A DNA stretch of 64,000 bases from Parasegetibacter sp. NRK P23 (lineage in GTDB: Bacteria > Bacteroidota > Bacteroidia > Chitinophagales > Chitinophagaceae). The DNA lies in NCBI RefSeq assembly GCF_023721715.1, contig NZ_JAMDLG010000007.1, positions 114,033-178,032 of the forward strand, in the 5' to 3' direction. The translations under genes were made by a program, and so were the position numbers. Under the pieces are notes generated by a model that made no database searches, was not told the DNA's origin, and worked only from the letters and a program-made list of their open reading frames with translations. Below are positions 1 to 64,000 of the stretch, piece by piece (the stretch's first letter is position 1; the number at the start of each line of letters is the position of its first letter).

Positions 1-841
1 CCCTAAAAAGGCCGCCGCCAAGCCCGCCCCAAAGCCCGCAGCGAAAGCAACAAAAGCGACTCCAGCGAAAGCTGCTGCCAAATCACCCGCGAAAACAACG
101 GCTAAAAAAGCTACAAAACCCGTGGTTGCCCCAAAGAAAGCCGCGCCCGCAAAGGTCGCGCCCGCTAAAAAAGCAGCGGCTCCAAAAGTTACGCCCAAGG
201 CCCCGGCCAAAGCAGTAGCCCCGGCGCCCGCACCAAGGAAACAGGATATCAAACCCATTAAAACAGAGTCTGTGGCCAAGAAAAAAGCAGAAGAGAAAGC
301 AACACCGGAAAATACAGCACCCAAGGCGGCGCCTAAAAAAGCTGAACCGGCAAAGCCAACCAAGGTGGTGATCCCCAAAACAACTACCAATGTAGCCGTT
401 AAATATGAGCCGGAATTCACAAGATCAGTGCTCGATCAGCCGCAAAATGAACCTGTTGGTCCAACCATGCGCTACAGCGATGCTGAACTGAACGAGTTCC
501 GTGAACTGATCGGCAAAAAACTGGATGCAGCCCGCAAGGAACTGACCTATCTCCAGGGACTCATCACCCGCAAAGATGAAATGGGCGGCGATAACGACGA
601 TGCCCGTTACATGACCATGGAAGACGGAAGCATGAGTATGGAACGCGAACAACTGAGCCAGATGGCCAGCCGCCAGATCCAGTTCATCGATCACCTCGAA
701 AAAGCACTGATGCGCATCGAAAACAAAACATACGGCGTATGCCGCGTGAGTGGTAAACTGATTGATAAGGCCCGCCTGAGAGCCGTTCCCCATGCTACAC
801 TGAGCATGGAAGCGAAGTTGGGACTGGTGAAGAACGGATAA
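1..841 (+). CDS. TraR/DksA-family protein with Lys/Ala/Pro-rich N-terminal region (5' partial)
   Basis: The reading frame is open from the first bases of the window, so the start lies upstream. Roughly the first 120 codons visible are an AAK/PAK low-complexity tail, histone H1-like and very basic. The C-terminal part (about 475-838) is a DksA/TraR fold: a coiled-coil region followed by the zinc-finger segment starting YGVCRVSGKLI and ending near ATLSMEAKLG. DksA proteins bind the RNA polymerase secondary channel and modulate rRNA and stringent-response promoters. Only one of the four usual zinc-finger cysteines remains (C in YGVC), so metal binding is doubtful. The basic tail may bind nucleic acid. 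Family assignment is solid; function is inferred. Confidence 0.85.
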   Translation, partial: PKKAAAKPAPKPAAKATKATPAKAAAKSPAKTTAKKATKPVVAPKKAAPAKVAPAKKAAAPKVTPKAPAKAVAPAPAPRKQDIKPIKTESVAKKKAEEKATPENTAPKAAPKKAEPAKPTKVVIPKTTTNVAVKYEPEFTRSVLDQPQNEPVGPTMRYSDAELNEFRELIGKKLDAARKELTYLQGLITRKDEMGGDNDDARYMTMEDGSMSMEREQLSQMASRQIQFIDHLEKALMRIENKTYGVCRVSGKLIDKARLRAVPHATLSMEAKLGLVKNG

Positions 842-859
842 GAAAAGTAATTTTGACTA

Positions 860-922
860 TTGGATTTTGGATGTTGAGTTATGGGTTGCCGTAATTCAAA
901 AATTCAAAATCCAATTTTTTTT
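860..922 (+). terminator. Rho-independent terminator of the DksA-like gene
   Basis: A 10-bp perfect stem (TTGGATTTTG at 860-869 with CAAAATCCAA at 905-914) is followed directly by eight T. The stem sequence belongs to the same family as the hairpin at 47491-47542. Confidence 0.7.
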
Positions 923-1058
923 GTGCGGAATTTATTATTGCCAATTGAATGTTGGCGAAAACTATTGCAGTAAGCAATACAAGCGAGTGGGCCATGAGCC
1001 TCGCTTTGTCAGTTAGATAATGAAGCCGGGATTCATCCTAATCCAAAATTCAGCATCC

Positions 1059-2885
1059 TTACTTCACTTCCTGCAAGTCCACCAACCTTTTATAATACCC
1101 GTTCTTTTCGATTAGTACCTCATGGTTTCCGCGCTCCACGATTTCGCCTTTGTGCATGACGATGATTTCGTCGGCATGACGGATGGTGGAAAGTCTGTGC
1201 GCGATCACAAGACTGGTACGGTTCTTCATCAGTTCGTTGATGGCTTGTTGCACCAGGCGCTCGCTTTCTGTATCGAGGGCGGAAGTGGCTTCATCTAAAA
1301 TAAGGATGGGCGCGTCTTTGAAAATAGCGCGGGCGATGGTAAGCCGCTGACGCTGACCGCCACTGAGTTTCATGCCGCGGTCGCCGATGACGGTGTCGTA
1401 GCCGTTTTCGGACTGTTCAATGAATTGGTGGGCATTGGCAACTTTACTGGCAGCAACCACATCTTCCTTCGTGGCATCGGGTTGGGCGAAGGCTATATTG
1501 GAAAAGATAGTATCGTGGAAAAGTACGGCTTCCTGGGAAACGATGGCGATCTGCTTCCGCAGGCTTTCCAGGGAAAGGTCTCTGAGGTCGCGGCCATCCA
1601 GCAGAATAGCGCCTTCAGAAGGATCATAGAACCTTGGAACAAGATCGGCAAGTGTAGATTTTCCCGATCCGCTTTCACCCACTAGGGCAATCGTTTTTCC
1701 TTTAGGAATCACGAGATTGATGTTCGAAAGCACCGCTTTGTTTTCATAACGGAAAGTCACGTTCCGGAGTTCTATGGATGATGCAAATGGAGGTGCTTCA
1801 ATAGCTGTTGCTTTTTCCTGTATGTCGACGGGAGCGTCAATGGTCTCGAAAATTTTTTCTGCTGCTACGATCCCTCTTTGAACCGATGTGGTTGTATTGG
1901 AAAGGTTTTTCAAAGGAGGCAGTATCTGTGTGTACATGGCGAGGTAGGAGATGAACATGGAGCCGGTAAGGGCTGTGTCACCCGGGATAAGCAAACTTCC
2001 GCCGTAAAGCACCAGCACCAGCACTACAATAACGCCCAGGGTTTCTGAGGTGGGAGAAGCAAGTTCGCGTACCCGGTACATCTTTTTACTGTTCTGCGAA
2101 AAAGAGCGGTTGATGTCCGCAAAGCGACTCCTGGCGTATTGCTCCGAAACAAAAGACTGTACAACCCGTATACCTGAAAGGTGCTCATCCACAAAACCAA
2201 GGATACGGGCCAGCAATTCCTGGCTGAAGAAACTGAATTTTTTAAGCCGCTTCGTAATAACAGAAATCAGGATTCCGGAAACGGGGAAAAATACAATCGT
2301 GAATAAGGTGAGTTTGGGCGAGATATACAGCAGTCCGATAAAATAGCCGATCATGATAAACGGATCGCGGAGCCAGACTTGTAAAGAAGTAATCAGCGAA
2401 AGTTCAATTTCCTGCACTTCGTTGGTGATTACGTTCAGCAGATCGCTTTTGCGGTGGTTGTTGAAAAAGCGAAGCGACTGCCCGCTCATTTTGTAGAAAA
2501 GATCATTGCGGATTTTTTCCATTACTCGGAACCGGAGCCGCATCAATACCCTTGAAGACATGTATTTAAAGAAATTCGACAACACCGTACTCAGGAAAAT
2601 AAGTCCGCACACAAACCCTAATGCATACATTTCACCTTTTTCCACCACCAGCCTGTTGAAATGATAATTAAACAGGTCTATAAAATAAGTGATAGAAAGA
2701 CTGAAAACGGGTTCAGTTTCCACCACAGTGGCTTCTGTAATTTTAAAAAGGACGTTCAGCACCGGGATCAGTAAGGAGAAATTCAGCAGTCCGAATAAAA
2801 TACCAAAAGTGATATATATAAGGTATTCCGGTAAAAAATGGTGAATCGGTTTTATGTAGGGGATTAAACGTTTTAGTACTTTCAT
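1059..2885 (-). CDS. ABC transporter, fused permease/ATPase (MsbA-like exporter)
   Basis: A half-transporter of 608 residues from the ATG at 2885; a TTG four codons upstream is the only longer alternative. The N-terminal half (about residues 20-330) is a six-helix exporter membrane domain. The C-terminal half is the nucleotide-binding domain with Walker A GESGSGKS (about 403-410), signature LSGGQ (about 507) and Walker B ILILDE (about 527), then a switch His in VIAHRLSTI. Such homodimers export lipids, lipid A core or drugs across the inner membrane; the lipid-flippase role is plausible because an LPS-type glycosyltransferase lies divergently next to it, but the substrate cannot be read from sequence. 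Confidence 0.92.
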   Translation of the reverse strand: MKVLKRLIPYIKPIHHFLPEYLIYITFGILFGLLNFSLLIPVLNVLFKITEATVVETEPVFSLSITYFIDLFNYHFNRLVVEKGEMYALGFVCGLIFLSTVLSNFFKYMSSRVLMRLRFRVMEKIRNDLFYKMSGQSLRFFNNHRKSDLLNVITNEVQEIELSLITSLQVWLRDPFIMIGYFIGLLYISPKLTLFTIVFFPVSGILISVITKRLKKFSFFSQELLARILGFVDEHLSGIRVVQSFVSEQYARSRFADINRSFSQNSKKMYRVRELASPTSETLGVIVVLVLVLYGGSLLIPGDTALTGSMFISYLAMYTQILPPLKNLSNTTTSVQRGIVAAEKIFETIDAPVDIQEKATAIEAPPFASSIELRNVTFRYENKAVLSNINLVIPKGKTIALVGESGSGKSTLADLVPRFYDPSEGAILLDGRDLRDLSLESLRKQIAIVSQEAVLFHDTIFSNIAFAQPDATKEDVVAASKVANAHQFIEQSENGYDTVIGDRGMKLSGGQRQRLTIARAIFKDAPILILDEATSALDTESERLVQQAINELMKNRTSLVIAHRLSTIRHADEIIVMHKGEIVERGNHEVLIEKNGYYKRLVDLQEVK

Positions 2886-3036
2886 TCCTTCGGTCAATTT
2901 TGCTGAACTTTGGCAAAGCTAGGGTTAATTATCGTTTGTAATGGGAAATTGGCAGCCCTTTATATTTAATGTCGGATCAATATAAAAAGGCAGTGCCGGA
3001 TTAATTTCCGATTTTTGGGAGAATAATAGGATCAGA

Positions 3037-3780
3037 ATGAAAGGGATATTGGTTGACAGGGTCTTTGTTGCGCATGTTAAGAAGGGATATGAAAACCGCC
3101 GGGCGTTTATGGAAAAACAGCTGGCTGAAAGGGCAATACCTTTTGAATTTATGCTGGATGGTGATATGGAGGATATTACTCAGGAGATACTTGAACGGGA
3201 TTTTAAAGGGGAAATGAAGAAAAGCAGTCCCGTTACATCCTGTGCATTAAAGCACTTGTTGATCTGGAGAAAGATTGTAGAAGAGGAAATTCCATACACC
3301 CTTGTTATGGAAGACGATGCCATCATGGATGTCAGCTTTAACGAAGTTTTTAACCGTTCAGTATTGGAAGCAAGGGAAAGGACCGATATCGATCATTCGA
3401 ACTTGTATATATCTTTTGAGAATACTGGTTTGGAATACCTTCCTGCGGGAAAGAAACGGAAGGGACAATTGTTGTATAGGGCAGAAAAAACCCGAGGTGG
3501 AGGTGCTTACCTGCTTTCCTATGAGGCTGCACGGATAATGGTTGAATGGACGAATAAACATAAAATGGATGTTCCGAATGACTTATGGCTGAATAAGGTA
3601 TTCGAGGCTTCGCCAGAAATGAATATTTTCTGGTGCTTTCCCACAGTTGTTGAACAGGGGAGTCATAATGGTGTTTTCAGGTCCTCATTACAACGGAAAA
3701 AAAGAGTTGGTATTTTAAGACGCATCGGCTGGGTCGTCCAGCGGTTTTATAAGAAATACATTTACAGTAAAGTAAAATAG
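3037..3780 (+). CDS. Glycosyltransferase family 25 (LPS-type sugar transferase)
   Basis: This 247-residue protein starts with VDRVFVAHVKKGYENRRAF, the beta-strand and helix typical of GT25 enzymes, then SCALKHLLIWRKI and the acidic MEDDAIM motif (about residue 90) that binds metal and nucleotide sugar. GGGAYLLSYEAA (about 155) is the second conserved block. GT25 members add galactose or related sugars to lipooligosaccharide or glycans. It lies divergent from the ABC exporter and 7 nt upstream of rbfA, so it may be co-transcribed with rbfA. No signal peptide is seen; it would act on the cytoplasmic side of the membrane. Confidence 0.85.
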   Translation: MKGILVDRVFVAHVKKGYENRRAFMEKQLAERAIPFEFMLDGDMEDITQEILERDFKGEMKKSSPVTSCALKHLLIWRKIVEEEIPYTLVMEDDAIMDVSFNEVFNRSVLEARERTDIDHSNLYISFENTGLEYLPAGKKRKGQLLYRAEKTRGGGAYLLSYEAARIMVEWTNKHKMDVPNDLWLNKVFEASPEMNIFWCFPTVVEQGSHNGVFRSSLQRKKRVGILRRIGWVVQRFYKKYIYSKVK

Positions 3781-3787
3781 GAAGAAT

Positions 3788-4186
3788 ATGCAGCAGGAAT
3801 CGAAACGACAAAAGCAGGTAGCCGGCCTCCTCATGGAGGAACTGAACGATATTTTCAGAAGATTGGGATTGAATATGTATGAAGGCGGAATGGTGTCCAT
3901 CTCCTCCGTAAAAGTGACGCCCGACCTTTTCCAGGTGCGTGTGTACCTTAGCCTGTTCAAGGTGAACGACCCGGCGGCTTATATGAAGAAACTGGAAGAA
4001 CGTGCCTGGGAAATCAAAAAAGAACTTTCACAACGCGTACGCCACCAGCTCCGGAGTATGCCAGAACTTACTTATTACCTTGATGATACGTTAGAGCACG
4101 TGGACAAGATTGATGCTATTTTCCGGAAGATCGATGAAGAAAGAAAGCAATTCGGTTCATCTGACAATACCAATCCCGAAGCTTAA
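3788..4186 (+). CDS. rbfA: Ribosome-binding factor A
   Basis: 132 residues with the RbfA KH-like fold: N-terminal SKRQKQVAGLLMEELNDIF, central ISSVKVTPDLFQVRVYLSLF, and C-terminal LRSMPELTYYLDDTLEHVDKIDAIF, matching the conserved order of the family. RbfA binds the 30S subunit during 16S rRNA 5'-end maturation and cold adaptation. The TAA stop overlaps the ATG of the next gene by one base (TAATG), so translation of the permease is probably coupled. Confidence 0.95.
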   Translation: MQQESKRQKQVAGLLMEELNDIFRRLGLNMYEGGMVSISSVKVTPDLFQVRVYLSLFKVNDPAAYMKKLEERAWEIKKELSQRVRHQLRSMPELTYYLDDTLEHVDKIDAIFRKIDEERKQFGSSDNTNPEA

Positions 4187-5406
4187 TGTACTTCACCTTC
4201 GCATGGCGTTATTTCCGGGCCCGTAAAAGCACACAGGCCATCAACGTGATCGCGTGGGTCTGCGTTACCGCTATCGCGGTGGGCGCCGCGGCGCTTATTA
4301 TAATATTGAGCGCTTTTAACGGGTTCGAGGACCTGGTGAAATCGCTCTACGCCTCGTTTTACACGGATATTAAAGTTAGTGCCGTCTCCGGTAAGGTGGT
4401 TGAGTTTACACCCAATCAACTTTCAGCCATTCAAAAAGTGCCGGGGGTGGCCCATTACACCCGTATTGCAGAGGAAAAGGCGCTGGTGCAAAACGGCGAT
4501 TACCAGCAATTCGTTTCCATGAAAGGAGTGGACGAGGCTTACCAGGATGTTACCGGCGTGGCCGGGAAAATGTTCAATGGTAAATTTAATACCGGTACCG
4601 CTGACGCGCCAGGACTGGTACTGGGCGCGGGAATCGAAAACTCGCTTGCCGTGAACGCGGACCGCAATATGAACCCGCTCACGGTGTATATGGTGCGTCG
4701 TACCAAAAGCAATACGTACAACCCGATGGACCTCCCGTTACCCGGGTATGCCAATACCTCGGGCGCCTTTCTGATCCAGCAGGATTTTGACAACAAATAT
4801 GTACTCACCAACCTGGATTTCGTGCGGAGGATGATGGGACTTTCCGAAAACCAGTACACCGCCCTGGAAATAAAGATCACGGAACCCGGCGTAGAAGACA
4901 AGGTCAAAAAAGCCCTTTCCACTTTGCTGGGGGACAATTATAAAGTTCAGACCCGTTTTGAACAGAACCAATCTTTGTTTTCCATCATGCAGCTGGAAAA
5001 ATGGGTGATCTATGGCATTCTCACCCTGATCATGATCATCGCCGCATTCAACATAGTAGGCGCCCTGATGATGCTGGTGCTGGAAAAGCAAAAAGACATC
5101 CATGTACTGAAAGCATTGGGTGCGCACGACGGATACATCAGGAAGATTTTTCTCTCTGAAGGTATCCTGCTGGCTGGCGTGGGTACGCTGATAGGCTCGG
5201 TGCTGGCCATCGCCCTGTGCTGGGCACAAATCCAATTCAAACTCATTCCGTTGGAGGGAGGGAGTTTTATCATTGACTATTACCCGGTTAAGATGATCCC
5301 TGGTGATTTCCTGCTGGTGGTGCTCACTATTTTTACCATTGCCGTACTTGCGGCATGGATCCCGGCCCGGAAGGCGGCGAAAATGGAGGTGTCGTTGAAA
5401 GGGTAG
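4186..5406 (+). CDS. FtsX/LolC-E-type ABC transporter permease
   Basis: 406 residues with one N-terminal membrane helix (about 20-45), a large periplasmic MacB/LolE-like domain (about 50-265) and three C-terminal helices (about 275-395) that contain the FtsX signature around EKQKDIHVLKALGA. LolC/E permeases, with a LolD ATPase, release lipoproteins from the inner membrane toward the outer membrane. No ATPase gene is adjacent. It overlaps rbfA by one base. MacB-type export is the alternative; length and the single large periplasmic loop favour the Lol type. Confidence 0.85.
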   Translation: MYFTFAWRYFRARKSTQAINVIAWVCVTAIAVGAAALIIILSAFNGFEDLVKSLYASFYTDIKVSAVSGKVVEFTPNQLSAIQKVPGVAHYTRIAEEKALVQNGDYQQFVSMKGVDEAYQDVTGVAGKMFNGKFNTGTADAPGLVLGAGIENSLAVNADRNMNPLTVYMVRRTKSNTYNPMDLPLPGYANTSGAFLIQQDFDNKYVLTNLDFVRRMMGLSENQYTALEIKITEPGVEDKVKKALSTLLGDNYKVQTRFEQNQSLFSIMQLEKWVIYGILTLIMIIAAFNIVGALMMLVLEKQKDIHVLKALGAHDGYIRKIFLSEGILLAGVGTLIGSVLAIALCWAQIQFKLIPLEGGSFIIDYYPVKMIPGDFLLVVLTIFTIAVLAAWIPARKAAKMEVSLKG

Positions 5407-5519
5407 GCTAAAAGAGCATCGCAACAAACAAGGGTATTTTTCCAATTACTTTATGGATGAATTTGCTCGCGGCTACGCGGTGAATAGTGGTCAATAGTAT
5501 CGGGAACAGTCGCAAAATG

Positions 5520-5541
5520 AAAATCCCGCCGGTGGCGGGAC
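5520..5541 (-). terminator. Rho-independent terminator of the T9SS cargo gene at 5570-7645
   Basis: A 7-bp GC stem (TCCCGCC at 5524-5530 with GGCGGGA at 5534-5540, 3-nt loop), followed on the minus strand by TTTTCATTTTG. It lies 30 bp beyond the stop codon of the minus-strand gene. Confidence 0.75.
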
Positions 5542-5569
5542 TTTCTGCAGTTGGTTTTGGTGCAATATT

Positions 5570-7645
5570 TTATTGCTTCAGGAAAGGGAGGATACGGTCT
5601 TTGTTCTTATTTCTCAGATGTAAAAAATACATTCCTTTAGGTAGGTGGCTGATCTCAATCTCGGCTTTTTCACCCCTCATTTCCACCATTTGTACAATTG
5701 TACCGGTAATAGAGACAATATCAATTTTTGATTTGCTGCTTGAACCCTTAAAAAAAATAAAAATTTTTTCACAAGCGGGGTTGGGGTAAAGTATTAGTTG
5801 GGGTTCCGGTGCAAACGGAACAGTGGTGCGGTGAATGGAACTGTCTCCGTTTGTGAGGTAGCGGATGAGCTTATACTGCGGATCTGGGAAATTACCGGGC
5901 GGTCCCGAAGCCGCACAGGAAAAAGCGGATTCTCGCAACGGCCTTCCCCACGTATTCCACTGAATGCCGTTATAGGATGAATACCATTGAAAGCGGACAA
6001 CTTCCTCTTTGTCAGAAGATTCCAGGTGGAGATGAAATTCATTGTCACTTTTTTTCCATGCTATCCGACCCGTGTTCACAGGTAGGGTGGAAGCTGGGTG
6101 GGTGCTGGCCAGGGTAAAAAGGGTTCCGCTACTTACATTGGCGCTCACCGCTCCGTTGCTGCCCGGGAATCCTGTAACTGCAACATGTGGCAACATGGAC
6201 CATTGCTCATCCTTTAAAACCGCTACCCGAAGGTGTTGCACATCCGCAATGCCACCGCTCACCGGTTGGAGGAAACTTACCTCCAGGTGTGCGTTTCCCG
6301 TAAGTCCCGTTATTTCCCAATGCTCCGTTCCGCTGATGTGCGCCAGACCGCTTTCGGGTTGTATGGCTGCTGAAAGTGGCGGAGCCGCTCCTTTGTAACT
6401 TACCGTGACATCGCCTGAAGAACCTGATAGGAGAATGGGTCTTGCGTAACCCAAACCACCCGTTGGAAAAACATAAACCGAATCTGGTTCAAGACTTCTT
6501 CTCAACACCGGGCCGTTAATATAACTGTTATTCGTTCCGGAGAAAGGGGCGTTCAGGTTGGAGTAAACGGAGCCAACAGAACTGGTTGTGGCCTTTTGCT
6601 CTAAAATCAGCATTGCCGTATCGGATGAATACACGATCCCCTGTTCAAAAACCAGTCTCCCGGTAACCGAAATTTCTTTCTTCAAAAGGAGGTCGCCACC
6701 TTTCAGCGCCAAATGATGAATGGACAATGACGCTATATTATTTCCCGATACCTGGTGTGCATGAGGTCCCCCAAGGCGCACTTCCCCCGTCCATTGCTCC
6801 TGCCCCAGCTGAACAGGCCCGCTGGCGTTTTGAATGATATTACCGTACAACAATAGGTTCCCTGTTCCTCCTGATGGCCGGAAAAGAAATTGTCCTTCCG
6901 CCACGATCAGGTCGTTATGGATCACCACATCCTGCGGGAGGGAGAGGTTGTAGGATGCGGCCGCGGCCACTTCGAAATACCCGAAGGACCGGCCGCTCAG
7001 TTGCGGAGCGGTGGCGCGTTGGTGCCTGTAAACGGAGCCGGGTTCAAACAGCAGCACAGTATTGGGCGCCGCCGCACCAAACGGGTTCGCGCCGGCTATG
7101 CTGATATAGGTGGCATCGGCTCTGAATACAACACTGTTTAGGGCGCTTGTTCCAAAGGGATTGCCCGTGAACCCCGTTCCTGCCCTGAACACTGCGCCCG
7201 CTTCAAAATATATCTTCCCCCCATCAACTGACAATAACCTATGTGGTCCCGATGTGCAGTTGATTGCGCCATTGATTTGCGCGCTGCCTTCCCCTGCAAT
7301 ATGTATTTCCACCCCGCCGCTGCCGGAAAGTTGAAGCTCCGAGCCTGGTTCCAGCTCCAGCATTCCGGAGGCTACCACCAGTTTAAAAGTGGATGCGGTG
7401 GTCCATTGCACAACCGCGCCTGTCTCTATCCTGACCACTGAAACCGTATCGGTACCTGGAAAGGTATTTATATAGGCTGTATCTCCAAACACCAATGTAT
7501 CCCCGGTATGGGGGGCCGTTCGCTCGGGAAGCCAATTCCCGGGAACGGCCCATCCCCCATCCGGGGCCACCCACCTGTACGCGCGCTGCGAAACGGCCTG
7601 TAACGATAAAATGAGCATACAACTCACCAAGATCCCTCTCCTCAT
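5570..7645 (-). CDS. Secreted protein with T9SS type A sorting domain
   Basis: 691 residues. The N-terminus MRRGILVSCMLILSLQAVSQ is a Sec signal peptide. The body is rich in beta-strand with Gly/Asn/Ser turns (for example GSELQLSGSGGVEIHIAG), consistent with a beta-helix surface protein. The last ~75 residues start with LYPNPACEKIFI and contain HLPKGMYFLHL, the type A C-terminal domain recognised by T9SS and removed on export. Function of the body is unknown. It is convergent with the LolC/E-type permease and divergent from gldF. Confidence 0.85.
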   Translation of the reverse strand: MRRGILVSCMLILSLQAVSQRAYRWVAPDGGWAVPGNWLPERTAPHTGDTLVFGDTAYINTFPGTDTVSVVRIETGAVVQWTTASTFKLVVASGMLELEPGSELQLSGSGGVEIHIAGEGSAQINGAINCTSGPHRLLSVDGGKIYFEAGAVFRAGTGFTGNPFGTSALNSVVFRADATYISIAGANPFGAAAPNTVLLFEPGSVYRHQRATAPQLSGRSFGYFEVAAAASYNLSLPQDVVIHNDLIVAEGQFLFRPSGGTGNLLLYGNIIQNASGPVQLGQEQWTGEVRLGGPHAHQVSGNNIASLSIHHLALKGGDLLLKKEISVTGRLVFEQGIVYSSDTAMLILEQKATTSSVGSVYSNLNAPFSGTNNSYINGPVLRRSLEPDSVYVFPTGGLGYARPILLSGSSGDVTVSYKGAAPPLSAAIQPESGLAHISGTEHWEITGLTGNAHLEVSFLQPVSGGIADVQHLRVAVLKDEQWSMLPHVAVTGFPGSNGAVSANVSSGTLFTLASTHPASTLPVNTGRIAWKKSDNEFHLHLESSDKEEVVRFQWYSSYNGIQWNTWGRPLRESAFSCAASGPPGNFPDPQYKLIRYLTNGDSSIHRTTVPFAPEPQLILYPNPACEKIFIFFKGSSSKSKIDIVSITGTIVQMVEMRGEKAEIEISHLPKGMYFLHLRNKNKDRILPFLKQ

Positions 7646-7780
7646 ACTTCATTTTTTACCGCTGCGGGTCATTCCGCAACAACACAAAATTACGGGTGGG
7701 CATGGAGGTGCGGAACCGTTTTAAGTCGTATTATTGCCCGTTCTTTCACGGTAAAACGCACGTTTAAAACACCCACCCTT

Positions 7781-8503
7781 ATGTGGTCCATTTGTAAAAA
7801 AGAATGCAGCCAGTTCTTCAGCAGTCTCACGGGATTCATTGCCGTGGCGGGTTTCCTGTTGCTGACCGGCCTCTTCCTTTTTGTTTTCCCCGATACCAAT
7901 ATCCCTGATTATGGTTACGCCAGTTTACAGCCATTTTTTGACCTTGCGCCATGGATATTACTTTTCCTGATACCGGCCATAACCATGCGCAGTTTTTCAG
8001 AAGAATTCAAATCGGGCACCTTTGAAATCCTGCAAACCAGGCCCATCGGCTTTTCCAGGCTTATCGCGGGGAAATACCTCGGTTGCCTGTTGATCGTTAC
8101 CATAGCGTTGCTACCCACACTCATATATATGTATTCCGTGGAGCAACTTTCGGAGACCGGGGGACTGGATATGGGCGCCACAATTGGTGCGTATATAGGG
8201 TTGTTCCTGCTTGCCGCGGTATTTACAGCCATTGGTGTGGCCTGCAGCAGTTTTACATCCAATGCGGTGGCCGCGTTCCTCATCAGTGTGTTCGCGTGCT
8301 TCATTTTGTACAGCGGTTTCAACGCGCTGAGCCGCGTTCCAGGCCTTGCCGGAACCGCCGATTATTATATTGAACTGCTCGGTATCGACTTTCATTACAA
8401 CAGCATCAGCAGGGGCGTGGTGGACATCAGGGATATCGTATACTTCGCATCGGTGATCTTGCTTGCCGGCTGCATTACTTACCGCAATCTTCAAAAACGC
8501 TAA
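7781..8503 (+). CDS. gldF: Gliding motility ABC transporter permease GldF
   Basis: 240 residues with six predicted membrane helices typical of ABC-2 permeases. It begins MWSICKKECSQFFSSLTGFIA and contains LIPAITMRSFSEEFKSGTFEILQTRPI, a hallmark of GldF. GldF, GldG and the ATPase GldA form the ABC transporter linked to gliding motility in Bacteroidota; gldA is not in this window. The stop codon is 7 bp before the gldG ATG, so the two genes form an operon. Confidence 0.9.
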   Translation: MWSICKKECSQFFSSLTGFIAVAGFLLLTGLFLFVFPDTNIPDYGYASLQPFFDLAPWILLFLIPAITMRSFSEEFKSGTFEILQTRPIGFSRLIAGKYLGCLLIVTIALLPTLIYMYSVEQLSETGGLDMGATIGAYIGLFLLAAVFTAIGVACSSFTSNAVAAFLISVFACFILYSGFNALSRVPGLAGTADYYIELLGIDFHYNSISRGVVDIRDIVYFASVILLAGCITYRNLQKR

Positions 8504-8510
8504 GGCTCCC

Positions 8511-10205
8511 ATGAAGAAATTAATCAGTTCACGTTTTGGCATATTGCTGCTGATAGTTGTATTGGCAGGTATCAACTATATAGTATCTTTCTTTCCCGCC
8601 AGATTGGACCTTACCGCAGAGCAAAGGTATACCCTCAGCAAGCCCACCAAACGCATGCTGATGGAACTGCCCGCACCGGTTACCATAACTGTTTTTTTGA
8701 AAGGAGAATTTCCCGCAGGCTTTAGAAAACTGGCCAATAGCGCTGAAGATATGCTCCGTTCCTTCAAGGAATACGGACGCGGCAATTTCAGTTTCAGATT
8801 CATACAACCCGGAGAAGGGCTAGAGGCCGATGCAAAAGCGGCTTTCCTCGATTCCCTCCGTATGATGGGCCTGAACCCACTGAATGTAAAGGCTCAGGCG
8901 AAAGAAGGAGAAGGCTCCGATCAACGGCTGGTTTATCCAGGCGCATTGGTTTCTTACCAAGACCGCGTTTATCCCGTTGACCTGTTGCAGGGGCTGAGTT
9001 CCAACGAAGGATTGAATACCTTAAACAGCGCCGAGGCCCTGCTGGAATATAAATTCGCGGGTGCCATCGAAAAAGTGTTGCGCGACAGTGTACCCATCGT
9101 CGCCTATGCTACGGGTAATGGTGAAATTGAGGATGCCCGCGTAGAGGACCTTACCAATGTATTACTGAACAATTATTATCCGCAGAAAATCGACCTCAAT
9201 ACCACAGCTTATATTCCCGATGAAGTGGGCGTATTGCTGATCGTTAAACCCACAGTCGCTTTCACAGAATCCGAAAAACTCAAGATCGACCAGTACCTGA
9301 TGGGTGGCGGAAAGGTAGTGATGGCGCTGGATCCGTTGAATGCGGAATTCGATAGCCTGCAACGCGCACAAAGCGATTTTATCGCTTTTGACCGGGGGCT
9401 CAACCTGCAGGACCAGCTTTTTAAATATGGCATCCGCATCAACCCCGATCTTGTACAGGATATCCAGAGCGATAAAGTGCCTTTGGTGGTAGGCGTGGTA
9501 GGCGGAAAGCCACAAATGGAGCTGATTCCGTTTCCCTATTTTGTTCAGCTGAACGGCACGCAACACCCCATATCGAAGAACCTGGATAAAGTACTGTCGT
9601 ATTTCCCGAGTTCTATTGATACCGTTACGGCGCCGGGAGTTTCTAAAACAATGCTGCTTACCACATCTAAAAACGCGCGTGCCTTACAAACGCCGGCGAT
9701 CGTTTCCCTGAACAGTGTAAAAACGGAAGCCGATCTGGCCACCTTCATCAAGCCCGATATTCCTGTAGGTGTGCTCGCTGAAGGCGCGTTCCCCTCCATG
9801 TTTGCCAACAGGCTGCCCAAAGCAACGGCCGATTCGCTGAAAGCCATGAACAGGCCGTTCAGGAATATGGCCGCTCCCGGTGCTACCTTAGTGGTGCTTT
9901 CCGACGGTGATATTTTCCTGAACCATGTGAACAACCAGGAAGGTCCGTTGCCGATGGGCGTGAATCCTTATACCCGGTACCCGTTCGCCAACAAAGAATT
10001 CTTCCAGAATATGATGGAATACCTGGTAAGCCATTCCGGCATCCTGGAAACACGCTCCAAAGACTTCACCCTCCGCCTTATCGACGCGAAAAAAGCGGAA
10101 CAGGAAAGGACTTACTGGCAATTGTTCAACATCGCTCTTCCCGTAGCCCTGATGATTGCACTGATCGCCGTTTTCCAGTGGCGTAGGAAAAAGAAATACA
10201 ATTAA
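8511..10205 (+). CDS. gldG: Gliding motility-associated ABC transporter substrate-binding protein GldG
   Basis: The ATG at 8511 is preferred over an in-frame upstream start at 8463, because it follows gldF by 7 bp and gives the membrane-anchor start MKKLISSRFGILLLIV. The 564-residue product has an N-terminal helix, a long periplasmic domain of the GldG/DUF4350-like type (VVMALDPLNAEF, ATLVVLSDGDIFLN) and a C-terminal helix (about 535-555) followed by RRKKKYN. It works with GldF as the extracytoplasmic part of the transporter. Confidence 0.92.
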   Translation: MKKLISSRFGILLLIVVLAGINYIVSFFPARLDLTAEQRYTLSKPTKRMLMELPAPVTITVFLKGEFPAGFRKLANSAEDMLRSFKEYGRGNFSFRFIQPGEGLEADAKAAFLDSLRMMGLNPLNVKAQAKEGEGSDQRLVYPGALVSYQDRVYPVDLLQGLSSNEGLNTLNSAEALLEYKFAGAIEKVLRDSVPIVAYATGNGEIEDARVEDLTNVLLNNYYPQKIDLNTTAYIPDEVGVLLIVKPTVAFTESEKLKIDQYLMGGGKVVMALDPLNAEFDSLQRAQSDFIAFDRGLNLQDQLFKYGIRINPDLVQDIQSDKVPLVVGVVGGKPQMELIPFPYFVQLNGTQHPISKNLDKVLSYFPSSIDTVTAPGVSKTMLLTTSKNARALQTPAIVSLNSVKTEADLATFIKPDIPVGVLAEGAFPSMFANRLPKATADSLKAMNRPFRNMAAPGATLVVLSDGDIFLNHVNNQEGPLPMGVNPYTRYPFANKEFFQNMMEYLVSHSGILETRSKDFTLRLIDAKKAEQERTYWQLFNIALPVALMIALIAVFQWRRKKKYN

Positions 10206-10234
10206 CCTATTTTTGAGCTTCATATAAACGCATC

Positions 10235-11164
10235 ATGACCCACGAGCAGATCACTTACCTTGTATTTGGAATTGTATTGGTTGTAGCACTGGTATTGGAT
10301 CTGGGGCTTCTTTCCAAAAAGAACGCCACCATGTCAATCAAAAAAGCGCTGGTGCAAACCTGCTTCTGGGTGGGACTCGCATTCGCTTTCGGCGGATTCG
10401 TTTGGTACGAGGAAGGAAAAACCGTGGCCCTCGAATACATCAGCGCCTACCTGATGGAATGGTCGCTGAGTATCGACAATATATTCGTGTTCATCCTCAT
10501 TTTCGGGTATTTCAACATCAAAGAGAAGTTCTACCCCCGCGTATTGCTCATCGGTATCCTTATGGCCATCGTGTTCCGCATCATCTTCATCACCGTGGGC
10601 ATTGAACTGGTGACGCGTTTTGAATGGCTGCTGTACATCTTCGGCGCCTTCCTGGTGTATACCGGTATCAAGATGTTCGGTGCGCACAATGAAGATGAGG
10701 TAGACATCGAAAGCAACAAAGTCTATAAATTCCTGAAAAGAATTCTTCCCCTGATTCCTGAAGACGGCGACGGTAAACTCTCCGTGATCCGCGACGGGAA
10801 AAGGTTCTATACCAGTATGTTCGTGGTGATCGCCATGCTCGCCACCACCGATATCATTTTCGCGCTCGACAGTATTCCCGCGGTGTTCGCCATTTCCAGC
10901 AACCCGCTGGTGGTATATACTTCTAATATATTCGCGGTACTGGGGCTGCGTTCGTTGTTCTTCCTGTTGCGTGGCGCCGTGGATAAATTCACCTACCTCC
11001 AGCAGGGCATCGCTATTGTGCTGGTATTCATCGGTATCAAAATGCTGGTTACTTTCTTCCATATTCACATTCATATCGCCATATCCCTCTCGGTGATCGT
11101 GGTATGTATTGCAGGCTCTATTTTCCTGTCGATGTGGAAGAATAAAAGGGAAATTCCCTCCTGA
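10235..11164 (+). CDS. TerC/Alx-family membrane protein
   Basis: 309 residues with about seven to eight membrane helices. The family motifs EWSLSIDNIFVF (about residue 76) and TTDIIFALDSIPAVFAIS (about 205) are both present, each with the conserved acidic residue in a helix. Members are linked to tellurite resistance or to metal (notably Mn) export and pH response (Alx). The gene is 29 bp after gldG and 2 bp before murF-alr. No ter operon partners are nearby, so an Alx-like metal role is more likely than tellurite resistance. Confidence 0.88.
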   Translation: MTHEQITYLVFGIVLVVALVLDLGLLSKKNATMSIKKALVQTCFWVGLAFAFGGFVWYEEGKTVALEYISAYLMEWSLSIDNIFVFILIFGYFNIKEKFYPRVLLIGILMAIVFRIIFITVGIELVTRFEWLLYIFGAFLVYTGIKMFGAHNEDEVDIESNKVYKFLKRILPLIPEDGDGKLSVIRDGKRFYTSMFVVIAMLATTDIIFALDSIPAVFAISSNPLVVYTSNIFAVLGLRSLFFLLRGAVDKFTYLQQGIAIVLVFIGIKMLVTFFHIHIHIAISLSVIVVCIAGSIFLSMWKNKREIPS

Positions 11165-11166
11165 TC

Positions 11167-13653
11167 ATGTATACGCCTTCCCAGCTGGCCAGGATTGTGG
11201 AAGGAACACTGCTTCGCGAAGGAGCAGCCATCCCGGTAGCCTATCTGTTAACGGATAGCCGCAAACTTGTTTTCCCGGCACAAACGGTTTTTTTCGCCCT
11301 GAAGGGGGAGAAAAGAAACGGCCGTGTATTTGTGGCGGAACTGTACGCGAAGGGCGTCCGTTGTTTTGTGGTCAGCGATCCGGTTGAAATGGAAACCTTT
11401 CCTGAAGCGGCTTTCGTCTTGGTAAAGGACACCCTCCGTGCCCTGCAACTGCTGGCGGCGCACCACCGGCAACAATTCACTTATCCTGTTATCGGCATTA
11501 CGGGAAGCAATGGGAAAACCATTGTGAAGGAATGGCTGAACCAGTTGCTGGAGCACCGCTTTCATATTGTGAGAAGTCCGAGAAGTTACAACTCCCAGAT
11601 TGGTGTACCATTGAGCCTATGGCAGATGGGCCCCGATCATGAACTGGGTATTTTTGAGGCCGGTATTTCCACGGAAGGAGAGATGCACAGGCTTGAAAAG
11701 ATGATCGCCCCGGATATCGGCATCCTCACCCATATCGGGGAGGCGCATGATGAAGGTTTCCCCGGAATTTCTGAAAAGATCAGGGAGAAACTTTTACTAT
11801 TCAGTAATACGGCACATTTTATTTACAACAGTGATGATGTTCGGGTGAACGAAGCCGCTATAAAGTTGAAGGGGGAAGGTAAACTGAATGGAATGCCCTT
11901 TACCTGGGGGCGGAATAACGGCGCCAATCTCCGGTTACTGGAGCAGCGGACGGAACAGGGCATAACGGAACTGAGGGCGTTGCACGAAGGCATAGAACAA
12001 AAGCTGGTATTGCCTTTCACTGATAATGCCTCCTTAGAGAACGCGCTTTCCTGCTGGTGCGCCTTGTTGTTACTGAAAATACCCGTGGCCGAGTTGCTGC
12101 CCGCGTTTCTTTCACTAAGTACCGTGGCCATGCGGCTGGAACTGAAGAAAGGTATTTTACAGAGCGCCATCATCAACGACAGTTACAGCGCTGACCTCGG
12201 TTCGCTCCGCATCGCGCTGGAGTTCCTCTCACAGCAACGGCAACACGAAATAAAGACCGTTATTCTGTCCGATATTCCGCAGCACGGGCTTGACCCGCAA
12301 CGGGTGTATGAAGCCGTGGCGAAGGAATTGCTCCAGCATAAAGTGAAGCGCTTCATCGGTATCGGGCAGGAAATAGCAAAGCACAAAACTGCTTTTTCAA
12401 TTGATCCTTCCCTCGAAACCATCTTCTACAACGATACAGCTGCTTTTAAAAATGATTTCCGGCCGGAAGCCTTCCGGAACCAGGCCATCCTGCTGAAAGG
12501 TGCGCGCAGCTTCGGTTTTGAGCAGATCAGCCAGTTGCTGGAACAGAAAGTGCACCAGACAGTATTGGAAATAAATCTTTCTTCGCTGGCGCAGAACCTT
12601 CGTGCTTACAAAAGCCTGATCGCGCCCACCACAAAGCTGATGGCCATGGTGAAAGCCTTCTCCTATGGCAGCGGCAGCGTGGAAATAGCCGCGCACCTCC
12701 AGTTCCACCAGGTCGATTACCTTACCGTGGCTTATGCCGATGAAGGCGTAGAACTGAGAAAGGGCGGTATTACCATGCCCATTATGGTGATGAATCCCGA
12801 ACCGGCCACTTTTGAATCGATCCTTCAATATGACCTGGAACCCGATATCTACAGTTTTCAATTGCTGGAGGAACTCGAACAATTCATGCGGCGGCAGGGT
12901 GTGGTGGATTATCCCGTGCACCTTGAACTGGAAACGGGTATGAACAGGCTGGGTTTCGCATTGAATGAAGTGAAACAACTGGGCGAACGGATAAGGCAAT
13001 CGGGCGTATTCCGGGTGAAAGCCGTGTTCTCCCACCTCGTGGCAAGTGAGGATCCGCAACAGGATGCCTTTACCACCACACAGGCCGCGCTGTTCAACGG
13101 AGCCGTGGCTGAGTTGGATAGACTGATTCCATATCCGTTCCTGAAACATATTTCGAATACCGCGGGCATCGCGCGCCACCCGGAATTACAATTGGATATG
13201 GTACGGTTGGGCATTGGATTGTATGGCATCAATACTACGGAAGATGTATCGCTTCCGCTCCAGGCCGTGAGCACCCTTCGTTCCACCATCGCGCAACTGA
13301 AGAAATTACATCCCGGCGATACGGTGAGTTACGGAAGGAGGGGCCAGATTGAGCGGGAAAGCACCATCGCCACTGTGCGCATCGGTTATGCCGATGGTTA
13401 TCCCCGGCGACTGGGTAACGGAACCGGGAAAATGTGGGTGAACGGACACCTTGCGCCCACGATTGGCTCCGTTTGCATGGACATGACCATGATTGATGTG
13501 ACCGGCATTCCCGGCGTAAAAGAAGGTGGAAACGTGGTGGTATTTGGTCCCGAATTACCGGTGGAGCAGGTGGCGAAATGGGCGGGCACCATTCCTTATG
13601 AAATACTTACCGGCGTTTCCCAACGGGTGAAGCGGGTGTATTTTGAAGAGTAG
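11167..13653 (+). CDS. Bifunctional UDP-MurNAc-tripeptide:D-Ala-D-Ala ligase / alanine racemase
   Basis: 828 residues, a fusion found across Bacteroidota. The MurF part (about 1-445) carries the ATP loop GITGSNGKTIVKEW (about 114-127) and SYNSQIGVPLS. The racemase part (about 455-828) has the PLP lysine in MAMVKAFSYGSG (about 495), the second catalytic Tyr in GDTVSYGRRGQ, and GYADGYPR. The fusion makes D-alanine and attaches D-Ala-D-Ala to the peptidoglycan precursor, so one protein covers racemisation and ligation; Ddl must come from elsewhere. The MurF LGSLRIALEFL region is intact. Confidence 0.95.
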   Translation: MYTPSQLARIVEGTLLREGAAIPVAYLLTDSRKLVFPAQTVFFALKGEKRNGRVFVAELYAKGVRCFVVSDPVEMETFPEAAFVLVKDTLRALQLLAAHHRQQFTYPVIGITGSNGKTIVKEWLNQLLEHRFHIVRSPRSYNSQIGVPLSLWQMGPDHELGIFEAGISTEGEMHRLEKMIAPDIGILTHIGEAHDEGFPGISEKIREKLLLFSNTAHFIYNSDDVRVNEAAIKLKGEGKLNGMPFTWGRNNGANLRLLEQRTEQGITELRALHEGIEQKLVLPFTDNASLENALSCWCALLLLKIPVAELLPAFLSLSTVAMRLELKKGILQSAIINDSYSADLGSLRIALEFLSQQRQHEIKTVILSDIPQHGLDPQRVYEAVAKELLQHKVKRFIGIGQEIAKHKTAFSIDPSLETIFYNDTAAFKNDFRPEAFRNQAILLKGARSFGFEQISQLLEQKVHQTVLEINLSSLAQNLRAYKSLIAPTTKLMAMVKAFSYGSGSVEIAAHLQFHQVDYLTVAYADEGVELRKGGITMPIMVMNPEPATFESILQYDLEPDIYSFQLLEELEQFMRRQGVVDYPVHLELETGMNRLGFALNEVKQLGERIRQSGVFRVKAVFSHLVASEDPQQDAFTTTQAALFNGAVAELDRLIPYPFLKHISNTAGIARHPELQLDMVRLGIGLYGINTTEDVSLPLQAVSTLRSTIAQLKKLHPGDTVSYGRRGQIERESTIATVRIGYADGYPRRLGNGTGKMWVNGHLAPTIGSVCMDMTMIDVTGIPGVKEGGNVVVFGPELPVEQVAKWAGTIPYEILTGVSQRVKRVYFEE

Positions 13654-13692
13654 CAGGCAAAATTCTTTACTTTTGACCAACAATTTTTAAAC

Positions 13693-14358
13693 GTGAAAGG
13701 AAAACAGGTTTTTTTGCTGATCTTGTTGATCGTTATTGCGGACCAGGCTTTGAAAATATGGGTGAAGACCAGCTTCTATATGTGGGAAGAGCGGAAAGTG
13801 ATCGGAGAATGGTTCAGGCTGCATTTTATTGAAAACGAAGGCATGGCCTGGGGCTGGCAACTCGGAGAAGGTGGATTCGGCAAAATAGCGCTCACGTTGT
13901 TCCGTCTTGTGGCCGTAGGATTCGGGGTGTACTACATCCGCCGCATCATCAAAGAAAAATACCATACCGGCTTCATCGTATGCGCCGCGCTCATCTTTGC
14001 GGGCGCGTTGGGCAACCTTATAGACAGCATGTTCTACGGCATGATCTTCGAAAACAGTGATCCGTATACCCGTAACCTCGCGCAAATGTTCCCGGCTAAA
14101 GGATACGCGGGCTTCCTGCATGGCAAAGTGGTGGACATGTTCTACTTCCCCATCATCCGCGACGCGCACTTCCCTTCCTGGGTACCGGTTTGGGGTGGAG
14201 AAGAATTCGAGTTCTTCCGCCCGGTATTCAACCTGGCCGATGCTTCCATCTCCATTGGTGTGATTGCTATTATCGTTTTCCAGAAAAAATTCCTCAAAAA
14301 GAAAGAAGAATTACCCTCCGATTCGCCCGCTGAAGTAGCTGCCGGAGAACAGGCATGA
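13693..14358 (+). CDS. lspA: Lipoprotein signal peptidase (signal peptidase II)
   Basis: 221 residues, starting at GTG 13693. Four membrane helices frame the aspartyl protease motifs: IENEGMAWG, GALGNLIDSMFYG (first catalytic Asp) and FNLADASISIG (second catalytic Asp). LspA cleaves the signal peptide of diacylglyceryl prolipoproteins in the inner membrane. The extra loop between the Asp motifs and the Lys/Glu-rich C-terminus make it longer than the E. coli enzyme, as is usual in Bacteroidota. A lipoprotein gene follows directly. Confidence 0.95.
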   Translation: MKGKQVFLLILLIVIADQALKIWVKTSFYMWEERKVIGEWFRLHFIENEGMAWGWQLGEGGFGKIALTLFRLVAVGFGVYYIRRIIKEKYHTGFIVCAALIFAGALGNLIDSMFYGMIFENSDPYTRNLAQMFPAKGYAGFLHGKVVDMFYFPIIRDAHFPSWVPVWGGEEFEFFRPVFNLADASISIGVIAIIVFQKKFLKKKEELPSDSPAEVAAGEQA

Positions 14359-14448
14359 GTTTTGAAGCAATAGGTGTACATTTATAATACATTTTCTACA
14401 CCTGTTGCGGGACGGTTCCGCCCGGCCCATCAATCAAAACTAAGCCTC

Positions 14449-15279
14449 ATGAAACAGTTAAAATGGCTGGTACCTGCTTTGCTGTTCGCTTCCTGCCAGA
14501 AGGAGCTTTCCGAAGAAGACGGCATCATAGAAGAAGAAACCTGCCGTATTGATCGCATCTCGCAAATAGACACCGTTGCGAATCAATCATTAGGCTATAT
14601 AGGGATAACCGTTGGAGCGGATAACAGGGTATCGGGCCTGACGGACTACGACAGCACGAATAATACTTTTATCAGCAACTATGCGTTTCTTAGAAAAGGG
14701 GATACTGTAAAAATCAATACAGATGAATATTATGTGCTTGATCCCACTAACAATAACAGGGTAAAGACTTCTTTCTTCAAAGCGGACAATTCAATTTTAC
14801 CTTTCGATCCATTGTTGCAATACAGTTATAATGCTGCCGGACAGGTGATCAGTAAAGTGCACAATGAGGCAGGGCAGGAATTATTGAAAATAGCGTACAA
14901 CTGGGAATCCGGTGACCTGAAGTCGGCAAGGGCTTCCGTAAATATCCCAATGATGGGGGCTATCGACGTTTATCAAGTAGAATATACCTATTACACCGAC
15001 CTTCCCGTGAAAAATTTTCTTTACCTGCATGCGGACCAGGATGCCCTATTTGATCTTGCGTTTAATTTCGGGGCAAAATCAACGCATGCGGTAAAAACGA
15101 TTAAAGTCACTACTTACGATATTTTTACCGGATCCGTTGACGAAACCACCACCACCACTTTTTATAATTATAAGTTTGACAGTGAGGGGCGTGTTTCCAG
15201 TTACGTCGTGGATAATGATGAATTATTCCTGTTTGGCATTTATAGTGGGAAAAACCAGGTTCGCTACCTGTGCAGGTAA
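14449..15279 (+). CDS. Hypothetical lipoprotein
   Basis: The ATG at 14449 is chosen because it gives a lipoprotein signal peptide, MKQLKWLVPALLFASC, with Cys16 as lipidation site. The mature part (about 260 residues) is rich in YDSTNN/NYNYKFDSEGRV patterns. This resembles the repetitive beta-rich extracellular proteins with RHS-like YD turns that are common in Bacteroidota, but I recognise no defined domain. It follows lspA by 90 bp and converges on the T9SS gene at 15295. Function unknown. Confidence 0.7.
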   Translation: MKQLKWLVPALLFASCQKELSEEDGIIEEETCRIDRISQIDTVANQSLGYIGITVGADNRVSGLTDYDSTNNTFISNYAFLRKGDTVKINTDEYYVLDPTNNNRVKTSFFKADNSILPFDPLLQYSYNAAGQVISKVHNEAGQELLKIAYNWESGDLKSARASVNIPMMGAIDVYQVEYTYYTDLPVKNFLYLHADQDALFDLAFNFGAKSTHAVKTIKVTTYDIFTGSVDETTTTTFYNYKFDSEGRVSSYVVDNDELFLFGIYSGKNQVRYLCR

Positions 15280-15294
15280 CGAACCCTATAAGTT

Positions 15295-17526
15295 TTACTT
15301 CACTACCCTTTGGTAAAAAACTTCATCGTTCCATTGTATTTTCAGCACATACATGCCTTTTGGCATCTGGTCCAGTTGGTGGAAAGAAACTCTTTGTACA
15401 CCTGCTGACAGTTGCTGCTGTTGCTGTTTCACCACCCTTCCCTGCAAGTCCGTGAGGGATAGTTGCAGTTTTCCGGAACGTTGCGCGGCCAGTTCCATTT
15501 CCAGCGATGCGTTGAATGGGTTCTGAACACCTCTGATAATAAAATCACTTCCGTTTGGCTTGTTCACCATGGCGGTGCCGGAGTATGCTTTTACATTATT
15601 TTCAACTATGCGTATCCGGTAGTAAGTAGCACCTGTTATCAGTTCCGGATCGCTCCATTGGAAAGCGGTTTGCGTACCTGCCTGTATGATGGCCATGTCG
15701 CGGAAATTGCGGTTGTTGGTACTCTTCTCCACTACCAGGAGGGTGCCGGGTGAGGCGTTCAGTGCCTGCCAGTTGAGCATGGCTTTTTGCTGACGCAACT
15801 GCGCAGTGAAATTCCTGATTTCTATGGGAAGGATGGTACAATCGTTCACCTGGAGCGTAAGAATATTGGTGCCGTCGGCAAAGGAGCAACTGTTGTTAAG
15901 ATTGGTGGTTGAAGTAGCGATACGCAGCCTGTAAAGATGACCATCGTCAGCTGCACTGGCAATGAAAGCGGGGTAATCCACCTGGTAGGTATGGTTGGTG
16001 CCGTCGTTCACCGGGGTTGATTCGCCCTGTTCACCTGTATTGCTCCAGTTGGAACCGCCATCGGTACTCCTTTCCCAGCGCCAGAACCGGTAGTTGTCGA
16101 AGTAGGAACTTACGATCGCCTTTAGTTCCACGGCCTGTGCATCAGCGCAAACAGCCGCAATTGGAGAGGGATTAAAATTCAGTTCAGGCGAGCAGGTTCC
16201 GAATGTGATGTCGTCTATTGCCCAATCGTTGCCGCCGCCACCTGGTGCATTGTTGCGGATGGTGATGGTGAAAGAGGTTTGTCCGGGATTGGTTTTGAAG
16301 ATAAATCCTTTCTTTACCCAGTTGCCTGAGTAGGCTATGTTTCCAGTGGAATAATACGCAGTCCCATCCACCTCGAAGGTGAGGTTGGGGTTAACCCCGG
16401 ATGGATCGGCACCGTTGAAGTTTGCGTCTTGGGAGCCGCGCCCCATGGTATCGCAGGCGCAGAGGGAGCATACGTTTTTGAACCAGGCGGAGAATTCATA
16501 ATAAGTTTCTCCGCAAAGTCCTGAAACGGGTTGCTGGAACGCTTCTCCATTGGCGTAACTCGCATTCACCACTACAAAGTAACCACCTGTTGTTCCGGGT
16601 GCTACGGGTGCGTTACCCGCGGCCAGGTCGGAGGCACCGGTATGGTCGCCGGTGATGTCCCATATCGTAAATACCCTGTCGGAGCCGGGATTGGCGGCGT
16701 TTACATTGGTGGAGCCGGTTGGACTGAGGTTGTTTACGACGGCGTAATTCCCGTCATTTGGAGAGTTGGCACCTACATTGAGGCGGGGATAACCTACCAC
16801 GATGGCGTCATAGCTTCTGTTCTGGGTATTCCCGGAGCCGAAGCTGCCATTGTCGTCCAATACCGCGTTGGCGCCTACGGAATTGGAGCATAGTCCGATG
16901 TTGGAGGAGAGCGCGATATTATACGCTTTAAAAATATTGTTCTGATAATTGGTGCCTGAAGTGCCCACCCTGTAATAAAATCCGCCGCCATTCAATGAAA
17001 GCGTTGAACCAAGGGCAAGAGCGGGATTAATCTGGATACGGTAGGAGGCCGACATGATGCAGGTGCTTCCAAAGAATGAAGGCCTGCCATTGTATTGAAT
17101 GGTGCCTCCTCCTGTTGTTGTTGCGGGGTTGGTAGTGCTGCAGGTTCCTCCCATCACGCCGTTTCCGCTGCTGCCCATGTTGATGCGCAACGTTCGCGTT
17201 GCTGCGTCATACATAGCCGCATCATCTGCTGAAGCATCTGTATAGCTTCTGAAAACCAGTCCTTCGTTGGTTACAATTTTCAGGCTGCCCGTGATGTAAG
17301 TGGCATTGGTGGCGATGGTATCAACGAAACGGAATTGGGAAAGACGAAGATTGTTTCCCACAGCCACTGTGGCGCGTATTTCGAGGATGTCCCCGGGTTC
17401 ATAAGTTCCCCCCACGGTTCCCTTCGTGATGTTCACAAAACTCTTCCCGAATAACTGGGAAAAAGCGGTGGTGGGGTAGAGGTATGCACCCAGCATCAAA
17501 AGAATGATGGGTAGAATTCTTTTCAT
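15295..17526 (-). CDS. T9SS-secreted protein, paralog 1
   Basis: 743 residues with signal peptide MKRILPIILLMLGAYLYP. The N-terminal third (FVNITKGTVGGTYEPGDIL... VAVGNNLRLSQFRFVDT) resembles DUF11/CARDB-like beta domains of surface proteins. The middle has a Cys-rich segment VCSLCACDTMGRGS and a jelly-roll-like block NNAPGGGGNDWAIDDITFG, typical of carbohydrate-binding or MAM-like modules. The end (LTDLQGRVV... MPKGMYVLKIQW) is a T9SS type A sorting domain. It is a close paralog of the next gene (17734-19977), in tandem on the same strand. Ligand unknown; adhesion or glycan binding is inferred. Confidence 0.85.
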   Translation of the reverse strand: MKRILPIILLMLGAYLYPTTAFSQLFGKSFVNITKGTVGGTYEPGDILEIRATVAVGNNLRLSQFRFVDTIATNATYITGSLKIVTNEGLVFRSYTDASADDAAMYDAATRTLRINMGSSGNGVMGGTCSTTNPATTTGGGTIQYNGRPSFFGSTCIMSASYRIQINPALALGSTLSLNGGGFYYRVGTSGTNYQNNIFKAYNIALSSNIGLCSNSVGANAVLDDNGSFGSGNTQNRSYDAIVVGYPRLNVGANSPNDGNYAVVNNLSPTGSTNVNAANPGSDRVFTIWDITGDHTGASDLAAGNAPVAPGTTGGYFVVVNASYANGEAFQQPVSGLCGETYYEFSAWFKNVCSLCACDTMGRGSQDANFNGADPSGVNPNLTFEVDGTAYYSTGNIAYSGNWVKKGFIFKTNPGQTSFTITIRNNAPGGGGNDWAIDDITFGTCSPELNFNPSPIAAVCADAQAVELKAIVSSYFDNYRFWRWERSTDGGSNWSNTGEQGESTPVNDGTNHTYQVDYPAFIASAADDGHLYRLRIATSTTNLNNSCSFADGTNILTLQVNDCTILPIEIRNFTAQLRQQKAMLNWQALNASPGTLLVVEKSTNNRNFRDMAIIQAGTQTAFQWSDPELITGATYYRIRIVENNVKAYSGTAMVNKPNGSDFIIRGVQNPFNASLEMELAAQRSGKLQLSLTDLQGRVVKQQQQQLSAGVQRVSFHQLDQMPKGMYVLKIQWNDEVFYQRVVK

Positions 17527-17544
17527 CGGTATGGATTTAGAGTA

Positions 17545-17672
17545 CGTTGTTCCAACACGAAATTAACAACTGATCACCACAATATAAACGTGATTCTACT
17601 CGTAAGATTGCGTGTTTCTCCCTTCCCCCCTGTAACCGATTGATTTCCCTTAGTATTCTTACAAAAAAAGAG
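17545..17672. repeat. Upstream region shared with paralog 2 (copy 1)
   Basis: The stretch upstream of paralog 1 contains TTCTACTCG, AAGATTGCGTGTTTCT, TGTAACCGATTGATTT and CCTTAGTATTCTTA in the same order and spacing as 20000-20122 upstream of paralog 2. It is probably the duplicated promoter and leader. Confidence 0.75.
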
Positions 17673-17685
17673 GGAAACCCCTCTT
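17662..17685 (-). terminator. Rho-independent terminator of paralog 2
   Basis: Stem AAGAGGG (17668-17674) with CCCTCTT (17679-17685); on the minus strand it is followed by seven T. It lies about 50 bp beyond the stop of the gene at 17734 and separates the two paralogs, so they are probably transcribed independently. Confidence 0.75.
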
Positions 17686-17733
17686 CTTTTGTAAGTGTAT
17701 TCTTTTAGGTAATTTGGATATGTGGGGTCCTTT

Positions 17734-19977
17734 TTATTTCACCACCCGTTGGTAATAAACTTCATCGTTCCACCTGATTTTCAACACATATATACCTTTG
17801 GGCAACCCGGCCAGTTGTGTGAACGCGATTTTTTGTACGCCCGCGGAGAGCAGTTGTTCCTGTTGCCGTACTACCCTGCCTTGTAAATCTGTCAGGAGCA
17901 ATTGCAGTTGACCAGACTTTTGTGTTGCCAGTTCCATTTCAAGCGAGCTGACAAACGGGTTCTGTATGCCCCGGATGATGAAATCGCTGCCATCAGGTTT
18001 GTTCACCATGGTGGTCCTGGAATAGGCTTTCAGGTTGTGATAGGCTATTCGTATCCGATAGTAAGTAGCACCTGTGATGATTTCAGGATCGTTCCACTGA
18101 AAAGCGGTTTGTGTGCCGGCTGCCATCTGTCCGACTTCTCTGAAGTGGCGGTTATTGGTGCTTTTCTCCACCACCAGTATTGTACCGGGCGAAGCGTTCA
18201 GCGCCTGCCAGTGGAGCACTGCTTTTTGTTGGCGCAATTGCGCGGTGAAATGCTTTATTTCAACCGGAAGGATCGTGCAATCCGTTACCTGGAGGGTGAG
18301 GATATTGGTTCCATCCGCAAAGGAACAACTGTTGTTGAGGTTGGTAGCTGAAGTGGCGATGCGCAGCCGGTAGAGATGACCGCTGTCTGCCGTGCCTGCT
18401 ATAAATGGCGGATAATCCACCTGGTAAGTATGGTTGGTCCCATCATTAACCGGGGTTGAGGAGCCTTCTTCACCGGTATTGCTCCAGTTCGCGCCTTCAT
18501 CGGTGCTCCTTTCCCAACGCCAGTAGCGGTAGTTGTCGAAGTAAGAACTTACGATGGCTTTCAGTTCCACGGCCTGGGCGTTTGCGCAAACGCTGGCTAC
18601 GGGAGAGGGGTTAAAGTTGAGTTCCGGCGAGCAGGTCCCGAAAGTGATGTCGTCTATCGCCCAATCATTGCCGCCGCCGCCAGGCGCGTTGTTGCGGATG
18701 GTGAGGGTGAAAGAGGTTTGTCCGGGACTGGTTTTGAAGATGAATCCCTTTTTCACCCAGTTGCCGGAATACGTGATGTTCCCCGTAGAATAATAGGCGG
18801 TGCCGTCAATTTCGAAAGTAAGGTTGGGCAGCACCCCCGCGGGGTCCGGTCCGTTGAAGGAGCCATTGGTTGACCCCCTGCCCACTGAATCGCAGGCGCA
18901 ACGGGAGCATACGTTTTTAAACCAGGCAGAGAATTCATAATAGGTATCGCCGCAAAGTCCGGAAACGGGTTGCTGGAAAGCTTCGCCGTTCGCGTAACTG
19001 GCGTTCACCACCACAAAGTAACCGCCGGTTGTTCCGGGTGCCACAGGTGCGTTCCCCGCCGACTCGGAAGCGGCTGAAGTATGGTCGCCTGTAATGTCCC
19101 AGGCGTTGAATACACGGTTCCCGCCTGAATAAGGCGCCGCGGTATTGGTGGTTCCGCTTGGACTCAGGTTGTTGACGATCGCATATTCCCCATCGTTGGG
19201 ACGATTGATATCCGAGGAGGAAATGTTTTGTTTAGCGTAGCCCGCTACGATGGCCGACGCGGTTCTGTTCTGTACATCTCCGCTTCCGAAAGTGCCGCCA
19301 TTGTCCAGCACGGCGTTCGCGCCAATGGCATTGCTGCACAACCCGATATTGGAAGACAGCGCGATGCTATAGGAACTGAAAATCCTGGAGCGGAAGTCGG
19401 TTCCGGAAGCGCTCATCCTGTAATAAAAGCCTCCGCCGTTTAAACTTATACCTGAACCCAGCGGCAAGGCCGGATTGATCTGTATCCGGTAGGACGCGGA
19501 CATAATACAGGTGGCGTTGTAAAAAGATGGACGGCCATTGTACACGATGGTGCCCCCATTGTCCGGCACATCGGCGGGGTCCGTATTACCGCAACTGCCG
19601 CCCATAACGCCGTTAACGCTACTGCCCATGTTAATGCGGACCGTCTGGGTCGCGCCATCGTACATAGCCGCGTCGTCGTTGGCGGCATCAGAATAACTCC
19701 GGAATACAAGTCCCTCATTGGTGAGGATTTTCAAACTTCCGGCGATATAGGTGGCGTTGGAAGAAATCGTGTCCACGAACCTGAACTGAGAGAGCGTAAG
19801 GTTGTTGCCTACGGCCACAGTGGCGCGTATCTCGAGAATGTCGCCGGGTTCATAAGTTCCGCCTATGGTGCCCTTCGTAATGTTCACGAAGCTTTTCCCG
19901 AATTGCTGGGAGAGGGCATTCATAGGAAGGAGGTACAAACCCAGCATCAAAAGCATGATGGGTAGATTTTTTTTCAT
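17734..19977 (-). CDS. T9SS-secreted protein, paralog 2
   Basis: 747 residues with the same architecture as the protein at 15295-17526: signal peptide MKKNLPIMLLMLGLYLLPMNA, N-terminal beta domain, Cys-rich VCSRCACDSVGRGS, NNAPGGGGNDWAIDDITFG block, and C-terminal type A sorting domain (LPKGIYVLKIRW). Most of the length aligns without gaps; differences concentrate around residues 120-290. The upstream regions of the two genes are also alike, so the duplicated unit included the promoter. Function unknown. Confidence 0.85.
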   Translation of the reverse strand: MKKNLPIMLLMLGLYLLPMNALSQQFGKSFVNITKGTIGGTYEPGDILEIRATVAVGNNLTLSQFRFVDTISSNATYIAGSLKILTNEGLVFRSYSDAANDDAAMYDGATQTVRINMGSSVNGVMGGSCGNTDPADVPDNGGTIVYNGRPSFYNATCIMSASYRIQINPALPLGSGISLNGGGFYYRMSASGTDFRSRIFSSYSIALSSNIGLCSNAIGANAVLDNGGTFGSGDVQNRTASAIVAGYAKQNISSSDINRPNDGEYAIVNNLSPSGTTNTAAPYSGGNRVFNAWDITGDHTSAASESAGNAPVAPGTTGGYFVVVNASYANGEAFQQPVSGLCGDTYYEFSAWFKNVCSRCACDSVGRGSTNGSFNGPDPAGVLPNLTFEIDGTAYYSTGNITYSGNWVKKGFIFKTSPGQTSFTLTIRNNAPGGGGNDWAIDDITFGTCSPELNFNPSPVASVCANAQAVELKAIVSSYFDNYRYWRWERSTDEGANWSNTGEEGSSTPVNDGTNHTYQVDYPPFIAGTADSGHLYRLRIATSATNLNNSCSFADGTNILTLQVTDCTILPVEIKHFTAQLRQQKAVLHWQALNASPGTILVVEKSTNNRHFREVGQMAAGTQTAFQWNDPEIITGATYYRIRIAYHNLKAYSRTTMVNKPDGSDFIIRGIQNPFVSSLEMELATQKSGQLQLLLTDLQGRVVRQQEQLLSAGVQKIAFTQLAGLPKGIYVLKIRWNDEVYYQRVVK

Positions 19978-19999
19978 CGGAATGGATTTTAGGGGTATG

Positions 20000-20122
20000 T
20001 CGTTCCGTCACGAAATTAGAAACAGGATATGGTAACTGAAACGTGTTTCTACTCGGAAGATTGCGTGTTTCTACCTTTCCCGTTGTAACCGATTGATTTA
20101 CCTTAGTATTCTTATAAAAAAA
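20000..20122. repeat. Upstream region shared with paralog 1 (copy 2)
   Basis: Contains the same ordered blocks as 17545-17672 (TTCTACTCG, AAGATTGCGTGTTTCT, TGTAACCGATTGATTT, CCTTAGTATTCTTA), so the promoter region of the minus-strand T9SS paralog was duplicated together with the gene. It also separates it from the divergent gene at 20160. Confidence 0.75.
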
Positions 20123-20159
20123 GCGGAAAAAACCCTAACTTCTATCCAATATCCCCGTT

Positions 20160-21815
20160 ATGCCCACCCGATTTACCCCGATTGGATGCGTGTTATTTGC
20201 ACTGATCATCCCTATTTTGTCCCGTGCGCAGGAGAGTTTTGATATGCGCGTAGTCGCGACCGGCTTCAGTTATCCCTGGGAAATAACCACGGGACCAGAT
20301 AATTTTATCTGGGTTACGGAACGCACCGGGAAAAGAGTGACCAGAGTAGACCCGGCCTCAGGCGTTAAACAAACGCTTATCACCATCAATGAAGTGTACC
20401 AGAGCGCGGGCCAGGACGGTCTGATGGGAATGGCGCTGCATCCCAAATTGCTGAACGATTCTCCTTATGTGTACGTGGCTTACACCTACGACGCGGATGC
20501 CGGCGGCGGCGTGAACCGTAAAACCAAAATCGTTCAGCTTACCTACAACCAGAACCCATCCAGCCCAACACTCAGTTCGTCCGTTACCCTGATAGACAAT
20601 CTTCCCGCCAGTAACGACCATAACTCCGGACGTTTAAGAATCGGCCCTGATTCCAAACTCTATTATACCATCGGAGACATGGGTTATAATCAGTTCGACA
20701 ATAAATGCCAGACCATCCAGGCGCAAACACTGCCATCTCAAACCGATGTAAACAACAACAACCGGTTGAGTTACCAGGGTAAGATCCTCCGGCTGAATTT
20801 TGATGGTTCCATCCCTGTCGATAACCCGGAAATCAACGCCGTTCGTTCCCATATTTATTCTTACGGACACCGGAATGCTCAGGGCATTGTATTCACGCCG
20901 AACAACAAACTCTTCGCTTCGGAACACGGTCCACGGTCGGACGATGAACTCAATGAAATTCTTCCCGGAAGCAATTACGGCTGGCCCCGCGTTGCCGGTT
21001 ACAACGATAACCAGAATTACCAATACGTGATCTGGTCTTCTTCCGGTTCCTGCGCCAGTACGCCATATGGCGAGAGTACCATTCCCCCAGGTGCGACCGT
21101 ACAGGCGGAAAATACATTTTCGAGTGCTTTTGAAACACCTGTGTATACCTTCTTCACCAAACCGGCGGGGTACAGTTTTCCTTCCGATTACATTCAATGG
21201 CCCACCATCGCGCCATCCAGTATTGATGTGTACACGAGGGGATTAGGCGGCATCATCAACTGGGAACATTCTATCCTCGTCCCCAGTCTTAAAAAAGGAA
21301 GAATTTACAGGTTGAAGATGAACAGCGATTATTCCGCGATTTCGGGAGATACCACTTCTTTCGCGTACACACAGAACCGTTATAGAGACATCGCACTTTC
21401 GTCCAACCAGTTGAAAATATATGTGGCCACCGATAACGGAGGACAAACCTCCGGGCCTTCCGGTTCTACCACATCTTCCATGGCCAATCCCGGGGCCATT
21501 CTTGAATTCGAATACGTGGGCATTGTTACGCCGATCCGCGAGAATGGTGACGTGGATCCCGACCGTGTCAATGTTGCAGTAAACATCTATCCGGTGCCCA
21601 CAACGGGAACCGTAACAGTGAGCATCGGAACCAGTCTGCGCCGTCCTTTCCACTACGAACTGGTGGATGTGGCCGGAAGGATGTTGCTTAAAAATGTAAG
21701 CAGCAGGAACAATTTTGAAATTAATCTTCAACCTTTCCCTTCGGGCATGTATTTCCTGCGCATCACCACCGCTACGGGAGAAGTGCTGCCACTTAAAAAG
21801 ATCATCAGGCAGTAA
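20160..21815 (+). CDS. PQQ-type sugar (glucose/sorbosone) dehydrogenase with T9SS sorting domain
   Basis: 551 residues. A signal peptide (MPTRFTPIGCVLFALIIP, ending near RAQ) precedes a beta-propeller of the soluble glucose dehydrogenase type: VVATGFSYPWEITTGPDNFIWVTER, GQDGLMGMALHP, NDHNSGRLRIGPDSKLYYTIGD, and YSYGHRNAQGIVF. The His in NDHNSGRL corresponds to the family's catalytic base region. The last ~75 residues (INIYPVPTTGTVTVSI... FPSGMYFLRI) form a type A sorting domain, so the enzyme is exported by T9SS and displayed or released. Substrate (aldose or sorbosone-like) cannot be fixed from sequence. It may work with the adjacent beta-galactosidase in sugar use. Confidence 0.88.
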   Translation: MPTRFTPIGCVLFALIIPILSRAQESFDMRVVATGFSYPWEITTGPDNFIWVTERTGKRVTRVDPASGVKQTLITINEVYQSAGQDGLMGMALHPKLLNDSPYVYVAYTYDADAGGGVNRKTKIVQLTYNQNPSSPTLSSSVTLIDNLPASNDHNSGRLRIGPDSKLYYTIGDMGYNQFDNKCQTIQAQTLPSQTDVNNNNRLSYQGKILRLNFDGSIPVDNPEINAVRSHIYSYGHRNAQGIVFTPNNKLFASEHGPRSDDELNEILPGSNYGWPRVAGYNDNQNYQYVIWSSSGSCASTPYGESTIPPGATVQAENTFSSAFETPVYTFFTKPAGYSFPSDYIQWPTIAPSSIDVYTRGLGGIINWEHSILVPSLKKGRIYRLKMNSDYSAISGDTTSFAYTQNRYRDIALSSNQLKIYVATDNGGQTSGPSGSTTSSMANPGAILEFEYVGIVTPIRENGDVDPDRVNVAVNIYPVPTTGTVTVSIGTSLRRPFHYELVDVAGRMLLKNVSSRNNFEINLQPFPSGMYFLRITTATGEVLPLKKIIRQ

Positions 21816-21860
21816 AATGCGCAAACGGTTGCCATACGGCCGTGTTGATTTATTGGGTAA

Positions 21861-25028
<3,168 letters not shown>

Positions 25029-25042
25029 AGCGTATAAAAAGG

Positions 25043-25083
25043 AAAGGTGGCAGCAGGAAATATTCCGACTGCCACCTTTTTAT
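25043..25083. terminator. Bidirectional terminator between beta-galactosidase and fumC
   Basis: An 11-bp perfect stem (AAAGGTGGCAG at 25043-25053 with CTGCCACCTTT at 25069-25079) with T on the plus side and T (from the A run) on the minus side. It sits between the converging genes. Confidence 0.85.
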
Positions 25084-25098
25084 TTGAAGTGTAAGTTA

Positions 25099-26496
25099 TT
25101 ACAGTTCTCCTACCATATCCACCGGTATCACCCACGCGTCAAATTCTTCAGGTGTAACATAACCGAGTTTCACGGCCATTTCTTTCAGTGTGGTTCCTTC
25201 CTTATGTGCTTTTTGCGCGATTTCGGCTGCTTTGTAGTAACCGATTTTTGTATTCAGGGAAGTGACGAGCATCAGCGAGTTGTTCACGTGTTTGTCGATA
25301 TTGGCCTGTATGGGTTCGATGCCCACGGCGCACTTATCGTTGAAAGAAACACATCCTTCGCCGATGAGTCGGGCGCTGTGCAGGAAGTTATAGATCATCA
25401 TGGGTTTGAACACGTTCAGTTCAAAGTGGCCGGTGGCGCCGCCCACGTTAATGGCCACGTCGTTTCCGATCACCTGTGCGGCAATCATGGTGAGCGCTTC
25501 GCATTGGGTGGGATTCACTTTTCCGGGCATGATGGAGGAGCCGGGTTCATTGTCGGGGATGAACAATTCGCCAATGCCGGAGCGCGGTCCGGAGGACAGC
25601 ATACGGATATCATTGGCGATCTTCATCAGGCTCACGGCAACGGTTTTTAACGCGCCATGTGCTTCAACGATGGCATCATGCGCGGCAAGCGCTTCGAACT
25701 TGTTCTCCGCGGTTACAAAGGGCAATCCGGTTAGGTTGGCGATATGACGCGCCACGTTCTCTGAATAACCTTTGGGTGTATTGATGCCTGTTCCCACGGC
25801 GGTTCCGCCGAGTGCCAGTTCAGAAAGGTGCGCCAGCGTATTGCGGATGGCTTTCAGTCCGTGGTTGAGTTGAGATACATAACCGCTGAACTCCTGTCCT
25901 ACGGTCAATGGCGTGGCATCCATGAAATGGGTTCTGCCGATTTTCACCACCTTCATGTAGGCTTTACTTTTTTCTGCCAGTGTGTCGCGGAGTTTTTCGA
26001 TACCGGGGATGGTTACTTCGATCAGTGTTTTGTAAGCCGCGATGTGCATCGCGGTAGGGAAAGTATCGTTGGACGACTGTGATTTGTTCACGTCATCATT
26101 GGGGTGCAGGAACTTTTCTTTATCGGTAAGGGAGCCACCTTTCAGTACATGTCCGCGGTAGGCAACCACTTCATTCACATTCATATTGCTTTGGGTACCG
26201 GAACCGGTTTGCCAAACCACCAGGGGGAAATAGTCGTCCAGTTTTCCTTCAAGGATTTCGTCGCAAACCTGTCCGATCAGTTGTGCTTTTTCTTCAGGGA
26301 GAACGCCGGCTTCAAAATTGGTAATAGCAGCTGCTTTTTTCAGGTAGGCGAAGGCTTTGATGATCTCCTTCGGCATACGGTTGATATCCTGCGCAATGCG
26401 GAAGTTATCGATAGAACGCTGGGTTTGCGCGCCGAAATAAGCTTGGGCTGGTACTTTCACTTCGCCCATAGTGTCTTTTTCTATTCTGTATTCCAT
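25099..26496 (-). CDS. fumC: Class II fumarate hydratase
   Basis: 465 residues with the aspartase/fumarase signature [16 protein letters not shown] (about 317), the [13 protein letters not shown] substrate block and [22 protein letters not shown] with the catalytic His. The usual class II length and start [17 protein letters not shown] fit FumC. It interconverts fumarate and malate in the TCA cycle in the cytoplasm. Aspartase was considered, but [20 protein letters not shown] is fumarase-like. Confidence 0.95.
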
Positions 26497-26630
26497 TTTT
26501 GGTAGATTTTCGGGGCAAAGGTAGGGGTTTTCGGGTGGGAATTTGTTTCACGCGATTGCTTCGTACCTCGCAGGAGCAATGAGGCAAAGCGTTGGTGGGT
26601 GGGAAGGTTTCTATAAGGAGGAGGAAGATG

Positions 26631-26657
26631 CTCGCAACGGCGCTACGACGCAACGTT
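26631..26657. repeat. REP-like repeat, left arm
   Basis: Starts CTCGCAACGGCGC and ends CGCAACGTT; it is the exact reverse complement of 26856-26882. A third near-identical copy is at 49420-49446, and variants lie at 40588-40612 and 40705-40729. Confidence 0.85.
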
Positions 26658-26806
26658 TGGCGTTTTATTTGGGATATCTGTTAACCTGAATTTTGGCTGA
26701 TGTGTTTGCGGTATAGAAAAAGAAGAAAGAGAGGTTTTCAAAAATTAAATGAAGCCTCTGAGAATAGCATAAACGAAAATTGCCTCCATCAGGGACCCGA
26801 ATAAAA

Positions 26807-26838
26807 AGAGGGTGTATCGTTCTTTTGATACACCCTCT
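26807..26838 (-). terminator. Rho-independent terminator of the isc operon
   Basis: A 12-bp perfect stem (AGAGGGTGTATC at 26807-26818 with GATACACCCTCT at 26827-26838, loop 8 nt). On the minus strand it is followed by TTTTTATTC. It lies about 50 bp downstream of iscA. Confidence 0.88.
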
Positions 26839-26855
26839 CTGCTATTACTTAATGC

Positions 26856-26882
26856 AACGTTGCGTCGTAGCGCCGTTGCGAG
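26856..26882. repeat. REP-like repeat, right arm
   Basis: Begins AACGTTGCGTCGTAG and ends GCGAG; exact inverted copy of 26631-26657, placed 3 bp from the iscA stop codon. Confidence 0.85.
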
Positions 26883-26885
26883 AAA

Positions 26886-27218
26886 CTACACCGCGAAACT
26901 CTCTCCGCACCCGCAACTCCTGCTCGCATTCGGATTACTGAAATAGAAACCCTTTCCGTTCAACCCGTCGGAGAAATCAAGTGTGGTATTGACGAGGTAC
27001 AGAAAACTCTTCAAATCCGTTACCACTTTTACGCCATTGTCTTCAAATACCTGGTCCATGGGTTTTTGTTCGTTGTCGAAGTCCAGTTTATAGCTGAGAC
27101 CTGAGCATCCGCCACCCACCACCGATACACGGAGGAAATAATCGCCTGATCCTTCGATGGCAGCATCCTGCATCAGCTTACCCACTTTGTCCTTGGCCTT
27201 ATCACTCACGTAGATCAT
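26886..27218 (-). CDS. HesB/IscA-family iron-sulfur cluster assembly protein
   Basis: 110 residues with the three conserved cysteines of A-type carriers: VGGGCSGLSYKLDF and the C-terminal SRSCGCGESF. A-type proteins receive Fe-S clusters from IscU and pass them to apo-enzymes. It is 14 bp downstream of iscU in the order iscS-iscU-iscA, ending at a strong terminator. Whether it is IscA or ErpA cannot be decided from sequence; context favours an IscA role. Confidence 0.92.
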   Translation of the reverse strand: MIYVSDKAKDKVGKLMQDAAIEGSGDYFLRVSVVGGGCSGLSYKLDFDNEQKPMDQVFEDNGVKVVTDLKSFLYLVNTTLDFSDGLNGKGFYFSNPNASRSCGCGESFAV

Positions 27219-27232
27219 CGTACGAAATTTAA

Positions 27233-27652
27233 TTAGTGAACACCTTTCTCTTCGAACACCAGTTCTTCCAGACCGTTCTTCACGCGGTAGTCGTTGATGG
27301 CGGCTTTGATGGCGTCTTCAGCGAGTACGGAGCAGTGAATTTTCACGGGTGGAAGGTTCAGTTCTTCCACGATCTCCATGTTGTCGATGCTGAGGGCCTG
27401 GTCCACTGTTTTTCCTTTCAGCCATTCGGTGGCGAGAGAAGAAGAGGCGATAGCGGAACCGCATCCGAAGGTTTTGAATTTTGCGTCTTTGATTACGCCG
27501 GTAGCGTCGTCCACTTCAATCTGCAGGCGCATTACGTCGCCACATTCGGGAGCGCCTACCAGTCCGGTGCCTACGTTTTTCTGTGCTTTATCCAGGGTAC
27601 CCACGTTTTTGGGGTTGTTATAGTGGTCGATCACTTTTTCAGAGTATGCCAT
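27233..27652 (-). CDS. iscU: Fe-S cluster assembly scaffold IscU
   Basis: The ATG at 27652 (MAYSEKVIDHYNNPKNVG) is chosen over an upstream in-frame start, since the IscU family begins exactly here and the extra codons would overlap a hairpin. 139 residues with the three cluster-binding cysteines in PECGDVMRLQI, TFGCGSAIASSS and PPVKIHCSVLAEDA, plus the IscU Asp in ECGD. It builds [2Fe-2S] clusters from sulfur delivered by the cysteine desulfurase encoded just upstream. Confidence 0.95.
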   Translation of the reverse strand: MAYSEKVIDHYNNPKNVGTLDKAQKNVGTGLVGAPECGDVMRLQIEVDDATGVIKDAKFKTFGCGSAIASSSLATEWLKGKTVDQALSIDNMEIVEELNLPPVKIHCSVLAEDAIKAAINDYRVKNGLEELVFEEKGVH

Positions 27653-27665
27653 GATATTTTGTTTT

Positions 27666-27728
27666 AATAGTGAATGTTGAGCTCCGAACGATGTTTGCGA
27701 ATAATTCAACATCCATCATTCAAAATTA
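27666..27728. repeat. Hairpin of the ATTCAACATCC family between iscS and iscU
   Basis: AGTGAATGTTGA on the left pairs imperfectly with TTCAACATCCATCATT on the right, within the 76-bp iscS-iscU gap. It resembles the hairpins at 860-922 and 47491-47542. It could attenuate or process the isc mRNA; the function is inferred. Confidence 0.5.
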
Positions 27729-28946
27729 TTAATGGTGCTGCCATGCTACCGATTCCATATCAATGCCTTCCTTGAACATTTCCCATAGCGGGCTCATTTC
27801 ACGGAGTTTGTTCACGGTATCAGTAACGGCTTTTATCGTATAATCTACTTGTTCTTCTGTTGTAAAACGGCCCAGGCCGAAACGGAGGGAAGAGTGCGCG
27901 AGGTCGTCGCCCAGTCCCAGCGCTTTCAGTACATAAGATGGTTCCAGTGAAGCGGAAGTACAGGCGGAACCTGAACTCAGCGCGATATTCTTGTTGAAAC
28001 CCATCATCAATCCCTCACCTTCCACGTATTTGAAGGAAATGTTGGAAACGTGTGGCAGACGGTGTTCTTTGCTGCCGTTTACATAAGACTCCTCGATTTG
28101 GGTAAGCGCGTTTTCCAATTTGTCGCGCAATGCGCTGATGCGTTTGGTATCGGCTTCCATTTCGTTCATGCAAAGTTCGCAGGCCTTACCCAGACCAACA
28201 ATCCCGGGTACATTCAGCGTGCCGCTGCGCATGCCTCTTTCGTGGCCGCCACCGTCCATCTGCGCGGTTACTTTCACGCGGGGATTCTTACGACGAACAT
28301 ACAGTGCGCCAACACCTTTGGGACCGTACATTTTATGTGCGGAGAACGCCATCAGGTCAATGCCATCCTTGTTCACGTCTACCGGAACTTTACCTACTGC
28401 CTGTGTGGCATCCGTAAAGAAAAGCACGCCGTTCTTACGGGCAAGTGCACTAATCTCTTTTACAGGCTGAATCACACCCACCTCATTATTCGCGTACATG
28501 ATGGCGATGAGGATGGTAGTTGGTTTGATGGCGGCTTCCAGTTCCTTCAGATCTATCAGCCCTTCAGGATTTACAGGAAGATAAGTTACTTCTCCACCCT
28601 GTTTTTCAATATGCTTGCAGGTATCCAGCACGGCTTTGTGCTCGGTAACGCAGGTAATGATGTGGTTTCCTTTGCTGGCGTACATTTCGTATACACCCTT
28701 TATGGCCAGGTTGTCACCTTCGGTGGCACCGGAAGTAAAAATGATCTCTTTGGGATCGGCGCCAATCAGTTTCGCCACCTGCTCCCTGGCATAATCCACG
28801 CCCTCTTCAGCGCTCCAGCCAAAAGAGTGGTTCCTGCTGGCCGCGTTCCCGAAATGATCGGTGAAATAAGGCAACATGGCTTCCACTACCCTCGGATCAC
28901 ACGGCGTTGTGGCATTATTATCGAGATAGATCGGAAATTTGAGCAT
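27729..28946 (-). CDS. iscS: Cysteine desulfurase
   Basis: 405 residues, class V aminotransferase fold. [12 protein letters not shown] marks the N-terminus, [18 protein letters not shown] holds the PLP lysine (about 205), and [22 protein letters not shown] holds the active-site cysteine loop of group I (IscS/NifS) enzymes. It takes sulfur from cysteine for Fe-S cluster and thio-cofactor synthesis. It is first in an iscS-iscU-iscA operon; no iscR regulator, hscAB or fdx gene follows, so chaperones must be encoded elsewhere. Confidence 0.95.
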
Positions 28947-29089
28947 TGTCTTGTTTATATTTGATTATACAATACAAAAATACTGCAAAGGGTTGGAGTT
29001 TCCGTTTCTTATGTCATAATTTCTGGTTATTCCGGCATAGATAAAAGCAATGGTGCCAAATCCGCTGCAGGATTGAAAAACAAGGTATA

Positions 29090-29494
29090 ATGAAAGGAAT
29101 TGAACACATCGGCATAGCGGTGAAGAACCTTGAAATAGCCATTCCCTTGTATGAGAAACTACTGAACACAGGCTGTTATAAAACGGAGGAGGTGGTTTCC
29201 GAGCAGGTAAGAACGGCTTTTTTCCAGACCGGTCCTTCCAAAGTTGAGTTGCTGGGTTCCTTAACGAAAGATGGCGTCATCAACCGGTTCATCGAAAAGA
29301 ACGGGGAGGGGATACACCATATCGCATTCGAGGTGGACGATATTTATGCTGAAATGGAACGACTTAAAAATGAAGGTTTTACACTTATTAATCCCGAACC
29401 CAAACGCGGGGCCGACAATAAACTGATCTGTTTTGTACACCCCAAAACAACGGGTGGTGTGCTGGTGGAATTGTGCCAGGAGATCAGGGGTTAA
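29090..29494 (+). CDS. mce: Methylmalonyl-CoA epimerase
   Basis: 134 residues of the vicinal oxygen chelate fold: IEHIGIAVKNLEIAIPLYEKLL gives the first metal His, GIHHIAFEVDDI the second region and TGGVLVELCQ the C-terminal Glu. This matches methylmalonyl-CoA epimerase rather than glyoxalase I, which has a different C-terminal pattern. It racemises (2S)- to (2R)-methylmalonyl-CoA for propionate metabolism. A single gene unit with its own terminator at 29499-29524. A B12-binding protein, possibly part of the same route, lies at 49591. Confidence 0.92.
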   Translation: MKGIEHIGIAVKNLEIAIPLYEKLLNTGCYKTEEVVSEQVRTAFFQTGPSKVELLGSLTKDGVINRFIEKNGEGIHHIAFEVDDIYAEMERLKNEGFTLINPEPKRGADNKLICFVHPKTTGGVLVELCQEIRG

Positions 29495-29498
29495 AAGT

Positions 29499-29524
29499 AA
29501 GCCCGGTATGGAGATACCGGGCTT
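29499..29524 (+). terminator. Hairpin terminator of mce
   Basis: An 11-bp perfect stem (AAGCCCGGTAT with ATACCGGGCTT, 4-nt loop) 5 bp after the stop codon; the following T run is weak. Confidence 0.65.
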
Positions 29525-29690
29525 GATTCCTAACCTTTGTAAAATATTATTTCGAACGATCGATAAAAAAAACCTTAGCTATTTTACGTAGTTATACCGA
29601 AGATAATAAGTGTTTTTATTTAAACATATTAAAATTATTAAATTGGGGATAAATACCTGAAGCCGGTAGGTCGTGCGGGAGAAATGTGGA

Positions 29691-30428
29691 TTACTCTTCC
29701 TCGGGTTTGGAGAGACCGAGTTTTTCAACGGCGATCTGGGCCGCGATCTGGCTGGCGTCTTTCTTATTGTAGGCTTTGCCTTCGGCCAGCAGTTTTCCAT
29801 CCACTACGGCGCCGATGGTAAAAAGGCGGCGACCGTTCTCAAATTTTTCACTGAGGGTTTCAAATTCGAGGTTGTGTCCGTTTTTGTTTGCCCAGCCGTA
29901 CAACTTGTTTTTGTGGTTGATCTCGAGGGTTTCGAGGTCGTCCATAAAAAAGTGGGGGATGATGATGCGTTCCAGCACCCATATCCTGGTTTTGTTGTAG
30001 CCCTTATCGAGGTAAACCGCGCCCACAACGGCTTCCAGCGTATTGCCGAAAATCTGGCTGATCTTTAGAGAGTTATCCAGCTTATTGAAGGCGGTGATCT
30101 TTTTCAACCCCATTTTCACGGCAATTTCGTTGAGCTGCTGGCGGTTCACCATTTTGCTCCGCATTTCCGTGAGGAAACCTTCTTCTTTATAGGGATATTT
30201 TTTGAAAAGATAATCGGCGATGATGGCGCTGAGAATCGCGTCGCCCAGGTATTCAAGGCGTTCGTTGTTCTGATCGGCGTTGTCGCGAACGGAGCGGTGG
30301 GTCAGCGCTGTCTTATAAAGGGAGAGTTTTCCAGGGGTGAACCCGATAACATTCTTTAATTGCGCCTTAAAACCAGTTTCCCCGGTCGATTTCCTGAAGA
30401 GTCTGTCGAATAATTCCACAGTGGTCAA
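29691..30428 (-). CDS. rnc: Ribonuclease III
   Basis: 245 residues. The RNase III signature NERLEYLGDAILSAIIADYLF (about 55) gives the metal-binding Glu/Asp, EAVVGAVYLDKG the second acidic site, and a dsRNA-binding domain follows (about 170-238, NKLYGWANKNGHNLEFE... KKDASQIAAQIAVEKL). It processes rRNA and structured mRNA. The start is TTG at 30428, overlapping the fabF stop as TTGA; a GTG three codons later (30419) is the alternative. Translational coupling with fabF is likely, in the order acpP-fabF-rnc. Confidence 0.95.
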   Translation of the reverse strand: MTTVELFDRLFRKSTGETGFKAQLKNVIGFTPGKLSLYKTALTHRSVRDNADQNNERLEYLGDAILSAIIADYLFKKYPYKEEGFLTEMRSKMVNRQQLNEIAVKMGLKKITAFNKLDNSLKISQIFGNTLEAVVGAVYLDKGYNKTRIWVLERIIIPHFFMDDLETLEINHKNKLYGWANKNGHNLEFETLSEKFENGRRLFTIGAVVDGKLLAEGKAYNKKDASQIAAQIAVEKLGLSKPEEE

Positions 30429-31678
30429 GCTACGAATTTTTTTACAATCAGTGAAGCATTGTGTCCGCCGAATCCGAAAGTATTGCTGAGTGCTGCTCTT
30501 ACGGTTCTTTGTTGTGCTTTCCAGAAAGTAAAATTCAGTTGCTGGTCCAGTTCGGGATCGTCCGTAAAGTGGTTGATGGTGGGAGGAACAATATCGTTTT
30601 GTACGCTGAGGATGGAAGCGATGGCTTCTATGGCCCCTGCGGCACCCAGGAGGTGACCCGTCATCGACTTGGTGGAGCTGATGTTCAGGTTATACGCGTG
30701 TTCTCCGAATACGTGTTTGATGGCCTTTGTTTCGGCGATATCACCCAGTGGGGTGGAAGTGCCGTGCACATTGATGTAGTCGATGTCTTCCGGTTTCATT
30801 CCCGCGTCTGCGAGGGCGGCGAACATGACGTTCTTTGCGCCGAGTCCTTCGGGGTGAGGGGCTGTGAGGTGGTGCGCGTCGGCGGTTGCGCCGCCTCCGG
30901 CGATCTCACAATAAATTTTGGCGCCTCTTTTCAGCGCGTGTTCCAGTTCTTCCAGGATCAGCACACCTGCGCCTTCACCCATTACAAAACCATCGCGTTC
31001 CTTATCGAAGGGGCGGCTGGCTGTTTTGGGGTCGTCGTTTCTTTCGCTGAGCGCTTTCATGGCGTTAAACCCACCCACACCTGCTTCACTGATTACACTT
31101 TCAGAACCGCCGGAAATAATGATATCGGCTTTTCCGAGACGGATGTAATTGAAGGCGTCGAGGATGGCGTTGGTAGAAGAGGCACAGGCGGAAACAACGG
31201 AGAAGTTTGGTCCTCTGAAACCGTGGCGCATGGAAATATGCCCGGCTGCGATATCGAGGATCATCTTTGGAATAAAGAAAGGATTGAAGCGGGGAGTACC
31301 GTCACCTTTCGCGAAATTGGTCACCTCTTCCTGGAAAGTAATCAATCCGCCGATCCCACTGCCATAGATCACACCTACGCGGTCGGGATTAACGGATTCT
31401 TTGGAGATGCCTGCATCGGCTACCGCTTCATCGCTGGCCACGAGGGCCGTTTGGGTGAAACGGTCGAGTTTGCGGGCTTCTTTTTTGTCCAGATAATTGG
31501 TGGCTTCAAAGTTCTTCAGTTCGCACGCGAAACGTGTTTTGAACTTGCTGCTGTCAAAGAGGGTAATGAAATCGGCGCCAGGTACGCCATTGATCAACCC
31601 GTTCCAAGATTCAGAAACAGAATTACCCAATGGAGTGAGGGCACCGATTCCAGTTACTACAACTCTTTTTAATTCCAT
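30425..31678 (-). CDS. fabF: Beta-ketoacyl-ACP synthase II
   Basis: 417 residues with the KAS active site: Cys in VVSACASSTNAILDA (about 165), His in NVHGTSTPLGD (about 303) and His in STKSMTGHLLGAAGAIEA (about 340), the three catalytic residues of FabF. It condenses malonyl-ACP with acyl-ACP during fatty acid elongation in the cytoplasm. It lies 38 bp downstream of acpP and overlaps rnc by 4 bp. A FabB-type enzyme is less likely, given the close acpP linkage and sequence order. Confidence 0.95.
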   Translation of the reverse strand: MELKRVVVTGIGALTPLGNSVSESWNGLINGVPGADFITLFDSSKFKTRFACELKNFEATNYLDKKEARKLDRFTQTALVASDEAVADAGISKESVNPDRVGVIYGSGIGGLITFQEEVTNFAKGDGTPRFNPFFIPKMILDIAAGHISMRHGFRGPNFSVVSACASSTNAILDAFNYIRLGKADIIISGGSESVISEAGVGGFNAMKALSERNDDPKTASRPFDKERDGFVMGEGAGVLILEELEHALKRGAKIYCEIAGGGATADAHHLTAPHPEGLGAKNVMFAALADAGMKPEDIDYINVHGTSTPLGDIAETKAIKHVFGEHAYNLNISSTKSMTGHLLGAAGAIEAIASILSVQNDIVPPTINHFTDDPELDQQLNFTFWKAQQRTVRAALSNTFGFGGHNASLIVKKFVA

Positions 31679-31716
31679 ATTATCCTTTCTGGATGTTACT
31701 TTCAGATGGAGGGAAA

Positions 31717-31953
31717 TTACTTCGCGTGCTCTTCGAGGTACGCTACTGCCTGTCCTACAGTGGTGATGGTCTCAGCTTGTTCATCAGGAATAGAGATGTT
31801 GAATTCCTTCTCAAATTCCATGATCAGTTCCACGGTGTCGAGTGAATCAGCACCTAAGTCGTTCGTAAAAGAAGCTTCGTTGGTTACTTCAGCTTCATCA
31901 ACGCCTAATTTGTCGACAATGATTTTCTTCACTCTTGTTGCGATGTCTGACAT
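31717..31953 (-). CDS. acpP: Acyl carrier protein
   Basis: 78 residues, with the phosphopantetheine attachment serine in [17 protein letters not shown] (about residue 38) and the acidic four-helix ACP pattern. It is the first gene of acpP-fabF-rnc, the usual fatty-acid synthesis linkage. The divergent GNAT gene starts 85 bp away, so the gap should hold both promoters. Confidence 0.97.
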
Positions 31954-32038
31954 TTTTGTAAGATTTAATTATGGGTGCAAAAATAGAATTTTTGAGCAAA
32001 TTGCAATCAATCACAGATTTTTGTTAAAAAACTTCTTC

Positions 32039-32476
32039 ATGGCACTGAAACTCATCGAGCACGGTTCCCCGGAATATAAGCAAATGGTGGACCTCCGTTA
32101 CCAGGTATTGCGTCAACCGCTGGGTTTGTCATTCGACGACGTCCAACTCGCGGCGGAAAAGGAAGATATACTCATCGGGGCATTTGATGAAGAGGACCTG
32201 CTCGCCTGTTGTGTACTCACAAAAGAAGACAGTGATACGGTTCGGTTAAGGCAGATGGCGGTACAGAATAACCTGCAGGGCAAGGGAATAGGCGCCACCC
32301 TGATGAACTTCGCTGAAAATATCGCGCGCGACAGAGGTTTTACCCGGCTCACCATGCACGCGCGCAAAACCGCGGTAGGCTTTTATGAGAAACTGGGTTA
32401 CAATGTTTGCAGCGACGAATTCCTGGAAGTGACTATCCCGCATTATGTAATGGAGAAATCCCTGCTTCAGTTCTGA
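32039..32476 (+). CDS. GNAT-family N-acetyltransferase
   Basis: The ATG at 32039 (MALKLIEHGSPEYKQMVDLR) is chosen; a much longer in-frame upstream extension runs antisense through acpP and is not credible. 145 residues with the acetyl-CoA motif A LQGKGIGATLMNFAENIARDRG (about 80) and the motif B tail VGFYEKLGYNVCSDEF. The substrate is not predictable. RLRQMAVQ before motif A is typical of the ElaA-like/unassigned GNATs. It stands alone, divergent from acpP. Confidence 0.85.
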   Translation: MALKLIEHGSPEYKQMVDLRYQVLRQPLGLSFDDVQLAAEKEDILIGAFDEEDLLACCVLTKEDSDTVRLRQMAVQNNLQGKGIGATLMNFAENIARDRGFTRLTMHARKTAVGFYEKLGYNVCSDEFLEVTIPHYVMEKSLLQF

Positions 32477-32606
32477 TCTTTTACACGGAGAAGTTGTTGC
32501 AGAACATTCGTCCTACCTGCTTTTCTGTGAAATCTACCTTTTGCGCACCGGATTATTACCGGAACTTTATCCGCTTTTTAGTTGTTTCTAATCTATAATA
32601 CAGCAC

Positions 32607-33686
32607 ATGAGCATCGGAAAAATTCTCCGTATCGTATTGATTCTTGCCATATTGGGGGTAATTACCTGGCTGGTGGTAGAGAAAGTTTCCCGCACCGAAA
32701 AGGCCGCTGAAAAGAATGCCCCTGCAAAAAGTTCCGGCGCTTTCCTGGCCGATGGTTTCGTGGTGGCCACTTCTTCCATCAATAATTCCGTGGATGCGGC
32801 AGGTACACTTGCCAGCAACGAAATGATAGAACTCAAATCCGAGATCACGGGCCGGGTAACAGGTATATTTTTTAAAGAAGGCGCCCAGGTAAAAAAGGGT
32901 GATCTGCTGGTGAAACTATATGATGAAGATATCCGGGCACAGATCAAAAAACTGGAATACCAGAAGAGTTTAGCCGAAAAAACGCTTGAAAGGCAGAAAG
33001 AATTGCTGAAAATAAGTGGTATAAGTCAGCAGGAAGTAGATATCTCCGCCAATCAGGTAGATATATATAATGCTGATGTGTTGTACCAGAAGGCGCTTTT
33101 GCAACGCACGGAACTGCGTGCACCGTTCAGCGGCATCATCGGAATCCGCAACATCAGCGAGGGGGCGATCATCGCGCCCACCACTGTAATCGCTACTTTA
33201 TTGCAGAACAATCCCCTTAAAATAGATTTCACCATCCCCGAAAAGTACCGCCCCGTCATCAATACCAAAGATTATATAGAGTTTACCGTAGCCGGCGATA
33301 CCAACCGCTATCGTGGTAATATATATGTAATCGATCCACAGATCGACCTCACCACCCGCACGGTGAAGATCAGGGCCCTGGCCTCCAATCCTTCCGGAAA
33401 GCTTTCTCCAGGCACGTTCGCCAGCATCAAACTTGTTTTACGCAATACCCCGGATGCCCTTATGATTCCCTCCCAGGCGGTGATTCCCGGCTCCCGCGAT
33501 AAAAAAGTAATTGTGTCTGAAAACGGTCAAACCAGGTTCGTGACCGTGGAAACCGGCTTGCGTACCGAACAGGAAGTACAGATCACTTCCGGTCTGCAAC
33601 CGGGCGATACCATCCTCATCAGTGGCATGATGCAGGCGAAACCCGGCATGCCCGTGAAGTTCACCAACCTGAAAAAACCAGCCTGA
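32607..33686 (+). CDS. RND efflux periplasmic adaptor (membrane fusion protein)
   Basis: 359 residues. An N-terminal membrane anchor (about 5-25) precedes the HlyD/AcrA plan: lipoyl-like domain (ELKSEITGRVTGIFFKEGAQVKKGDLLVKL), a coiled-coil hairpin (about 110-160), the second lipoyl half (RAPFSGIIGIRNISEGAII), and beta-barrel and membrane-proximal domains. It links the inner-membrane pump to the outer-membrane channel. The start of a three-gene operon with 6-bp and 11-bp gaps to the next genes. Confidence 0.92.
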   Translation: MSIGKILRIVLILAILGVITWLVVEKVSRTEKAAEKNAPAKSSGAFLADGFVVATSSINNSVDAAGTLASNEMIELKSEITGRVTGIFFKEGAQVKKGDLLVKLYDEDIRAQIKKLEYQKSLAEKTLERQKELLKISGISQQEVDISANQVDIYNADVLYQKALLQRTELRAPFSGIIGIRNISEGAIIAPTTVIATLLQNNPLKIDFTIPEKYRPVINTKDYIEFTVAGDTNRYRGNIYVIDPQIDLTTRTVKIRALASNPSGKLSPGTFASIKLVLRNTPDALMIPSQAVIPGSRDKKVIVSENGQTRFVTVETGLRTEQEVQITSGLQPGDTILISGMMQAKPGMPVKFTNLKKPA

Positions 33687-33692
33687 TAATAT

Positions 33693-36600
33693 ATGAGTTT
33701 ACCATCCCTCTCGTTAAAAAGGCCGGTTTTCGCCATCGTGATGAACATCATCATCGTACTGTTCGGTGTGGTGGGCTTTACTTTCCTTGGCGTCCGCGAT
33801 TTCCCTGCCATCGATCCACCCATTGTGAACGTGCGCACTTCCTACCCCGGTGCCAATTCGGATATCATTGAAACACAGATCACCGAACCGCTGGAGAAAT
33901 CCATCAACGGCATCGCCGGTATCAAAAATATCTCTTCCAGCTCCAGCCAGGGTTCCAGCAATATCACGGTAGAATTCGACCTGGGTATCGACCTGGAAGC
34001 CGCCGCCAACGACGTGCGCGACAAGGTTTCCCAGGCACAACGCAGTTTGCCCCCGGATATCGACGCGCCGCCCGTGGTTTCCAAAGAAGACGCGAACTCC
34101 GACGCCATCCTCGCCATGACCGTGCAGAGTAATGTCCGGAACCAGTTGGAAATCACGGAATATGCGAGTAATGTACTCGTAGAGAAATTACAAACCATTC
34201 CCGGCGTGAGTTCCATCCGTATATGGGGCGAAAAGCGTTACGCCATGCGGCTTTGGATGGATCCGGTAAAGCTCTCAGCGTATAGTCTTACACCAAGTGA
34301 TGTGCAAGCCGCGCTGCAACAACAGAACGTGGAACTTCCCGGTGGGAAGATCGCGGGTAACGCCACGGAGCTTACCGTACGCACCTTCGGGAGACTTAAT
34401 ACAGAAGACGATTTCAACAACCTGATCCTTAAAAATGAAAACGGCAGCACCATCCGATTCCGTGATATCGGGCAGGCTATACTTGGTCCGGAGAATGAGG
34501 AAACCATTCTGAAAGAATCGGGTGTACCCATGGTGGCGCTGGCGTTAACGCCGCAGCCGGGTTCCAACTATGTAGCCATTACCGATGAATTTTACAAACG
34601 ATACGACCAGCTCAAAAAAGACCTTCCCGAAGACATCATCACCAATGTAGCCTTTGACAATACGCGTTTTATCCGCAAATCGATACTCGAAGTGGAAGAA
34701 ACGCTCATCATCGCGCTGGTGCTGGTGATCCTGATCATCTACCTTTTCTTCCGCGACTGGCTCATGGCCTTCCGCCCATTGGTAGACATTCCCGTTTCGC
34801 TGATCGCGGCGTTCTTTATCATGTATTTGTGCGGGTTCACCATTAATATCCTTACGTTACTGGCCATTGTACTGGCAACAGGACTGGTGGTGGATGACGG
34901 CATCGTGGTAACAGAAAACATTTACAAAAAAATTGAAGCGGGCATGCCACGGATGCGCGCCGCCAAAGAAGGTTCTGAAGAAATATTCTTCGCGGTCATC
35001 GCCACGTCCATCACGCTGGCTTTTGTGTTCCTGCCCATAGTTTTCCTGGAGGGCTTCGTAGGAAGCCTGTTCCGTGAATTCGCCATCGTGGTAGCGGGTG
35101 CGGTATTGGTTTCCGCCTTTGTATCGCTTACGTTAACACCTGTATTGAACGTGAAACTGGGGAAGAAAACGCACACCCATTCCTGGTTCTACCGCAAAAC
35201 GGAACCTTTCTTTACAGGTATGGAAACGGGTTACCAACGTTCCCTGGAAAAATTCATGAAAATCAGGTGGACCGCTATGCTGATTATCCTGGGTTGTGTG
35301 GCGCTCATCTTTTTCGCCTTCCGTTCCCTGCAATCGGAACTGGCGCCCCTGGAGGACCGTAGCCAGTTCAGGCTTTCCTTCTCCGCGCCGGAAGGTACCG
35401 CATACGATTATATGGCCGCGTACATGGATGAAGTGGTTGATTTCATTATTGATTCCGTTCCTGAAAAAAAGGCCCTCATCACCGTTACTTCCCCTGGATT
35501 CAGTGGTGCGGGCGCCGTAAACAGTGGCTTCGCGAATATCGTTTTGAACGAACCCAATGAGCGGACACGCTCACAAAAGGATATCGTGAACATGGTGAAC
35601 CGCAACATGAAGAATTTCCCGCAGGGAAAAGTGTTCGCCACCGAGCAGCAGACCATCCAGGTGGGAAGAAGGGGAGGGTTACCCGTTTCCTTCGTATTGC
35701 AGCACATCAACTTTGATAGTCTTTCCGCGGTTTTGCCGCGTTTCCTCGACGAAGCCGGCCAGAACCCCGTTTTCGCGAACGTGGATGTGGACCTGAAATT
35801 CAATAAACCAGAACTCCGTATTGAGATCAATCGTGCAAAAGCAAGTGAACTCGGAGTTTCTGTAGATGATATCTCTCAAACCCTGCAACTGGCGCTCAGT
35901 AACCTGCGCTATGGTTATTTCGTCCGCAACGGAAAGCAGTACCAGGTGATGGGGCAGGTATTCCGGGCCAACCGCGATAAACCCGCCGATCTCCAGAATA
36001 TTTATGTAAGAAATAGTCGGGGCGAAGCCATTCAACTCGATAACCTCGTTACTATTGAAGAGAAGACGAGTCCGCCTGTGATCTACCACTTCAACCGGTA
36101 CAAATCCGCCACCGTTTCAGCGAGCCTGGCACCGGGCAAAACAATTGGCGACGGGGTGGACGCGATGTACGGGATAGTGGACAAACTGAAAAAGGAAGGC
36201 GTGATGGACGATTCATTCAATACCGCGCTATCCGGTTCTTCCCGCGATTTCGCTGAAAGCGGCTCCAATACATCCTTTGCCCTGCTCCTTGCCCTGGCAC
36301 TGATTTACCTGGTACTGGCCGCACAGTTCGAAAGCTGGATCGACCCGCTCACCATCATGCTTACCGTACCGCTGGCATTTGCCGGAGCGTTGTTCTCCCT
36401 GTGGATATTCGACCAAACCTGGAACATCTTCTCCCAGATCGGGGTGATCATGCTGATCGGGCTGGTCACGAAAAACGGTATCCTCATCGTGGAATTCGCG
36501 AACCAAAAGCGCGACGAAGGATTGAGCAAGTCGGAAGCCGCAATTGTAGCATCTTCCATGCGTTTGCGGCCCATCCTCATGACCAGCCTGGCCATGGCGT

Positions 36601-36812
36601 TGGGCGCTTTACCCATCGCCCTGTCGCTCGGCGCGGCTTCTACCAGCCGTATCCCGCTTGGAATTGTAATTGTGGGTGGCATCATGTTCTCGCTGGTACT
36701 CACTTTGTACGTGATCCCAGCGATGTATTCTTATTTGTCAAGAAGAAAAAAATCGAAGGACGCGGATGAACTGGTAGACGAAGAAGCCAGCATTTCCGTG
36801 GCCCAGGTATAA
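33693..36812 (+). CDS. RND efflux permease (AcrB/HAE1 type)
   Basis: 1039 residues with twelve membrane helices and two large periplasmic loops. Typical blocks are RPVFAIVMNIIIVLFGVVGFTFLG, LLAIVLATGLVVDDGIVVTENI (proton-relay Asp pair in helix 4, about 405) and IGLVTKNGILIVEFANQKRD. The proton-driven trimer exports drugs or other amphipathic compounds. Sequence alone does not tell whether the substrates are drugs, dyes, lipids or metals; metal (CusA) type is unlikely since no Met-rich signature is seen. Confidence 0.93.
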   Translation: MSLPSLSLKRPVFAIVMNIIIVLFGVVGFTFLGVRDFPAIDPPIVNVRTSYPGANSDIIETQITEPLEKSINGIAGIKNISSSSSQGSSNITVEFDLGIDLEAAANDVRDKVSQAQRSLPPDIDAPPVVSKEDANSDAILAMTVQSNVRNQLEITEYASNVLVEKLQTIPGVSSIRIWGEKRYAMRLWMDPVKLSAYSLTPSDVQAALQQQNVELPGGKIAGNATELTVRTFGRLNTEDDFNNLILKNENGSTIRFRDIGQAILGPENEETILKESGVPMVALALTPQPGSNYVAITDEFYKRYDQLKKDLPEDIITNVAFDNTRFIRKSILEVEETLIIALVLVILIIYLFFRDWLMAFRPLVDIPVSLIAAFFIMYLCGFTINILTLLAIVLATGLVVDDGIVVTENIYKKIEAGMPRMRAAKEGSEEIFFAVIATSITLAFVFLPIVFLEGFVGSLFREFAIVVAGAVLVSAFVSLTLTPVLNVKLGKKTHTHSWFYRKTEPFFTGMETGYQRSLEKFMKIRWTAMLIILGCVALIFFAFRSLQSELAPLEDRSQFRLSFSAPEGTAYDYMAAYMDEVVDFIIDSVPEKKALITVTSPGFSGAGAVNSGFANIVLNEPNERTRSQKDIVNMVNRNMKNFPQGKVFATEQQTIQVGRRGGLPVSFVLQHINFDSLSAVLPRFLDEAGQNPVFANVDVDLKFNKPELRIEINRAKASELGVSVDDISQTLQLALSNLRYGYFVRNGKQYQVMGQVFRANRDKPADLQNIYVRNSRGEAIQLDNLVTIEEKTSPPVIYHFNRYKSATVSASLAPGKTIGDGVDAMYGIVDKLKKEGVMDDSFNTALSGSSRDFAESGSNTSFALLLALALIYLVLAAQFESWIDPLTIMLTVPLAFAGALFSLWIFDQTWNIFSQIGVIMLIGLVTKNGILIVEFANQKRDEGLSKSEAAIVASSMRLRPILMTSLAMALGALPIALSLGAASTSRIPLGIVIVGGIMFSLVLTLYVIPAMYSYLSRRKKSKDADELVDEEASISVAQV

Positions 36813-36823
36813 AAAGCATCAGC

Positions 36824-38155
36824 ATGAAGCAATATTTGCTCCGATCTATACTGCTCACCACATTGGGTTTTCTGGCAACCGGTATTTCCGCGCAAAACCT
36901 GCTTACGCCGGAAGACGCCATTGCTGCCGCGTTGGAGAAAAACTACGATATAAAACTGGTGCGGAACGATTCAGCTTCCTTCGCCGTGGATTACCAGTAT
37001 TCCTATGCCGGCTTCCTACCCCGCATCAACGGTACGGCTTCAAAAACCTGGAACGTGAACCGGCAGAAGCAGGAACTGAGCAATGGCACCAAACGCGATA
37101 CCAGCGGCATTCAATCCAACAACCTATCTGCCTCTATCGGAATGAACTGGACCCTGTTCGATGGCCTTAAAATGTTCGCCACGCGCGAAAGACTGAAACA
37201 ATTCCAGGCACTGGGCGAATTAACGGTGAAGAACCAGGTGGTGAATACGGTGGCCGATGTGCTCGTGAACTATTACAATATTGTTCGCCAGAAGCAACAA
37301 CTGCGCGCCATCGAAGAGCAGATGTCGATCAACGAAGAGCGTGTGAAAATCGCCGATCAGAAGATATTTTCGGGGCTGGGTTCCAAACCCGAACTGCTCC
37401 AGGCGAAAGTGGACCTGAACGCCCAAAAAGCTTCCAGGCTGGAACAATTAACGTTAATAGGGCAACTCCGCGACCAGCTCAACCAACTGATAGGCCTGAA
37501 TGTGGGAGAAGTGTACGAAGTACTTGATTCTATTCCCATCAACAGCGGGTTAAGTCTGGGAGAAATCACGCAGAACCTGGACCAGACCAACCCCGCACTT
37601 CTGCTGACCAAAAAGAACATAGATATCGCCGGGCTGGTATTGAAGGAAAGACGGGCGGAACTTTGGCCCACACTGAGTTTAAATACATCGTATAACCTTT
37701 CACGTAATGTGAACAAAGCGGTGATCAACACCTTTACGCCGTTGTTCAACCAGAACCTGGGTTTCAATTACGGCTTCGGTTTATCGGTCCCCATTCTCAA
37801 CGGATTCAATACAAGAAGACTCATTAAACAGGCTGAACTGGACATCGCTTACCAGGAAACCTTCTACGACAACCAGCGTTCACTCATCAACGTGGCCATC
37901 AGCAATGCTTTCAAGGATTATGTATTGCAGAAGGACCTGCTGGCGCTGGAAGAAGAGAACATTCAACTGGCGAAAGAAAATGTGGTGATCGCGCTGGCGC
38001 GCTTCAAGCAGGGACTGTTCACCAACCTGGAACTGCGTGAAGCGCAAATCAGTCTGGAACAGGGCTACAACAGGTTGATCGCCGCACGGTACAATACCAA
38101 ACTTGCTGAAACCGAGTTGCTCCGGCAGAAGGGAGAACTCATCATCACCCGCTGA
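36824..38155 (+). CDS. TolC-family outer membrane channel
   Basis: 443 residues with a signal peptide (SILLTTLGFLATGISAQ). Two structural repeats of long coiled-coil helices are visible (LTPEDAIAAALEKNYDIKLVRND and the homologous QTNPALLLTKKNIDIAGLVLKERRAEL), as in TolC/OprM. It completes the adaptor-pump-channel operon and would form the outer-membrane duct. The 3' end abuts the convergent gene at 38156 without a gap. Confidence 0.92.
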   Translation: MKQYLLRSILLTTLGFLATGISAQNLLTPEDAIAAALEKNYDIKLVRNDSASFAVDYQYSYAGFLPRINGTASKTWNVNRQKQELSNGTKRDTSGIQSNNLSASIGMNWTLFDGLKMFATRERLKQFQALGELTVKNQVVNTVADVLVNYYNIVRQKQQLRAIEEQMSINEERVKIADQKIFSGLGSKPELLQAKVDLNAQKASRLEQLTLIGQLRDQLNQLIGLNVGEVYEVLDSIPINSGLSLGEITQNLDQTNPALLLTKKNIDIAGLVLKERRAELWPTLSLNTSYNLSRNVNKAVINTFTPLFNQNLGFNYGFGLSVPILNGFNTRRLIKQAELDIAYQETFYDNQRSLINVAISNAFKDYVLQKDLLALEEENIQLAKENVVIALARFKQGLFTNLELREAQISLEQGYNRLIAARYNTKLAETELLRQKGELIITR

Positions 38156-38635
38156 TCAGCCTTTTCTTACCCGTTCGCTGATGAATTTTCTCACCTCAAT
38201 GGTGCTGGGATCGCCCTGCATCGCATCTTTCGGTACGAGGAAAAAAGATTTCGCATCGAAGTAGAGGTGAAAGAAATAAGGACTTTCCATGTAATAACTG
38301 ATCTGTTTCCAGTTCCAGGAACGTTCACCCATTTGTGTACGCAACACAATATGTTCATCCCGGAAACTCATCGAGAAATGATCTTTGAAGGTGTGTGATT
38401 TTTTGTAGATGCTGCCGGGAAGAATGCGCCATATCACCAGCATCAGCGCGAACCACAGCAAAGAAAATATCAGGAAGGAGATGGTTTGAATGTATTTGAG
38501 GTAGAAGAATACGGCAGAAGTAAGCGCGAACAGGTTAATAATAATCACAAGTATCTTTAATTCGGGCCTGTTCAGGAAATGATAGCGTAATGCCTGTATC
38601 ACCTGTTTTTTATCGTAACCGAACTGAATGGTCAT
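38156..38635 (-). CDS. YcxB-like membrane protein
   Basis: The ATG at 38635 (MTIQFGYDKKQVIQALRYHFLNRP) is preferred over an upstream in-frame start. 159 residues: a cytoplasmic N-terminus, two membrane helices (about 30-70), and a C-terminal domain with MSFRDEHIVLRTQMGERSWNWKQI and FFLVPKDAM, the YcxB-like (PH-like) pattern. Function unknown in the family. Its stop codon lies directly against that of the TolC gene, so the two are convergent. Confidence 0.65.
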   Translation of the reverse strand: MTIQFGYDKKQVIQALRYHFLNRPELKILVIIINLFALTSAVFFYLKYIQTISFLIFSLLWFALMLVIWRILPGSIYKKSHTFKDHFSMSFRDEHIVLRTQMGERSWNWKQISYYMESPYFFHLYFDAKSFFLVPKDAMQGDPSTIEVRKFISERVRKG

Positions 38636-38987
38636 GGAGCCTTTTTTGATGAATGTTGGCAAAGGTATTGAATGAAATAAAAAGTCCACCTGCTTTTCGC
38701 AAATGGACCTTTTTTCCCTGAACCGTCCTATGTAATATTTTGTGATTTCTTAAAGGCTGATTGTTATGAGTGCAAAGATATCGGCGTCGAATTATAAGTG
38801 CAATACTACGAAGTGGTATATTTTTCTACAATACCCTGTTTAGGGGATTTTCCCGTAAAGCGTAAGTATTTTCGCGGTGATTTGATAAAAGAATTAAATA
38901 GTAGAACCAACTTTTTAAAAAAATAAAAAACGGAATTGATTTAGCGCAATAGTGCTTAATTTTCAGGTTTACCTTGAAACCTTTGTG
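38636..38987. other. Intergenic region between divergent genes
   Basis: 352 bp without a trusted gene. It has an imperfect hairpin with T runs on both sides (about 38679-38717) and otherwise AT-rich sequence that should contain the promoters of the two divergent genes. Confidence 0.5.
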
Positions 38988-39710
38988 ATGAAAAAGACCC
39001 TTGTTTGTACATTGATCCTTATGGCCTTTTCTTTTTATGTTGCCGCCCAAACACAATCTGCGGGCTGGCTCGCAACCTTCAACACCATTAAGACCGGTAA
39101 AAAAACAAGCATTCACTACGATATGCAGTTCCGTTCCTCCGGTCAATGGAAGCAGATGCAGACCATGTTGTTCCGGCCCGGTCTTAACTATCATTTCCGC
39201 AAGAACATGACCGCTACCGTGGGTTATGCTTTGATAGAAAACAGGAGGAACATTACCGGTGTTTCCGGCTACGCACCTGAACACAGGATATGGGAGCAGT
39301 TTATTGTAACGCATCCCGTGGTAAGCGCGGCAGTACAGCACCGTTTCCGGCTGGAGCAGCGGTTTATTGGCCAGCCTGTGGTGGATGGTTCCGGTTTAAA
39401 GACCGACGACTACAATACAGCCAACAGGCTCCGGTATTTTTTCCGTTCCGTGATTCCTTTGCAACAAACGAAAACATTTGAAAAGGGATGGTTCGCTGCC
39501 GTTCAAAATGAATTTTTTGGCAATATTGGAGAGAAATCCAATGTAAATGGCAAGTTTTTTGACCAGAACAGGCTTTACCTGGCCGGCGGCTATCGCATTA
39601 GTAAAAAGATTGATATAGAAGCTGGTTATCTGAACCAATATGTGAACGGGCGCGGTTCGAACTTTACGAATACGCATGTGGCGCAACTGGCGCTTTATAC
39701 AAGACTTTGA
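38988..39710 (+). CDS. DUF2490-like outer membrane protein
   Basis: The ATG at 38988 gives the signal peptide MKKTLVCTLILMAFSFYVAAQ, so the upstream extension is rejected. 240 residues of alternating polar/hydrophobic strands (HYDMQFRSSGQWKQMQTMLFRPGLNYHFRKNMTATVGYAL), ending KKIDIEAGYLNQYVNGRG..., a beta-barrel of the DUF2490 type. Probably an outer membrane protein of unknown role. A single gene unit. Confidence 0.75.
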   Translation: MKKTLVCTLILMAFSFYVAAQTQSAGWLATFNTIKTGKKTSIHYDMQFRSSGQWKQMQTMLFRPGLNYHFRKNMTATVGYALIENRRNITGVSGYAPEHRIWEQFIVTHPVVSAAVQHRFRLEQRFIGQPVVDGSGLKTDDYNTANRLRYFFRSVIPLQQTKTFEKGWFAAVQNEFFGNIGEKSNVNGKFFDQNRLYLAGGYRISKKIDIEAGYLNQYVNGRGSNFTNTHVAQLALYTRL

Positions 39711-39775
39711 TAATTATGCAGATAAAAGCCAGGATTTTTTCGCATTTTTGCAAGCATACCAACGTTTAATAACGG

Positions 39776-40531
39776 ATGAAGCCACAGATCTATCAATCAC
39801 TTACGGAAAAGAAACAACGCGCACTGAAATCCTTCGGTGTGCTGATCGATCCCGATAAAGTGGATATGCCCGCGATAGATCAACTCACCCGGCTGGCCAA
39901 CGAAGCCGGGGTGGACTACCTGCTGGTGGGCGGCAGCCTGGTGGTATCCCAGCACCTTGATGAATGTATTCTTCAGATCCGACAGCAATCGGATATCCCG
40001 GTGATCCTTTTCCCGGGAAGTCCTTCCCAGATCAGTAAGCACGCGGATGCGCTCTTGTACTTATCACTTATTTCCGGCAGAAACCCGGAGTTGCTGATTG
40101 GTCAGCATGTGATTTCTGCCCCCTTCGTCAAGAAGAGTGGTTTGGAGATCATGTCTACCGGGTATATGGTCATCGACGGCGGTGCGCCTACCACGGTTTC
40201 TTACATCAGCAATGCTTCGCCCATTCCTTCCGATAAAAATGAGATTGCGGTTTGTACCGCCATGGCCGGTGAAATGCTGGGCATGAAACTCATTTTCATG
40301 GACGCGGGCAGTGGTGCACGCAAACCCATCTCCGAAGAAATGATCGCGGCTGTTTCCGCTTCTATCGAGGCGCCTTTGCTGGTGGGCGGCGGCATTACCA
40401 CACCCGAAAAAGCCTGGCGCAATTGCAGGGCCGGAGCGGATGTGGTGATTGTAGGCAACGCCATTGAAAAAGACATTACGCTGATTAAAGAAATGAGCGC
40501 TGCCGTGAAAGAAGCGGCGGTTTCTATCTAA
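39776..40531 (+). CDS. Geranylgeranylglyceryl/heptaprenylglyceryl phosphate synthase (PcrB-like)
   Basis: 251 residues, a TIM barrel with the family motifs GVLIDPDK, YLLVGGSLVVS, LFPGSPSQIS, MSTGYMVIDGG, DAGSGARKPI and LLVGGGITTPEKA (phosphate loop). Group II enzymes of Bacteroidota transfer a polyprenyl group to sn-glycerol 1-phosphate, giving ether lipids, unlike the archaeal group I. The length and VGNAIEKD end fit. The physiological product in this phylum is not settled; a lipid role is inferred from the family. Confidence 0.9.
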   Translation: MKPQIYQSLTEKKQRALKSFGVLIDPDKVDMPAIDQLTRLANEAGVDYLLVGGSLVVSQHLDECILQIRQQSDIPVILFPGSPSQISKHADALLYLSLISGRNPELLIGQHVISAPFVKKSGLEIMSTGYMVIDGGAPTTVSYISNASPIPSDKNEIAVCTAMAGEMLGMKLIFMDAGSGARKPISEEMIAAVSASIEAPLLVGGGITTPEKAWRNCRAGADVVIVGNAIEKDITLIKEMSAAVKEAAVSI

Positions 40532-40587
40532 ATTGCGCGGTGCCGCAGGCACCGAAGCAATCTCCCATCGACTCGCACAAAAATTCC

Positions 40588-40612
40588 CGCAACGACGCCA
40601 CGGCGCTACGTT
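40588..40612. repeat. REP-like repeat variant, left arm
   Basis: CGCAACGACGCC...GCTACGTT, related to 26631-26657 and inverted relative to 40705-40729 (22 of 25 positions pair). Confidence 0.7.
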
Positions 40613-40704
40613 AAACACGCTCATTTATATAAATCAGATTGTGCTTGTGATGTTGTGCGCAAACATGGCACACTTCTACTGCAGAATTATACTAAGAGGC
40701 TGCC

Positions 40705-40729
40705 CACGTTGCGCCGTGGCGTCGTGGCG
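40705..40729. repeat. REP-like repeat variant, right arm
   Basis: CACGTTGCGCC...GTCGTGGCG, inverted partner of 40588-40612 with three mismatches. The central GCGCCGTGGCGTCGT differs from the GCGTCGTAGCGCCGT of the other copies. Confidence 0.7.
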
Positions 40730-40854
40730 AGAAAATAATTCTTAACTCCACTTTCAGAAATACACGAAAAAGATACGGCCGCGAGAAAATTCCCGCAACC
40801 GTTTGCTCCAATTTCTCTTCCTTCTTCTCCCTAACTTCCGGTAAAGTTTTTAAC

Positions 40855-42081
40855 ATGTCCCATCCCACAGCCCGCCGGAACTTTATTTCGGCCATCGGAA
40901 AAATCGGTCTCGCAAATGCCCTCGCGCAATTTGTTCCCTCCGGAGAAAATGAAACACTGAACGAGGTGTTCTCTGCCGATCCCGAAGCGGGTCACGTATT
41001 TCTCGCAAATCCATACCTCCAGGCCCCGCAACCCGATAGCATGACCATCATGTGGATCACCAACGAACTTTGCCACAGTTGGGTGGAATACGGGGAAGCG
41101 GGTCAATTGAACCAGAAAGCACAGGAAGGCTGTAATGGCCTGGTAAATGCGTGGAACCGGGTAAACAAAATAGTATTGAAAGGGCTGAAACCTGGAACGA
41201 AATATGGCTACAAAGTACACAGCAAACAGATCAAAGAATTTCAGCCTTACAAAGTAACCTATGGCGAAACCATAACGTCTGAACTGAAATACTTCACCAC
41301 ACCTGCCATCAACGCGGATACCGCAAGCTGGCTCGTACTGAACGATATCCACGACAGGCCCGGTTCTTTCCAGGAGCTCCTTCAACTCAACGGAACCGCT
41401 CCCTACGACTATGTTTTCCTGAACGGAGATATGTTCGATTACCAGACCGATGAGGCGCAGTTCATCAAACATCTGCTTGCGCCCTGCACCACGGCTTTCG
41501 CCGCTGAAAAACCTTTCCTGTTCGTGCGTGGCAACCACGAAACACGTGGACGTTTCGCCCGGAATATCGCCGATTATTATACGAATCCAGGGCATACACA
41601 GTATTTCTCCTACAAACAAGGGCCCGTGTTCAACATTGTTTTGGATACAGGAGAAGATAAGCCCGATACCCATCCCGTTTACGCCGGTATCGTGGATTTT
41701 GACGCTTACCGCCGGGAACAGGCGTTATGGCTTGAAAAGCAACTGCGCTCCAACGCCGCACGGAAAGCGAAATACCGCGTGGTGATGATGCATATTCCCC
41801 CGCTGTATTCCGATGAAGAACATGGCACCCTTCAATGCCGGGAACTTTTTCTGCCCCTCTTCAACCAATACAAAGTGAACCTGCTTATTTGCGGACATAC
41901 CCACAAATTCGGAATGCACCCTGCTGTGAAAGGCCAACATAATTTTCCCATCATCATCGGGGGCGGACCGAAAACAGGCAACAGAACACTGATCCGCGTG
42001 GACGCGGACCAGCGACAACTGAAAGCGCAGTTGTGGAAGGATGACGGCAGTAAAATAGGGGAGTTCGTGGTAAATGGGTAA
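40855..42081 (+). CDS. Calcineurin-like metallophosphoesterase with twin-arginine-type N-terminus
   Basis: 408 residues. The start SHPTARRNFISAIGKIGLANA resembles a Tat signal. An N-terminal fibronectin-like domain as in purple acid phosphatases (FLANPYLQAPQPDSMTIMW) precedes the metallophosphoesterase domain: LVLNDIHD, FLNGDMFD, FVRGNHETRG, MMHIPP and LICGHTHKF, which carry the two-metal ligands. It should hydrolyse phosphate esters outside the cytoplasm. Specific substrate unknown. A long hairpin follows the stop. Confidence 0.85.
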   Translation: MSHPTARRNFISAIGKIGLANALAQFVPSGENETLNEVFSADPEAGHVFLANPYLQAPQPDSMTIMWITNELCHSWVEYGEAGQLNQKAQEGCNGLVNAWNRVNKIVLKGLKPGTKYGYKVHSKQIKEFQPYKVTYGETITSELKYFTTPAINADTASWLVLNDIHDRPGSFQELLQLNGTAPYDYVFLNGDMFDYQTDEAQFIKHLLAPCTTAFAAEKPFLFVRGNHETRGRFARNIADYYTNPGHTQYFSYKQGPVFNIVLDTGEDKPDTHPVYAGIVDFDAYRREQALWLEKQLRSNAARKAKYRVVMMHIPPLYSDEEHGTLQCRELFLPLFNQYKVNLLICGHTHKFGMHPAVKGQHNFPIIIGGGPKTGNRTLIRVDADQRQLKAQLWKDDGSKIGEFVVNG

Positions 42082-42108
42082 TTTTTAAAAAGCTTTCCAC
42101 TCATAAAG

Positions 42109-42159
42109 AATCACTTTACCGGTAAGTAATTTTTTGTTTACTTGCCGGTACAAGTGATT
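42109..42159 (+). terminator. Long hairpin (terminator-like) between metallophosphoesterase and M16 peptidase
   Basis: AATCACTT (42109-42116) pairs with AAGTGATT (42152-42159), and the inner TACCGGTAAGTAA pairs with TTTACTTGCCGGTA, giving a stem of about 20 bp. It is followed by TTATTTT and ends only 7 bp before the next ATG, so it terminates the upstream gene or shapes the leader of the next. Confidence 0.7.
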
Positions 42160-42166
42160 TTATTTT

Positions 42167-45103
42167 ATGAAGAAAATTTGCCAACTGGCGCTTGCCGGTG
42201 TGTTGTTCTTTTCAACCGCCGTGGCGCAACAGACACATGACTGGAAACAGGCCACCGCCGCCGGGTATACGTACCAGTATGTTTCCAACGATCCCATGCA
42301 GACCCGCATCTACACGTTGAAGAACGGGTTAACCGTAATGTTGAGCCCGAACAAAAAAGAACCGCGTATTGCCGTGCGCATCGCCGTGAGAGCGGGCAGC
42401 AATACCGATCCCAAAGAACATACGGGACTGGCGCATTACCTGGAACACCTGCTGTTCAAGGGCACCGACAAATTCGGCTCCCTGAACTGGGAGAAGGAGA
42501 AACCACTCCTGGATAAGATTGACGCGCTGTATGAGCAATACAACAGCACCACCGACGAAGCGAAGCGCAAAGAGATTTATAAGGAGATAGACCGTGTTTC
42601 CGGTGAAGCCTCCACCTTCGCGATCGCGAATGAATACGATAAAATGATGACCGCCATGGGCGCCCAGGGGACCAACGCGCATACCTGGGTGGAAGAAACG
42701 GTGTACGAAGAAGACATCCCCTCCAATGCCACCGACCGTTTTCTCGCCGTGCAGGCGGAAAGGTTCCGTAACCCCATCCTCCGTATTTTCCATACTGAAC
42801 TGGAAGCGGTGTATGAAGAGAAGAACCGTACCATGGACAACGATGGCTGGAAGATGCAGGAAGCCATGCACACCTACCTTTTCCCCACACACAATTATGG
42901 CCAGCAAACCACCATCGGTACGATAGAACACCTGAAGAATCCTTCCCTGACCGCCATCCGTGAGTATTATTACAAATACTATGTGCCCAACAATATGGCG
43001 GTGATCATGGCCGGAGATTTCGACCCCGATGTGATGGTGCGTAAAATTGAGCAGGCTTTCTCTTATATGCAACCGAAGCCGGTGGAAGAATACAACCCGG
43101 CGCCTGAAGCGCCTATTGCCGCCCCCGTTGTAAAAGAAATCTTCGGACCAAGCGCCGAGAACATGCGCATCGTTTACCGCAGCGGGAAAGAAGGAACACG
43201 CGAAGCGCTCCTGCTGAGCCTTACCAGTTCCATCCTCTCCAACGGAAAGGCCGGGTTGCTGGACCTTAACCTCAACAAATCTCAGAAGGTATTGGGCGCA
43301 GGCGCAGGTTACAGGCAGTACAAAGATTACGGCATGTTCTTCCTGTACGCTTCTCCCAAACAGGGCCAATCGTTGGAACAGGCGAAGGACCTGCTGATGG
43401 AGCAGCTCAATATTCTGAAGAGCGGCAGTTTCGATGAATCCCTGATCGCGGCCATCGTGGCCAACTATAAACTGGGGGAACTCCAGGCGTTGGAAAGCAA
43501 CAACAACCGCGTGGAGGCATTGATGAACAGCTTCATTAAAAACAAAGGAACGGGCTGGAAGAACGAAGTGGCCGTGCTCGACGAAATGAGTAAGGTGTCC
43601 AAAGCGGAACTGGTGGCCTTCGCGAACAAGTTCTTCGGCGACAACAACTACCTCGTATTGTACAAAAGAAAGGGAGAGGACAAAAGCATCGTAAAAGTAG
43701 ATAAGCCGCCCATTACACCGGTGGAAACCAATGCCGGTAAACAATCTCCTTTCGTGCAACAGATCAACGCCATGCCCCTGGCCCCCATCGCTCCGAAATG
43801 GATCGACTTCTCCAAAGACCTTCAGAAAGGAAAAATCGGGAAGGCCGAATTGCTGTACGTACCCAATAAAGAAAACGCGCTCTTCAAATTGTATTTCCAT
43901 TTCGATATGGGCAGCTGGAACAACAAAAAACTTCCGATCGCCCTGCAATACCTGCAGTTCCTGGGAACGGATAAATACAGTTCGGAGGAGATCAGCAAGA
44001 AGTTCTACCAACTCGCCGCTAATTTCTCGGCCAATGCCGGCAACGAAGAGAGTACCATTCAACTGAACGGTCTGCAGGAGAATTTCAGTGAAGCGCTTTC
44101 CCTGCTGGAACACCTGATCAGGAATTGCAAAGCGGATGAAGCCGCGCTGGAAGGATTGAAGAACAGGTTGCAGAAAGCCAGAACCAACAACAAACTCAAC
44201 AAAGGGGCCATCATGAACGGGCTGATGAACCATGCCATGTATGGTGCTTCAAACCCATTCAACCATGTGCTTACTGATGCCGAACTGAATGCGCTTACGG
44301 CCACGGAACTGGTGAACATTATTCATGGGTTGCCAGCTTTCGAACATAAAGTGCTTTATTACGGTCCGCTCAGTGTAGCCGCGCTTTCCACGGAGGTGTT
44401 GAAGTCGCATCCCATGCCATCGGCATGGACCGCGGTGCCGGTGAAGCAGCAGTTCAACCGCACCGAACAGACACAGAACGAAGTGTTGTTTGCCACTTAT
44501 GATATGGTGCAGGCCGAGATGATGTGGGTGCGCAACCTGGGAACGTATAATCCGGACACGGAAACACTCACCAACCTTTTCAACAGCTATTTCGGTGGCG
44601 GCATGGGCTCCCTGGTGTTCCAGACCATCCGTGAATCCAAAGCGCTTGCTTACTCCACCTATGCTTATGTGGATGCGCCAGACAAAAAAGCGGACCGCTT
44701 TGCATTCATGGGCTATGTGGGAAGTCAGGCCGATAAACTGCCCGATGCCGTAGGCGCCATGAACGAACTCATCAACGTGCTTCCGGAAAGAAAACAGAAC
44801 CTGGATGCGGCCCGTGAAAGTTTGTTGAAGGACCTTGAAACAGGTCGTATCGACAAAGAGGGAATTATTTTTGAATATTTATCCGCGCAGAAAAAGGGCC
44901 TGAATGAAGACATCCGGAAGAAGCAGTACCAGCAATTGAAAACAATGCCTTTTTCCGCTTTGGAAGTGTTCCACAAACAAAATCTTTCCAATAAGAAATA
45001 TGCTTACACCATTGTGGCCAGTGAGCAACAGGTGAAACCTGCCGATCTGGAAAAGTATGGCAAGGTGAAGGTGTTGACGCTGGAAGAACTTTTTGGCTAC
45101 TAG
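42167..45103 (+). CDS. M16-family (insulinase-type) zinc metallopeptidase
   Basis: 978 residues with a signal peptide (MKKICQLALAGVLFFSTAVAQ). The inverted zinc motif HYLEHLLFKG (HxxEH, about 88-92) and a distal Glu in LEAVYEEKNR mark the active N-terminal half; the C-terminal half (about 550-978) repeats the fold without the motif, as in one-chain pitrilysin-like enzymes. It probably degrades peptides in the periplasm. A single gene unit with its own terminator. Confidence 0.9.
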   Translation: MKKICQLALAGVLFFSTAVAQQTHDWKQATAAGYTYQYVSNDPMQTRIYTLKNGLTVMLSPNKKEPRIAVRIAVRAGSNTDPKEHTGLAHYLEHLLFKGTDKFGSLNWEKEKPLLDKIDALYEQYNSTTDEAKRKEIYKEIDRVSGEASTFAIANEYDKMMTAMGAQGTNAHTWVEETVYEEDIPSNATDRFLAVQAERFRNPILRIFHTELEAVYEEKNRTMDNDGWKMQEAMHTYLFPTHNYGQQTTIGTIEHLKNPSLTAIREYYYKYYVPNNMAVIMAGDFDPDVMVRKIEQAFSYMQPKPVEEYNPAPEAPIAAPVVKEIFGPSAENMRIVYRSGKEGTREALLLSLTSSILSNGKAGLLDLNLNKSQKVLGAGAGYRQYKDYGMFFLYASPKQGQSLEQAKDLLMEQLNILKSGSFDESLIAAIVANYKLGELQALESNNNRVEALMNSFIKNKGTGWKNEVAVLDEMSKVSKAELVAFANKFFGDNNYLVLYKRKGEDKSIVKVDKPPITPVETNAGKQSPFVQQINAMPLAPIAPKWIDFSKDLQKGKIGKAELLYVPNKENALFKLYFHFDMGSWNNKKLPIALQYLQFLGTDKYSSEEISKKFYQLAANFSANAGNEESTIQLNGLQENFSEALSLLEHLIRNCKADEAALEGLKNRLQKARTNNKLNKGAIMNGLMNHAMYGASNPFNHVLTDAELNALTATELVNIIHGLPAFEHKVLYYGPLSVAALSTEVLKSHPMPSAWTAVPVKQQFNRTEQTQNEVLFATYDMVQAEMMWVRNLGTYNPDTETLTNLFNSYFGGGMGSLVFQTIRESKALAYSTYAYVDAPDKKADRFAFMGYVGSQADKLPDAVGAMNELINVLPERKQNLDAARESLLKDLETGRIDKEGIIFEYLSAQKKGLNEDIRKKQYQQLKTMPFSALEVFHKQNLSNKKYAYTIVASEQQVKPADLEKYGKVKVLTLEELFGY

Positions 45104-45130
45104 CGGCGCAGGTATCTTTTAAATACTGTA

Positions 45131-45169
45131 AAGAGGGTATATCGTAGTTTTCGGTATACCCTTTTTTTA
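45131..45169 (+). terminator. Rho-independent terminator of the M16 peptidase gene
   Basis: Stem AGGGTATA (45134-45141) with TATACCCT (45155-45162) and a run of seven T, about 30 bp past the stop codon. Confidence 0.85.
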
Positions 45170-45288
45170 TGCCCAAGCAGCATTTTTACGCCATGGAGTA
45201 CCGGCCCCGGTAAATAATGAATTTTAAGTCGATTATAAATAACCTGAGAGGGGAAAACCTCGAAAAGAAACTGGAAGAAGTAATGGTG

Positions 45289-45342
45289 TTTACACGGTAC
45301 CCGGTGGCACCGCTATAGCGGTGCCACCGGGTACCGTGTAAA
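45289..45342. repeat. Perfect 54-bp palindrome
   Basis: Left half 45289-45315 (begins TTTACACGGTACCCGG) is the exact reverse complement of right half 45316-45342; the axis lies in CGCTA/TAGCG with no loop. GGTACC occurs once in each half. It can form a 27-bp hairpin or a cruciform. Confidence 0.9.
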
Positions 45343-45422
45343 AAACGGGTACTAAGTCCGTTAAAACAACATACAAAAGCTGATTAGCGTTGTAAATCCT
45401 TTAACTACGTGTACTACTTCCC

Positions 45423-45451
45423 GCCGCTCCTCCAAAAGGAGCGGCTTTTTT
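45423..45451 (+). terminator. Orphan rho-independent terminator upstream of the M1 peptidase
   Basis: GCCGCTCCT (45423-45431) pairs perfectly with AGGAGCGGC (45437-45445), followed by six T. It lies 44 bp upstream of the next start codon and has no coding gene before it, suggesting a small RNA or an attenuator. Confidence 0.85.
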
Positions 45452-45494
45452 ATGCGCCTTTCGTATCTTACGCCCTTATATATTTTATTCTTAT

Positions 45495-47480
45495 ATGAGA
45501 AACACCTTTTTACTGGCATTGGCGTTCTGCTGTTCTTTGCTAACGGCTACCGTTATGGGACAAACAGCGCAGAAAGATGCCGCCACTGAATCAAAGTACA
45601 GTTTTTACGAAGCTTTTCAACCCTTGTTCTATCCCCAGTCTGGAAATGTGTACCGCTCCGCAAGTGGTGCGCCCGGGCCCCAGTACTGGCAGAACAAAGC
45701 TGATTACGACATTGATGTAACCCTGAATGAGACCACCAACACACTCACGGGTAAAGCGGTGATCACGTACACCAACAACAGCCCCGAGAACCTTGACTTC
45801 CTTTTCCTCCACCTCGACCAGAACCTCTTCAAGAAAGGTTCCCGTGGCGAAGCCATTGTGCCCGTAAGCGGAAGCCGCTACGATTCAAAGGGGGAAACCT
45901 TTGTTGGCGGACATAATATCGGGAATGTGGAAATGTTGCAGGCCAAAGGCAATAAAACCGCTGGTGCGCTGAAGTTTGAAATCACCGATACACGTATGCA
46001 GGTGTTCCTGCCCACACCGCTGAAGGCGAACGGCGGTAAAATAAGGTTCTCAGTAGCATTCAGCTACCAGAGTCCTTCTTTCGGGGCGGATCGTACCGGA
46101 ATCCAGGAAACGAAAAACGGCAAAATATTCACCATCGCGCAGTGGTATCCCCGCATGTGCGTATTTGATGATGTGCTGGGTTGGAATACCCTTCCTTATA
46201 CAGGTCCCGGAGAGTTCTACCTCACTTATGGAGATTTTAACGTGAACATCACGGCGCCCGCGTCACATATCGTGGTGTGCTCCGGTGAACTGACCAACGA
46301 AAAAGAGGTGTTTACCGCAACGCAGCAACAGCGTTGGAACCAGGCCAAAACCAGTGAAAAAACGGTGATGATCCGCGGTGCGGAAGAAGTGACGAAGCCT
46401 GAAAGCCGTCCTTCCGGTTCCACCCTTACCTGGAAATTCAAAATGCAGAACAGTCGTGATGTGGCCTGGGCCTCTTCCGCTTCCTTCATCCTGGATGCCG
46501 CGCGCATCAATCTTCCTGGCGGGAAAACTTCTATGGCGGTATCTGCTTACCCCGTTGAGAGTGATGGCGGCAATGCCTGGGAGCGTTCCACTGAATACAC
46601 CAAAGCCTCTATTGAGCACTATTCCAACAAATGGTACCCTTATCCTTATCCAGCGGCGGTAAACGTGGCGGGTAACGAGGGCGGTATGGAATACCCCGGT
46701 ATCGTGTTCTGCCACTACAAATCACGCGCAAGCGGGCTGTGGGGTGTTACAGACCACGAGTTCGGGCATACCTGGTTCCCGATGATAGTAGGCTCGAACG
46801 AAAGACAATATGGCTGGATGGATGAAGGTTTCAACACGTTCATCAATTTTATTTCTACCAATGCCTTCAACAATGGTGAATACAAAGAAGGTAAACCCAA
46901 TATGCACCAAATGGGACGAGCGCTTACTAACCAGACGCTTGAACCCATCATGACCGCTCCTGCAGGAATGCGGGAAGGAAGCATTGGACTACTGCTTTAT
47001 TACAAACCAGCGGTGGGGCTGCACCTTCTCCGCGACCAGATCCTCGGAGAAGAAAGATTTGATCGCGCCTTTAAAACATATATTGAGCGCTGGGCCTTTA
47101 AACATCCCACGCCTTGGGATTTCTTCCGCACCATGGAGAACGTGGCGGGCGAAAACCTATCCTGGTTCTGGCGCGGCTGGTTCCTCAACAACTGGCAACT
47201 TGATCAGGCCGTTACTGCCGTGAAGTATGTAAAGGATGATCCTGCGCAGGGCGCCCTCATTACTTTGCAAAACCTCGAGAAAATGCCCATGCCAGTTGAT
47301 CTTGAAGTAACCTTCGCCTCCGGTAAAAAAGAGCGTATGATGGTTCCAGTGGAAATATGGGAGCGCAATAAAACCTGGACGGTGAAAATAGCTTCAAAAG
47401 AAAAGATCACCACTGTTGTAATTGATCCTGATAAAGCTTTCCCGGATATCAACCCGGCCAACAATACATTGAAATTGTAA
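45495..47480 (+). CDS. M1-family metallopeptidase (aminopeptidase N-like)
   Basis: 661 residues with signal peptide ([23 protein letters not shown]). The N-terminal beta domain carries the GGMEYPG exopeptidase-type motif (GAMEN variant, about 396). [16 protein letters not shown] (about 417) is the HExxH-18-E zinc site, followed by the Tyr/Trp region YGWMDEG. It is shorter than full M1 enzymes, lacking the C-terminal helical domain, as is common in Bacteroidota. Probably an exported aminopeptidase. Confidence 0.9.
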
Positions 47481-47490
47481 TATTGCATTT

Positions 47491-47542
47491 TTGAATGATG
47501 GATTTTGAATTAGGTTCTTTCAATTCAAAATCCATCATTCAA
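47491..47542. terminator. Bidirectional hairpin with perfect 21-bp stem
   Basis: TTGAATGATGGATTTTGAATT (first 20 of 21 nt shown conceptually by positions 47491-47511) pairs perfectly with 47522-47542; loop 10 nt. It lies between the converging M1 peptidase and enoyl-CoA hydratase genes. Same sequence family as 860-922 and 27666-27728. Confidence 0.75.
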
Positions 47543-47558
47543 CATTTATAATCTCTCC

Positions 47559-48335
47559 CTACTTTCCTGTAAAAACAGCTTTTCTCTTCTCTAGAAATGC
47601 TCCGGCGCCTTCCTTCATATCTTCTGTTCCGAAGCAAAATCCGAAACCATCCATCTCTTTTACGAAACCGGCTCCATCACTTTCATACGCTGTGTTTGCG
47701 GCTTCTATACATTTAGCAACGGCCAATGGCGCTTTGGAAAGCACAATATGCAATATTTCCCTGCATTTATTCAATAAAGCATCGGGTTCTGTAACATGGT
47801 TCACCAGTCCGTATTGCAATGCTGTTGCGGCATCTATCATATTTCCGGTGATCAGCAATTCTATGGCGCGGCCCTTTCCGATCAGTTGAGTAAGCCTTTG
47901 GGTGCCGCCATAACCGGGTATCAGTCCCAGGTTCACTTCGGGCTGACCAAACTTTGCGTTGGAAGAAGCGACCCTGAAATGACAGCTCATGGCCAGTTCA
48001 CATCCGCCACCCAGGGCGAAACCGTTCACTGCCGCGATGATGGGTTTGGGTGAATTTTCGATGGCGGAGAAAATATCCTGTCCGCGTTGAGCGAGTGCTT
48101 TTCCTTCCTGCACTGAAAGTCCGGTAAATTCAGCGATATCGGCGCCGGCCACAAAAGCTTTGCTGCCGCTTCCTGTAATGATGGCTGCACCTGCTTCGGG
48201 ATTTGTTTTGAAGGCGATGATGGCTTCATCCAGTTCGTCCATCACCCCCTTGTTCAGCGCGTTCATTTTGTCTGGGCGGTTGATGGTGATGGTCGTGATG
48301 CGTTCGTTGGTTTCAACGGTGATATTGTTGTACAT
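47559..48335 (-). CDS. Enoyl-CoA hydratase/isomerase family protein
   Basis: 258 residues, a single crotonase domain. The oxyanion-hole motif GSGSKAFVAGADIAEF (about 57) and NGFALGGGCELAMSCHF (about 103) are present, and both catalytic glutamates can be seen, one in GGCELAM and one in FGQPEVNLGLIPGYGG, so true hydratase activity is likely. It would hydrate trans-2-enoyl-CoA in fatty acid oxidation or a related pathway. It is a single gene, separated by a hairpin from the downstream M1 gene. Confidence 0.9.
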   Translation of the reverse strand: MYNNITVETNERITTITINRPDKMNALNKGVMDELDEAIIAFKTNPEAGAAIITGSGSKAFVAGADIAEFTGLSVQEGKALAQRGQDIFSAIENSPKPIIAAVNGFALGGGCELAMSCHFRVASSNAKFGQPEVNLGLIPGYGGTQRLTQLIGKGRAIELLITGNMIDAATALQYGLVNHVTEPDALLNKCREILHIVLSKAPLAVAKCIEAANTAYESDGAGFVKEMDGFGFCFGTEDMKEGAGAFLEKRKAVFTGK

Positions 48336-48355
48336 ACGGCAGTGTTTTAAACAGA

Positions 48356-48384
48356 AAAGCCTAAGTTAATAAAACTCAGGCTTT
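48356..48384 (-). terminator. Terminator of the outer membrane protein gene
   Basis: AAAGCCTAAGTT (48356-48367) pairs with AACTCAGGCTTT with one mismatch; on the minus strand the stem ends in TTT. It lies between the minus-strand genes at 48421 and 47559. Confidence 0.55.
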
Positions 48385-48420
48385 CGGTATTTTGTTTCTG
48401 CTGGCTATAGAAGGAAGTGG

Positions 48421-49083
48421 CTATTTTTTTGCGAAATCTTTACGGCTGAAATTGTAGCCCAGGGTAACGAAGAACAGCTTCGCATCCAGGTTTTGGTAAG
48501 GTTTTACGCCATTGGAAGAATAATCCTGGTTGAAAAAATTATTCAGGTAATACTGGCCCTTGATGGAAAAATGCTCGCTGAACTGGAAACCTGCGAAAAC
48601 GGAGGGCATCAGTGTTTGTGTACGATCGCTGAACCATTCGTTGAATTTGCTTTTCTTATCATCATTCACGAATGTTTTTTCTTTGTAGTTAAAAGCGAGG
48701 TCCACTTCTGCGCCACCGAACAGCATGATACCATCTTTAACATTTCCCACTTTAAAACCTACCGGAACACCCAGCGTGTATACCCTTCTTTTCAACTTGG
48801 TATCACCTACTTCCGTGATCATACCGATGTTTTTGATATTGGTTCCGGAAAAGAAACCGAAATGATCGCTTACATCATAGTTATAGTTTGTCCCGATGTT
48901 AAAGAAGAAGGTAAAACGCGGGATGTTGTTCACTTTGGTGCCGTTATCTTTCACATCGGAGAAAGATAGAATCCCGCCATTTCCGCCGAAGGTCGTGTAT
49001 ACCTTATCGTTATTTTTTTCCTGAGCGGAAACTGACTGTACCAGGGCGAATGCGCATAATGCGAAGATGATGATGTTTTTCAT
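48421..49083 (-). CDS. Outer membrane beta-barrel (porin-like) protein
   Basis: The ATG at 49083 gives MKNIIIFALCAFALVQSVSAQ, a clean signal peptide; an in-frame upstream extension is rejected. 220 residues. The rest alternates polar and hydrophobic residues (FGGNGGILSFSDVKDNG, YTLGVPVGFKVGN, HFSIKGQYYLNNFF) and ends with aromatic LFFVTLGYNF followed by a short charged tail, consistent with an eight-stranded barrel as in the PF13568-like family. Role unknown. Confidence 0.75.
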   Translation of the reverse strand: MKNIIIFALCAFALVQSVSAQEKNNDKVYTTFGGNGGILSFSDVKDNGTKVNNIPRFTFFFNIGTNYNYDVSDHFGFFSGTNIKNIGMITEVGDTKLKRRVYTLGVPVGFKVGNVKDGIMLFGGAEVDLAFNYKEKTFVNDDKKSKFNEWFSDRTQTLMPSVFAGFQFSEHFSIKGQYYLNNFFNQDYSSNGVKPYQNLDAKLFFVTLGYNFSRKDFAKK

Positions 49084-49191
49084 GACTCGTGTTTTAGAAA
49101 TTAATTGTTGTTGTATAGAGGTTGTACGAATCATGACACGGAAAGGTTACAGCGGAGGAAAATATTTTTTTTCACGCTAGGTAAAGATTGT

Positions 49192-49224
49192 CTCGCAAAG
49201 ACGCAAGGTAGCAAGGGCGCAAGG
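49192..49224. repeat. GCAAAGACGCAAGG-type repeat, left arm
   Basis: CTCGCAAAGACGCAAGG followed by GCAAGGGCGCAAGG; pairs imperfectly with 49553-49585. Confidence 0.7.
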
Positions 49225-49419
49225 AGCGGTTGAGGTGCGACAGGGAAAGAATTGATTTTTTGTAGAAGGAGAGGAGTGAAGCGTTTCTCGCTATTGTTTC
49301 ATGCTTCGCAACGTATCACCCCAACCTTGGCGTTTAGTTTTCGCCTCTAAGCATCCAATTATTTACAGGAGAAAACATTGTTGTTGGTCCTTAACAAACA
49401 GAAAATCTAATCAGGGTCC

Positions 49420-49446
49420 AACGTTGCGTCGTAGCGCCGTTGCGGG
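49420..49446. repeat. REP-like repeat, third copy
   Basis: Identical to 26856-26882 except near its right end (GCGGG in place of GCGAG). It is on the plus strand in the same orientation as that copy. Confidence 0.8.
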
Positions 49447-49552
49447 AAATAAAAAATACTCCCCCAAAGAAACCTTTTGCCAACCCGCCAACGCTCCGCG
49501 TCTCCGCGTGAAAAAAAACTCAAAAATTAAAACCAATTGAAAACAAACTATG

Positions 49553-49585
49553 CCTTGCGTCCTTGCTCCTTCGCGTCTTTGCGTG
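49553..49585. repeat. GCAAAGACGCAAGG-type repeat, right arm
   Basis: CCTTGCGTCCTTGC and TTCGCGTCTTTGCGTG, inverted partner of 49192-49224; it ends 5 bp from the stop codon of the B12-binding gene. Confidence 0.7.
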
Positions 49586-49590
49586 AAATC

Positions 49591-50007
49591 TTAAAACGCC
49601 CTATGCCCCTTCGCCCATTCTGTTATGTAAGCGCTGATCTCAGTCGTAGGCGTTCCTGGCGGGAAAAGCTTCCCCACGCCCATCGCATAAAGCGCCTGCA
49701 TATCTGTCTCAGGAATGATACCGCCCCCGGTAAGCAGCACATCATCCATTCCTTTCTCCTTCATAATGGAAATGATGCGTGGAAACACCGTCATGTGCGC
49801 ACCACTTAGAATGCTGATTCCTATGGCGTCCACATCTTCCTGCAGGGCGGCGGTTACCACCATCTCTGGCGTTTGGCGGAGGCCGGTATAGATCACTTCC
49901 ATACCGGCGTCACGCAATGCGGTGGCAATCACTTTGGCGCCGCGGTCGTGGCCATCGAGGCCCACTTTGGCGACCAGCACCCGTACGGGGCGGTTCAATT
50001 GTTTCAT
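49591..50007 (-). CDS. Cobalamin (B12)-binding domain protein, methylmalonyl-CoA mutase C-terminal type
   Basis: 138 residues that correspond to the B12-binding domain only: [28 protein letters not shown] with the DxHxxG cobalt-ligand His, [16 protein letters not shown] and [21 protein letters not shown]. It is the small stand-alone subunit of mutases of the methylmalonyl/isobutyryl-CoA type, which need a separate catalytic subunit; none is present here. The ATG overlaps the gltX stop (ATGA), so it is the second gene of a gltX operon. The pairing with gltX is unexpected; the epimerase at 29090 could act in the same propionate route. Confidence 0.88.
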
Positions 50008-51548
50008 GAAGCAATAGCGTTTTTAATAAGCAGCAGACTGCTTTCTATTCTGGCAATCGTTTGTTCTTTACCGATAGTGGCGGCAATATCGAATACAGCG
50101 GGACCGAATTTTCCGCCCACCAGCATGATGCGGAAGGGGAGTTGCAGTTCACCGGGTTTGATGGCGGAGTTGGCGGCAAGCTCTTTGAAATCGGCTTCGA
50201 GCGTAGCGGCATCCCAGCTGGAGGAACCGCGGAGAATTTCTATCCATTTTCCGAAGAAACCATGTTTTTCATCGTTCCACTTGGGGAGAACAGGCGAGAA
50301 GTCGGGAGAGGCGGGTGCTTCAAAGAAGAAGAAGCCGTTGTCCCATATTTCATTCACGAAAGCGCACCGTTCTTTTACCAGCGCGCATACTTTTGCAACA
50401 TATGCGGCATCGGCGGCAATATTTTTCGCCAGGAGCACGGGTTGCAGCAGCGCTGCGAGTTCATCGTTACTTTTCTGCTGAATATATTGATGGTTGAACC
50501 ACTTGGCTTTTTCGAAATCGAACTTGGCGCCGCCTTTGTGTACGCGGCCGATATCAAATTTTTCAACCAGTTCGGTCAGTGAAAATATTTCCTGGCCGGA
50601 ACCATCGTTCCAGCCGATCATGGCCAGCATATTCACGAAAGCTTCAGGTAAGAATCCCCTTTCCCGGAATCCCTGCGTAAGGTCACCTGTTTTCGGATCG
50701 GTCCAGTTCATGGCGTAAACAGGGAACCCGAGCCTGTCGCCGTCCCTTTTACTGAGCTTTCCGTTGCCGTCGGGTTTCAGGATCAGCGGAAGGTGTGCCC
50801 ACTGGGGCATGTCGGCCTTCCAGCCCAGGTATTCCCACAGCAGCAGGTGCACGGGGGCGGAGGGTAGCCATTCTTCCCCGCGGAAGGCGTGCGATATCTT
50901 CATCAGGTAATCGTCCACCACAACAGCGAGGTGGTAGGTGGGCATACCATCGGCTTTCAGCAAAACCTTATCATCTACTGTATTGCTGGAAAAACTCACT
51001 TCTCCCCGGATCATATCGGTAAATGAAATAGAGGTATCCTCCGGCATTTTGATGCGGATCACATGGGGAACACCTTCGGCGAGTAACTTTTCTGTTTCAG
51101 CTGCGCCCAGGGATATAGAGTTCCGCATTTTCATCCGAACCGCATGACCATACTGGGGTGAAGGATTTTCGGGCGATTTAAAATCTTCCCGCATTTGCTC
51201 CAGTTCCTGCGGTGTATCGAAAGCGTAATAGGCGTTACCCTGCGCTACCAACTGTTCCGCATACTGCCGGTACATCGGTTTGCGTTCACTTTGGCGGTAT
51301 GGACCGTAGTTGCCGCCCTTCTGCGGGCTTTCATCCGGTGCCAGGCCGCACCATTCCAGGCAGTTCACGATATATTCTTCCGCGCCGGGTACGTACCTGG
51401 TTTGGTCGGTATCCTCAATTCTTAAAACAAAAGTTCCGTTATGGTGCTTTGCGAACAGGTAATTGAACAACACGGTTCTCACGCCGCCCAGGTGCAGACC
51501 TCCGGTGGGGCTGGGCGCGAACCTTACTCTTACGGGTTTTTGATTCAT
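50004..51548 (-). CDS. gltX: Glutamate--tRNA ligase
   Basis: 514 residues. The class I HIGH motif is [11 protein letters not shown] (about 13-23) and the KMSKS motif is [11 protein letters not shown] (about 270), with the GluRS-type [12 protein letters not shown] (about 42) between. It charges tRNA-Glu (or tRNA-Gln in organisms using the transamidation route). The C-terminal anticodon-binding part is of the usual length. First gene of a two-gene operon with the B12-binding protein, overlapping it by 4 bp. Confidence 0.95.
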
Positions 51549-51622
51549 GGGGCAAAGATATTAGTTTTGACCTGATTGCCCTTTCCGGCATGTTTTTTTG
51601 GGTATAACATAAAAACATCGGG

Positions 51623-51841
51623 ATGAAGAATAGCGGTCCGGCCACATTGCGGGAAGAATTGGAGCAACTGGCAAAAGAACGGTTCCGGTCACTTAAAACC
51701 TGGTTCATGCCGAAGCCGGGGGAAGGAAAGTTGGTTCAGGTGGGAAAATTCTTCCTTAAATTGCCCCTGTTAATACTGGTGATTGCGCTATCGCCAGTTG
51801 CTGCCGTTATACTGTTCATCGTTTTTATCGCCACATTTTAA
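51623..51841 (+). CDS. Small membrane protein, unknown function
   Basis: 72 residues: a charged, helical N-terminal part (LREELEQLAKERFRSLKTWF), a short Pro/Gly link, and one long hydrophobic stretch (about 43-70, LPLLILVIALSPVAAVILFIVFIATF) that could form one or two helices. Its TAA overlaps the next ATG by a base (TAATG), so it is translated with the next membrane protein. No family recognised. Confidence 0.6.
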   Translation: MKNSGPATLREELEQLAKERFRSLKTWFMPKPGEGKLVQVGKFFLKLPLLILVIALSPVAAVILFIVFIATF

Positions 51842-52221
51842 TGAAACGGATTACTTCATTTTTTACGCCGTTGACCATTGTTTGCCTGTTGCTGTTTGCA
51901 CTGCACCAATTGATGGTAAGGGTGTGGCATATTCATATTGAATGGCTTGACAACTGGTTGGATCCCCTTGTTTTTATGCCCGTTTTTTTACGGGGTCTTG
52001 CTGTGGAAGGATGGGTATGGGGCGATAGAAAAACACTGGGTGCGACCGATGTATTTTCCGCGGTGATCTATATCAGTTTATTGGTAGAAGGATTATTTCC
52101 ATTGATGAGTCCGCGTTTCACAGCGGATTGGATAGATGTATTGTGTTACCTGTTGGGCGGACTGGCTTATTTGTGGGCGCATGGCGGATCAGAAAATGAT
52201 ATTATTGACCATACAGAATAG
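51841..52221 (+). CDS. Membrane protein, unknown function
   Basis: 126 residues with four likely membrane helices (about 8-26, 38-58, 70-88, 100-118) and a final NDIIDHTE tail. It overlaps the preceding small membrane protein and lies 3 bp before the polysaccharide deacetylase gene, so the three genes form one transcription unit. No family recognised; a link to envelope polysaccharide is suggested only by context. Confidence 0.65.
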   Translation: MKRITSFFTPLTIVCLLLFALHQLMVRVWHIHIEWLDNWLDPLVFMPVFLRGLAVEGWVWGDRKTLGATDVFSAVIYISLLVEGLFPLMSPRFTADWIDVLCYLLGGLAYLWAHGGSENDIIDHTE

Positions 52222-52224
52222 AAG

Positions 52225-52848
52225 ATGTCTTACCTCGTAAAAACACCCTGGTTGCTGAGAAAATTATATCCCTCCTGTACCTGGGAAATTCCTTCGGAGG
52301 AGAAAGTGCTATACCTCACGTTTGATGATGGTCCGCACCCGGAGGCTACCACCTTTGTACTGGATGAACTGGCGAAATACGATGCGAAGGGAACCTTCTT
52401 TTGTATTGGAAAGAACGTGGTAGAAAATCACGGATTGTATGAACGTATTTTAACGGAGGGGCATAGGGTAGGGAACCACACCTGGAAGCACCTGAATGGC
52501 TGGAAAACGGATGATACCACCTACATCAACGATGTGGTGGAAGCAGGGAAGTACATCGATTCCACTTTATTTCGTCCGCCTTATGGACGGATTTCGAGGT
52601 TCCAGCTAAAGCAAATAAAAGAGAAACTGGGATACGATATCATCATGTGGACGGTACTGAGTGGAGACTTTGATCTAAAACTAACCCCGGAGCGTTGTGC
52701 ACAAAATATTATCCTTCATGGGGGTTCTGGCTCAATTATTGTATTTCACGACAGCATCAAAGCGTTCCCAAGACTTCGGGTCGCACTTCCACAAACCTTA
52801 TCACATTTTTCGGCGTTGGGGTACCGGTTTTCGGTTATACCATACTGA
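52225..52848 (+). CDS. Polysaccharide deacetylase (carbohydrate esterase 4)
   Basis: 207 residues with the NodB-homology motifs: LTFDDGPHPEAT (catalytic Asp and metal Asp, about 34), GHRVGNHTWKH (two metal His, about 80), LFRPPYGR (about 112), MWTVLSGDF and IIVFHDS. It removes N-acetyl groups from peptidoglycan or a polysaccharide. It lacks an obvious signal peptide. Third gene of the small operon starting at 51623, with a terminator after it. Confidence 0.9.
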   Translation: MSYLVKTPWLLRKLYPSCTWEIPSEEKVLYLTFDDGPHPEATTFVLDELAKYDAKGTFFCIGKNVVENHGLYERILTEGHRVGNHTWKHLNGWKTDDTTYINDVVEAGKYIDSTLFRPPYGRISRFQLKQIKEKLGYDIIMWTVLSGDFDLKLTPERCAQNIILHGGSGSIIVFHDSIKAFPRLRVALPQTLSHFSALGYRFSVIPY

Positions 52849-52879
52849 CAGAATGACTACCTGGGGCTATAAAAAGTTT

Positions 52880-52909
52880 GGGCCGGGGTAGAAACCCTGG
52901 CCCGTTTTT
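52880..52909 (+). terminator. Rho-independent terminator of the deacetylase operon
   Basis: Stem GGGCCGGGGT (52880-52889) with ACCCTGGCCC (52894-52903), one mismatch, followed by GTTTTT. Confidence 0.8.
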
Positions 52910-52955
52910 AATCCGTACCCTATGAAAACTTTGACTAAGGTATAACAATTTATTT

Positions 52956-53822
52956 TTATCTCAAAGTAATTGTTACGGAGATGCCATTTATGGTAATGGT
53001 GGCTTTATTATCGCAGGTTCCGTCTCCAAAATTGATCGTATTTTCCTTCCCGTTCCGGCTGATACCCACACTTCCCGATTGGATATATTCACAGCTGTTT
53101 GCCTTTATCAACGGGTTAATCACCCTTTTCGACCAGCTGTATTCGTTCCCTGACAAAGTTACCGTTCCGTTCGATTCCCCCGTAAGGCTGTACACATCAT
53201 CACCGGGCTGGTAAAGCGTACTGTTTCCGCCAATCTGTTTCAGCGTTTTGGTACTTTGCCATGCGGCGGCTTCCCCGTTTTCTTTCGTAACAACGGCATT
53301 TTCGATCTTCAGTCCAAACTTCAACGTATCGTTGATACTGCCTAATTGCGTAATCGTGTGGGTGCCTTCCAGCTTAACACCATTTACAGAAAAGCCTTCA
53401 AAAGTAGTAACGGCTGTGGCGTCTTTTACCGTGAGACGGTTGGAGTAAGTCGTAATAATCTTACCTTTTCTGAGCACACCATTCCTTCCGGTGCAGCCTG
53501 TGCCAAAGTCTACAACAATTTTAAGGGGGAAGGTTCTGGGTGCGTCCAGTTTGGTAGCGGTGACCGTGTAACAGTGCCAGGGTTCATTCACCCTTCCGAA
53601 GGCGCCTGTTCCTGCCATACCTACCTCATCATTCACGCCCATTACATTATTAAAAACATCATCAAAGGCGGCTTCTGCGGTAACATCCGTTTCGGCGGAA
53701 AGTACGGTGGCTTCTTTTTCTTCCAGGATTTTAGCGATGGGATTTTTATCGCAGGAAATGAACAACAAACTGAATGTGGCCGCGGCAAGAACGCCGCGTA
53801 GCGGTAAACGTACTGTTTTCAT
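52956..53822 (-). CDS. Hypothetical lipoprotein
   Basis: 288 residues with signal peptide and lipobox LLFISC (lipidated Cys about residue 25). The mature part is beta-rich with SGNEYSWSKRVINPLI and GDGTCDNKATITINGISVTITL, where the two Cys in TGCTG and GTCD may form disulfides. No known family recognised; likely surface-exposed or periplasmic. A single gene, divergent from tatD. Confidence 0.7.
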   Translation of the reverse strand: MKTVRLPLRGVLAAATFSLLFISCDKNPIAKILEEKEATVLSAETDVTAEAAFDDVFNNVMGVNDEVGMAGTGAFGRVNEPWHCYTVTATKLDAPRTFPLKIVVDFGTGCTGRNGVLRKGKIITTYSNRLTVKDATAVTTFEGFSVNGVKLEGTHTITQLGSINDTLKFGLKIENAVVTKENGEAAAWQSTKTLKQIGGNSTLYQPGDDVYSLTGESNGTVTLSGNEYSWSKRVINPLIKANSCEYIQSGSVGISRNGKENTINFGDGTCDNKATITINGISVTITLR

Positions 53823-53934
53823 AAAGTGGTTTTAAGGTAAAAATGCGTTCTATAACGTTCCTGGGAAGGCTAATCTTATGTGAGGTTTAATTATTCGTGG
53901 AAATTTTCCACCTTTGCGCAAAACAGGGGGAGTT

Positions 53935-54708
53935 ATGGAATTGGTGGACACCCATTGCCATTTATACGGAGAAGAATTTACAGCGGACATAGACCAGGTG
54001 ATTGAAAGAGCGAAAGCAGCGGGCGTAAAACGTTTTTACCTGCCTGGCATCGACAGTACGGCCATTCCTTCCATGCTTGAACTGGAAGCAAGGTTTCCGG
54101 GGGAATGTATTGCCATGATGGGGCTGCATCCCTGTTATGTAAAAGAAAACTACCTGGAAGAACTCGAGATTGTAAGGCAATGGTTACAACAAAGGAAATT
54201 TGCCGCTGTAGGTGAGATAGGACTTGATTTTTACTGGGACAGAACCTTTGAGGTCCAGCAATATGAAGCGTTCCGAACCCAGATTGGCTGGGCGAAGGAG
54301 TATTCCCTTCCCATCGTGATCCATTCCCGCAATTCCACGCAGGAGTGCATCAACATTGTAAAAGAGTTCCGGGATGGTGGGTTGAAAGGTGTTTTCCATT
54401 GCTTTTCCGGAAGTGCGGAATTGGCGAGGCAGATTGTACAACAGGGGTTTTTACTGGGCATTGGCGGCGTACTTACCTATAAGAATGCTGGTCTGCCGGA
54501 AGTGCTGAAAGATATTCCGCTGGAGCACATTGTATTGGAAACGGATGCGCCTTACCTTACCCCGGTACCTTTCCGTGGAAAAAGAAATGAAAGTAGTTAC
54601 CTTACACATATTATTGCCAAATTGGCCGAGGTGAAAGAGATGGATGTGGAAGAAGTGGCCAGGATCACCACTGCCAATGCGGCCTCACTATTTACGCCTG
54701 CATTATGA
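53935..54708 (+). CDS. TatD-family deoxyribonuclease/hydrolase
   Basis: The ATG at 53935 (MELVDTHCHLYGEEF), with a GGGGGAG stretch upstream, is preferred over a TTG at 53914. 257 residues with metal ligands HxH (DTHCH), Glu in VGEIGLDFYW, His in VIHSRNS, His in FHCFSGS and Asp in VLETDAPYLTP. TatD enzymes are 3'-5' exonucleases that repair or degrade DNA. It overlaps the asparaginase gene by 4 bp (ATGA). Confidence 0.93.
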   Translation: MELVDTHCHLYGEEFTADIDQVIERAKAAGVKRFYLPGIDSTAIPSMLELEARFPGECIAMMGLHPCYVKENYLEELEIVRQWLQQRKFAAVGEIGLDFYWDRTFEVQQYEAFRTQIGWAKEYSLPIVIHSRNSTQECINIVKEFRDGGLKGVFHCFSGSAELARQIVQQGFLLGIGGVLTYKNAGLPEVLKDIPLEHIVLETDAPYLTPVPFRGKRNESSYLTHIIAKLAEVKEMDVEEVARITTANAASLFTPAL

Positions 54709-55748
54709 CTGCTGCTAACCGCACCACGCCACGTATCCTCATTATTTACACGGGAGGAACGGTGGGGATGGTATATGACGATGTATTGGGCACCTTGCGT
54801 CCCATCGGTTTTAAGGAAATCCGCGACAACATTCCCGAGATCATCCGTTTGGGCTATGAGTTCCAGGTACACGCTTTCAATCCTCCGGTCGATTCTTCCA
54901 ATATGCTCCCCCAGTCATATATTGAGCTGGCGAAGATCATCGAAAAGAACTACCACCAGTACGATGGCTTTGTTGTACTCCATGGCTCCGATACCATGGC
55001 TTTCACGGCTTCAGCATTGAGTTTTATGTTGGAAAACTTAGGAAAGCCCGTGGTACTTACCGGTTCACAGTTGCCGATTGGTGAAATCCGCACCGATGCC
55101 CGCGAGAACATCATCACGGCCCTGGAAATAGCGGCGGCCAGGAGGGGTAACAAATCGTTGGTACCAGAAGTATGTATCTTCTTCGATTACCAGCTTTTCC
55201 GCGGCAACCGTTCTAAAAAATACAATGCCGAGAAATTCGAAGCTTTTTACTCTATGAACTATCCTCCGCTTGCGGAAGCGGGCATTACCATCAAATACCA
55301 GCGTCAGTTCATCCTTAAACATCCGGAACTTCCGTTAAAGGTGCACAAGAAACTGAACCAGGACATTGCAGTACTTCGGCTTTACCCCGGCATTACCCAA
55401 ACCACTGTGGATGCGGTGTTCCAGACGCCCAACGCGCGTGCTGTAATCATGGAAACCTGGGGGAGTGGCAACGCCTCCACCCAGCAGTGGTTCATCGACT
55501 CTGTAAAAAAGGCCATCAAATCGGGCCTGATCATCGTGAACATCACTCAATGCGATGGTGGAGCGGTGGAATTGGGCAGATACGAGACCAGCAAATACCT
55601 CCAGGAAGCGGGTGTCATCAGTGGTTACGACCTCACCTTCGAGGCGGCGGTCACCAAGTTGATGTTCCTGCTTGGCCAGAACCTTTCCAAATCGGATATC
55701 AAAAGACTGATGCAGACATCACTCCGCGGTGAAATGACCACGGATTAA
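54705..55748 (+). CDS. Type I asparaginase
   Basis: 347 residues with the first catalytic Thr in IIYTGGTVGMV (about 17) and the second in VVLHGSDTMAFTASAL (about 96), with Lys in the QLPIGEIRTDARENI block. These are the two triads of bacterial L-asparaginases. It lacks a signal peptide, so the cytoplasmic type I (AnsA-like) is most likely. It hydrolyses asparagine to aspartate. Operon with tatD. Confidence 0.92.
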   Translation: MTAANRTTPRILIIYTGGTVGMVYDDVLGTLRPIGFKEIRDNIPEIIRLGYEFQVHAFNPPVDSSNMLPQSYIELAKIIEKNYHQYDGFVVLHGSDTMAFTASALSFMLENLGKPVVLTGSQLPIGEIRTDARENIITALEIAAARRGNKSLVPEVCIFFDYQLFRGNRSKKYNAEKFEAFYSMNYPPLAEAGITIKYQRQFILKHPELPLKVHKKLNQDIAVLRLYPGITQTTVDAVFQTPNARAVIMETWGSGNASTQQWFIDSVKKAIKSGLIIVNITQCDGGAVELGRYETSKYLQEAGVISGYDLTFEAAVTKLMFLLGQNLSKSDIKRLMQTSLRGEMTTD

Positions 55749-55916
55749 CGAAAAAAATAAGTCGGGCGCCCTTTGGCGTTTTCAGAAAAGTTCCTAAATT
55801 GGTTTGTAGATTCCCCATAAACCTTACCATGAACCATTATGTGAGTGAGGAGGCGAAGCATTGTACGGAACTTACTGAATAGGTGAAAATCCCCATCATT
55901 TCCAGTTAAAACACGG

Positions 55917-55947
55917 TTTGACATCCCCCTGGATAAGTAGATATTTG
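55917..55947 (+). promoter_or_regulatory. Candidate Bacteroidota promoter of the recombinase gene
   Basis: TTTG at 55917-55920 (-33 type) and GATATTTG at 55940-55947, 7 of 8 matches to the -7 type TAnnTTTG, with 19 bp between, the usual spacing. It lies about 50 bp upstream of the recombinase start. Confidence 0.4.
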
Positions 55948-55977
55948 AAAAATATTTCCTTATTCATCGTCTGCGGT

Positions 55978-56002
55978 CATAATCATCAAAAGGATAATTA
56001 TG
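55978..56002 (+). promoter_or_regulatory. Inverted repeat across the recombinase start codon
   Basis: CATAATCATC pairs with GATAATTATG (one mismatch, loop AAAAG); the right arm ends with the ATG of the recombinase. It could be an operator or a translational hairpin; either would tie recombinase level to its own leader. Confidence 0.5.
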
Positions 56003-57190
56003 ATCACGATGTATGTACGACCTCTTCACCATAGAGGTCAGGATTGGATGGGGTTATATTATGAACATTACCCTTCTGTCAATGCGATTTTGCGGAAGGA
56101 GTTACTGGCCCGTTGGAGCAGAACCCACCGGTGTTGGTATATCCCATTAGAGAAAGATATTTTTGACCGGCTCAAAAAGCTCCTTTCGGGAAAAGTAGAA
56201 CTGGACACCATTGAATTAAAGCAGTTCCTTGAAGAGCGTAAAGCCAATGAGGAGCCTGTTTTTTCCGATGTGGAGCATCCTGGGAAAGATACACTCCGTG
56301 CTTATGCCTTAACCGGTCGATCTTATCCAGAGCTTTCGCCGGTAAATGAAGCGGTATTGAAGCGGGTGGTACAGCATCTTGTCTTAAAACATTACAGCAA
56401 GAGCACGATTACAACTTACCGAAACGAGCTGCATGTCTTTTTTAAGCTACTTGGTCCCATTTCCCCCGAGCATCTTTCCCCTGAAGACATCAGGCGGTAT
56501 CTCCAGAAATGTGTAACCGACGGTTTGACCGAAAGCTCCTTACACAGTAGAATAAATGCTTTAAAATACTATTATGAACGGGTATTGAATAAGGAGAAGT
56601 TCTTTTTTGATATTCCCCGTCCCAAGAAGCCTTTACTTTTACCCCGGTTCTTCACCCAGGATGAGATTACTTCCATTATAAAAGCATCGGGTAACCTGAA
56701 GCACCGTACCATGTTGATGTTAACGTACAGTGCCGGCTTACGGGTAAGTGAGACAATTTCTTTGCGTGTCCCTCAGGTCGATGAAGGGCGTCGTTGTATT
56801 TTTATCCACAGGGCTAAAGGTAAAAAAGACCGGATCGTACAATTAAGTCCGGTTTTGGTGATTGTACTCCGCGAGTATAAAAAGGAATACAAGGTTGCGG
56901 CGGAAGGGTATTTGTTTAGTGGGCAGCATCCGGGGCATCCATACAGTGCGCGAAGTTTGCAATTGGTTTTAGAGCGTGCCAAGAAGCGTGCGGGCATCTT
57001 AAAGCCAGGCAGCATCCATGCGTTGCGACATAGTTTTGCCACGCATTTACTGGATAAGGGGACGGATGTAACAATGATTATGAAGTTATTAGGCCACAAC
57101 GACATAAAGACTACTTTGAGGTATCTTCATGTAACGAATCGGGATTTGTTGCAGGTTGTTAGTCCGATCGATGATCTCAAATTGATGTAG
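56000..57190 (+). CDS. Tyrosine recombinase of the cassette array (Xer-like, not IntI-like)
   Basis: 396 residues. Catalytic residues can all be placed: Arg248 (SAGLRVSE), Lys273 (RAKGKKDR), His340 and Arg343 (IHALRHSFATHLL), His366 (LLGHND) and Tyr375 (TTLRYLHV). A core-binding SAM-like domain spans about 118-205 and the catalytic domain about 215-385; residues 1-90 form an extra N-terminal domain (HHRGQDWMGLYYEHYP, WSRTHRCWYIPL). Between the Lys hairpin and the HxxR box only about 55 residues lie, so the roughly 40 extra residues that IntI has here are missing. The end VVSPIDDL recalls the SPLD of IntI. It reads toward the cassettes and ends 94 bp before the first cassette boundary. Role inferred: insertion and excision of the cassettes downstream. 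Confidence 0.92.
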   Translation: MITMYVRPLHHRGQDWMGLYYEHYPSVNAILRKELLARWSRTHRCWYIPLEKDIFDRLKKLLSGKVELDTIELKQFLEERKANEEPVFSDVEHPGKDTLRAYALTGRSYPELSPVNEAVLKRVVQHLVLKHYSKSTITTYRNELHVFFKLLGPISPEHLSPEDIRRYLQKCVTDGLTESSLHSRINALKYYYERVLNKEKFFFDIPRPKKPLLLPRFFTQDEITSIIKASGNLKHRTMLMLTYSAGLRVSETISLRVPQVDEGRRCIFIHRAKGKKDRIVQLSPVLVIVLREYKKEYKVAAEGYLFSGQHPGHPYSARSLQLVLERAKKRAGILKPGSIHALRHSFATHLLDKGTDVTMIMKLLGHNDIKTTLRYLHVTNRDLLQVVSPIDDLKLM

Positions 57191-57197
57191 TATATTT

Positions 57198-57292
57198 TTT
57201 AACTATGCGGTTACTGATATATATAAATGGTGCTGGGGGAGTAGGGAGTGAGGTAGAAATTGAATGGGAGCGCATAATAGGGAGTTAGCACC
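57198..57292 (+). other. Candidate attI (primary insertion site)
   Basis: GTTAGCACC (57284-57292) is the left boundary of cassette 1 and pairs exactly with GGTGCTAAC at 57862-57870. Upstream, TTAACTATGCGGTTACTG (57198-57216 region) looks like a worn left arm of the array elements (AACAGCGGTTTACTG), and GGTGCT at 57229-57234 inversely repeats AGCACC. These would make a partial site before the first cassette. Confidence 0.55.
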
Positions 57293-57987
57293 AATTATAA
57301 AAAAAAGACGGTGACAAATAATCTAGACATATTTAGAAAGGAGTTTTTAGAAGCGAATACTTGGGCACAGAGAAAGGACGGTGTTCCTCTTGAGCTGCTT
57401 GACAACTTGACTGACGAGCAGATGAAAATTGCAGAAGTTGAACTTATTGACGTTGTAAGCCTAAAAGACAATTGGCCAATAGTTGGACTTGGACATATAA
57501 AATCAAAAGATGCATTGCCTAAACTTTATGACTTGCTCGACAAAAGTAAAGGTGCAATGAAAGTGACCATTGCACATTCGATTTTTCAAATATGTCAGGA
57601 CACCAAAATGATAGAAATTGTTCTTGAAACAATGCCGAGAATAACTAACCAATATGAACTTATTGACGTTTTGTATTATTTGCCTGACTTCAAAGACAAG
57701 CGAATTACAGAATTGCATCAAAGTTACCGAAATCATAAAGAATATTTGGTGGCATATAATGCGACTCGATATCTTGGTTTACCGACAGGCGAAGTAGTTG
57801 AAAAATTCCGTGACAAGAAAGAATAAAGAAGTATATCGGACAGATTGATGGGAAAATAACTGGTGCTAACAGCGGTTTACTGCTAGCCGGGTAAGACGGT
57901 AAACTCAATGTTCATTTTTCAAAGTAAATTCAGTCACAGTAAGACTGTTTACGTTTCCAAACTCCCGTCCATCAGTAAGCCGTACCG
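57285..57987 (+). mobile_element. Cassette 1
   Basis: 703 bp between the G/TT cut points. Left nonamer GTTAGCACC, right box GGTGCTAAC: perfect inverse match over 9 nt, extending to 10. Contains the gene at 57311-57826. Confidence 0.85.
57311..57826 (+). CDS. Cassette 1 protein, HEAT-repeat-like, unknown function
   Basis: 171 residues from GTG 57311, 19 nt after the cassette boundary box. It is helical and has HEAT/armadillo-like character (VGLGHIKSKDALPKLYDLLDKSKGAMKVTIAHSIFQI, YELIDVLYYLPDFKDKRITELHQSYRNHKEYLVAYNATRYLG), suggesting a scaffold for protein contacts. No catalytic motif, signal peptide or membrane segment. The stop codon is 35 bp before the attC-like element. AT-rich, unlike host genes. 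Function unknown. Confidence 0.75.
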   Translation: MTNNLDIFRKEFLEANTWAQRKDGVPLELLDNLTDEQMKIAEVELIDVVSLKDNWPIVGLGHIKSKDALPKLYDLLDKSKGAMKVTIAHSIFQICQDTKMIEIVLETMPRITNQYELIDVLYYLPDFKDKRITELHQSYRNHKEYLVAYNATRYLGLPTGEVVEKFRDKKE

Positions 57988-57995
57988 TTGCCTGC
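57862..57995 (+). repeat. attC-like element 1
   Basis: 134 bp. Left box GGTGCTAAC (57862-57870), right box GTTGCCTGC (57987-57995). Arm TTACTG (57877-57882) pairs with CAGTAA (57973-57978); CGG/CCG add an outer stem with extra bases on the right. Contains the conserved core AGCCGGGTAAGACGG and inner GTAAAC/GTTTAC. Confidence 0.85.
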
Positions 57996-58696
57996 AACCA
58001 CTCCTTGACACATCATAATGACAATTGGTAAAATTTTAGGTTACATCGGTTTGACAATTTTGATTGTCTTTGTAGTATTTGTAATACTATTCGCAAGGTC
58101 TTGTAATAATGGCGGCTTGTATCAAGCCGGTTCAGGTTTAGGCTCAGTGACAACAATCGAAAATTACAGATATCAGCAACAATATTATGAGAAGTATGCG
58201 GACACTTTTCTGGCCATATTTCCCGAATATAAAGTTCCTAATGACGATCCAAGTGCACATATGACTTCTGGATATAAGTTTATTAATATGACAAAATTCT
58301 ATTTTGACAAATCACCCAAAGAAATTTATTGTGTACAATGGCAAGGCATAGATGTCCGAATGGCTTATAATGTTGACAGGGATGAAATGATTATTGAAAA
58401 TCCAAGAGATAAAGTTTACATTGACAAAACAGAGAAAGAGCGAATGAGTAAAAGATTAAGGGCAGAAGTGATTGACAAATTAGATTCTATTATTGCAAAT
58501 TCAGTTGACAAAGACTCTGTGTTACTAAAACATTTTTAGCACAACTAACTGACTGTTTCTAAAATATGGCAGCAGGCAACAATAGTTTTGCAATAGCCGG
58601 GTAAGACGGGTAACGTGATGTTTGGTTTTCAAAGTAAATTCACTCACGGCAAGACTGTTTACGATTTTAAATCCCGGCCATCGCAAAGCCGTTACG
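57988..58696 (+). mobile_element. Cassette 2
   Basis: 709 bp. Left nonamer GTTGCCTGC pairs exactly with the right box GCAGGCAAC (58572-58580). Contains the gene at 58018-58539. Confidence 0.85.
58018..58539 (+). CDS. Cassette 2 membrane-anchored protein, unknown function
   Basis: 173 residues. One N-terminal membrane helix (about 6-28, LGYIGLTILIVFVVFVILFA) followed by RSCNNGGLYQAG and a soluble domain (about 55-173) with YKFINMTKFYFDKSPKEIYCVQWQGIDVRMAYN and an acidic/charged C-terminus. Probably anchored in the inner membrane with the domain outside. No family recognised. Starts 23 bp after the cassette boundary box. Confidence 0.75.
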   Translation: MTIGKILGYIGLTILIVFVVFVILFARSCNNGGLYQAGSGLGSVTTIENYRYQQQYYEKYADTFLAIFPEYKVPNDDPSAHMTSGYKFINMTKFYFDKSPKEIYCVQWQGIDVRMAYNVDRDEMIIENPRDKVYIDKTEKERMSKRLRAEVIDKLDSIIANSVDKDSVLLKHF

Positions 58697-58704
58697 TTAT
58701 GCAC
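58572..58704 (+). repeat. attC-like element 2
   Basis: 133 bp, subtype B. Left box GCAGGCAAC, right box GTTATGCAC (58696-58704). Arm TTTGC (58587-58591) pairs with GCAAA (58683-58687), replacing the TTACTG/CAGTAA pair of elements 1, 3, 4 and 6. The core AGCCGGGTAAGACGGG is kept. Confidence 0.85.
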
Positions 58705-59370
58705 AATTTTATGGCGACGTACAAATAATGAATTTCAGACAACAGATAGCAAAGTATGTGACGGGAAACTTGACAAAAAGCCAACTTCCTTCTGTCGGTA
58801 TGATCGGGCTTGAAGAAGGATTCGATAGCCCATCGCTTCGGATACTTGCTGGACTCGGTGAATCCGAATCTTCTTTTGTTATTGACTATTATTTTGATTT
58901 TTCGCTTAAGGAACTAAATATAACTCTTCCCGATCGAAGACAGGCGGCCATTGATTATGCAATGGCTTTTGTTGACGAGATATTGTGTAAAAATATAGAC
59001 GTAATTGAAGGGACAAAGGAAATATTGCAAAAAGCAATTAATAGTTATGACTTTTTTTCTGAAAGCGAAAAATATTGTTATGACAGCATAGGTTTTGAGA
59101 CAGCTTACGGACTGTACGATTTGTTTAATGAACTCTCGGACAATGACTATCCATTGCGGGTTGAAGAAAATTTGGATTTAAAGATTGAAACAAGAGACAG
59201 TCTTCTTGCAGAGTTGAAGAGATGGGTTGACAAACTAAAAAACTGTGCATAACAGCGGTTTACTGAATAGCCGGGTAAGACGGTAAACTTGATATTCATT
59301 TTCCAATTAAATTCAATCTCGGCATGACTGTTTACGTTTCCAAACTCCCGTCCATCAGTAAGCCGTACCG
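58697..59370 (+). mobile_element. Cassette 3
   Basis: 674 bp. Left nonamer GTTATGCAC pairs exactly with the right box GTGCATAAC (59245-59253). Contains the gene at 58728-59252. Confidence 0.85.
58728..59252 (+). CDS. Cassette 3 protein, unknown function
   Basis: 174 residues, acidic and helical. The start MNFRQQIAKYVTGNLTKSQLPSVGMIGLEEGFDSPSLRILAGLGESES resembles the N-termini of small Bacteroidota proteins of unknown role. The stop codon TAA lies inside the left box of the element (GTGCATAAC), so the gene uses the cassette boundary as its stop. No catalytic motif or membrane segment; a partner or immunity role is possible but unsupported. Confidence 0.72.
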   Translation: MNFRQQIAKYVTGNLTKSQLPSVGMIGLEEGFDSPSLRILAGLGESESSFVIDYYFDFSLKELNITLPDRRQAAIDYAMAFVDEILCKNIDVIEGTKEILQKAINSYDFFSESEKYCYDSIGFETAYGLYDLFNELSDNDYPLRVEENLDLKIETRDSLLAELKRWVDKLKNCA

Positions 59371-59378
59371 TTATAGGC
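59245..59378 (+). repeat. attC-like element 3
   Basis: 134 bp. Left box GTGCATAAC, right box GTTATAGGC (59370-59378). Subtype A arms TTTACTG/CAGTAA, core AGCCGGGTAAGACGG, inner GTAAAC/GTTTAC. Confidence 0.85.
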
Positions 59379-60095
59379 TATTTAGACCATAAAACTATGA
59401 AGAGTATTTTGTTTTTTACTGCGTTAGCTATGACTTTCTGGACTTGTGTTTCGAAGGATGGGAGCAAAGGGAAATCTTTATACGCGTCTAAAATGATTGA
59501 AGGTTCTACCGGCAAGAAATTTTTTGATTATGATGAGATTGAATATTGGTCAAATGATTTTGACGGAGCTTCAGTGATAGACTTATACGACAATGAATTT
59601 AAATCAGAATTAGACTCTTTTCGGGCGGGTGTTATTGTAGGTAACATTCCAAAAAGTATTTCAGATTTAACTTTTATAAATAAACTTGGTGAAATTGGTT
59701 ACAGTAAATCATATATCGACAAATCCTACTTTTCGAGCATTGACAACATTTTTATTGAGAAGGAAACAAAAGAGAACGTAGGTACAGCATGTGTATATGT
59801 TTTTCGTGATATTTTAATATTTAAAAAAGGGCGGAGAGTGATAGGAGTAGCAAAGGTTTGTCTTGGTTGCATGGGAAATAAAATTATTGGGACCACGGCA
59901 ATGACGGATAATTTTGGACAGGACGGTGATTATAAAAGACTTGAAGGGATTTTGAGACACTGAAAACAGCCTATAACAGCGGTTTACAGCCAGCCGGGTA
60001 AGATGGTAAACGTGATGTTCATTCTTGAAAATAAAATTCAACCTCGGCAAGACTGTGAACGTTTCCAAACTCCCGTCCGTCAGTAAGCCGTACCG
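59371..60095 (+). mobile_element. Cassette 4
   Basis: 725 bp. Left nonamer GTTATAGGC pairs exactly with the right box GCCTATAAC (59969-59977), extending to 10 nt. Contains the gene at 59397-59963. Confidence 0.85.
59397..59963 (+). CDS. Cassette 4 candidate lipoprotein, unknown function
   Basis: 188 residues. The start MKSILFFTALAMTFWTCVSK looks like a lipoprotein signal with Cys17 as a possible lipidation site, though the -3 position is not ideal. The mature part has VSKDGSKGKSLYASKMIEGSTGKKFFDYDEIEYW, and the end VAKVCLGCMGNKIIGT carries a CxxC. No family recognised. Stop 5 bp before the attC-like element. Confidence 0.68.
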   Translation: MKSILFFTALAMTFWTCVSKDGSKGKSLYASKMIEGSTGKKFFDYDEIEYWSNDFDGASVIDLYDNEFKSELDSFRAGVIVGNIPKSISDLTFINKLGEIGYSKSYIDKSYFSSIDNIFIEKETKENVGTACVYVFRDILIFKKGRRVIGVAKVCLGCMGNKIIGTTAMTDNFGQDGDYKRLEGILRH

Positions 60096-60103
60096 TTAGC
60101 GGC
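59969..60103 (+). repeat. attC-like element 4
   Basis: 135 bp. Left box GCCTATAAC, right box GTTAGCGGC (60095-60103). The left arm TTTAC is kept but the inner base differs (AGCGGTTTACAG); the right arm is CAGTAAGCC. Core AGCCGGGTAAGATGG with one change. Confidence 0.82.
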
Positions 60104-60924
60104 AACCTTGACACACTCAGCAATCAACATGAAATTTTGGGAACTGACATCGTCTTTCAGAGAAGAACGCGATATTTTATGGCAGGTTCTAATGCAAGAC
60201 AAGTGGGAAAAATATTGTGATCATTTTAAAAGATGGGACGATATTATTCAAAACCAGGAAAGACACATCTTAGATGAGGTACTTCCCTTTGACCTCTGCT
60301 ATGAAGTCGCTGTTAAAAGCAAGAAGGAATATTGGTTGTCATTTAATGAATCCCCACAAATTATCTATAATTTCAGGCCGGACATTGAATATTTGGAGCG
60401 GCTACTTCCAAGTGAAATTCTTATTCGTTTTGGTGGTGAGAAAATAGAGGATGCGCGTGAGCGAAGTATGACAGAGGTTCAGCCAAGACCGCTAAATGGT
60501 AACGTTGAAGTAATTGGTAGTTATGTGTTGACAGCCTTAGGAATGGTGGCGGTTTTAAGATCGGAGCATAACAAGATTCCTGATAATTGTCTCTTATCGT
60601 TGTCTAACGAAATGAAACGATGGTTGGTGAAAGAAGAGTTTACACCATTAAATGTTGACCCATATTCTGCGTATAAAAAGCTAGAAGCTCAAAGAGTGCA
60701 AAATATTAGACACTATTTAATAGTCGGCGTTGACCATTTTGACAAACCCAAGCCGGGTGAAGTAATGAAAATTATTGAGTCCAGTAATTAATAAGGCCGC
60801 CGCTAACAATAGTTTTGCAATAGCCGGGTAAGACGGGTAACGTGATGTTTGGTTTTCAAAGTAAATTAACTCGCAGTAAGACTGTGAACGTTTCCAAACT
60901 CCCGGCCATCGCAAAGCCTTGCCG
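60096..60924 (+). mobile_element. Cassette 5
   Basis: 829 bp. Left nonamer GTTAGCGGC pairs exactly with the right box GCCGCTAAC (60799-60807). Contains the gene at 60129-60791. Confidence 0.85.
60129..60791 (+). CDS. Cassette 5 protein, unknown function
   Basis: The ATG at 60129 (MKFWELTSSFREERDIL) is chosen over a TTG at 60108. 220 residues; no signal peptide or membrane helix. Contains WSKYC-like segments, IIYNFRPDIEYLERLLPSEILIRFGGEKIEDARERSMTEVQPRP and LNVDPYSAYKKLEAQRVQNIRHYLIVGVDHF. No family recognised. It ends 7 bp before the attC-like element. Confidence 0.75.
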   Translation: MKFWELTSSFREERDILWQVLMQDKWEKYCDHFKRWDDIIQNQERHILDEVLPFDLCYEVAVKSKKEYWLSFNESPQIIYNFRPDIEYLERLLPSEILIRFGGEKIEDARERSMTEVQPRPLNGNVEVIGSYVLTALGMVAVLRSEHNKIPDNCLLSLSNEMKRWLVKEEFTPLNVDPYSAYKKLEAQRVQNIRHYLIVGVDHFDKPKPGEVMKIIESSN

Positions 60925-60932
60925 TTGGCGGT
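60799..60932 (+). repeat. attC-like element 5
   Basis: 134 bp, subtype B (like element 2). Left box GCCGCTAAC, right box GTTGGCGGT (60924-60932). Arms TTTTGC/GCAAA, core AGCCGGGTAAGACGGG. Confidence 0.85.
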
Positions 60933-60944
60933 AATATTATGACA

Positions 60945-60986
60945 TAGCAAGAACTTTGAATAGAATATAATTGACCTTTCTTGCTA
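60945..60986 (+). promoter_or_regulatory. Inverted repeat in the leader of cassette 6
   Basis: TAGCAAGAA (60945-60953) pairs with TTCTTGCTA (60978-60986) around 24 nt of AT-rich sequence. It may be an operator for the large gene; the other cassettes have leaders of only about 20-35 bp. Confidence 0.35.
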
Positions 60987-61162
60987 CAAATATCTGATGC
61001 TTCTGGAAAGGCTGGGGAACTGATAACTCTCTATTAGCTATTTAAAATTGTTTCTAAAACCTTTGATATTCGAAATTAATTTGTGTAATAAATATAGGCA
61101 CAAGTCTGTTGAACATTTAGAATTTAAACTCATTAGTAGGCCTTTCCGGTGGATACTTAAAC

Positions 61163-63823
61163 ATGCAAACTCTAATAACAATGAATGATTTCTACTGCGA
61201 TCCCAAATCTCTTCTTTCTGAAAGTGATGTTGAACAAAAAGTGATTTGGCCATTATTAACTAAAGGGGAACCGATTGGACTAGGATATACAAAGGCGGAT
61301 ATTCAAACTAAAATAAATTTAAGAAAACTGGAAATTGACAAAGGTGCGAAGTCGCAATTGTATTATCCAGATTATTTGTTGTCATTACAAGGTGTTCCCC
61401 AAATTATTGTTGAAGCAAAGAAGCCAAACGAAGATTTACATGAAGCCTATAGACAGGCATCATTATATGCATCTGAGATTAATAGATATTTCGAGGCGGG
61501 GATTAATCCTTGCAAGTATATAATCGCATGTGACGGATTGAAATTGGTTGCCGGAACTTGGGACGAGGCAAAATTTCAGTTTGAAATTGAGGCAACTGAT
61601 TGGTTGCCTACTCATAAAGATTTTGGCAAATTTCTTACACTGTTCTCATATACTAATCTTAATAAAGTTGCTACCGAAACTAAAAACTCAATTAGAAGAA
61701 ATGTACAATTCAGAAAGCCATTATATCTGGTAGGAAGTAGTTCAATTCAAAACAAACAAACGGTTAATACATTTGGCGAAACAATTTCGATATCATACCA
61801 ACACTTATTTAACCCTTTAACTGATGAAGAAAAAACTGATATAGTTAAAAATGCTTATGTTAAAGTATACAAACACGAGTCGCATCTTACTCCTATTCAG
61901 AAAATAATAAAAAAGAAACTTCATCCTTCATTTCAGGACACTACAGAGATTGATGACAACACAAACCCAAAGGAAATTTCAAACAAACTTAGAAAAGCAC
62001 ATAAATATAATAATAAGGTTCTTCTATTAGTAGGAAGTGTGGGGTCTGGAAAATCGACTTTTATAACTTATTTAAAAGAGGTTGCATTAAAAGAGGGAAT
62101 TACGAATAAGTTGTTTTGGGCAAATTTGGATTTAAACAATGCACCTGTAAGTCGGGACGAAATATACAAGTGGATTAAACAAAATTTAATAGCGCAAATT
62201 CATGACTACTATAGCCACATTGATTTTGATAGCTATGAGGTAATAACTAAAGTGTATGCTGAGGAGATAGCAAAATTCGATAAAATTGCCGGCGCTCTCT
62301 TATCGAAAGAAAGTGAGAAGTATAAGTCGGAATTGTACGATAGTTTAAAAAGATTGCAGGCTGATATAGATATCACATTGAACTCCTTGATAAGAGAAAT
62401 TGTAAATGCAGACAATAAGGAGTTAATCATTGTATTGGACAACTGCGATAAAAGAAATCTTGAAGAGCAATTATTAATGTTTGAGGTAGCTAATTGGCTT
62501 AAGGATACAATAAAATCAATCGTATTCTTACCATTAAGAGACACAACCTATGACCATTTTAGAAATGAAAAGCCATTAGATACAGTAATAAAAGATTTGA
62601 CATTTAGAATAACTCCAGCCTCTCTAGAGAAAGTAATATATACAAGAATCAAATATGCATCACGTCTTTCGAAAACTAACTCAACTCGCTACTATACTCT
62701 AAAAAATAACATTAAAGTCTCTTATCCTGCTGTTGATGAGTTGTATTATTTAAAAAGTGTGTTGGCCTCTCTTTTTCAAAATAATTTTTTTAAAAAACTT
62801 TTGATTGGATTGGCTGGAAGTGATTTGAGAAAAGGAATCGAAATCTTTACAGATTTTATTAAAAGTGGACACATTAGTGAAGTGGATATTCTAAAAATGA
62901 AGCAATCTAAAGGCGAGCATAAGTTGTCTAATCACATCGTAAGTAAGGTGTTTTTAAGAGGTAATCGTGCCTATTATAATGATGAATCGTCGAAAATTAA
63001 GAATTTATTTTATTCAGACCCAAGCGATAGTATTCCCAACCCCTTTACAAGACTTTCAATTTTAAAGTGGCTGCATTCAAATTATAGAATAAAAGGGCCG
63101 AGTGGGATACCTGGTTTTCACTCAACTGACAAAATAATTTCATACTTAAATAGTCTAGGACATGACAAACTCAGAGTAGAGAAAGAAATTCTTTCTTTAA
63201 TTCGGCAAAAATTGTTAAGCAGCGAAACTCAAGATAGTCAAAGAATAAAACCAAATGAGCTAGTTTCTATTACAACTTCTGGCATAATACATTTGGATAT
63301 TTTAGGGAATCTTGATTATTTAAGCGCATGTAGCGAAGATACTTGGTTTGAAGATGTGAAATTGGCGGAAAAAATTGCGACTAATATGGCAGGTGAAGGT
63401 AAGTTGTCGCACTTATCACTTCAAAATGTATTAGCACATTCTGAAGAATTTTTAGGTTACCTGAAAAGATATTTTGACAAACATTTTAAAGCCTATTATA
63501 GTTTCATTAATGATGGGTACAATTTAAATCCTATGGATTTTGATAGATTTAATTCAATGATTTCAAATGCAAAGGCTAAGTTAAGTAGTGATCCAGAGAT
63601 AGAAATTGAGCCTGGAACTATTAAAAAGTGTAGGATTTTAAGTATCAGATTTTATGGTATAATTGTTCAACTAGACCAGTCAAGACACAAAGGATTCATA
63701 AAAGCGAATACTATAAAGGATAAAGACTTTGAAACAAATTATCATTTGGAACAGGTTATTGACTTAGAAGTTGTTAAATATAATTCTGTACATGGTAAAT
63801 ATGATATGAGGATACCAAAATAA
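61163..63823 (+). CDS. HsdR-like nuclease / P-loop NTPase / S1-like protein, candidate defence gene
   Basis: 886 residues. Residues about 15-150 match the N-terminal nuclease domain of type I restriction R subunits: Asp70 (YYPDY), Glu84 and Lys86 (IIVEAK), and the QxxxY motif Q98-Y102 (QASLY). A P-loop NTPase follows: GSVGSGKST (Gly291-Thr299) and Walker B LIIVLDN with Asp426. The middle and C-terminal part are helical, and about 812-886 resemble an S1 (OB-fold) RNA/ssDNA-binding domain (CRILSIRFYGIIVQLDQSRHKGFI). It lacks the helicase motifs of HsdR. I infer a nucleic-acid-sensing nuclease of the anti-phage kind, acting alone. Very AT-rich. Confidence 0.8.
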   Translation: MQTLITMNDFYCDPKSLLSESDVEQKVIWPLLTKGEPIGLGYTKADIQTKINLRKLEIDKGAKSQLYYPDYLLSLQGVPQIIVEAKKPNEDLHEAYRQASLYASEINRYFEAGINPCKYIIACDGLKLVAGTWDEAKFQFEIEATDWLPTHKDFGKFLTLFSYTNLNKVATETKNSIRRNVQFRKPLYLVGSSSIQNKQTVNTFGETISISYQHLFNPLTDEEKTDIVKNAYVKVYKHESHLTPIQKIIKKKLHPSFQDTTEIDDNTNPKEISNKLRKAHKYNNKVLLLVGSVGSGKSTFITYLKEVALKEGITNKLFWANLDLNNAPVSRDEIYKWIKQNLIAQIHDYYSHIDFDSYEVITKVYAEEIAKFDKIAGALLSKESEKYKSELYDSLKRLQADIDITLNSLIREIVNADNKELIIVLDNCDKRNLEEQLLMFEVANWLKDTIKSIVFLPLRDTTYDHFRNEKPLDTVIKDLTFRITPASLEKVIYTRIKYASRLSKTNSTRYYTLKNNIKVSYPAVDELYYLKSVLASLFQNNFFKKLLIGLAGSDLRKGIEIFTDFIKSGHISEVDILKMKQSKGEHKLSNHIVSKVFLRGNRAYYNDESSKIKNLFYSDPSDSIPNPFTRLSILKWLHSNYRIKGPSGIPGFHSTDKIISYLNSLGHDKLRVEKEILSLIRQKLLSSETQDSQRIKPNELVSITTSGIIHLDILGNLDYLSACSEDTWFEDVKLAEKIATNMAGEGKLSHLSLQNVLAHSEEFLGYLKRYFDKHFKAYYSFINDGYNLNPMDFDRFNSMISNAKAKLSSDPEIEIEPGTIKKCRILSIRFYGIIVQLDQSRHKGFIKANTIKDKDFETNYHLEQVIDLEVVKYNSVHGKYDMRIPK

Positions 63824-63826
63824 ACT

Positions 63827-63960
63827 ACCGCCAACATCGGTTTACTGCTAGCCGGGTAAGACGGTAATCGTGATGTTCTTTTTCTAAAGCAAATTCATTC
63901 ACGGCAAGACTGTGAACGTTTCCAAACTCCCGGCCATCAGTAAGCCGTACCGTTGTGTGT
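63827..63960 (+). repeat. attC-like element 6
   Basis: 134 bp. Left box ACCGCCAAC, right box GTTGTGTGT (63952-63960). Subtype A arms TTTACTG/CAGTAA, core AGCCGGGTAAGACGG. Confidence 0.85.
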
Positions 63961-64000
63961 AACCTTGGTGACGTTTTACACTTATCAAAATTACAGTTGG
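63953..64000 (+). mobile_element. Cassette 7 (start only)
   Basis: The last 48 bp follow the right box GTTGTGTGT. Its own gene and closing element are outside the window. The pattern predicts a closing box ACACACAAC. Confidence 0.7.

Follow-up and report, generated by a model that had tools for sequence, protein, structure and literature searches.

A probable integron-type cassette platform with a recombinase lacking the IntI domain in Parasegetibacter sp. NRK P23

Introduction

At one end of a contig of Parasegetibacter sp. NRK P23 (Chitinophagaceae), a tyrosine recombinase gene is followed by a row of gene-sized units, each with ends that are inverted copies of one another. The window analysed here is a stretch of 64,000 nucleotides of this genome, and its last position is the end of the contig (C7). 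Does this recombinase capture and release genes as cassettes, and if so, is it an integron integrase? The IntI-specific domain is described as defining and necessary for integron integrases (PMC9668308). A further account calls the insertion essential for function, yet incompletely conserved in an 'integron-like' subgroup (PMC8138268), and by that statement integron-like recombinases without the insertion have been noted by sequence before. Bacteroidota are listed among the phyla with integrons (PMC8618304). One survey added a single complete Bacteroidetes integron, that of Salinibacter ruber, where earlier only cassette-less integrases had been recorded (PMC9024848). Our own search of titles and abstract openings (subscription journals and preprints lay mostly or wholly outside it) found no publication that deals, for this group, with arrays whose integrase is not an IntI, and none combining integron, Chitinophaga and attC.

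We argue from sequence comparison that the locus is very probably a chromosomal integron-type platform, composed of a recombinase without the IntI domain, an attI-like site, 80 complete one-gene cassettes and attC-like elements, and that it likely captures and excises these cassettes.

The locus

The features lie as follows (positions of the window, all on the + strand).

56000..57190, +, tyrosine recombinase (resident integrase), 396 aa, on the same strand as the cassettes; an extra N-terminal domain (residues ~1-83) precedes SAM-like and catalytic domains (Pfam PF00589, 1.5e-37; PF02899, 1.7e-11)
57270..57292, +, attI-like site, gcgcataatag followed by 3 nt and GTTAGCACC; GTT at 57284, 94 nt past the end of the integrase gene
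57284..57870, +, cassette 1, boxes GTTAGCACC/GGTGCTAAC; ORF 57311-57826, 171 aa, weak HEAT-like match (E 0.04)
57862..57995, +, attC-like element 1
57987..58580, +, cassette 2, boxes GTTGCCTGC/GCAGGCAAC; ORF 58018-58539
58572..58704, +, attC-like element 2
58696..59253, +, cassette 3, boxes GTTATGCAC/GTGCATAAC; ORF 58728-59252
59245..59378, +, attC-like element 3
59370..59977, +, cassette 4, boxes GTTATAGGC/GCCTATAAC; ORF 59397-59963
59969..60103, +, attC-like element 4
60095..60807, +, cassette 5, boxes GTTAGCGGC/GCCGCTAAC; ORF 60129-60791
60799..60932, +, attC-like element 5
60924..63835, +, cassette 6, boxes GTTGGCGGT/ACCGCCAAC; ORF 61163-63823, 886 aa
63827..63960, +, attC-like element 6
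63952..64000, +, start of cassette 7 (GTTGTGTGT...), cut by the end of contig C7, which is the end of the window

The initial annotation of this DNA had reported six 9-nt reverse-complement pairs, GTT... on the left and ...AAC on the right, and all six are present at the cassette ends. The protein of cassette 6 has an HSDR_N domain (E 7.5e-8) and a weaker match to an AAA-type NTPase. A second copy of cassette 3 (58696-59253), 98% identical, lies on contig C16, and three more cassettes are duplicated within the array at 89-94% identity.

The array beyond the window

When the retrieved parts of 11 contigs were scanned with a profile built from the window's six elements, 90 elements came up (~87 kb together), in a single orientation on each contig. 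They sit at the end of C7, at the start of C23 and on nine further contigs, where the outermost elements are no farther than 1.05 kb from either end. The eleven contigs probably form one array of ~87 kb. When the genome was searched with one element, the best 40 of 104 candidates were all on these 11 contigs. This speaks against a non-mobile repeat family scattered without cassette genes, which the initial annotation had named as the contrary reading; scattered weak copies may exist.

The ends of each cassette match along the whole array. In all 79 complete cassettes scored the two boxes match over at least 8 nt, whereas 2,000 random re-pairings of the same ends gave, on average, 3.6 matches over at least 7 nt, and 10 at most. 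The earlier claim that the pairing exceeds chance is upheld, and boxes outside the window keep matching within cassettes, contrary to one of the refuting results named with it. The two boxes of one element have only GTT/AAC (3 nt) in common in 46 of 88 cases, 4 nt in 28 and 5-10 nt in 14; that is, neighbouring boxes of the same element mostly mismatch beyond GTT/AAC, as had been proposed.

With the first window cassette added to the 79 (n=80), positions 1-8 match in 80/80 cassettes, position 9 in 77 and position 10 in 48. Position 11, counted from the GTT, is A in 80/80 on the GTT side and is matched in 9. Pairing then resumes, with positions 12-14 matched in 54, 64 and 54 cassettes, and is at chance level from position 16 onward. 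At each of positions 4-10 and 12-14, 0 of 1,000 permutations reached the observed matching. A set of 106 cassettes from 18 other genomes (positions 1-9 match here by selection, and five cassettes come from the doubtful G113 chain) has A at position 11 in 105, matched in 1, and positions 12-15 matched in 91, 96, 81 and 62. Cassettes of the window genome have a median length of 724 nt, and the longest ORF is on the array strand in 78/80.

Contig C23 (L040) also holds, just past its last array element, what looks by eye like an IS3-type transposase pair (5623-6859, minus strand). About 3.3 kb past the same element is a second tyrosine recombinase (8412-9335, minus strand) of 307 aa, without the N-terminal domain.

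Cassette cargo

Among 78 cassette proteins scanned, 65 Pfam families were matched, and most of the 25 families listed occur in one protein each. They include AIPR, the DUF1016/YhcG nuclease, the AlwI restriction endonuclease, PIN, Fic and a Tdi1-type immunity domain. PADLOC also matched defence candidates, AbiU and PDC-S02 among them. By family name, several cassette genes look related to defence, nucleases or toxins.

Folding of the attC-like elements

An alignment was made of 87 of the 90 elements (two without a left box and one spanning the border between two sequence pieces were left out). Identity within the genome averages 77% per column, and columns 7-9 and 141-143, the AAC/GTT ends, are invariant in all 87. 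Three adjacent pairs of the inner stem are switched on both sides in 25/87 elements, with 1 broken cell among the three pairs. The switch may mark two element lineages; the complementary change preserves the stem. Cells with a change on both sides number 85, against 31.6 in shuffles. By two other counts, pairs with double changes (4) and further pair types (6), the alignment does not exceed the shuffles. Pairing along the stem is 91% and drops to 28-51% in slid controls. Three of the 17 drawn pairs are weak (13-135 unpaired in 40/87 elements, 27-122 in 52 and 26-123 in 20).

Folded with the cassette's own two ends, as they would lie in a circle, the bottom strand is the more stable one in 75/79 cases. 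The mean folding energy is -26.6 kcal/mol for the bottom strand with own ends, -22.6 for the top strand and -18.7 with the neighbour's box; using the neighbour's box instead of its own costs the element ~8 kcal/mol. Unpaired bases show no excess on the R''-L'' arm (465 vs 485) in this prediction of folding without protein.

A different kind of element was noticed in a relative from another family of the same order (G110). There, next to a 469-aa relative of the integrase, an array (L099, 389-8117) has cassettes with much shorter elements, with 53-54 nt between the boxes and strong hairpins. These are possibly a third size class of element.

The attI-like site and cassette turnover

The first box was sought by end-pairing alone, at most 350 nt downstream of the integrase, and was found in 30/68 loci. 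In the relatives a conserved motif, approximately GCGTATATTTA, stands at a fixed 3 nt before its GTT; the copy in the window has 4 mismatches. Motifs of this kind (at most 3 mismatches) precede 20/30 first-box sites and 0.5% of 7,295 other GTTR positions, a comparison that is partly circular because the motif was derived from the same sites. The position of attI beside the integrase is seen directly in relatives and by homology in the window genome.

Close relatives allow us to ask where two arrays part. We compared 54 same-genus pairs of loci (one pair being two loci of one genome), and in 7 of them homology continues for 100 nt or more beyond the integrase gene. Of these seven, five clear pairs and one doubtful pair lose it 3-13 nt past the point where the attI GTT begins, and the seventh loses it where a contig runs out. 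The doubtful pair, G004/G693, is so counted because the first genome has GTA where the second has GTT, at 70% identity. Two other pairs lose homology 58-91 nt beyond the gene, before an attI-like site is reached; in the remaining pairs it ends at or before the stop codon, or the loci are too diverged for alignment. For example, G065 and G631 differ at only 5 positions over 2,399 nt and carry different cassettes from the GTT on, and G507/G679 (97.5% identity) break directly after the GTT. At the level of sequence, these breaks are the clearest evidence that cassettes enter at the attI GTT.

Cassette content thus differs between close relatives (G065/G631, G507/G679, G591/G643 and others). The initial annotation had expected sister strains to differ in this way; the expectation held for sister genomes of relatives. 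Together with the array-wide boxes and the layout in relatives, the breaks at attI bear out its view of a gene-capture platform that was recently working in this lineage. In two of the loci compared (L254 of G065 and L245 of G631), two small reading frames that resemble a toxin-antitoxin pair by eye lie between the integrase and attI.

The integrase

The catalytic residues of the recombinase (R248, K273/K276, H340, R343, H366 and Y375) are invariant in a 43-row alignment. The IntI-specific segment of ~40 residues is missing. Between the KDR and HxLRH motifs there are 62-65 residues in 50/51 rows of the family (52 in one truncated ORF), compared with 103-104 in 10 IntI references. The IntI structure 2a3v aligns with the window integrase in two blocks, with 62 residues between the blocks in 2a3v and 22 in the integrase. 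Foldseek places 2a3v first, tied with XerA (1.7e-13 and 2.0e-13). The best curated model by bits is that of XerA (NF040815, 180 bits against a cut-off of 220), and the IntI model TIGR02249 scores 176 bits against a cut-off of 265. Since the recombinase fails both the IntI-specific domain and the curated model, 'integron-like', the term chosen in the initial annotation, is the right word.

In the phylogeny, IntI references form a clade with 100/100 support, and the window's family lies outside it. An AU test rejected a clade of IntI with only the six nearest array integrases (p 1.4e-54), and did not reject one of IntI with a 24-row Bacteroidota clade (p 0.131), which includes recombinases with no array found beside them. 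The matches listed from a contig scan, mostly distant recombinases with names, were used as a reference set.

The N-terminal domain matches DUF5710 (PF18974) in 32/43 homologs at E <= 1 (best 1.1e-5). Folded alone (pLDDT 62), it had no PDB match at E <= 0.001, and the VIA list says little about it; a guess that it is HARP-like was supported by no analysis. The rest of the genome has no canonical IntI above the cut-off. CTAA-N5-TTAG, given as the SOS box for Chitinophagaceae (PMC8565304), is absent from the 300 nt upstream of the window's integrase, and occurs within that distance in 1/51 loci. In a plasmid search with the integrase, all matches were below 60% identity among the 5,000 listed. 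Two proteins 94% identical to the window integrase (P0001 and P0002) are found on contigs of up to 13.9 kb.

Arrays beside related integrases

Is the arrangement peculiar to one genome? The integrase is present in 46/119 relatives, the window genome included (E <= 1e-50), and its profile matches 107/294 sampled genomes of the family (E <= 1e-70), a count of integrases and not of arrays. A first array detector, which had no stem filter, was too loose because 3/102 shuffled strands contained chains of three. The main detector used inverted 9-nt ends, spacing and an inner stem, and nothing else. It found chains of at least three cassettes, all downstream of the integrase, in 14/51 loci of a first set (the window's included), and 1/255 shuffles reached three. 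The other 37/51 had no chain of at least three, often because the contig ends soon after the integrase; L081-L085, with ~9.5 kb available, are exceptions.

A stricter detector limited the boxes to GTTA/GTTG. In a second set of 20 loci, 17 of them fresh, chains of at least three were found in 8/17 fresh loci. Chains of three were found in 0/20 XerD control loci and 0/200 of their shuffles. Rerun on 47 loci of the first set (the window's locus and three others stayed outside), it gave at least three in 8. G067, G065 and G004 also reach three under this limit, and G110 and G044 drop out, the first box of G044 being GTTT. The chain in G113 is doubtful, with one box repeated. The detector is strict, as ten IntI reference loci used as a positive control yielded one chain of three and one of two.

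Canonical IntI above the cut-off occurs in 105/395 sampled genomes of the phylum and in 1/119 nearer relatives. The suggestion that integrons are seldom met in this phylum therefore fails for the phylum as a whole, in the bounds that the genome sampling gives it. Among 108 phylum genomes with an IntI match, 107 fall outside the window's class, and the remaining one belongs to its order.

What moves as a cassette

Two copies of one cassette in G679 have a body identical in 814/815 positions and a 3' core identical in 118/118, with a 5' core identical in only 86/122 and an unrelated next cassette. By sequence this is the integron unit, that is, a body with the attC core that follows it. The window genome has a copy of the same cassette on C18 that is 90% identical from GTT to AAC, and its core is unrelated (0.53). 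Similarly, a cassette on C16 and one in G261 have the same boxes and 82% identity with unrelated cores (0.60). The plain integron model does not predict a separation of body and core in these two cross-genus pairs, the only two on which it rests.

Duplicates within the window genome bear on the same point. In four duplicated cassettes the 3' cores are no more alike than the 5' cores, a weak test because random cores of this genome have a median of 0.83; in one pair the 3' core reaches 0.79 and the body 0.90. Homologs of the window genome's cassettes in G671, G664, G525, G599, G585, G054, G645, G704, G591 and others showed no cassette form with both boxes, and we do not count them in favour of swapping. 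In L270, L272 and L275, a 9-nt box pair surrounds a 70%-identical body, with boxes unlike those of the window genome's cassette.

A further segment deserves mention here. On contig C25 (L038), positions 1-1055, before the first element, resemble DNA from five other genomes at 70-79% identity, and the AAC end is absent in the three of these viewed at their edges (L287, L288 and L291). Its end box, CTTACCAAC, is unusual. Judging by these features, the segment could be a newly made cassette.

Alternative explanations

The locus might be an ordinary integron whose IntI has diverged and either lost the additional domain or never had it fixed, and so one more IntI branch. Its layout, its attI and attC boundaries and its bottom-strand bias are those of an integron, and the insertion is incompletely conserved in the integron-like subgroup of PMC8138268. 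The comparison of integrases cuts both ways: the AU test does not reject IntI with the 24-row clade and Foldseek puts 2a3v first, tied with XerA, but the fully supported IntI clade excludes these sequences, grouping IntI with the six nearest array integrases is rejected, XerA is the better model (both below cut-off), and the 24-row clade also holds recombinases with no array found. We regard such a branch as unlikely, though it is the alternative that we take most seriously. Improbable in our judgement is a mobile unit made of gene body and inverted end boxes, moving as double-stranded DNA or by way of two different cuts between attC cores that are resident repeats. The two cross-genus pairs, bounded by GTT and AAC around different cores, and the duplicated pair with the less similar 3' core are what such a unit would leave behind. 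The G679 copies have body and 3' core in common and not the 5' core, however, and the sister genomes break at the attI GTT. Moreover, boxes that vary while keeping their complementarity fit pairing within a strand better than sequence-specific recognition of a double strand.

A different host enzyme, XerC/D or the second tyrosine recombinase on C23, might move the cassettes, with the adjacent gene a bystander. We consider this very improbable: the window's family adjoins an attI-like site and an array in the loci examined, and the 20 XerD loci are without arrays; in its favour is the 307-aa gene past the last C23 element. Lastly, the elements are alike enough (77% per column) to recall a non-mobile repeat family, and inverted repeats can fall by chance between unrelated genes. 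The permutation, shuffle and XerD-locus controls rule out both, and the strict orientation and the break at attI between near-identical genomes leave them a negligible probability. On the comparative tests the platform works like an integron, and it falls outside the IntI-defined family.

Proposed mechanism and implications

The integron-type platform would work as follows. The recombinase likely captures cassettes at attI and excises them between attC-like elements. A free cassette would be circular, its own two ends paired with each other, and the single bottom strand would then fold into a hairpin. This hairpin would have an R-like stem (AAC/GTT and ~6-7 cassette-specific pairs), followed by an inner covarying stem, and would close in a terminal loop. 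Strand exchange by the recombinase is predicted to take place at the GTT, with attI in double-stranded form, and would put the cassette beside the integrase. Transcripts that pass through the co-oriented integrase gene may extend into the first cassettes.

A bolder reading, about which our confidence and our doubt are evenly balanced, is that this is a second integron class. In the window's family, a Xer-derived recombinase, equipped with an extra N-terminal domain but no IntI domain, would have come to capture folded single-stranded cassettes, and body plus end boxes would be separable from the attC core, the cassette adopting the core type of its new host. If true, this would reveal how genes turn into cassettes, and would mean that integron chemistry can proceed without the IntI domain. 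How gene cassettes arise is an open question, and the cross-genus pairs, with body and boxes conserved around foreign attC cores, are relevant to it. Should the enzyme act as predicted, integron recombination could do without a segment described as necessary for it, provided that another domain or site shape takes its place. Surveys of the IntegronFinder type rely on the IntI-specific domain, by the account in PMC9668308, so they would miss this family of platforms or file it as attC clusters without an integrase.

Comparison with known systems

XerA and other Xer-type recombinases are close structural and profile neighbours of the integrase (5hxy, 4a8e, NF040815), and the spacing of catalytic motifs is that of the other aligned non-IntI recombinases. 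The window's integrase differs in its extra N-terminal domain and in scoring below the XerA cut-off. We know of no Xer recombinase that runs cassette arrays.

Among the nearest systems are the sedentary chromosomal integrons of the Vibrio type. Both have an integrase beside attI, a long array in one orientation, one-gene cassettes, attC sites bounded by AAC/GTT, complementary cassette ends, attC likeness within a genome and a preference for the bottom strand. Complementarity of 9-11 nt between cassette ends is stated for most canonical cassettes (PMC2727003), so we do not count end pairing as new, and attCs are likewise described as alike within one genome (PMC8352920). Differences from the Vibrio type are the missing IntI-specific domain and the extra N-terminal domain, and canonical extra-helical bases are not evident in the predicted folds. 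The conserved and mostly unmatched A at position 11, with pairing resumed beyond it, may be a further difference.

In IntI-defined integrons the integrase gene is typically divergent from the cassettes, whereas here it is on the same strand. Treponema integrons, whose integrase is described as transcribed toward attI in the direction of the cassettes (PMC3607928), have the same layout; their integrase is called intI in that source, and in the window's integrase the IntI domain is absent.
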